DNA of 37,449 nt, taken from the NCBI GenBank assembly GCA_021163645.1, contig JAGGTN010000013.1, positions 1 through 37,449 of the forward strand. Direction: 5' to 3'. The stretch's first letter is position 1; each line of letters begins with the position of its first letter. The notes beneath the pieces are model-generated. The model was not told the origin of the DNA. It ran no database searches and saw nothing but the letters and a program-made list of their open reading frames with translations. The position numbers and the translations under genes were made by a program. Shown here piece after piece: positions 1 through 37,449 of this stretch. The DNA comes from Microcaldota archaeon. GTDB lineage: Archaea; Micrarchaeota; Micrarchaeia; Anstonellales; JAGGTN01.

Positions 1-126
1 ATTAAATTGAATCACGAAGAAAATGAGGACTTGATACGCAGAATTGCGAATAATATTGGTGTATATGATAAATGTTTAGATTTTGGTTCAGACGAAATAA
101 TTAATTATCTAGATTCCATTATATGA
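1..126 (+). CDS. C-terminal end of a CDS truncated by the window edge (…NHEENEDLIRRIANNIGVYDKCLDFGSDEIINYLDSII*)
   Basis: Frame 1 is open from base 1 to TGA at 124-126; not in the ORF track because it lacks a start. Confidence 0.55.
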   Translation: MKLNHEENEDLIRRIANNIGVYDKCLDFGSDEIINYLDSII

Positions 127-184
127 GCATTATTTGACATAGAAATGATAACTTATTTAAATAGATGGAACAAAATAGATATCT

Positions 185-1720
185 ATGGGGGAAGTTTATA
201 ATTGTTCTAAGTTAGGACATGAAGATTCTGAATGGGTATCCCGTAGGAAAGGATCGCATATCAAGATAAGACTCTTCAAAAGGCATTCTTCTCTGGTAGA
301 GGTATTTCGTTCGCTGCATCATAATCCTGATGATAAATACATGAATAAACGTAAGTATTCTGACCAGGAAATTCTTGATTGGGCAATCCGGTTTGTTGAT
401 GAAACAATTCTTAAACTTAAAAAAGATAAACGGCTGAATCCGATATTCTGGCGTGATAATCCGTTTGGCCGGGAGGCCTGGCGACGTTGGAGGGAAACGC
501 TTCCAAAAGGCAAATGTGGGCCTGCGCCGGATACAGTGGCGAAGAGATTCACGAGCGAACATCTGATAGAATACATAAAAACGGTTAAGCCTGAATGGGT
601 CAAATACTTAACCGCTAAGGTTACACCAGATGATTGTTATAATCTTGTCATCATGTCTGCTCGTGAATTAGGGCATATTCCTGATATATGCACTTTTTCG
701 TCATGGGCGAATAAGAAAGGAGTTATATCATACATGAAAATTCAGAGAATTATTGGGAAGAATTGGAAGGAAATACGAAAAGAGGTATATAAACGGCTCT
801 TAGATTCTGGTGAGAAATATCCTGCTCAGAGTTATGTTTCTGATAAAGAGATTATATCAAACATAAAGAGATGTATGCAGGAACTTAAAGTATCATGGTT
901 AAATGCAAAGGATTATGACGAATGGGTAGACAAGCAGCGAATATTCCTTCCCAAATCAAATGCGTTGAAAGGCAGACGCAAATGGGTTGAATGGGTTACT
1001 CTTGCGGGAGGTAAACGCGTGTTGGTGAAATATGATTATGAATATATCAAGAAGTGCATAAAAGAGGTTTATGAGCAGATAGGTCATTTTCCTACTGAAG
1101 CAGAATATTCACAGTATCGCAAATATAAGGGTCCAAATAATATGCCTGGGCTATGGACTATCACCAACATGATGAAATGGAAAAAATGGAAGGAAGTGGT
1201 CGTCAATGATATCGATGAAAATATCAAAGAGGGTGTGGGAGTGAGTGGTGAGCATGTACTCTTTTTCTCAAAATTATCTAATGAAAAGAGCGAACAAGGT
1301 CTGTGGAAATATATAAGGTCTGTGAAGAGTTATAAAGATGTGATTGAGACCTTTATGATATTTTTGGATTTGAAAGGGTTCTTACCATCTGTTTTTGAAT
1401 GGGATAAGTTTGCAGAACAGTATCATCTTCCTGATAGCAAGAAATTAACTATGATTGCGGCGAAATGGTGGACAGATATCCTTGAAGATGCAGATAAGTA
1501 TGCAGATAGAATTCTCCGTGATAATCCAGATATGTTTTCTAATATCTGGAACAAACTTTCAGATCTATATTTTTCTGATAGGAAGCATATCCCTTCTTAT
1601 TCTAACTTGATTTCATGGTTGAAGGTTCATGAATCTGTTCAGGTGCCAAGTAAATTTATGGATTATTTATATATGAAGAGTCAAAAACAAGAAGTAGTTC
1701 ACGCCGGGAGAGGGATTTGA
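185..1720 (+). CDS. Protein with homing-endonuclease-associated (HNH_repeat-like) helical repeats; no nuclease catalytic motif recognised
   Basis: 511-aa ORF with repeated pattern xGhxP…(Y/W)…: 'LGHIPDICTFSSWANKKG…IGKNWKEIRKEV', 'IGHFPTEAEYSQYRKYKGP…MMKWKKWKEVV', 'KGFLPSVFEWDKFAEQY…KWWTDIL', 'GPAPDTVAKRFTS'. The last 19 nt lie antisense to tRNA-Ser. Confidence 0.6.
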   Translation: MGEVYNCSKLGHEDSEWVSRRKGSHIKIRLFKRHSSLVEVFRSLHHNPDDKYMNKRKYSDQEILDWAIRFVDETILKLKKDKRLNPIFWRDNPFGREAWRRWRETLPKGKCGPAPDTVAKRFTSEHLIEYIKTVKPEWVKYLTAKVTPDDCYNLVIMSARELGHIPDICTFSSWANKKGVISYMKIQRIIGKNWKEIRKEVYKRLLDSGEKYPAQSYVSDKEIISNIKRCMQELKVSWLNAKDYDEWVDKQRIFLPKSNALKGRRKWVEWVTLAGGKRVLVKYDYEYIKKCIKEVYEQIGHFPTEAEYSQYRKYKGPNNMPGLWTITNMMKWKKWKEVVVNDIDENIKEGVGVSGEHVLFFSKLSNEKSEQGLWKYIRSVKSYKDVIETFMIFLDLKGFLPSVFEWDKFAEQYHLPDSKKLTMIAAKWWTDILEDADKYADRILRDNPDMFSNIWNKLSDLYFSDRKHIPSYSNLISWLKVHESVQVPSKFMDYLYMKSQKQEVVHAGRGI

Positions 1721-1851
1721 ACCCCCAAGGGCAAAGCCCACACGATTACTTGCTGTTCCTTTTATTACCTTTTGATTATTTCAACTTATTTGGGCACCTA
1801 AAGAAAAAACTGTCTCAAGTCGTGCGCATTACCAGATTCTGCCATCCCGGC
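1702..1851 (-). tRNA. tRNA-Ser(UGA), class II, with one intron
   Basis: Minus strand: acceptor GCCGGGA/TCCCGGC, discriminator G73, anticodon stem CACGA/UCGUG, loop CUUGAG|A, variable arm GGGC-UUU-GCCC, T-arm GGGGG-TTCAAAT-CCCTC. Confidence 0.93.
1747..1813 (-). other. tRNA-Ser intron, 67 nt, canonical 37/38 position, bulge-helix-bulge motif
   Basis: hBHBh': exon helix CACGA/UCGUG, central helix CUUG/CAAG, bulges AG|A and UA|A, outer helix CAGUUUUUU/…AAAAGGAACAG with one A·A mismatch. Confidence 0.9.
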
Positions 1852-1941
1852 ATATAACTTTATTTGTTTCATTTAATGGAAAACAACAAACAGTTGTTTT
1901 TCAGGTTTAGGTAAGTAATTTATGAGCAAAAAAAATAAAAA

Positions 1942-2505
1942 TCAGGTGGTTGACTTATTTGTTTCATTATTACTGTTATTAGTAGTTTCTATTGTTCCTG
2001 TTGGTGCAGATATGTTTTCTGTTCTCAATTCGTTTGGCTGGGGCTCATCATGTCCAATTTCGTTTCCTGATATTAATGTATCTTTTTGTATGCTTATTAC
2101 ACTTGTATCTTCTTGTGCCTGTCCGAAATCCTGTATCTGACGTAGATTTCGTGTTTGCCAGGGATTAAGATAAGATATCGTATAAATTATGAACAAACCT
2201 CCAATTAAGATAACGAACATGAGAATGATGTTAATAGGTATTGATTTACTACCTGACTTTGCAATTACTTCTCCTTCTCTTGTAAGTGTATAATATTTCC
2301 ATTTTCTATTGGATTTTTCTGTATATACAATCCCTGCATTTAATAGCTTATCCATATGTTCTTTAATGGTAGGTACAGAAAGATTGAATACATGGGATAA
2401 TTCAGTTATTGTGTATGGTCTGTCTATAAGATATTTTATTATTTTCCGTCTTGTTTTATTGTTTATAGCAGAAAGCATTTTCTCATCTATGTTAATAGGT
2501 TCCAT
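1942..2505 (-). CDS. ArsR-like winged-helix transcriptional regulator with a C-terminal transmembrane segment
   Basis: 'NNKTRRKIIKYLIDRPYTITELSHVFNLSVPTIKEHMDKLLNAGIVYTEK…KYYTLTREG' wHTH, followed by hydrophobic 'IPINIILMFVILIGGLFIIYTI'. Confidence 0.8.
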   Translation of the reverse strand: MEPINIDEKMLSAINNKTRRKIIKYLIDRPYTITELSHVFNLSVPTIKEHMDKLLNAGIVYTEKSNRKWKYYTLTREGEVIAKSGSKSIPINIILMFVILIGGLFIIYTISYLNPWQTRNLRQIQDFGQAQEDTSVISIQKDTLISGNEIGHDEPQPNELRTENISAPTGTIETTNNSNNETNKSTT

Positions 2506-2665
2506 GACATAATTTGGATTGTTAGTTATATAAATATTTTGATTTGATTAGGGTGATTTATTGTTTATAACATATCGCAAACATTCAAAGTTTCCCTAGG
2601 AGATTTGGAGAAATCAAATGGAGCAGAGGAGCTCACAAAGGTCCATGGTTTTATAAAGCAGTATA

Positions 2666-3955
2666 TCAGATATTCAACAGCCATTTCCACAAAGGAATGA
2701 ATTCTATGATTTTATTTTCTATTTTTTCTTTATCTTCATAATCCCATGTTATCACCGATAAATTATTACATTTAAGTTCTTTACCTGCCTTTAATAGAGA
2801 ACTTATCTCCCTGTTATTTAATTCTTCTTTTGACGATACATTAGTAACCTGAATCAATTGATTTACTTTCTTGCCTTTCTTTAAAACAAAATCAACTTCT
2901 CTTTGTTGATGATCTTTCCAATAATAAATTTCCCATCCTAAAGAATTGTAACTTTTCCTTCTAAGCAATTCGACTATCACCAAATTCTCCATTAGTCTGC
3001 CAAAATTCTCTGAAAGTTTGAAGCTTACTGTGTTTGAAAGACCAGTATCAATACAATAAACCTTTTTTGGGGCGATGATTTGTTCTTTTAATTTAAATGA
3101 AAATCTTTCAATAATTATTATTAAATATGAGTCTTTTAAGTATTCAACATAATTACTTGTAGTATGAACATCTTTCAGGTTAGTGATCTTTTTTAGTTTA
3201 GTAAAAGTAAATTCACTAGAAGAATTTGAGATAAGATATCTCGCAATTGTTTTTAGGGCTTGGATATTCTTAACTTTATATCTCGCTAAAATATCTTTAT
3301 CGATTATATCTTTATATATTGTCTGTAAAAATATTTTTCCAAATTTATCAACCTCAGGAAAACCACCTTGAAAAATAAAATCTTTTAGCAGATTCTTAAC
3401 CTTCGCAACTTTTTTTGTAGAATACACCCAATCTTTATCCAATGTTATTTTTTTGAGCAAAAGAAATTCGTTAAAATTGAAAGGAAACAGCTCAAAATCA
3501 GTATGCCTCCCTGTAAGGTAAGTTGCCAATTCACTAGATAGCAATTGAAAATTGCTTCCTGTAATAATTACTTTTTTAGAAGTCCTAAGCCTGCTTACAA
3601 ATCTTTCCCAGCCATTAATTGTTTGGATTTCATCAAAGACAAAATATTCAATATCACCATATAATTCATAAAAAGCTTGGACTACTTTATCCATTTCATC
3701 AACCTTCAGCCCTGCTAATCTCTCATCAAAAAAATTAATATAACCAAATTTTTTGTTTGTTAGCAGAAGCCAGGTAAAAACAGATTTGCCGCATCTTCTT
3801 ATACCTAAAATGGCAAGGACATTTGGATGTTTAAGATAACCCCTTAAGCGTTTTATATCTACATCCCTTTTTATTATTCTTTCACGTTCCATTAGTTCAT
3901 CCATTGCTTCCCTTTGAGATATTATTACTCGCTTCAAATTTTCGATGCTTATCAT
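2666..3955 (-). CDS. AAA-family ATPase with DUF4143-like C-terminus
   Basis: Walker A-like 'GIRRCGKSVFTWLLL', Walker B 'YFVFDEIQ', 'IITGSNFQLLSSELATYLTGR', C-terminal 'YYWKDHQQREVDFVLKKGKKVNQLIQVT'. Confidence 0.88.
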   Translation of the reverse strand: MISIENLKRVIISQREAMDELMERERIIKRDVDIKRLRGYLKHPNVLAILGIRRCGKSVFTWLLLTNKKFGYINFFDERLAGLKVDEMDKVVQAFYELYGDIEYFVFDEIQTINGWERFVSRLRTSKKVIITGSNFQLLSSELATYLTGRHTDFELFPFNFNEFLLLKKITLDKDWVYSTKKVAKVKNLLKDFIFQGGFPEVDKFGKIFLQTIYKDIIDKDILARYKVKNIQALKTIARYLISNSSSEFTFTKLKKITNLKDVHTTSNYVEYLKDSYLIIIIERFSFKLKEQIIAPKKVYCIDTGLSNTVSFKLSENFGRLMENLVIVELLRRKSYNSLGWEIYYWKDHQQREVDFVLKKGKKVNQLIQVTNVSSKEELNNREISSLLKAGKELKCNNLSVITWDYEDKEKIENKIIEFIPLWKWLLNI

Positions 3956-4145
3956 AAGTTATTAACAACACATATTTATTTAAAGTTTGTGGTTATAAAC
4001 TGCAAATATTAAACATAGAAGCATGCTTAGATAGGTATTTTCATATAATTTAAGTGATGGCTAAATTTAATGGATTTTAAATGAGGTGTATTAACAGCAA
4101 GCGTTTATAAATATTCTGATGATTGTTCGATTTTATCTCATAAAC

Positions 4146-4166
4146 TTACTTTCTGACCGAAAGTAA
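4146..4166. promoter_or_regulatory. 21-bp palindrome TTACTTTC-TGACC-GAAAGTAA in a divergent intergenic region (candidate operator)
   Basis: Perfect 8-bp inverted repeat with 5-nt spacer between the divergent genes 3955(-) and 4335(+). Confidence 0.4.
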
Positions 4167-4334
4167 AATATATTTTTTCTTTTTTTATTAGCGGCTATCA
4201 TGAATATAGAAAATAATAAAGTAGTGATTAGTAGAGAAGAGAATAATTCACTACTTAATCTTAAGGAAGAGAATGGAAATTAGAAAATGAAATGATTAAC
4301 TTACATTTAAAATCATTTATGTGCTAATACTGTT

Positions 4335-6233
4335 ATGAGTATATTGGGATGGATGAAGAAGAGCAAAAGGAAGAGTGAGGATAATAACAAGACAAAACAG
4401 GTCAATCAGACTGGACAGGTAGTACAGATTGAACAGAGTAAACATACGAAGGTACGTTTGAGAGAAAAACCGTTGATTACCAGGAGTGAGATTAATGATC
4501 CAAAACAATTGTTTGGTTATAAGGATAATCCTTTGTATAATCCTTTACTATCCAGTAAAATAAAAGATATTTCATTAAATTCACTTATTAAATCAGGTTA
4601 TATCCATGAGGGTGATGATGTTCTTAGGTATCTACATGAAATGGATGAGCTACTTGAGAGTAAGAGCGATAAGGCTTACAATCGCAAGGATTGGGACATT
4701 ATACAGAAAATAATGAAAGGTTCTGGTAAGAGACGGTATACTTTACAGAATATATTTGATATCAATCATGATTCAATGCTCAAAGTGCTAAGATTTTTTA
4801 ATGTTGGTCAGAAACTAGATGATGGTAGTGCCAATCCCTTGTATTATCTTGATGAGAATATGCTGACTACGTTCATGGTTTATGAATGCGTGCCAAAGGG
4901 TACACGATGCGTTGGTCCCAGAGGTAATAGGCATTTTATATATTATACACCTCAAGCCAAGATAGAACTGTTAAGTGCCATGTTGGATGCAGGTTATGAC
5001 CCAAGACGTTTACCTTCCTTGAATGATAAGACAATATCTATCGGTGCGTTTCAGTTGAGAAGAAGTACATTTTATGGCCTTGAAAAATTATATCCTAAAC
5101 TGTTCGATGGTAAGACATATGATGTTCTTGTTAAAACGCTCAGTGGGCAAAGTCTTATGACTGCATCGTTGTTGTATGATAATCTTGTATATTTTAATAG
5201 AAATATATATTCTGGTTCTGGCACTGGGCATGTACAGTTGCGTAGGTTATTCACGAGTGCATCGATACATGATAAAAGGCGTTTCCTTGTATCTGTAACT
5301 GCTGCGATGTATAATTCTGGTCCAACAGATGTTAGGAATGTTTTGAATAACACAACACTCAAAAGGAGATATAAAAATATCGAGGAGTTGAGAAAGGCAT
5401 TCATAAAGGATTTGTGTAGTGCTGGGGGCAAGATAAGCGCACCTTATGCAGAATATGTTGGTCAGCTATATTCTTATGTAGAAGAAAAGAATCATTATTA
5501 TGCATATTCAGTATTGCCTACACCGGAAATATCTAGGCAGAAGAATAAAAAGAAAAAATTAAATGATAAAAAGAAGATAGGAGTAGAGGAAGATGAGGAT
5601 TTATTAGAACTCCTAACAATCATACCTTTTTATCCATTATCGCCTGTAACGGCAGAAGCAGAATCAGATGCATTGTCAATCGATACGAGCGAGATTGATG
5701 ACATTGCTATGGAATCTCAAGAACCAATTGATGATAAGAGATTAAAGAAAGAAAGTAGGAAAGGAATTGAAAAATTGTCTGAGATTAAGTATCAGCCTAT
5801 TCTTGGCAAACCGGGATGGTTGCTTGTGAGGGAAACAAAAGGTATGAAATACTATACTTTTACATTACCGATAGATTGGAAAGAGGATGATATTAGTATT
5901 CTGTTGCGTGAGAGTTCTTATATGGAGAAGATTAAAGAATATAATGAACAGGATAGGATAGAGAGAGGCCATTATTTCTTTCTTCCTGTTGCGGATATGG
6001 ATAGTAAGATTAGGGATGGAAGTTTTGCAACGGTTCATGTTGATGCAAAGATAGATGAGGATAAGCTGATAGATATAGCAGAGGAATATTGCTCAGGTAA
6101 TAAAAAGAAGAATGCTATGCTGATAAGAATATATTCCAACATTGTTGATATCAATGATGTTGATCAGCGGTGGGTGAGAATTCCAACTGGAATATTAAAG
6201 GATAAATACAAAAAGAAGTATATTTCAAAATAG
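4335..6233 (+). CDS. Lytic-transglycosylase (SLT/lysozyme-fold)-like protein
   Basis: 'TISIGAFQLRRSTFYGLEKLYP' resembles the SLT G-x-(M/F)Q motif; 'VTAAMYNSGPTDVRNVL' resembles AAYNAGPxxV; 'YVGQLYSYVEE' follows. Confidence 0.55.
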   Translation: MSILGWMKKSKRKSEDNNKTKQVNQTGQVVQIEQSKHTKVRLREKPLITRSEINDPKQLFGYKDNPLYNPLLSSKIKDISLNSLIKSGYIHEGDDVLRYLHEMDELLESKSDKAYNRKDWDIIQKIMKGSGKRRYTLQNIFDINHDSMLKVLRFFNVGQKLDDGSANPLYYLDENMLTTFMVYECVPKGTRCVGPRGNRHFIYYTPQAKIELLSAMLDAGYDPRRLPSLNDKTISIGAFQLRRSTFYGLEKLYPKLFDGKTYDVLVKTLSGQSLMTASLLYDNLVYFNRNIYSGSGTGHVQLRRLFTSASIHDKRRFLVSVTAAMYNSGPTDVRNVLNNTTLKRRYKNIEELRKAFIKDLCSAGGKISAPYAEYVGQLYSYVEEKNHYYAYSVLPTPEISRQKNKKKKLNDKKKIGVEEDEDLLELLTIIPFYPLSPVTAEAESDALSIDTSEIDDIAMESQEPIDDKRLKKESRKGIEKLSEIKYQPILGKPGWLLVRETKGMKYYTFTLPIDWKEDDISILLRESSYMEKIKEYNEQDRIERGHYFFLPVADMDSKIRDGSFATVHVDAKIDEDKLIDIAEEYCSGNKKKNAMLIRIYSNIVDINDVDQRWVRIPTGILKDKYKKKYISK

Positions 6234-6430
6234 AAAGCCATATAAAACTAGAGAAGAAAAATAAGAAAAAGGGAAGTAAGAAAAAGAAATAGATAAATAA
6301 GGAAACCATAAAAATTAGAGAAAATTGGCAAAATGAGGGAATGAAGAGAAGAATAAGAGAATGAGAGGAAAAAGAATAGGAAAAAATTCTTTTCCTTGCT
6401 CCCTTCTTTTTACTATTTTTTACATAGTTC

Positions 6431-8305
6431 TTATTCTTCACTTTCAATGCTCAGTTTTTGCCTAATCACATCATTTATTTTATCATATACTCTTGTTAAA
6501 CGTTCAAATATCTCAACATCGAGTTTGGTTGGTTTGTACCTTATGTGAAATCTCTCGTTCGTACCGAATCCTGCATAGGCATCGATTGATTCAATCTGTT
6601 TCTTCAGAATATACATGCTTAGGAAATGGATATTATCAGGTGATAATTCATCTATTATATCACTATCTTTTGGCAGAGGGATTTGTGTTAATGGGCCCAT
6701 TGCGAGAAGAAAATCAAATAATCTTATATCATACTTATCCCACGAATCTCTCAGTTCTCCGAGCCTTGTTAGGGTATTGTCAAAATCATACATGAGTTTA
6801 GGATTGGTCAGGATAATTGAATAAAATGCTATTTTGTCGCTTATATTGTATTTCTTAGAAGTTAGGAAATTCATCATCTTATTTTTTAGTTCTCCTTCTT
6901 TGTCTTTATTTATCTTATGTGTTCTTGTTAGTCTAAATATTATGTATTTTGTAAGCAATTCAGCGTCACTTTGCTTAAGATTGTATTTTTTTAATATGTA
7001 TCCTTTTCTGTTGGCGATTGGATAAAATAAGAAAGTATAACTCTCATTCCAGATAGGATGGTACATATTGAACGAATAACTAATCGTGTATGAATGGCCT
7101 GCAATATCTATCTCATTCTTAGGTCCTAACTTATAGTTTTTTAATCTTTTATATTCTTTTAACAATTCGAATAAAGGTAATGATAATGAATAATATTTAT
7201 CTGTTGATTCCCACAAAGCAATCTGGCGATTCCAAGGTATCTTAACCTTTAAGAACGAATCATCTCGCGCTTGTTTGTTAACGTTATTCTCATACCTTAT
7301 CATGCTTTTTGTTACTTTAATACCAGTATTCCCATCAGTGATAAGCATCTTATCATGAACACGCTCAACACCAGCAAGGGAAAGATCCAGAAGAAAACGC
7401 ATCTTATCTATGTTGATAGTAACCCCTGCATGTGATGCTTTTTCACCTATAAGTCTGATTTTCGGATTGATATTAAGATCATATTTGCGGTCAATATAGT
7501 TCACCAATGCAGCATAAAATCTTGCAAATTCATCGCAATCACCATAGCCATAAACCTTAACATTATTTATTCTACGCCCTTTTCCAGAAAGTAGTTTCAT
7601 CATTTCTCTTGGCAATACCTCTCTATCTAAACCATACTTATTCTTATCTGAAGGGTATAAATATAATATGTCCCACATACCTCCATAGCGGATGGTATTG
7701 TATAATAAAAACACAACTGTCCATTGCTTTTTGAGTTTATTAAGTTCATTATATGTTAATCCTTGTGTTTTAATACCGTACGATTTGCAGAATTCCTTGA
7801 AGTCGTTTTCATGCTCTTTAACAAATCTAGGGATGAAATAATCTATGAATTCATTAATATACTCCTCTGTTGTTCGCTCTTTTTTTTCAAGCGGTAAATG
7901 TTTTGTTATCATTTCTGGTACTTCCAAATCAAGATTTAATCTATTAATGGTTGTAAGTAAAGTTTTAATTCTGGTCTTGGCTTCACCTGAGTATGAGTAT
8001 TTGTCTTTTAGCATTTGGTAGATTTCTTTTTTTATCTTGGCTTTTGATTTATTCTTTGATATCAAAAAATTGCTGAAAATCTCATCCGAAGTCACGTATG
8101 GTGAATCTTGGGTTATTGATGTAATAATAGCATGCAGGATACGTAATTTAAATTCATCTTTATCCTTGGTAAAGTGTGAATACATCTTGTTAAGTTTGCT
8201 TGGTATTCTCGTATCATTGAGCCAAGGAGCAAGTTTTAATATCTCTTTAACTGTTTCTGGATATGTTTTTTTTCCTTTATATTTTGTTACTCCACCATTT
8301 ACCAT
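6431..8305 (-). CDS. Transglutaminase-like / papain-fold cysteine protease-like protein
   Basis: 624 aa; Cys-His-Asp arrangement 'YGYGDCDEFARFYAALVNYI' … 'EKASHAGVTIN' … 'MRFLLDLSLAG'. Confidence 0.55.
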   Translation of the reverse strand: MVNGGVTKYKGKKTYPETVKEILKLAPWLNDTRIPSKLNKMYSHFTKDKDEFKLRILHAIITSITQDSPYVTSDEIFSNFLISKNKSKAKIKKEIYQMLKDKYSYSGEAKTRIKTLLTTINRLNLDLEVPEMITKHLPLEKKERTTEEYINEFIDYFIPRFVKEHENDFKEFCKSYGIKTQGLTYNELNKLKKQWTVVFLLYNTIRYGGMWDILYLYPSDKNKYGLDREVLPREMMKLLSGKGRRINNVKVYGYGDCDEFARFYAALVNYIDRKYDLNINPKIRLIGEKASHAGVTINIDKMRFLLDLSLAGVERVHDKMLITDGNTGIKVTKSMIRYENNVNKQARDDSFLKVKIPWNRQIALWESTDKYYSLSLPLFELLKEYKRLKNYKLGPKNEIDIAGHSYTISYSFNMYHPIWNESYTFLFYPIANRKGYILKKYNLKQSDAELLTKYIIFRLTRTHKINKDKEGELKNKMMNFLTSKKYNISDKIAFYSIILTNPKLMYDFDNTLTRLGELRDSWDKYDIRLFDFLLAMGPLTQIPLPKDSDIIDELSPDNIHFLSMYILKKQIESIDAYAGFGTNERFHIRYKPTKLDVEIFERLTRVYDKINDVIRQKLSIESEE

Positions 8306-8352
8306 AATAGCTTATACTATCAAACATTTAAAATCTTTTTGAATCTTTGAAA

Positions 8353-8575
8353 TAATCAAATCAACCCAAAACAACCCCAATCAAAGCCAAACAAATCAAA
8401 ACCAAACAAAACCAACCCAACCCAAACAAAAAACAACTCAATCCATCCAAGCCCCAACCAAAAATCAAATAATCAAACCAACATCATCAAATCCAACCAA
8501 AACCAAAAAACAACCCAACCCAATCAAACCAACCAAAACAAAAAAAGAACCAACCAAAAACCAATAATAAAAAAT
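8353..8575. repeat. Low-complexity A/C-rich tract (G/T-rich on the minus strand)
   Basis: Almost no G on the + strand over about 220 nt; recurring CCAAC/CCAAAC and ACCCAACCCAA motifs. Confidence 0.85.
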
Positions 8576-8645
8576 CAGACATGAAGGATTTAGAAGGATT
8601 TAAACGCTTATTCATCGGTTGGTTGATTATATCAGATAAATATCC

Positions 8646-10391
8646 TTACATGATTTTCATAGTCAAAGCCATATTGAACAAAATTATTGATGTTAAGACC
8701 ATGAACATAAAATAGATAACGGATTTTCTCTTATCACCTTCCTGTGATGCCATCAGGTACGATGATAACAACGAATAGATAACAAGATACACATGAACAG
8801 CACCCTTTGCAGCCGACATCAATTGTTCAGTATCCACATTTGATTTAAAATATTCTGCAATACCGCTCATATCAAGACTTGAAACAACTTGAAGAACTAT
8901 CCCTAATATCAAAGGGACAAGAACGGCACCACCTATAAGGATAGTATATTTCTGTATTGATAAAACCGCTTTTCTTTCACGAATCAAAGAGAACAACGAA
9001 AATATATCCTCAGCAGTCTCACGTAATGCGCGGTACATATTTGCTCCAGTCCGATATCCATAAATAAGTAATGACACCGTCCGCTCTAGTAATACAGAAT
9101 CGTTCCTTTCAACCATATCATTCAACGCATCTTCAACACTCATACCGGCTTTCACTTGCCGCGATGCTATTTTAAACTCTTCTGAGAGAGGGCCATAATC
9201 ATGTTTTGATATCTCCTTAATCACCTTATCCATGTTCATACGTTTATTAGAAGCAACCTGGAAAAGTGCATCAGGTAACACATGCTCTATCTTATTCGTC
9301 CTCTGACCCACCAGATATAAGAGATAAAAATAAGAAACAATGGGAAGCATCAACATAATACCAAACATAAAATAAAACACAGATACACCAGTAAACAGAC
9401 CGATCACAAGAAAAATAATCCCCATTATTAATGTCCCTCCGGACACAACATACAACAACGATTTCAGATCATAATGGATATTCTTTGATTCAAGATATTG
9501 ATTAATCATACGATTCTCCTTATTCATACTACTCACACGCGTCTTTGTGAACGCAGGTGAACTTCCAGTTATCATCATCACGACAAACAGATTAATCAGA
9601 GGGAAGAAAACAACATACGCGAGCCAAATATGAACAGGCGTGATAGATATGGGTAACATAAATCCTCCTATGACCGCAAACATCTGGAAGAATGCAGGAA
9701 GCAATGCAGAAGTCGCAATATATATGAGCCCCATGAAAGACATCTTTGATTCGAATTCTTTAAGCTTATTGAACTGAATATCTGTTAATTCATTCGCTAT
9801 ACGCTTTAATGTATCACCTTTGCCTCCTTGTTCATAGACAATAATCAGCTGGTTTATCACTCTTTTAAGGATAGATGATTCAATACGTGAAGACATCTCA
9901 GTCAAGGCTTTCTGGACACTGACGCCGGATTTAATCTCCTTATACACTTTAGTAAGTTCTTTAGAAATCTGATAATCACTCTCAGAAACATGCTTAATCG
10001 CCTGCTCAAAAGGCATATTAATATCCAACTGGATCGCCAACGCCCTTATTGCCATTGGAAGATCTGACTCAATAAGATCTGCACGATTCTTTTTGAGCGA
10101 TGACGGATACTTATACACTGCAAGAAATATCAGAGCAAAACCCAAAACAATAAACAATATCATGTTTGATACATTACCTGATATCAAACCAGCCATCACA
10201 CCAAAAAATAAACCTAAAATGAATGACAACGTGATAGCCCCAGACATATATGTTTCAGGATCAACTTCTAAGTCGGCCTTCACCAGATCATCATACAACT
10301 TATCATAAGTCTTATCAGAAAATTTAATCCTTACAAAAGCCATCCTTTCCACAAGAGAGATAATATCCATCCCGTCCAACTCCACAAACAT
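8646..10391 (-). CDS. Type II/IV secretion (TadC/FlaJ/GspF-like) membrane platform protein with two T2SSF domains
   Basis: Duplicated halves: 'ADLIESDLPMAIRALAIQLDINMPFEQAIKHVSES' and 'IEHVLPDALFQVASNKRMNMDKVIKEISKHDYGPLSEEF', each followed by hydrophobic helices; directly downstream of the ATPase. Confidence 0.9.
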   Translation of the reverse strand: MFVELDGMDIISLVERMAFVRIKFSDKTYDKLYDDLVKADLEVDPETYMSGAITLSFILGLFFGVMAGLISGNVSNMILFIVLGFALIFLAVYKYPSSLKKNRADLIESDLPMAIRALAIQLDINMPFEQAIKHVSESDYQISKELTKVYKEIKSGVSVQKALTEMSSRIESSILKRVINQLIIVYEQGGKGDTLKRIANELTDIQFNKLKEFESKMSFMGLIYIATSALLPAFFQMFAVIGGFMLPISITPVHIWLAYVVFFPLINLFVVMMITGSSPAFTKTRVSSMNKENRMINQYLESKNIHYDLKSLLYVVSGGTLIMGIIFLVIGLFTGVSVFYFMFGIMLMLPIVSYFYLLYLVGQRTNKIEHVLPDALFQVASNKRMNMDKVIKEISKHDYGPLSEEFKIASRQVKAGMSVEDALNDMVERNDSVLLERTVSLLIYGYRTGANMYRALRETAEDIFSLFSLIRERKAVLSIQKYTILIGGAVLVPLILGIVLQVVSSLDMSGIAEYFKSNVDTEQLMSAAKGAVHVYLVIYSLLSSYLMASQEGDKRKSVIYFMFMVLTSIILFNMALTMKIM

Positions 10392-10445
10392 TTAAAACAT
10401 TCCCGTAATACTCCCGTAAGATACTCAGCAAAATATTTTTATATC

Positions 10446-11813
10446 CTATTTATAAGCAAATTTCTGTATCTCCCGAACAGAATCCTCAAAGCTCATATTT
10501 TTTCTCAGATTCTTCTTGAGGAATTGCGTCCGTCTCTTAAGCTCATTCTTCATATCAGATTCTGTTAAACCTAATGATTTCCTCACCCTTTTCAAAAGGT
10601 CAGAATCTTTATGGTTAATTATCCATTTATCATTCTCATAATCATAGCTGACTAGGGGTTTCACCTTCATCACCTTTTCCTTATCAACTTCAGCGATATC
10701 GACTACCCTTCTTATCTCATTCATCTTATGTGTCTTAACATTATACTTCATCATACGTCGTTGCACGAGAATTACATCAACCGATTGTAGATCAATATCA
10801 AGCACGCCCAATGAATGCATTCGCCTTAATGCTTCCACACTTGATTGTGCATGAAACGTTGCATAACTGCCTCGCGCCTGACCACTGAGGATAGTATCGA
10901 TCAGAGCCGACAACTCTTCTGAGGTTCTTACCTCGCCAACGATAACCCTATCAGGTCTCATTCTAAGACTATCAGCAACGAGAGATGCAATCGTGATGTT
11001 CAGTTCATCATTTGATACAAGATTAACTTTATGTGGGTGAGGGATATTAATCTCAGGTGTCTCCTCTGTTATTAGGATCCTTTCCGTGAGAGGCACGAAT
11101 GAGAACAACGCGTTGAGTGTTGTTGTCTTACCACTGGCCGTATTACCAGAAATAATGATAGATATATCAGACTGCATCAACAACCATAACAAAGACAGAG
11201 CATCAGCAGAAACAGTATGATATTTCAACAGATCGAATACAGTAAACGGCTTCTCCCTGAACTTACGTATCGTGACCTCACCCGTAGATATTGGTGGTAT
11301 CGATGCATGCAACCGAGAACCATCAGGTAATATCGCATTCAATCTAGGCGATTGGAATGTTATCCTTCTACCCAACGTGCGAGACATCTTATTTATGATG
11401 TCTATGAGATAATTGATATCAGTGAAACAAGCATTTGTCTTCTGCCAACCAACATTTCGCACATATACATAAACCGGTTTATTCTCGCCAATACCTATCA
11501 CAGTTATCTCTTCGATATTATCATCCTTTAACAGAACACTCAGGAATGAGAAATCATATATATGCAAAAGAGCCATTTCTGTCAGATATTGCATCTGGTC
11601 CTTTTCGATGAGTATCCCTTCTTCATCCGCATACTCATTAATCAGCTCCTTGATTATCTCCTTCGCCTTCTCCCTAGATGAAACCTCTTCATACTTAGAC
11701 GCCTCTTTAAACATCTCTTCAACAGAACGTATCACTTCTTCCTCTTCATCAGTTAACATAGGTAAAGGTATCTTATAATCAGATTTCCAATTCCCTATCT
11801 TCCAGCCAAGCAT
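10446..11813 (-). CDS. Archaeal type II/IV secretion system ATPase (TadA/FlaI/GspE family)
   Basis: Walker A 'IIISGNTASGKTTTLNALFSFVP', Asp box 'RILITEETPEI', Walker B 'MRPDRVIVGEVRTSE', His box 'ARGSYATFHAQSSVEALRR'. Confidence 0.95.
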   Translation of the reverse strand: MLGWKIGNWKSDYKIPLPMLTDEEEEVIRSVEEMFKEASKYEEVSSREKAKEIIKELINEYADEEGILIEKDQMQYLTEMALLHIYDFSFLSVLLKDDNIEEITVIGIGENKPVYVYVRNVGWQKTNACFTDINYLIDIINKMSRTLGRRITFQSPRLNAILPDGSRLHASIPPISTGEVTIRKFREKPFTVFDLLKYHTVSADALSLLWLLMQSDISIIISGNTASGKTTTLNALFSFVPLTERILITEETPEINIPHPHKVNLVSNDELNITIASLVADSLRMRPDRVIVGEVRTSEELSALIDTILSGQARGSYATFHAQSSVEALRRMHSLGVLDIDLQSVDVILVQRRMMKYNVKTHKMNEIRRVVDIAEVDKEKVMKVKPLVSYDYENDKWIINHKDSDLLKRVRKSLGLTESDMKNELKRRTQFLKKNLRKNMSFEDSVREIQKFAYK

Positions 11814-11928
11814 TTATCCCAACTCCAAATCAAACTTCTCTAAAACAAATTCTCTAAAACAAACTCCCAAAAAATTTCTTCTCAAATCAAACTATAAAAA
11901 CAAAGATAGAAAAAAATATAAATTTATT

Positions 11929-12095
11929 CAATTCTATTGTTCAACTCTATTGTTCAATTTATCCAATTCTATCGTTCAATTTTTACAGTCATTTTTTTAT
12001 CTTTATCACTTTGTTTATCTTTATTCACTTATTTATTCACTTACTTATTTTAATTATTTATTCACTTACTTATTTACTTACTTATTTATATAACC
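11929..12095. repeat. Short tandem/simple-sequence repeats: 13-mer CAAYTCTATYGTT copies, then (ATTCACTTAYTT)-like low complexity
   Basis: Copies at 11929-11941, 11942-11954 and 11964-11976, followed by CTTATTTATTCACTTACTTATT… up to about 12095. Confidence 0.75.
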
Positions 12096-12106
12096 AAACA
12101 CATAAT

Positions 12107-12448
12107 TCATCTGACCCTTACTCTTATCTTATCTCCTTTCTTTATCTCAAACTTATCAACATATCCAGGAGGAAGTTCTAAGATATACCTCGCTTTATTC
12201 TTAGGTTTTATATAGGAAAAACAAGGAACATTTTTGTATATTTCAAGGATAACATAATCCTTATTCAAAAACAACAGGTCAAACTTAAAAAAAACAAACC
12301 ATGAATGGATAGGATATACATCCTCTTTCTTGAACTTGAACAGAATAGATATAGGACGTCTCCTGAACATTAAGCCCCTTAACTGAGAAAAAATATCCGA
12401 AGCTATTCTATCAACTTTAATCATCATTTTAGTTTTCTTCCTAAACAC
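12107..12448 (-). CDS. DUF192 family protein
   Basis: 'RIASDIFSQLRGLMFRR…HSWFVFFKFDLLFLNKDYVILEIYKNVPCFSYIKPKNKARYILELPPGYVDKFEIKKGDKI' matches the DUF192 pattern. Likely GTG start. Confidence 0.85.
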   Translation of the reverse strand: MFRKKTKMMIKVDRIASDIFSQLRGLMFRRRPISILFKFKKEDVYPIHSWFVFFKFDLLFLNKDYVILEIYKNVPCFSYIKPKNKARYILELPPGYVDKFEIKKGDKIRVRVR

Positions 12449-12595
12449 TTCCCATCCACTCTCTCGTATATCTGTATATTCATGTGTTCATTATTTTCTT
12501 CACTAAGTATCTATTACCAAGTTGCTTTGAGTCACATTCAGTCGCGCATCCAATTAACATTCAATCTCATCTAATTAACATTCAATTACATTAAG

Positions 12596-13393
12596 TTATC
12601 TCCCAAACCTACGCTTCCTCATCTTATAATCATCCAATATCCTAAAGAACTCTCGTTTGTTGAAGTCAGGCCATAACTTTTTTGAGAAATACAATTCTGA
12701 ATAAACAGTCTGCCAAGGCATGAACCCGCTCAACCTCATCTCACCTGATGTTCTTATAACGATATCTGGGTCAGGTATACCTTTTGTATATAAATATCTA
12801 CTAAATATCTTTTCGGTTATCTTTATGGGTTCTACTTGTCTGGTTCCTGTCAGCATGGTTTTCTTTCGTCTCGGCATCAATCGCCCAGCATTCATATCCT
12901 TAATGATATTATTAACAGCATGAAGTATCTCATGTCTTCCGCCATACCCTAGCAATATATTGACTTGACGATTTCCTTTATTAAAGACCTCTTCCATGTG
13001 TCTCATCTGTTCAACTAAATGTTTAGGAAATTTATCAATATCTCCAATAAACCTAATCTTATACTTCATCTTCCCCTTATTCATATCGTACTCCTTAAAT
13101 ATCTCCATCATCTTGGTATTAAAGAGCTTGAATAATCCATGAACTTCCCTAGGGTCTCTCATAAAATTCTCAGATGAAAATCCCCATAAAGATACATATT
13201 TGATCTCCGTCTCATCAATCCAATTCATAAGATTTCTCAGATTATCTATCCCTTTCTCATGTCCTTTGAGGACAGATAATCTTCTCTTACGAGCCCATCT
13301 ACGATTACCATCAGGTATGATAGCAATATGCAACGGATCGCTACCCTGTTTTGGTTTCCATCTACGTTTAATCTGCTCTCCCATTCTAAACAC
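12596..13393 (-). CDS. uppS: Isoprenyl (polyprenyl) diphosphate synthase, cis-prenyltransferase
   Basis: 'HIAIIPDGNRRWARKRRLSVLKGHEKG', 'LWGFSSENF', 'PDPDIVIRTSGEMRLSGFMPWQTVYSELYFSKKLWPDF'. Confidence 0.95.
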   Translation of the reverse strand: MFRMGEQIKRRWKPKQGSDPLHIAIIPDGNRRWARKRRLSVLKGHEKGIDNLRNLMNWIDETEIKYVSLWGFSSENFMRDPREVHGLFKLFNTKMMEIFKEYDMNKGKMKYKIRFIGDIDKFPKHLVEQMRHMEEVFNKGNRQVNILLGYGGRHEILHAVNNIIKDMNAGRLMPRRKKTMLTGTRQVEPIKITEKIFSRYLYTKGIPDPDIVIRTSGEMRLSGFMPWQTVYSELYFSKKLWPDFNKREFFRILDDYKMRKRRFGR

Positions 13394-13437
13394 CGATGTA
13401 TAAATTATCCTTCAATTACTCATCAATTATTCATTAA

Positions 13438-14700
13438 TTATCCATGAATAATATTTAATAATGTATCTTTAACCGAATCGGTTTCCATCATAGATAATAG
13501 ACAATCAGCTTTGGTCCTTTTCATAATTGAATGAAACATATCATAACCTATCCCATGCATCCCAAACAATCCCACACGCGCAATACTCAGCATCTTAAGT
13601 TCGTTTTCCAAAGAAATAACCTTATCAACGTCACCATGCGCCATGTAATAGCCTATCATAAAACCATAATAGACACCACCACCTGTTATAGATTTAACAT
13701 GCCCAGCTGAATCTCCGATTAACATCACTTCATAACCATCAACACGTTTAAACCGCTCTTGCCTCAACCGAATGGGGATCAACGCAGACATTTTATTCTT
13801 TATCTTTAACCTATCAAACCCATACACAGCCGATAATCTATTTATCAGCATATTAAATGGATATTTGACATCTGTCCCGAGAAGCGCACCCATACCTATC
13901 TGTAAACCCTTTCTCTCACCAACAGAACCATTCCTAATAGAACCATTTCCATCAGGAATAACCCATGCGAAAAATCCCTTAAAGAGAGTTTCATCTCTTA
14001 TCACCAGTAATCTGTCTTCCAGATTATCTATATTTGTCTTTCTTACCTCTTTACTATTATCCTTACAAATCGCATCGATGTAATTCGTATGCACATAATT
14101 ATTCATTCGCTTAAAACCAAAAATATCTGCTATACTTGATATTGGCCCATCAGCACCCAACACAATCTTGGACTTTATATCGCCTATGTTTTGTATTCTT
14201 TTCACCTCAAACTCAAACCTACCAGAACCAGAGCCACTTACATAATCATAATCAATATCAGAGTCAGAACCAGAAAAATCAGGATTATTAGAACCAGCAT
14301 AACTAGAACCATGACTAGATTCTTTCATATCACTGTATGATAAACTGTATGACACCGCTTTTTCAAACATCAACCTTCCAAATAACGCTCTATCAATCCT
14401 GACCATAGAATTCTTAAGTTTAATATCAATCCATGTTTCAGGATTTGCCAGATTGTTTATGCCGTTGACCAAACTTATTCTATCATATCTATTCATAATT
14501 GTCTTGCTTATCTCAGGGAATATGCTTTTGATTGATTTATACCCATTGAGCGTTATCAAGCCAGAACAAGCAATGTTTTCCCATGGACGCTCTTTAACAT
14601 CGCTCATCAACACGCTCTTCCCATCCCTCAACGCAGCCAACGAATAACTCAAACCAGCTGGGCCAGCACCAACCACATGGATATCATAATTATTATCCAT
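13438..14700 (-). CDS. Geranylgeranyl reductase-family FAD-dependent oxidoreductase
   Basis: 'YDIHVVGAGPAGLSYSLAALRDGKSVLMSDVKERP', 'VLGADGPISSIADIFGF', 'VMLIGDSAGHVKSITGGGVYYGFMIGYYMA'. Confidence 0.9.
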   Translation of the reverse strand: MDNNYDIHVVGAGPAGLSYSLAALRDGKSVLMSDVKERPWENIACSGLITLNGYKSIKSIFPEISKTIMNRYDRISLVNGINNLANPETWIDIKLKNSMVRIDRALFGRLMFEKAVSYSLSYSDMKESSHGSSYAGSNNPDFSGSDSDIDYDYVSGSGSGRFEFEVKRIQNIGDIKSKIVLGADGPISSIADIFGFKRMNNYVHTNYIDAICKDNSKEVRKTNIDNLEDRLLVIRDETLFKGFFAWVIPDGNGSIRNGSVGERKGLQIGMGALLGTDVKYPFNMLINRLSAVYGFDRLKIKNKMSALIPIRLRQERFKRVDGYEVMLIGDSAGHVKSITGGGVYYGFMIGYYMAHGDVDKVISLENELKMLSIARVGLFGMHGIGYDMFHSIMKRTKADCLLSMMETDSVKDTLLNIIHG

Positions 14701-14772
14701 TCATACACCATAGATTGTTTCTGTATAAAAGTTTTTAAATAGCATTATCTATAAGTTATAATAGGTGAAACA

Positions 14773-15636
14773 ATGGCAAAATCAGTTAATACCATTAAAA
14801 GACTAAGGGTCCAAGAAATAGCAACAAGGATAGATTACGGCACAATCTCAAAAATAATTCCTGGTATAGGGTCTAAAAGGATATTATGCCCTTCCTTCCC
14901 AGCAAGACTCATAGATATTGATGATAGAGCTCATGGATTTGGCCCAAAAACAATCACTGCTGGTGTTTACATCCCAAAGAGGTCAAACTCATTCATAAAT
15001 AAAGATACAAAGGTGAGTTTAAACTTTCACATCATAAAAAAAAGAACAGAAAAGAATGAAATACTTGGCCTTAGACCAAATGAAACAATATCATTCACAG
15101 GAAGTATAATCAATGCTATACCTATCAATGTATCTAAAATCAAAGAAGAATTTTCATTAGTAAATATTCATTTTAACAAATTTCAAATAATAACGGACGA
15201 AAAAGATAGACGCAGAGCACCGCGTTTTATTCCGATTGTAAAAGAAATCTTCTTAACTATAATACCTGATGAATCCTCGCTTTTTCAATCAGATGAAGTG
15301 ATTGATTTTAACCAATATGGAATATGTTGTATGCATTCAAGATTCCAAGAGGATTTAATCTCACACGGTATGGTACTTAATGCAAAATTAACTATTCCTT
15401 ATATACCCCTTCTTAATTTTGGTATAGAAGAAAGTGAAGAAATCCCAATCAAATGCAAAATTATTGATTTCGTATACTTTCCTGAAGGAATTAAGATATC
15501 ATATGAATTTGAGAATGTCAATATAAAAACACATAAAAAACTTGTTGCTTATACAAACAAGAATATTGAGAAAGAAAATTTCATATTCAGGGAATTCTTT
15601 GAACGATTAAAGGAGTTATTGAAGGAGAAAAAATAG
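14773..15636 (+). CDS. Divergent PilZ-domain-like (YcgR-like) protein
   Basis: 'RRRAPRFIP' (RxxxR-like), later 'VIDFNQYGICCMHSR' (D/NxSxxG-like with N for S), and a β-rich N-terminal domain. SD 'AGGTGA' upstream of the ATG. Confidence 0.5.
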   Translation: MAKSVNTIKRLRVQEIATRIDYGTISKIIPGIGSKRILCPSFPARLIDIDDRAHGFGPKTITAGVYIPKRSNSFINKDTKVSLNFHIIKKRTEKNEILGLRPNETISFTGSIINAIPINVSKIKEEFSLVNIHFNKFQIITDEKDRRRAPRFIPIVKEIFLTIIPDESSLFQSDEVIDFNQYGICCMHSRFQEDLISHGMVLNAKLTIPYIPLLNFGIEESEEIPIKCKIIDFVYFPEGIKISYEFENVNIKTHKKLVAYTNKNIEKENFIFREFFERLKELLKEKK

Positions 15637-15707
15637 AGAGCTTAAAATAATAAAAAGATTAACTCTGAAATCCAACTTACTTGTTTATTCAACTAAGCAA
15701 TTTAAAA

Positions 15708-18700
15708 TCACGGTCGTGAAATGTGACCAAATATTGGTATCCTTCGCTTAGATGGCACTATTAATATACCATTACTATTACCTTCCCTCTTATCTTTTTC
15801 TCTTGGAACAGAGACATGCTCTCCAACTCTGATATCTGGAATATTAATTGGTTTCTTTTCTAATATAGAATAATTTTCATGTGCATACACAACCTCATCA
15901 TCAATTAGACTCAAACCTATTAAACACTGATATTCACCAGGACTAGGCTCATCCTTTAAGGTTTCAATATAACTAAAACCGTCCCCAACAACTAAACTAT
16001 CATACACCATATTAGAATCACCAACTATCATAGCAGATACATTCCTAGTTTGCCCTATTGCTCTACTATCCAATGCTGTAACACTCCCACGACACACCAA
16101 TTCATTACCCTGCATACCAAAGAAACTAACGGTAGGACTGACAACATACATATCATGCTTATATGAGACTTGAATAGGTTCAGACGAGTTAGTTCCATGC
16201 TCAACCCATATTCTATAATCCTCATTCGCCCTAGCAGAAGGACCAATATTACGCAATGTAACAACACCACTGTTTCCATGAATTTCAGAACACTCAGCTG
16301 GAGCAGTGTTATCTACTACCTGCTCGCATAGATTATAAACATCATCCGGCCCTGACCAATTGATAGTAATATTCAAATCCTTGTAATTCCCAGTTTGAAT
16401 GAACAATGAGTTATTCTTAGGCGAAATTATATTGACAGTTTCTATCCTAGTCACTAAGAATGGCCATCTATCAGATTCGGTGGTGTTTATACCATCACTT
16501 ACGACTACCCACCAACTGTATTCATCATAATCAGGTGCAGTCCAATCAAACGACGCTCCAGTCCCAACATCATACTCCCATTCTTCGCCAGTGTTATCAT
16601 TTAATATGTGAAGTTCGCTTGTTACAGTGTCGCCGTCGTCATCATATGTAGACCATTCAAAATGAATATTCTTTTCTTCATCATCAGACAGCTCAAACAC
16701 TTGCCATTGCTCAGGAGATATAAGAGTAACTTGTGGTGGATGATTTTCTCCTGAAACTGTAACCATAAACTCTCTATGCTCGCTCTCAACCTCATTCTCA
16801 CCATCTGAACAATTAACATACCATTCATATGTACCACCAAGCCCATCAGGATTACTTACACCAAAAACACTGCATAGATTATTATAGTAATAATTAACAC
16901 CAGGGTCACGCTCCTTGACAACATCACCTAAATCATCAGGGCCTAATATATGTAATTCGCAACTAACTGTATCGCCATCCTCATCATAGACATCCCAAGT
17001 CATGCCAATGTGAGGGCATTCATCACCTGATGAAACAGAATATTCATAACCATCAACAGGGTTTGTTAATGTCACTACTGGTGCATGGTTCTCATCACTG
17101 CCAACATTAAATGTATAACTTTCATCATCTGAACATGCACCATATTCACCATTATTGCTTGCTATGATATGTAAATGATGCTCACCAGATTCTAAATCAT
17201 CAGGCGCATCAACAGAACAAATGTATAAATATTTGTACAATGGCTCAGAACAAACAACAGGTGCATAATCGCTATCATCCCAAGCATATGTAATATCATC
17301 CGAGGAGGTTATAACACTAAACCTTATCTCTTGGCCAGGTGTGATAGTTGAACCGTCGGGGTTTGAACTTGATAATGAAATGACTGGCTGTGCCAATACC
17401 TCAAAATGCCTATGCACAGATTCTATCATATCATGACCATCATCAGCAACAATATACCATTCGTGAACCCCTTCACTTGTAACCCAATGGTTTGCATTTT
17501 CATCACTTGTCGTTATAACCTCATCATCACCATCAGGATTAATTATATGAAGGTCATAACTAAGCGTATCACCATCCGCATCATTACCATCCCATTCATA
17601 ATTCATGTTTAACTCATGAGCACAGAATAATTGTTCATCATCAGGAGACACCAATTCAACGGTTGGTGCATGATTTTCTGTATTGCACGAATCATCCCAG
17701 TTGCCCCATGATGCATTCATTGCATCAGAATATAATTCTCCGTCATTTGCCTGTGCTTCACAAGTCCAGATATCACAATTATTAGATAAATCAGGTGCTG
17801 GCGGATTATCTAGCTCACTGGTATCGCAGTCATCCACACCATTTGCTTGGCATGTTAATACGCCATCATAATCAGATACATAAGTTCCATTATGATACCA
17901 TCTGATATCAACAGTGACCTCATCATCGTCACTATCGTTTACAACCACATAACAACGCATAACCTCTGGTGAACTAGGACCAGAAGGCACTGAATGTGCT
18001 GTCATACTGACAATCTCAGGCGGTGCATCTTCATGCGGCCCGCATGAATCATCCCAATTTGACCACACGGATGAATTGACAGGTTCTGAATAATCATAAC
18101 CATCATATGCCTGTGCTTCGCAAGTTGTGTTCGTGCAATCATCCAACCCTTGCGGCAGTTCTGCATCAGTCATACAACCTTCTCCGTTTGCAGGGCACGT
18201 TCCAGTCCAGTCATACCCTTCAACATATTCTCCATTTATATACCATTTAACAGTAGCATTAACCTCGTCATTATCAGGGTCTGTAACATTAAACGCGCAA
18301 CCCAATCCTCTCAAATCATCAGGATTTACAGGTGGCGGATGATGAAATATTGTAACATCACTTACCACTGGCGGGTCGTTATGGAACTCTGTTATTGTTA
18401 AATGACATGAACTACTCTGGACAGGTGGATTAACACCATCGTCAACTGTTACATACCAATCATATTCACCAGGTGTGAGCTCTTCCATTGTGTATGATTC
18501 ATCACTCCCTATTGGAACATTTAATCCGTTAACATTTAAATTATAAGTTAATTCATCACCATCGTCATCGTGGCCGTCCCATTCAAACGTCACATCAACT
18601 GAACCATCAGGACCTGCTTCAATCTCTGAACCGCAGTCAGGAGAGATTAATTCAACTGTTGGGTCATGGTTAACATTAACATCAAAGAACCAATGCTCGC

Positions 18701-21700
18701 TCTCAACCTCATTAGTTCCATCTGAACAATTAACATACCATTCATACATACCATCAACAGTATCAAAGTAAACAGCAAGATTAAAATTAATCCATGGGAA
18801 CACATCAACATCGCGCTCATACTCTTCGTCAGTATCAATGTTTGTTATGTGCAACATGCACCTGACTGGCTCGCCCTCTGGGTCATCAGTGTGCCACTGC
18901 AACTGAACCGTCTTGGCTGCATCTTCTGCAAACATAAACTCCGAATCGTTTTCTGGTGAAACCAAGTAAACTTCTGGAGGTGCATTGCCAACAGTAAATG
19001 TATCATTCACAATACAAGAAAATGGAGTATCAGCATTTAATGAACCGAACGCTCTACATTCCCACTCAGCACCTTCAACAACATCATCTTCAGTTATATT
19101 GATCTTTGCAGTGTGTGTGTCACCAATTGCAGGATTTGTTGTGCCATATTCATGATGTCCAAGGTCATCTGAACATTCAACTATGCCTGTAAATTCTGCT
19201 CCCCACTGCTCAGCACGTTGCAACATCTCATCATCATAATGCGCGATAATATGAACCTCATTTCCTGAATAAACGATATCTGGTGAACGGTCAATCGTTA
19301 TCCCGCAACCCAAATCAGGGAATATATAAACGGTCCAATGCTCGCTTTCAACGATTTCCCTGCCATCAGTAACATTGACATACCATTCATAAATACCTGG
19401 GCGCAGGTCAACTGTTGCATATTCATCAGTTGTTTCAATGTCTTGTTCAGGACTTGTTTCGATACTGCCATAATAATAAATAGGTTGAATATGGAACATA
19501 TAACTTAATGTATCATCATCTGGATCTTCACTATGCCATGTAAATTCAACCGATTCGTTTTCTGTTGTGATATTGGTCTGGTTACCATCTTCTGGTGAGA
19601 TTAATTCTATACTTGGAGCATGATTAACGCTAACACTGAAAGATTTGTTCGTCATACAAGATAATCTTTCTTCATCGCATGACGTTGACAGATAACCTTC
19701 ACAATAAATCTCCTGTCCTGCTGTCAAACCTGGCAGTGCCAGGTCAAACTTCTCATAATCATTATCCTCACACTGCTGGGCAATGACATCACCTGTTGCA
19801 AGATCTTTGCATGTTATTGTATAAGCAATATCATCAACGCCCCAGTCTTCACGCACACGTTCTGCGATATTGGGCGCAGTGTACAACACAATATGTGTCT
19901 CATCGCCCTCATACACAGGTTCAGGGTCGACCCTTAACCAATGCTCACAACCCATGTCTGGGAATATCTCAATGAACCAATGCTCGCTCTCAGTTATGTT
20001 ATGTCCATCATCAGCAATTACATACCATTCATAAATACCTGGACGCAGGTCAGCTGTATAATTTTCATCTTGCCCAGCCCATAATATCTCTAGTGTTGGT
20101 GTGATTTCATCAAAGCTACCAACAGGGGTCACATGTAGTTTGTAAAATAGCTCCTGCCCATCTGCATCGTTGCCGTCCCATGTAAATTCAACCGATTCGC
20201 TTTCAGTTGTGATGTTGCTCTGGGTATTATTTTCAGGTGAAACAAGAACTATCATGGGCGGTTGATTAGGCTGGACAATGATTGAATCGTTTATTATACA
20301 ACTCATATTATCATCATTATACCAATCCCTTTGCAAATAATATGAACAAGTCCAGTTATCCCCTGCTTGCACCTTATCTGCAGGTATTACACACTGACAA
20401 CCATCAAAAGCATCTTCAGTACAATTATACTCATCTCCATTATTATCACTACAATGTAATGATGCAATGATTGGCGTACCCCATTCATGTGACAAAGTAC
20501 GTATATTATTACTAACGTTCATATCAACTCTTATCGGCTCACCTTCTATCGCATTACTTATATGCATACTCAACTCACAAGGATACATAGGTACAATTTT
20601 GAAATGCCAATGCTCGCTCTCAGTTATCCCATATCCATCATCAGCAATTACATACCATTCATACGCACCAATAGGAAGCGAGATATCATAAGTCGTGAAA
20701 CCATTCATATTAATCACACTTTCATCGCCCCCTGTGGTATTATAATGCAGAGTATAACTTAATGGATCATCATCTTCATCGTTCCCGCTCCATTCAAAAT
20801 GTATTATGTTATCACTCGGTGAATATATGCCAATATGAGCATAATCTTCTGGTTGTATTAAATCAATACTAGGTAGATGGTTTATTATCATCACAGTATC
20901 ATTCGTCATGCAATTTCCAAAATAATCGGTATTGTTATATTCAATATAATATCTGGCTGTACATGTCCAATTGTCACCTGGTGATGTTAACTCATGTGAT
21001 AATATACTTTCACATCCAGTCGCCGAATCACATGCAAGATTATCACCTTCTCCTGAAAACTCACCATTCTTATACCATTTGATATCAGCATACACTGTGC
21101 CAAACATTGAGGAAAGCGATGCTACATCACCAGAAACATTACAGAACAGGTCATCATTCTTATTCGGTTCATTTGGAATAATATCAACAAATGGACAGGG
21201 AAATTCTACTGTTGTGAATGTCCAATGCTCACTCTCGAACATATCATCACCATCTCTGGCAATTACGTACCATTCATAATCCCCAGGAATAGTAGTGGCA
21301 TCATATTCATAACTGGTATCGGCTCCTACATAAACCTGCTCACCGTTAACATATACTGAATAATTTAGCGGGTCGTTATCTGCATCACTACCAGTCCAGA
21401 GCAATTCAACTGGTGAATCAGAAACAGAATTATCAGGCGGTGATACAAGTTCAACAAACGGCGCTGAATTCTTAATATCAGTTATCGTGAAATCTATCGC
21501 GCTATCGTTCATACTAACCACGCATCTCCATTGATCATGATGATTCATACCAGATATTGGAGGAGTCTCATAATGATGCCATGACTCATCACCTAATAAA
21601 TCATATGTCCATTCATAACCAGTATCTACCCAGTCAGTACCATTCCATGTCTGCCAGTTAAATGTGACATTAACATCCTCATCTAGACCTTGTAGGTCAG

Positions 21701-24700
21701 CAGAGCAAGTCATATTTGAGGTTGTATAAACAGGCTGCGGCTCGATGGTAAGATTATCTATAGGTGGGAGTATGACAGCAGAGGATATAATAAAGGTCCA
21801 GTGGGCACTCTCATTGGAATACTCTTCACCATCATACGCACGAGCATACCATTCATACGCACCGTAATCAAGTTGGATAGGTGAATTCACTTCATTGTAT
21901 GTTGTATCAAGTACACTCCTTATGTAATAATGTATGCTTACATCATCACCATCTGGATCAGGGTCTATATAGTTTGCTGTTAAGGTCACGTTTGTATCCC
22001 TAAGAGTACTAGCATTAGCAGGAGAAACCAACTCAGGAACTGCTGGTAGAATATTTTGAACAATAACGTAATCACTTACAGCATCCCCATAATAATAACC
22101 CTTTGATCCTGAATAATCAGTAACAGGTATCGCTTCGCATGTAATATTATCATGCTTTGTTGTATTGTCATGGCTCAATATTTTTATGATATCACCATAA
22201 GGCACTTGCTCGTTTGAAATCTCAACACCATTCCTTAACCATTTGATTATTAAATAATCAGCATCACCATCAACAGTGACATTACATTCAATATCATCGA
22301 ATGTATCAATCCTTGAATCCGTATACCCAGTACCAGGAACTGGCCCAACATCAACACTGATGTTTCCAGACGGTCTGGGGTCAACAACGATAAAGTTACG
22401 AGTTTCTGAAACGGTCTGGTTATCACCATCGCTTACGATTACATTCCATGTATAATTGCCCGGTGAATATGGAGACCCTTTATCTGACCCATTTTCAGGA
22501 CCTTCATGAGCCCAGATTAATGCTCCATCATGATATACATGTAATACATAGTTTAACGAGTCGTTGTCCAGGTCGTCAGCAGGATAATCAAATCTGACAT
22601 TATCAAATATTGTAAACACTGAATCATTATCTGGTGTGATATTGATGAACTCTGGTGGGATATTATTAATATATACATTACCATGCCAGTCATTATCACT
22701 TATCATATTCCAAGTCCCGTATGTTTCAGCACGCACATAAATAGTTAGATTATCGTGTTTTGTTGTATTGCCATGGCTGAGAATATATTGGCAATTACCA
22801 GTACCGCATGATATGTTTTCATTGGTGATAACATCAACACATGAATAATTATCAGGACTGGACACGTATGTGCAGTTATTACCTATGAACAACACAGCAG
22901 TAGAATATGACGAATAATTTGACAATGTGATATTTACCAGCATATCATCATATGTTTCCCAGTATGACCTCACACCATTCAACTGAGTAAGTATAACATC
23001 ATCAACATGAGGTCTCAAAGGTGCAATGTTGAGATGTCTGGTTTCGCTTATGGTACTATTATCGCCATCATTAGCTATTACATACCATTCATACTGCCCA
23101 ACTGATAATTGAACATCAAACTCGCATGTAGCAGAATCTGATTCATTATGATAACTTATTCCATCAACGCCGTCGATAATGATATGACATGCAACCGAGT
23201 CAGAATCAACATCACTCGTATTAATATCAAAATGTACATTACCTTCTGGTAGATATTCGGATAATGATGTATGGTTATCCGGTGACATGCTCGTTATCTC
23301 AGGCGGTGTGTTCTCAACTAATAATGAGGTATTACGTTCAGTGCCAGGTAAATGCGAATAACTTCCTAGACCATTATCCCATACCGCATATGCTTCGCAT
23401 GTAACATTATCATGCTTTGTTGTATTGTCATGGCTCAATATCGCTGCAAACCAGTCAGCATTTGGAGTGGTAACGAGCTCATCATAAACTGGTGAGCCAT
23501 TGACATAGAATATAAACTGCACACCATCATAATCCAAGCCATAAGTTCCATTGACCCTTACCCTGCATCTTAGGTCATCCAATGTATCAACAGCATCAGG
23601 CATCGAGCCATTAGACACAGGTTCAAACATCATGTCTAAGACATCTATGGTGCGATAAACAGTAAATTCATAATGTTCGCTCTCAACATTTGAAGAGCCA
23701 TCACTCACATCTACATACCATTCATATTCACCTGGTTGATACGCATAAGTATAATTTATATCATGATTAATGATCTCTGTACCATTAGGATAAATTACAT
23801 GATATTCATAGGTTAATGTATCATTATCAGGGTCGTATGTTTCTACCCATAAAGTAATATCTCCTGCTGCCAGTGTACTCGCGTTGCTTGGGTGTAACGC
23901 AATAATCTGGGGCGGCGAATTCATAACAACAAATTTTTCATGAATCGCCCCATCCACGTATGACTTGTTAACATATGCTTTGCATAGATAAGAATTTCCT
24001 TTAGATGTTTCATTATGCGGGTAACTATCCAGGTAGTCAACATAAAGAGAATCAAGGTTAACACTTTCATTCATTGGCGACACTGTCTTGAGCAACAAAC
24101 CATTAGATTCCAACGACCAGTCATCAGCAGTTGGATAAATCATATTGTTCAGCATATGCATTTTACAATTTAAATCCTCATCAGTATAAACCTCTTTCAC
24201 ATAATAGGTCGTCCCATTTATATCTTCAGAATAATCATACTCAGGAGGCGACATGATAACAGTAAGCTTCCCATCAGAATATTCATAAGGACATGTCAAA
24301 TCCTTATACCTGGTATCAAAAATCTCACATGGCTGACAATCAGTTGCTTGACAATAATTATCATCCCATACACCTGAGCCATGAGATACACTACCTGAGC
24401 AGAACGCATTATCATAAAATTCAGCTTCTGGCCCAGACCAGTCAAGAGAGATAACACCAAACCTATAATCTAAAATATTACCTCTTAACTGATATTCACC
24501 AGTACCTGTTATTCCATTATCGGCATTGATAATATTATATAATAGGCTACCTGTTCCACCAGACACGTTGATGCCATTAGTTGATATTAATTTATTATAT
24601 TCAAATACTGTATCACCACCATACAGATTAGCGCCGGTAGTAGTTGTCATACGATTGCATGCAGCAACCGATGAGCCAGAATAACTTTCATATCCAATTT

Positions 24701-27059
24701 CGCCATCAATATCATTGTCAAATATAAGGTTATCATTTGAATATGCACTGATACCTGTATTAGACGAATGGATTTTATTGCCAATTATCTGCGCGCCTGA
24801 GCCATTGACATCGATTGAAAAGTTGAAGAATATATTATTGAGTAGCTTGGCAGAATCGCCATTGATCAATACCCTGAGTTGTGAAGAATCAGCTGCAAAA
24901 TTGCATCCGTCAATCACAGAATTATTGTTAAGTACTAAGGCAACCTGCTCAGTTCCTTTTGCTTTATTTGTATTGGCGGCAGAATCTTCACCAGCATAAT
25001 ATGATGATTTAGATTTGCTTCCGATACCACAAGTCATAGTGACATTATCATCAACTGTTAGTTTTATGAAATCCTGATGATTTGGACAAACCTTAGTTGA
25101 TTCAACAATACGATATACATAATAATCTTCCTGAACAATATCCGACAAGCCATTACCATTATAATCCCATGTTGCTGGGTTTGAAAAATCTACACAATGT
25201 GATAATGAGAAACAAGAATCTGATTGAATAATACTGTTTGAATCTTCATCATCCAACGTGCCAAATATATTGTCACCAATATTATTATTTGAATCTGATG
25301 ATAAATGAATATCTATATTATTACCACATGCGTGGTTATCAGTTAAGTGATTATTATCAGAATCATTAACAAAGTCAATACCGATATTATAATTATTTAC
25401 ATAACAATTCTTAATAGTAATATTATCATGACCATCGTTGACTATTCCCTGGCCATAACCAGTCCCGTTTATTATTGCTCCATTACAATCAAGAACACAA
25501 TTGTCACAGTTAATACTTATCGCTGGAGAGTTTGAAGGGATATTATAAATCTTGTTGACCAAACGCACATCCTGATCGATTAAATATTCACCTGAGACAT
25601 TCTCAACATTAGATATCCCATCATTATCAGGGTCCCATGTACTTGGGTCGTCTAGATCAACATACCAACAATCAGGATCATCATTATCGATCAATCCATC
25701 ACAATCATCATCAATACTATTAGAGCAATCTTCAATCATAGGACGTGTTGGATCATAGTCAGCACAATCATTACCATCAAACAGACAACCGTTTGTTATA
25801 TTACAATGTGGACACACTCCGTATCCATCCCTATCAATATCCTGGCATGTAAATCCAGAACATACATGAGCGCAATTACCGCTAGCTACTCCAACAAATT
25901 TTGAATCACAATAATTATCCGAATATGCATTATCATTATCTGTTTCGTCATAGATATCATAAGTTCCATTGCCTTCGCATACATGATTGTTATCAAAAGT
26001 ATTGAATTTGGAATTAATATCTGTGAATATACCATAATCACCATTATGGTCAAAATAATTATTGGTTATAGTATTGTTGGTGCTAGAATACAATGATATA
26101 CCGATGTAATTATACCTACTATCAGAACCTGTTATGTTGGCAAAATCTGTTTGGATTAGAACAATCCCATTGGAAGATGAATTGGCATCTGCCGACATTA
26201 TGGTGACATTATTAATATTGGAATAATCTGCATTGCAAAGGATTAACTCAGCAGCATGGATATTGGATAAATCAACCTTTGAATTATAGTACAGGATATC
26301 ATGTCCATCAAAGATGTTATTAAGCTCATCATTATGGGAAATATCATTATCACAGTCAGTATAACTATCAGCATCAATGAATATATGGAATTCATTTGAA
26401 CTGAAATGATTATTTGTAATGGTATTACCTGGACCTGTTAAATAAATTCCATAATCAGTGTTGAATATGTTATTATCCTCAGCGTTAATGGTTGACCCAT
26501 GGGTTGAATATATACCATATTTACCACCAAATAATCTATTATTGATAACGTTAAGAGAAGAGGAATCTGAATAGATATTAAATTCATTGTTGAAGAAACT
26601 ATTATTTTCAATTGCACCGGTAGCATCGTTATAGAAATAGATACCTTTTGAATAGCCATATATCTCACAGTTCCTTATCGTAACATTCTTATGGCCATTG
26701 TTCTCAATACCTATACCTACTCCATAAATCGGTGAGCCGTTACAATCCAAAATTATATTATCATTATTTATGATAATGTCACCGTGTGATAATCCTAATA
26801 TATGTGGTTGCCCATTGTTATTAGTAGAAAGAGAATAATTTCCAAAACATAACTGGGTATTAGACGAAATAGTCATTCCTTTGTACGGGACAACACAATT
26901 ACCTGAGCCAGTATCATTTGCGATTGCTAAGTTAGTCAGTCCTATCAAAAATATAGTCATAAATGCTATTGTTAACAGTTTATCTATTCCACTAATTATA
27001 TTATTCTTCATAATATTATCCATCAACTTATCCACAAATTCATCCCTTTCATAAGTCAT
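15708..27059 (-). CDS. Giant (3783 aa) secreted/surface protein: signal peptide, NosD-like right-handed β-helix regions, MopE-type metal-binding motif, long array of alternating Ig/PKD-like domains
   Basis: Single open frame; N-terminal 'LLTIAFMTIFLIGLTNLAIAND'; 'NNTITNNYFDHNGDYGIF'-type β-helix repeats; 'DIDRDGYGVC…DDDCDGLIDNDDPDC'; at least 13 copies of '(P)GxYEWYVxxxDGxxxxESEHWxF'. SD-like GGGGTG upstream. Confidence 0.93.
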   Translation of the reverse strand: MTYERDEFVDKLMDNIMKNNIISGIDKLLTIAFMTIFLIGLTNLAIANDTGSGNCVVPYKGMTISSNTQLCFGNYSLSTNNNGQPHILGLSHGDIIINNDNIILDCNGSPIYGVGIGIENNGHKNVTIRNCEIYGYSKGIYFYNDATGAIENNSFFNNEFNIYSDSSSLNVINNRLFGGKYGIYSTHGSTINAEDNNIFNTDYGIYLTGPGNTITNNHFSSNEFHIFIDADSYTDCDNDISHNDELNNIFDGHDILYYNSKVDLSNIHAAELILCNADYSNINNVTIMSADANSSSNGIVLIQTDFANITGSDSRYNYIGISLYSSTNNTITNNYFDHNGDYGIFTDINSKFNTFDNNHVCEGNGTYDIYDETDNDNAYSDNYCDSKFVGVASGNCAHVCSGFTCQDIDRDGYGVCPHCNITNGCLFDGNDCADYDPTRPMIEDCSNSIDDDCDGLIDNDDPDCWYVDLDDPSTWDPDNDGISNVENVSGEYLIDQDVRLVNKIYNIPSNSPAISINCDNCVLDCNGAIINGTGYGQGIVNDGHDNITIKNCYVNNYNIGIDFVNDSDNNHLTDNHACGNNIDIHLSSDSNNNIGDNIFGTLDDEDSNSIIQSDSCFSLSHCVDFSNPATWDYNGNGLSDIVQEDYYVYRIVESTKVCPNHQDFIKLTVDDNVTMTCGIGSKSKSSYYAGEDSAANTNKAKGTEQVALVLNNNSVIDGCNFAADSSQLRVLINGDSAKLLNNIFFNFSIDVNGSGAQIIGNKIHSSNTGISAYSNDNLIFDNDIDGEIGYESYSGSSVAACNRMTTTTGANLYGGDTVFEYNKLISTNGINVSGGTGSLLYNIINADNGITGTGEYQLRGNILDYRFGVISLDWSGPEAEFYDNAFCSGSVSHGSGVWDDNYCQATDCQPCEIFDTRYKDLTCPYEYSDGKLTVIMSPPEYDYSEDINGTTYYVKEVYTDEDLNCKMHMLNNMIYPTADDWSLESNGLLLKTVSPMNESVNLDSLYVDYLDSYPHNETSKGNSYLCKAYVNKSYVDGAIHEKFVVMNSPPQIIALHPSNASTLAAGDITLWVETYDPDNDTLTYEYHVIYPNGTEIINHDINYTYAYQPGEYEWYVDVSDGSSNVESEHYEFTVYRTIDVLDMMFEPVSNGSMPDAVDTLDDLRCRVRVNGTYGLDYDGVQFIFYVNGSPVYDELVTTPNADWFAAILSHDNTTKHDNVTCEAYAVWDNGLGSYSHLPGTERNTSLLVENTPPEITSMSPDNHTSLSEYLPEGNVHFDINTSDVDSDSVACHIIIDGVDGISYHNESDSATCEFDVQLSVGQYEWYVIANDGDNSTISETRHLNIAPLRPHVDDVILTQLNGVRSYWETYDDMLVNITLSNYSSYSTAVLFIGNNCTYVSSPDNYSCVDVITNENISCGTGNCQYILSHGNTTKHDNLTIYVRAETYGTWNMISDNDWHGNVYINNIPPEFINITPDNDSVFTIFDNVRFDYPADDLDNDSLNYVLHVYHDGALIWAHEGPENGSDKGSPYSPGNYTWNVIVSDGDNQTVSETRNFIVVDPRPSGNISVDVGPVPGTGYTDSRIDTFDDIECNVTVDGDADYLIIKWLRNGVEISNEQVPYGDIIKILSHDNTTKHDNITCEAIPVTDYSGSKGYYYGDAVSDYVIVQNILPAVPELVSPANASTLRDTNVTLTANYIDPDPDGDDVSIHYYIRSVLDTTYNEVNSPIQLDYGAYEWYARAYDGEEYSNESAHWTFIISSAVILPPIDNLTIEPQPVYTTSNMTCSADLQGLDEDVNVTFNWQTWNGTDWVDTGYEWTYDLLGDESWHHYETPPISGMNHHDQWRCVVSMNDSAIDFTITDIKNSAPFVELVSPPDNSVSDSPVELLWTGSDADNDPLNYSVYVNGEQVYVGADTSYEYDATTIPGDYEWYVIARDGDDMFESEHWTFTTVEFPCPFVDIIPNEPNKNDDLFCNVSGDVASLSSMFGTVYADIKWYKNGEFSGEGDNLACDSATGCESILSHELTSPGDNWTCTARYYIEYNNTDYFGNCMTNDTVMIINHLPSIDLIQPEDYAHIGIYSPSDNIIHFEWSGNDEDDDPLSYTLHYNTTGGDESVINMNGFTTYDISLPIGAYEWYVIADDGYGITESEHWHFKIVPMYPCELSMHISNAIEGEPIRVDMNVSNNIRTLSHEWGTPIIASLHCSDNNGDEYNCTEDAFDGCQCVIPADKVQAGDNWTCSYYLQRDWYNDDNMSCIINDSIIVQPNQPPMIVLVSPENNTQSNITTESESVEFTWDGNDADGQELFYKLHVTPVGSFDEITPTLEILWAGQDENYTADLRPGIYEWYVIADDGHNITESEHWFIEIFPDMGCEHWLRVDPEPVYEGDETHIVLYTAPNIAERVREDWGVDDIAYTITCKDLATGDVIAQQCEDNDYEKFDLALPGLTAGQEIYCEGYLSTSCDEERLSCMTNKSFSVSVNHAPSIELISPEDGNQTNITTENESVEFTWHSEDPDDDTLSYMFHIQPIYYYGSIETSPEQDIETTDEYATVDLRPGIYEWYVNVTDGREIVESEHWTVYIFPDLGCGITIDRSPDIVYSGNEVHIIAHYDDEMLQRAEQWGAEFTGIVECSDDLGHHEYGTTNPAIGDTHTAKINITEDDVVEGAEWECRAFGSLNADTPFSCIVNDTFTVGNAPPEVYLVSPENDSEFMFAEDAAKTVQLQWHTDDPEGEPVRCMLHITNIDTDEEYERDVDVFPWINFNLAVYFDTVDGMYEWYVNCSDGTNEVESEHWFFDVNVNHDPTVELISPDCGSEIEAGPDGSVDVTFEWDGHDDDGDELTYNLNVNGLNVPIGSDESYTMEELTPGEYDWYVTVDDGVNPPVQSSSCHLTITEFHNDPPVVSDVTIFHHPPPVNPDDLRGLGCAFNVTDPDNDEVNATVKWYINGEYVEGYDWTGTCPANGEGCMTDAELPQGLDDCTNTTCEAQAYDGYDYSEPVNSSVWSNWDDSCGPHEDAPPEIVSMTAHSVPSGPSSPEVMRCYVVVNDSDDDEVTVDIRWYHNGTYVSDYDGVLTCQANGVDDCDTSELDNPPAPDLSNNCDIWTCEAQANDGELYSDAMNASWGNWDDSCNTENHAPTVELVSPDDEQLFCAHELNMNYEWDGNDADGDTLSYDLHIINPDGDDEVITTSDENANHWVTSEGVHEWYIVADDGHDMIESVHRHFEVLAQPVISLSSSNPDGSTITPGQEIRFSVITSSDDITYAWDDSDYAPVVCSEPLYKYLYICSVDAPDDLESGEHHLHIIASNNGEYGACSDDESYTFNVGSDENHAPVVTLTNPVDGYEYSVSSGDECPHIGMTWDVYDEDGDTVSCELHILGPDDLGDVVKERDPGVNYYYNNLCSVFGVSNPDGLGGTYEWYVNCSDGENEVESEHREFMVTVSGENHPPQVTLISPEQWQVFELSDDEEKNIHFEWSTYDDDGDTVTSELHILNDNTGEEWEYDVGTGASFDWTAPDYDEYSWWVVVSDGINTTESDRWPFLVTRIETVNIISPKNNSLFIQTGNYKDLNITINWSGPDDVYNLCEQVVDNTAPAECSEIHGNSGVVTLRNIGPSARANEDYRIWVEHGTNSSEPIQVSYKHDMYVVSPTVSFFGMQGNELVCRGSVTALDSRAIGQTRNVSAMIVGDSNMVYDSLVVGDGFSYIETLKDEPSPGEYQCLIGLSLIDDEVVYAHENYSILEKKPINIPDIRVGEHVSVPREKDKREGNSNGILIVPSKRRIPIFGHISRP

Positions 27060-27158
27060 AATCTCACACCCCTTCTCTAAATTAAGATATCTATAAACAA
27101 GATATTGATACAGTGTTAATACTGTTAGGAAATCTTACTCTATAATGTATATAATATA

Positions 27159-27200
27159 CCATATTCTGTCTCCCACACATCATATTCGTCCTCCCACAAG
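27159..27200. repeat. Two imperfect 21-bp direct repeats (c/t)catattc(tg/gt)tc(t/c)ctcccaca
   Basis: CCATATTCTGTCTCCCACACA / TCATATTCGTCCTCCCACAAG, adjacent; a further CTCCCACA lies at 27373-27380. Confidence 0.6.
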
Positions 27201-27316
27201 AGACACCCACTAAACTATATTAGTAGATAAAAGCTTTTTTAAACATATTGTTTCACTTTGATGTTAAATGTTTAAACAACAATTTAAAAAACAAATGATA
27301 TTGAAACTGAAACGGA

Positions 27317-27348
27317 GAAGCATCTTGCTCCTTTAGACAAGATGCTTC
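27317..27348. terminator. Perfect 11-bp stem hairpin GAAGCATCTTG-N10-CAAGATGCTTC followed on the + strand by ATTTTTG
   Basis: Exact inverted repeat 27317-27327 / 27338-27348. Function as terminator versus structured leader is not determined. Confidence 0.5.
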
Positions 27349-27425
27349 ATTTTTGCAACCAATGAATTAAACCTCCCACAGATTTTTATCGAATATCATT
27401 CACATAAAGATCAATATCCACAGAT

Positions 27426-28226
27426 TCATTTCCTCTTTTTAAAAATAAAATACACAGCAACCAAAACGATAACTATGACTATTCCACCTATCAACAATAT
27501 ACTATTATTGTTTACTGTATTACCGTTACCATTCCTATTATTGTCATTCACATCATTATCCACATAATTATCCTGTTCAGTAGATTGATTAACAGATTGA
27601 TTTTCATCTGATGATTTATTCTTATCTTCTGGAGAGACATATGTGCTTTCATCAACAGCAAGATTGATATTCAATGTTGTGTTATGTGCATAAACACCTG
27701 TAACACCACCTGGCAAACATCCGTATTTCTCAGCAGTAATATTGTAACTGATAGTTTTAGGCAATGATAAATCAAACTGTCCATTCGAGTCCGTGGTTGT
27801 TGTTTTATTATAAAAACTGGAAACAGCATTGATTGTTACCCCTTCCTCTGGCTCACCACCACATTTAACAACCCCATGAACCGATGAGAATTCAATCCTA
27901 GCCATTGTCAAATCATCATCAAACATCGTATAATCGCCCTTAACATCTAATCCATCAATGCCCCCATCCATATAACCTTCCTTTTCTGCAGTTATCCTAT
28001 ACCTTCCTATATTATCTCCAATATCTAAACTAAACTTCCCATCACTCCCACTTGTTGCAGTTGTGATTAATGTACCATTAAGATACGCACTAATCTTTGC
28101 ATCAGCAATGGGTGTGCCTAATGAACCATCATACATTTGTTCGGTTACCATACCTTTTATTGTGAATGGAAAGACTAACCATGACATCATAAACAATACC
28201 AAAATCGCTTTCATAATCCTCATCAT
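27426..28226 (-). CDS. Secreted, membrane-anchored protein with carboxypeptidase-regulatory-like (CarboxypepD_reg) domains
   Basis: Signal 'MKAILVLFMMSWLVFPFTIKG', 'GTPIADAKISAYLNGTLITTATSGSDGKFSLDIG…YRITAEKEGY', Asn/Ser-rich linker, C-terminal TM 'SILLIGGIVIVIVLVAVYFIFKKRK'. SD GAGGTGAT. Confidence 0.85.
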   Translation of the reverse strand: MMRIMKAILVLFMMSWLVFPFTIKGMVTEQMYDGSLGTPIADAKISAYLNGTLITTATSGSDGKFSLDIGDNIGRYRITAEKEGYMDGGIDGLDVKGDYTMFDDDLTMARIEFSSVHGVVKCGGEPEEGVTINAVSSFYNKTTTTDSNGQFDLSLPKTISYNITAEKYGCLPGGVTGVYAHNTTLNINLAVDESTYVSPEDKNKSSDENQSVNQSTEQDNYVDNDVNDNNRNGNGNTVNNNSILLIGGIVIVIVLVAVYFIFKKRK

Positions 28227-28255
28227 ATCACCTCTTAATTCAACATTTTAAATTC

Positions 28256-29269
28256 CTAACCAATATACCAATACACCAATATACCCAACAGTATTAATAT
28301 CAGAGAAGATGGAAAAATGCATATTTTATGATTATCCTCATCATTAATATTTTCATTATCAACATTTTTAAAATAAACTGTCTGGTCATGTGTAAAATTC
28401 TTATCAATCTTCTGGCCATTGCATATAATTTCATGAACATCAGAAGTCAATGCTATTTCTCTGTCATAAACATCTGTGGGCTTACGTTTGAACATTAAAT
28501 ATTCTTTACCATCAACATAGAATTTAGATGAATTGCATTTGACATTCAATCTTATCCCACGGTCAAGGCCGATATTTATTGTTCTATTATTCCCGAAGAG
28601 ATATTCAATACTCTTATTTTTATATCCTTTTGCATGAGCATGAATGGTATAAACTCCTGCCTGTACACATCCAGGTTTTGGCGAAACATCAACACCACTT
28701 ATGTCCTCACCTGAATAAATATCATAAACATGATAGTCATAACATACTGTCTTGTTTGGTATCTTAACAGGATAAAGAGTAGTATTTAACACTGGGTCAA
28801 CCGAGTTAGCAAACAATATGTCATAATCATAATGGGTTTTATTATAAGCACTGACCTTGTACATGCCATCAGGCACTGTAAACGTCTGGCATCCTGTTCC
28901 GTTCAATGAATATTGTAAATTATCACCGCGTTTGTTCATATAATAAACAGAATACGTATAAGTAGAACTATCATTTACGCATACATGAATGTCATATGTG
29001 CAATTACGATTAGGTACTGAACTCATATACACTGTCAGATTATTAAGATTGGCCGATGAGGCATTAGTAAGGTTAATCATATTAACATAATACTCAGGCA
29101 TGTCATAAGAGAAAATATAATAAGTCCCATCATTAAAATTATTTGAAATATTAATCATACCGTTCTGGTCGCTCATTCCAATAATTGTATTGGGATCAGA
29201 CCATAACCCCATACCTTCAATTGGCTGATAAGTTAAGTTATTCAATATGATCAACATAGTAAAAAGCAT
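28256..29269 (-). CDS. Surface protein with PEGA/CarboxypepD_reg-like domains and C-terminal TM anchor
   Basis: 'YNKTHYDYDILFANSVDPVLNTTLYPV', 'PKPGCVQAGVYTIHAHAKGYKNKSIEYLFG', C-terminal 'SSLILILLGILVYWYIG'. Confidence 0.75.
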   Translation of the reverse strand: MLFTMLIILNNLTYQPIEGMGLWSDPNTIIGMSDQNGMINISNNFNDGTYYIFSYDMPEYYVNMINLTNASSANLNNLTVYMSSVPNRNCTYDIHVCVNDSSTYTYSVYYMNKRGDNLQYSLNGTGCQTFTVPDGMYKVSAYNKTHYDYDILFANSVDPVLNTTLYPVKIPNKTVCYDYHVYDIYSGEDISGVDVSPKPGCVQAGVYTIHAHAKGYKNKSIEYLFGNNRTINIGLDRGIRLNVKCNSSKFYVDGKEYLMFKRKPTDVYDREIALTSDVHEIICNGQKIDKNFTHDQTVYFKNVDNENINDEDNHKICIFPSSLILILLGILVYWYIG

Positions 29270-29281
29270 TTGACATGTCCC

Positions 29282-29333
29282 CCATTAACTATTAAGATCA
29301 AACCTCTCCATTAACTATTAAGATCAAACCTCT
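29282..29333. repeat. Perfect 26-bp tandem duplication (CCATTAACTATTAAGATCAAACCTCT)x2
   Basis: 29282-29307 and 29308-29333 are identical. Confidence 0.95.
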
Positions 29334-29416
29334 TAAATTCCGACAATATAATAACAAATTATAAATCTAAAAACTAAAAATAAAAACAAAATAAAAGGGA
29401 AAAAAGAAAAAATCCC

Positions 29417-31522
29417 TTACTGGCATGATACCTTAAAGTTGACTGTCGTTGTCCCGCCTATCGCAACATTCTTGTTTTCTTTCATCACTGGTACACAACC
29501 GCCCTTAAGCACTTTGACATCATAATTCCCTGCACTTAAGTCACCGACTGTATAATCACCGCTTGTATCAGTTATATCAGTACCTTCAACTGTTGTTGTA
29601 CCTGCATCATACACTTTCACTAATGCATCAGCGATTGCAGTATCTGTCCAACTCATTACTGTACCGATTATTTCACCATGCTTATTCAATGTTATCTCAT
29701 CATATGTATTACCACTGTAAAATCCTATACCTGCCTTACTTCCAGTATCATAGCCGTCATGTGATGCGGTCCAGTCATAAACACCTGATGGAATCTCAAA
29801 TGTTACATTACCTGTTGCATCGGTTGTTCCTGAATAAGTACCAGAATCACCAGCCAACTCAACTGTTGCGTTATCTAAATCATATTCACTTGCGCCATCA
29901 AATCCATTGACATGGATTGTTACGTTAATCATCTCTTGACCTAATGTAAAGTTCTGCTCAACATCTAAATTAGCAAGGTCAACTGTCACTGTTGCGTTAT
30001 CGCCTGAATAGAACTGTTTATTCGCAGTCATATCATATGTACCTTCTTCTACTTCTGTGAATTCATAGTAACCTGATTCATCTGTTAATGTCCATCTTCC
30101 GTCAAGTGTAACGTTTGCATTTTCCAATACATTTGCACCGTCGGTCACATAACCATGGACAATACCGTTCTTTGTCAATGTATCATTGAGTTCTATTGTT
30201 TGACCATCAGTTGTTAAAGTACCGTTTGCACTCTCTTTACTGTTATAACCTTCCTTTTCTGCATATACTTTGTATGTGCCAAGCTCTTGGTTTAAGAATT
30301 CATAATAACCGCTTGCGTTTGCTGTTGTTGAATCCATATCATTCCATGCTGAGCCATCCCACTTCATCAAATAAACTGTTGCAGAATCTATCCCATTACT
30401 ATTAGTATCTAAGATATAACCTGTTATATCTCCATTGTCATAATACGTCAAAGTCATGTTTGCCCATACTGTTTCACCATGGATTCCTGCTACATTGGTT
30501 TGGTTGCTATAATACTCATCTTTACTTGCATATACTGTGTATGCTCCTGCTGGGCATGAGAGTTCATAGTAACCTGTTGCATCTGTTAATGCAGTATCAT
30601 CGCATCCCTCAGATGTTTCTACTGTTGCATCCTCAATAGGACTGCTAGTATCAGCATCTGTTATATAACCCTCAATTATCATATTCTGCTCATACAAGAC
30701 TGCATTAACCTCTGTACCAGTATCACCTGTGACAACTACATCATCAGTTTCATCGTCATCATAACCGTCTAAATGGAATGTTACATTGTATGTGCCTTCA
30801 ACTATTGGAATGTTATATGTGCCATCAGCTGCTGTCAACGTACTAGCAACTAAAGTTGCACCATCCCATACACTAACATTGACACCTGCAAGATTGTTTG
30901 AACTGTCATCAGTCACTGTACCATAAATCCAACCATTCTTTGTCAGTGTAAAGTTCTGAGTTGTTGTTGCACCGTCGTTAACAACTACTTCAGAAGCTGA
31001 ACCATCATTGTATCCATCCATAGTAACATCCATGGTATAGGAATCTGCTGGAATGCCTGGAAAATCATAATAACCGTTTTCATCAGTTGTGTCTTCTGTA
31101 TCAACAGTTAAACCTGTATTTTCCACATGAACAGTTGCGCCAGCTATAGGCAAACCGCTTGTATCTTTGACATAACCTTCAAGGTTACCATTTCCAGGTG
31201 CTTCTGTCAATAGAAAGTTCACTCCCATTGTTTCACCTTCGTTAATCGTCCTTGTTTTCTCTTGAGAATAATAACCTTCTTTTGCACCTATCAATGTATA
31301 ATCACCAGGTTCAACATCTTGTGAATAGTGACAAGAGCCATCTGTGGTTACCTCATAGTCATTGTTAGCATTGTATATATAAACTGTCGCACCTGCAACC
31401 CCTTCGTCACAGTCTCCAGCATTGTTGTATACGTAGCCGTCAAAAGTCCCAGTAGCACCTACCATCCCAATTAGAACAGAAAGCACTACTGCCAGGTATA
31501 TCATTTCTTTAATTTTTTCCAT
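29417..31522 (-). CDS. Secreted protein with about 8 tandem CarboxypepD_reg-like repeats
   Basis: 'GNLEGYVKDTSGLPIAGATVHVENTG…DENGYYDFPGIPADSYTMDVTMDGY'-type units. Start placed at MEKIKEM (31522, with GGAGG upstream) rather than the ORF-track start 31561. Confidence 0.9.
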   Translation of the reverse strand: MEKIKEMIYLAVVLSVLIGMVGATGTFDGYVYNNAGDCDEGVAGATVYIYNANNDYEVTTDGSCHYSQDVEPGDYTLIGAKEGYYSQEKTRTINEGETMGVNFLLTEAPGNGNLEGYVKDTSGLPIAGATVHVENTGLTVDTEDTTDENGYYDFPGIPADSYTMDVTMDGYNDGSASEVVVNDGATTTQNFTLTKNGWIYGTVTDDSSNNLAGVNVSVWDGATLVASTLTAADGTYNIPIVEGTYNVTFHLDGYDDDETDDVVVTGDTGTEVNAVLYEQNMIIEGYITDADTSSPIEDATVETSEGCDDTALTDATGYYELSCPAGAYTVYASKDEYYSNQTNVAGIHGETVWANMTLTYYDNGDITGYILDTNSNGIDSATVYLMKWDGSAWNDMDSTTANASGYYEFLNQELGTYKVYAEKEGYNSKESANGTLTTDGQTIELNDTLTKNGIVHGYVTDGANVLENANVTLDGRWTLTDESGYYEFTEVEEGTYDMTANKQFYSGDNATVTVDLANLDVEQNFTLGQEMINVTIHVNGFDGASEYDLDNATVELAGDSGTYSGTTDATGNVTFEIPSGVYDWTASHDGYDTGSKAGIGFYSGNTYDEITLNKHGEIIGTVMSWTDTAIADALVKVYDAGTTTVEGTDITDTSGDYTVGDLSAGNYDVKVLKGGCVPVMKENKNVAIGGTTTVNFKVSCQ

Positions 31523-31849
31523 ATATATCCCTCCATTTTTAGTAAAAGAATTAATCCTCAAATATCAATCTCATAACATTAATATCAAGGACCTGATAAC
31601 TAATAAAATCTATATCTCATCAGCCAACAATCTGGCCATCAAAAACAATCTACTTATATCCCCCCACAATTTCTAAAAACACCTGACCTTTATATATAGC
31701 AAAACATTTAAAAAGATACCAGTTAATACAGATGGTTGATTATGATACATTGAAATCCAACAACAAAGAGTACTAATTCATACTATCTCTTTGATAACCC
31801 ACTAATTATTGATTTGTGAGTCAGGATTTATAAAAAACTCATCTGAAAC

Positions 31850-32566
31850 TTATCTATCTGTGGCCCTAGCCCCCCATCTCATATACCTATTAGGTACAAT
31901 CTTCTTATAGAATTTCTTCAAGATATAGGTGAGGCTCGGTGCAAATATAAAGGTTTGCCGAATACGATAACCTGGTTTATTTTTAAGTACCTTTAAGAGT
32001 ACCTTGGGATTATTAAATATACTATCTGATGCATCACCATATTCATCTTTGATAATCATGTACGAGTTCCATAACTCAATAGGAAAATGTGCATCGCTAC
32101 CGACTGTGATTGGCTTATTATTCTCAACTGCTAATTTCATCGCCCGAACATTTGCAGATTCGAATAAAGAACGTGAGTTATACCCTTCGATAATATCACA
32201 AGACAGTGCTAATCCCTTATCTTTAACCGCGTTACTTCTGACCCAATCGAATGGATGTGGACTCACTGTCAAACCATCATCTTCCTTAACTCTATCTATC
32301 ATCTCATAATAATCCATCCCTTTAGAATATCGCTGACCATCCTCATTCATATACAAACCTATCATATCACCTTTATCAGTTGTAACCTCAATACCAGGGA
32401 TAAATTTAAGTCCTAACCTACGGGCTATCTTAACACCTCTGAAATTATTATGGTCAGTTATAGCAACATAATAACCTTTCCTCTGAGCTTTGATAAGTAG
32501 ATTTATCCCGTTAAATGAATCATCAGAATATACTGTATGGACATGAAAATCTATTCGAAAAACCAT
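31850..32566 (-). CDS. PHP domain-containing phosphoesterase
   Basis: 'FRIDFHVHTVYSDDSFNGINLLIKAQRKGYYVAITDHNNF', 'GIEVTTDKGDMIGL', 'SPHPFDW', 'ITVGSDAHFP'. SD GGTGAT. Confidence 0.92.
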   Translation of the reverse strand: MVFRIDFHVHTVYSDDSFNGINLLIKAQRKGYYVAITDHNNFRGVKIARRLGLKFIPGIEVTTDKGDMIGLYMNEDGQRYSKGMDYYEMIDRVKEDDGLTVSPHPFDWVRSNAVKDKGLALSCDIIEGYNSRSLFESANVRAMKLAVENNKPITVGSDAHFPIELWNSYMIIKDEYGDASDSIFNNPKVLLKVLKNKPGYRIRQTFIFAPSLTYILKKFYKKIVPNRYMRWGARATDR

Positions 32567-32615
32567 AGTATCACCATATCTGAACCTCTCCTAACTGAAT
32601 AAATCTGTGTTTAAT

Positions 32616-34358
32616 TTAACACATGTTTCTTGTGTTTAATTTAATCATTTGTTTCAACTTTTTTAAACCCATAGTATTGACTATATCTGATTTTCTTGCC
32701 CAACCCCTTCTCGCCGTGCCTATCCCTATTTTCATATGCCATAACTGTTCTGTAGAATGCGAATCAGTACCTATGACGAGTTTCTGCTTTTTATCTATCG
32801 CTTTCCTCACATAGTATGGGCTCAAATCAAGACGGTTAGGAAATGCGTTTATTTCTAAAATAACATTATTGTCCTTTGCGACATCAAGCACTCTATCAAA
32901 ATCAAAATCATACCCTTCCCTGATACCTATCACCCTGCCGAATGGATGAACGATTATATTAACATATTCATTCTCAATCGCTTTTATCATACGTTTTGTC
33001 ATATCCTTCTTTGACATCTTAAATCTAGAATGCACTCCCGCAGATACGATATCCAACTCTGATAATATTCTATCACTAACATCAATGCTCCCATCAGGCA
33101 TAATGTTTGCTTCGACACCTTGTAATACCTTAATACCTTTTACCTTAGAATTAACCAAATCGATTTCTCTTTTCTGCTTCTTGAAATCAGATGGTTTCAA
33201 CCCTCCGCTAACAGGAAGCCCCTTCACAGAATGATCAGTAATCGCGATGTATTCATAACCCATTCCTTTTGCCTTTACCGCAATCTCTTCTATACTATCC
33301 GACCCATCGCTCCAATTACTATGTACATGCAAGTCACCTCTTATATCATCATAACCTATTAGTTTGGGAATCCTATGTTTCAACGCTAAATCTATCTCTC
33401 CTTCATTCTCTCTCATCTCAGGGGGGATATAATCCATACCTAATGAGCGATATATACTTTCTTCAGTCCTAGATGCGACTACGTTATCTGTTCTTCTATC
33501 TATCAATCCATATTCGTTCAACTTATAACCTTTTGAAATAGCTATCTTCCTCAACTTGATATTATGCTGTTTCGACCCAGTAAAATACAACATTCCCGAG
33601 CCATAATTTTTTATATCAAAAACTCTTAAATCACAATCAATTCCTATCTTGAGATATACAGTCGTCTTTTTAAGTCCTTTGACCTGTACTCCTTTAACCT
33701 CTGGCATCCTGACAAAAAAATCCATAATCCTTTTAGGTTTTTTTGATACTACCAGAATATCTATATCCCCAACTGTTTCTTTCATCCTACGAAAAGAACC
33801 CACTACATTAACCTTAGCAATATCCTTATTAGACCTTAATTGAGAGAGTATTTTATCAACGGTGGGAAAAACATCACCAAGTAATAACCTTCCTCTTGTT
33901 TTGTTAAGTAATTCAATCCCTTTGAGTATCTCACGCTCGCTCTGTTCCCCAAACCCCTCCAACTTCCTTATCTTTCCTTTCTCAGCTGCTTCTTTTAGCT
34001 CATCTAATGTCTTGATACCCAACCTTTTGTATAGTTTAATTGCTTTCTTAGGCCCGACCGATGATATAGAAGTCAATGAATCGAAATCAATCGGATATTC
34101 TTTCTTTAACTTTTCATAATGTTTAATCTTTCCAGTTTTCATGAATTCGATTATTTTAGCCGCGAGGTCTTTGCCAATCCCAGGCAATCTAGTCAACCCC
34201 TTTTCCCCCTCTCTCTTATATATATCACTCACGTCCTCATCCAAAGATTCCAACGTTATCGCCGCACGATTATAGGCCCGCGGTTTCCATTTGACATTCT
34301 CAGATTCAAGAATAAGAGCAATCTCACGAAACATCTTAGCAATCTTAAGATTATTCAT
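32616..34358 (-). CDS. polX: DNA polymerase X family protein with C-terminal PHP domain
   Basis: HhH motifs 'LPGIGKDLAAKIIEFMKTG' and 'ISSVGPKKAIKLYKRLGI'; nucleotidyltransferase 'VVGSFRRMKETVGDIDILV'; PHP 'DLHVHSNWSDGSDSIEEIAVKAKGMGYEYIAITDHS'. Confidence 0.95.
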   Translation of the reverse strand: MNNLKIAKMFREIALILESENVKWKPRAYNRAAITLESLDEDVSDIYKREGEKGLTRLPGIGKDLAAKIIEFMKTGKIKHYEKLKKEYPIDFDSLTSISSVGPKKAIKLYKRLGIKTLDELKEAAEKGKIRKLEGFGEQSEREILKGIELLNKTRGRLLLGDVFPTVDKILSQLRSNKDIAKVNVVGSFRRMKETVGDIDILVVSKKPKRIMDFFVRMPEVKGVQVKGLKKTTVYLKIGIDCDLRVFDIKNYGSGMLYFTGSKQHNIKLRKIAISKGYKLNEYGLIDRRTDNVVASRTEESIYRSLGMDYIPPEMRENEGEIDLALKHRIPKLIGYDDIRGDLHVHSNWSDGSDSIEEIAVKAKGMGYEYIAITDHSVKGLPVSGGLKPSDFKKQKREIDLVNSKVKGIKVLQGVEANIMPDGSIDVSDRILSELDIVSAGVHSRFKMSKKDMTKRMIKAIENEYVNIIVHPFGRVIGIREGYDFDFDRVLDVAKDNNVILEINAFPNRLDLSPYYVRKAIDKKQKLVIGTDSHSTEQLWHMKIGIGTARRGWARKSDIVNTMGLKKLKQMIKLNTRNMC

Positions 34359-34462
34359 AATAAATTACCGTATGGAAGTTTTTTAAACTTCTCTTATGCT
34401 TTACATACTTACGATACTTTACATACTTACAGATTCTATTTAACCTTGTACAATACATCAAT

Positions 34463-36313
34463 TCATTCAACAGTAACACTCTTAGCAAGATTTCTCGGCT
34501 TATCAATCTCCCTACCTAAGTGGTCTGCAACATAATATGATAAGAGTTGGAGAGGGATTATATTTATAATAGGAGTTAATTGAGGGATGGTATTAGGTAC
34601 CTTTATTATATAATCATCATTACCAAGATATTTCCTCATTTCATCAACATTATCAGTTATAACTAAAACTTTACCATTTCTTGATTTGATTTCCAAAAGA
34701 TTGTTCAATGTTTTTTGATAGATATCTCTCCCTCCTGTTATGATAAAAACACTCAAAAGATTATCATCAACCAGTGCGATTGGCCCATGTTTCATTTCAC
34801 CAGAGGAATAACCCTCAGCATGGATGTACGCTATCTCTTTCATCTTAAGCGCGCCTTCCAATGCAACAGGATAATTAATATCCCTCCCAAGATAAAGAAA
34901 ATTTTTATATCGTGCAATCATCGGTGCGATATCTCTGATATAATCCTCATTATTAAACACATCTTTAATTTTATTGGGAAGTCTTTTCATTTCATTAATA
35001 ATACTTTGTCTATAATCATCATCGTCTATCAATAACATATTAAACAGATTGATTGCTATTATTTGCGATGTGAATGCCTTGGTTGACGCCACACCTATTT
35101 CCGGGCCGGCATGAAGATACATACCTTTACCAGCCAACCGTGCAATCTGTGAACCTACAGTATTAACAATCCCTGCTACATAAGCCCCCTTATCCTTAAC
35201 AATCTTTAATGCCTCCTTAGTATCAGCTGTCTCTCCCGACTGTGATAGCGCTATACAAACATCATTTCTGAATATCACTGGATCACGATAGATAAATTCT
35301 GAAGCATACTCTGAACGTGATGGGACATGGGCATACCTTTCAGTTATATACATACCTACCATACCAGCATACAGACTCGTCCCACAACCCAAATAGATGA
35401 CTCTATTAATATTCCTAGGCAGATTAGGAAAATTATCTCTGACCATAGTATCAAGATGGTCAACCCGAGATATGAAAGCATTCTTAACTGTTGTTGGCTG
35501 TTCATGAATCTCCTTCAACATAAAATGTTTATAACCTGCTTTGGTTATCGCTTCAATATCATAAGGTACTCCTTTAATTTCCTTCTCAATATCAATACCC
35601 TCAAACGATTTAACATCATAATTACCATTAAAATATGCTATTATTAATTCATTATCATTAAGATAAATAACCTTCTTAGTACGGTCTACGAAAGGCATTT
35701 CATCGGAAGATATGATGATTTCATCATTCCCTATACCAACACATAATGGCGATCCTTTTTTTGCACCTATGATGAAATCATCTACTTCTGAGATTACAAG
35801 AAAAGAATATGCACCATCAAGCTTTGTCAGTGTTTTCCTCACGGCTTCAACGAAGTCACCATTGTAAAAATAATCAATTAGATGAGCAATAACTTCACTG
35901 TCTGTTTCACTCGAAAACTTATATCCTTTATCTACTAACTCCTTCTTGAGTGTATAATAATTCTCAATTATTCCATTATGGACTATTGCAAACCGCCCGC
36001 TCATACTAACATGGGGGTGAGCGTTACGTTCACTTGGAGCTCCATGCGTGGCCCACCTGGTATGCCCTATCACTATTTGAGAATCAAACTTAAACCTTCC
36101 ATTCTCTTTGATCTTTTCCTCTAGGTTTGGCATACCAGGAGCAACATCACTCCTTTGAATCCTGCCTACTGATTTTACCGCTTTGATTTTACCTTTCTTA
36201 TCCTTAAACCCAATGCCAACAGAATCATATCCTCTATATTCCAACCTAATCAATCCATTGAATACTACTTCAATCCCATTATCATTTCCGATATATCCAA
36301 TAATACCACACAT
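34463..36313 (-). CDS. glmS: Glutamine--fructose-6-phosphate aminotransferase (isomerizing)
   Basis: 'MCGIIGYIGNDNG' N-terminal nucleophile Cys, 'GHTRWATHGAPSERNAHPH', SIS domains 'IALSQSGETADTKEAL', C-terminal 'LAKSVTVE'. Start corrected from 36406 to 36313 (Met-Cys). Confidence 0.97.
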   Translation of the reverse strand: MCGIIGYIGNDNGIEVVFNGLIRLEYRGYDSVGIGFKDKKGKIKAVKSVGRIQRSDVAPGMPNLEEKIKENGRFKFDSQIVIGHTRWATHGAPSERNAHPHVSMSGRFAIVHNGIIENYYTLKKELVDKGYKFSSETDSEVIAHLIDYFYNGDFVEAVRKTLTKLDGAYSFLVISEVDDFIIGAKKGSPLCVGIGNDEIIISSDEMPFVDRTKKVIYLNDNELIIAYFNGNYDVKSFEGIDIEKEIKGVPYDIEAITKAGYKHFMLKEIHEQPTTVKNAFISRVDHLDTMVRDNFPNLPRNINRVIYLGCGTSLYAGMVGMYITERYAHVPSRSEYASEFIYRDPVIFRNDVCIALSQSGETADTKEALKIVKDKGAYVAGIVNTVGSQIARLAGKGMYLHAGPEIGVASTKAFTSQIIAINLFNMLLIDDDDYRQSIINEMKRLPNKIKDVFNNEDYIRDIAPMIARYKNFLYLGRDINYPVALEGALKMKEIAYIHAEGYSSGEMKHGPIALVDDNLLSVFIITGGRDIYQKTLNNLLEIKSRNGKVLVITDNVDEMRKYLGNDDYIIKVPNTIPQLTPIINIIPLQLLSYYVADHLGREIDKPRNLAKSVTVE

Positions 36314-36597
36314 GTTTACCACCAAGCATATCAAACAAGCATCCAAACAACATCTAATATAAATAAATAAGGCATTCTTATTTTTATAAACCCTTGCTCC
36401 ATCCATGATATATAACCCATAATTTTATATCTCATTTTCCTTTTCCTTATGTATTCTAACTCTCCATTTAGTTGTTGGTAACAATTAACGATGGTTTTTT
36501 AAATATTCAGCATACTAATAAAAATGTTATCCGGCTAATTTACCCAATTGATCTAACGTTAATCATGCCGCGGTAGCTCAGCCTGGGAGAGCACTCC

Positions 36598-36647
36598 AAG
36601 GATTTCAAAGAAATAACTGGAAATTATTATTTCTTTATCTTGGTGAA
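36598..36647 (+). other. tRNA-Phe intron 1 (50 nt, position 30/31)
   Basis: BHB: central helix CACU/GGUG, bulges CC|A and AA|G, outer helix AGGAU/AUCUU, then a 10-bp AAAGAAAUAA/UUAUUUCUUU stem. Confidence 0.8.
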
Positions 36648-36654
36648 GCTGAAG

Positions 36655-36689
36655 CCCAGATTATCGCTGACTCCGTCAGAAAGTCAGAA
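36655..36689 (+). other. tRNA-Phe intron 2 (35 nt, canonical 37/38)
   Basis: Exon helix CUCCG/CGGAG, central helix CUGA/UCAG, bulges AG|C and AA|A; outer helix weak; internal hairpin CUGAC-UCC-GUCAG. Confidence 0.75.
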
Positions 36690-36711
36690 ACGGAGGCGTC
36701 GCCGGTTCAAA

Positions 36712-36763
36712 AAGCCAAAAAAGGAGCCAATAAAACATGAAAATAAGATAAAGGTTGTGAAAA
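36712..36763 (+). other. tRNA-Phe intron 3 (52 nt, T-loop position 59/60)
   Basis: Exon helix GCCGG/CCGGC, central helix UUCA/UGAA, bulges AA|A and AA|U, outer helix AGCC/GGUU with one extra unpaired G. Confidence 0.8.
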
Positions 36764-36859
36764 TCCGGCCCGCGGCATACACATGGTTTTAGAATCAATA
36801 AGAATAGGATTTTAAATACTTTCATACTTATTATCATTATATCTATTGAAGGTGCTGAT

Positions 36860-37449
36860 ATGAGATATGATAAGAATATTATTGCTACTTTTATGATACT
36901 CATCTTAATCATTAATATCTCTGTAATACATGGAGTAAAAGCAAGCACACAAGACAAAAATAACAGCATTTTCAATTCAATCATTAAAGTGGTAACTGGC
37001 TGGATTAAAAATATGTTAAATAGGTTAGGGATTCAGATAAATTACAATGAAAAAAATGGAATGACCAACCTAGAAAAAGAACCAATCAGGAATATCAACC
37101 AAACAAAACCAACCCAACCAGTCCAAGCATTGAACATCCAGATTAAAATTAAAAAAGGAGATAATTTGATATCAATTCCTTATGGGAGTTATATCCCTGA
37201 TAAGGTAAAAAAGGAATTGATAGGAACATGGTATCTATACAATACTTCAATAGGCGCATATCAGCAGGTTAAGAATATCGAACCTGGAATTGGATATTAT
37301 GTTAAATCTTATTATGATTACAATTTCACAGTTAAAGCAAAACCTTATCCTAAACTTATTTATGATCTGAAAAAAGGATGGAACCTGATTGCCGCTCCGC
37401 AAGTAGAAGTCAATTCAAGTATTTTTGATAAGTATGATATCAAAGGTCC
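36860..37449 (+). CDS. Secreted protein, N-terminal part, truncated by the window end
   Basis: Open from ATG 36860 to the edge: 'MRYDKNIIATFMILILIINISVIHGVKASTQDKN…LKKGWNLIAAPQVEVNSSIFDKYDIKG'; signal peptide, SD GGTG. Missing from the ORF track because it has no stop. Confidence 0.8.
   Translation, partial: MRYDKNIIATFMILILIINISVIHGVKASTQDKNNSIFNSIIKVVTGWIKNMLNRLGIQINYNEKNGMTNLEKEPIRNINQTKPTQPVQALNIQIKIKKGDNLISIPYGSYIPDKVKKELIGTWYLYNTSIGAYQQVKNIEPGIGYYVKSYYDYNFTVKAKPYPKLIYDLKKGWNLIAAPQVEVNSSIFDKYDIKG

Follow-up and report, generated by a model that had tools for sequence, protein, structure and literature searches.

The window, by which we mean the whole 37,449-nt stretch of DNA that was analysed, belongs to a Micrarchaeote genome (DPANN, of the ARMAN kind) and contains what is very likely a working tRNA-Phe(GAA) gene, probably the only one in that genome, interrupted by three introns. 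We are confident of this reading, in which the 211-nt gene core, introns included, would be transcribed as a single precursor, the epsilon2-type splicing endonuclease EndA would cleave it at three BHB-like sites, and a ligase would join the exons into a 74-nt tRNA. We consider the gene to be real and probably essential, and its organization, which is well supported, fits the known archaeal multi-intron pattern. The exons and introns are as follows.

36567 to 36597, + strand: exon 1, 31 nt, tRNA positions 1-30 (5' strand of the acceptor stem and D arm), from ARAGORN on the spliced product
36598 to 36647, + strand: intron 1, 50 nt, site 30/31, from pairs seen by direct reading; the site is common to 22 genomes
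36648 to 36654, + strand: exon 2, GCTGAAG, 7 nt, positions 31-37, bearing the entire anticodon GAA, from ARAGORN on the spliced product
36655 to 36689, + strand: intron 2, 35 nt, canonical 37/38 site, from direct reading; many relatives have 37/38 introns
36690 to 36711, + strand: exon 3, 22 nt, positions 38-59, from ARAGORN on the spliced product
36712 to 36763, + strand: intron 3, 52 nt, site 59/60 in the T loop, from direct reading; relatives and other tRNAs of this genome have 59/60 introns
36764 to 36777, + strand: exon 4, 14 nt, positions 60-73 (3' strands of the T and acceptor stems, and discriminator A), from ARAGORN

The four joined exons, GCCGCGGTAGCTCAGCCTGGGAGAGCACTCCGCTGAAGACGGAGGCGTCGCCGGTTCAAATCCGGCCCGCGGCA (74 nt), were called tRNA-Phe(GAA) by ARAGORN with every stem paired. 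This call bore out the initial annotation, which had proposed three introns and a 7-nt exon carrying the anticodon and whose intron coordinates were exact to the base. The unspliced locus gave no ARAGORN match, even with introns allowed (0-300 nt, or the fixed 37/38 option), and no Rfam match at the gathering score. An intron-aware parser that allowed introns at these three sites only could parse the real sequence in exactly one way, whereas 20,000 shuffles of the part 3' of exon 1, each keeping its dinucleotides, yielded no parse with either strict or relaxed settings.

All three introns occupy recognised archaeal tRNA intron positions: 37/38 is the canonical one, and both 30/31 and 59/60 have been listed among the non-canonical sites of archaea (PMC4090602). 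As had been claimed for each junction, a central helix of 4 bp was present at all three on direct reading, with the strands CACU/GGUG, CUGA/UCAG and UUCA/UGAA at introns 1, 2 and 3, respectively. The helices read directly from the sequence are listed here.

36592 to 36595 with 36642 to 36645, + strand: central helix of intron 1
36599 to 36603 with 36637 to 36641, + strand: intron-side helix of intron 1, 5 bp, followed by the stem of a long hairpin
36649 to 36652 with 36684 to 36687, + strand: central helix of intron 2
36706 to 36709 with 36758 to 36761, + strand: central helix of intron 3

The bulges of intron 1 are CC^A and AA^G. Its exon-side helix, of no more than 2 bp, competes with the D stem; base 36592 belongs to both the D stem and the central helix. 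The cut of intron 2 is AA^A, with the anticodon stem as exon-side helix, and that of intron 3 is AA^U, with the T stem in this role. An intron-side helix adjoins the bulge in intron 1 only. Because they lack a proper one at the 5' site, introns 2 and 3 are relaxed hBH sites rather than full BHB sites, and the gene does not show the strict hBHBh' motif, with helices on both sides of every junction. Among archaeal multi-intron tRNA genes, the relaxed forms hBH and HBh' also count as splice sites. When the precursor was folded by free energy, the central helices of introns 1 and 2 were not preferred. This counts only weakly against the splice sites, because the mature tRNA also failed to fold as a cloverleaf (-35.7 kcal/mol, against -39.9 kcal/mol for the free optimum). 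A CTCCG motif in intron 2 (approximately 36670 to 36674) copies the 5' strand of the anticodon stem and pairs with bases 39-43 in the predicted fold of the unspliced precursor; this may be chance, and the 15-nt intron 2 of another genome of the order (G043) has no CTCCG.

The site of intron 1 is strongly supported by covariation. In a gap-free alignment of 20 distinct 30/31-intron sequences scored for the splice-site helices, 92.7% of cells were paired, as compared to 31-39% when the helices were slid by 1-3 columns, a control that keeps the relatedness of the sequences. Cells changed on both sides numbered 44, against 12.9 expected from shuffles, and the covariation score was 0.465 versus 0.168, with none of 500 shuffles, which ignore relatedness, reaching 0.465. 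At tRNA position 28, the central helix had a U-G pair in 11 sequences and an A-U pair in 8; in those 8 of 20, the change from U28 to A28 was matched by a G to U change inside the intron. Base 28 is at the same time paired in the anticodon stem of the mature tRNA; thus, the mature tRNA and the intron have changed together. The search pattern used to collect these sequences fixed the intron end GTGAA and exon 2, so that constancy there is no evidence, and the varying pairs lie outside the pattern.

The host assembly comprises 895 kb in 57 contigs and is 88.6% complete. Our survey of its tRNAs, made up of Rfam hits and targeted loci, yielded 17 Rfam tRNA hits, eight of them above the cut-off, and there was no tRNA-Phe among the 17. 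The initial annotation had suggested looking for a second intact tRNA-Phe; a search of this assembly with the spliced tRNA found none, returning only the gene's own exons and weak matches elsewhere. Among the 17 loci, one, Met(CAT) (L001), was plainly intronless and most others had one or two introns; the tRNA-Phe is therefore one of many disrupted tRNAs in this genome. These assignments come from a multi-intron solver that found no solution for L013 and L014, gave doubtful ones for L004 and L007, and mis-solved L001, which was read as intact. Introns at 59/60 were present in the tRNAs for Ile, Val (two), Asp, Gly, Lys and elongator Met.

Several side observations were made. The T-loop 59/60 introns lie at L008, L009, L010, L012, L015, L016 and L017, and the Ile(GAT) and Val(GAC) introns clearly resemble each other in sequence, as though a single intron had spread from one tRNA to another. 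The tRNA-Lys(CTT) (L016, contig C23 from 23035, + strand) has an apparent 13-nt 37/38 intron and an unusually long 59/60 intron of 239 nt. Within the window, the sole tRNA detected by Rfam was tRNA-Ser(TGA) (1702 to 1851, - strand), with a 67-nt intron at 37/38. The window also holds a single 3783-aa ORF (15708 to 27059, - strand) with many segments that appear repeated by eye, which gives it the look of a giant surface protein; the genome itself has a size of about 0.9 Mb.

It is very improbable that the locus is a decaying, insertion-filled tRNA-Phe pseudogene with an intact copy in the unassembled part of the genome, roughly 11%. The completeness and the fragmentation of the assembly leave room for such a copy, but every stem base of the spliced product pairs correctly, the insertions fall exactly at sites used in relatives and all three have central helices, and nearly all other tRNAs examined in the genome are also interrupted. 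Still less probable is a mis-assigned junction between real exons, either with intron 3 cut elsewhere in its A run, where AAA at both ends lets its boundaries slide by 1-3 nt while the mature tRNA stays the same and only 59/60 fits the splice site, or with introns 1 and 2 removed together with exon 2, which would take the anticodon away and which runs against the identity of exon 2 in 22 genomes (a sequence that the search pattern required).

For the three-intron tRNA-Phe gene, the geometry of the sites suggests an order of intron removal. The helices of intron 1 occupy D-arm bases 23-25 and exon-2 bases 32-33. Intron 2 forms its central helix with bases 32-35 and has as its exon-side helix the anticodon stem (27-31/39-43), which is interrupted by intron 1. 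Because the site of intron 2 needs this stem, intron 1 (30/31), whose removal would restore it, should leave before intron 2 (37/38); the removal of intron 3, which lies in the T arm, is expected to be independent. Folding energies neither prove nor disprove the order of introns 1 and 2. It has already been stated that closely spaced archaeal tRNA introns may need sequential removal (PMC8450103).

The genome has one EndA gene (contig C50), encoding a protein of 422 aa. Its best PDB match was 4fz2, the ARMAN-2 EndA (E = 5.9e-119; residues 32-422 aligned with 13-387 of 4fz2), and Pfam identified the N-terminal and catalytic domains and a weak Sen15-like match at the C-terminus. The residues Y236, H251 and K282, together with Y160 and K161 of the ARMAN-specific loop, are all conserved in the alignment with 4fz2; the first three have been described as catalytic and the loop pair as conferring broad specificity (PMC12397907, PMC6379350). 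Taking the epsilon2 type to be a three-unit protein of about 390 aa that aligns end to end with ARMAN-2 EndA, we assign the 422-aa protein, as judged from its sequence, to this three-unit type. Such an enzyme would suit introns 2 and 3, because the epsilon2 type cuts relaxed sites, as both require. The four named relatives of EndA comprised two from Candidatus Micrarchaeota, among the closest, one from an archaeon and, more distant, one from an Aenigmatarchaeote. The DPANN-type lineage guessed initially was thus correct, since the kin of EndA include Candidatus Micrarchaeota and its best solved relative is that of ARMAN-2.

The same three-intron arrangement occurs in related genomes. In a first search, 30 tRNA-Phe genes were parsed, the present one included: three introns were found in two (this gene and that of G043), introns at 30/31 and 37/38 in five, at 30/31 and 59/60 in one, at 37/38 only in five (one of which, L044 of G033, has a masked 3' end and was read by eye), at 59/60 only in two, and none in 15. 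A pattern search of 295 genomes of the phylum then detected 22 that have a 30/31 intron followed by this 7-nt exon 2, which is identical throughout, as the pattern required; two of these genomes fall outside the order, G170 had two copies, and a second match in G167 (L076) was a chance hit. This search added the three-intron genes of G177 and G247, so that at least three other genomes of the order (G043, G177 and G247) have a tRNA-Phe of identical layout, its 7-nt exon included. The two-intron tRNA-Phe of other Micrarchaeota of the same order (for example G014, G022, G037 and G057) has the same 30/31 and 37/38 introns and 7-nt exon, but, unlike the three-intron gene, has no 59/60 intron. The latter was present in the tRNA-Phe of G001, G008, G043, G049, G177, G247 and G292. 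All 31 nt of exon 1 also occur in the intronless tRNA-Phe of G012. The suggestion that such a gene would be unusual in DPANN was therefore too strong, given these three genomes with the same layout and the many with two of the three introns, and it is further weakened by the multi-intron tRNAs tabulated for ARMAN-1 and ARMAN-2 (PMC4033280, Table 1).

Within genus g17, only G177 had a 59/60 intron among several parsed genomes, and the 59/60 introns of G000, G043, G177 and G247 showed no obvious similarity by eye. The simplest reading of this distribution is that the 59/60 intron may have been gained repeatedly, in agreement with the transposition of introns that has been proposed for Thermoproteales, as cited in PMC4033280. 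Tentatively, and at slightly short of even confidence, we propose that in this order of Micrarchaeota the three-intron tRNA-Phe has originated on more than one occasion, as introns inserted repeatedly at the same three sites, and that removal of the 30/31 intron must precede that of the 37/38 intron. In the genomes of family f8, the tRNA-Phe was intronless in all nine that were parsed, and tRNA matches numbered 41-44 per genome in the four counted, versus 9-37 in eight other genomes counted. The f8 EndA proteins (G007, G015, G023, G026, G029, G032 and G041) are divergent and mostly shorter, with 284-351 aa in six of the seven read. The idea that f8, with its intronless tRNA-Phe, lost the broad-specificity loop is weakened by the finding that f8 EndA keeps the aromatic-Lys pair of the loop. 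The f8 genomes offer a natural comparison for the coevolution of enzyme and introns.

Up to three introns per tRNA have been documented in Thermoproteales (PMC4033280, PMC8450103, PMC4090602), for example in the tRNA-Pro(UGG) of Pyrobaculum islandicum, with introns at 25/26, 37/38 and 56/57 (PMC4090602). The present gene resembles these multi-intron tRNAs in having three BHB-type introns, one canonical and two non-canonical. It differs from the P. islandicum gene in the tRNA concerned, in its non-canonical sites (30/31 and 59/60) and in its unrelated lineage, and the endonuclease is of the epsilon2 type here, as predicted, and (alpha beta)2 in Thermoproteales. It is closer to ARMAN-1 and ARMAN-2, with which it shares the phylum-level lineage, the enzyme type and the presence of non-canonical introns, and whose multi-intron tRNAs are explained by the broad-specificity epsilon2 enzyme (PMC12397907, PMC6379350). 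No earlier description of this tRNA-Phe was found in the literature searched, the primary ARMAN paper lying outside that search.

This gene widens the range of three-intron tRNAs beyond Thermoproteales, to include a DPANN lineage whose splicing enzyme is different. Because ARAGORN and Rfam miss the gene, an annotation of this genome could list no tRNA-Phe, and many Micrarchaeota tRNAs are likely to be missed by the same tools. The order provides a natural series of zero, one, two and three introns in one tRNA, in which questions of intron gain and of ordered removal can be addressed.
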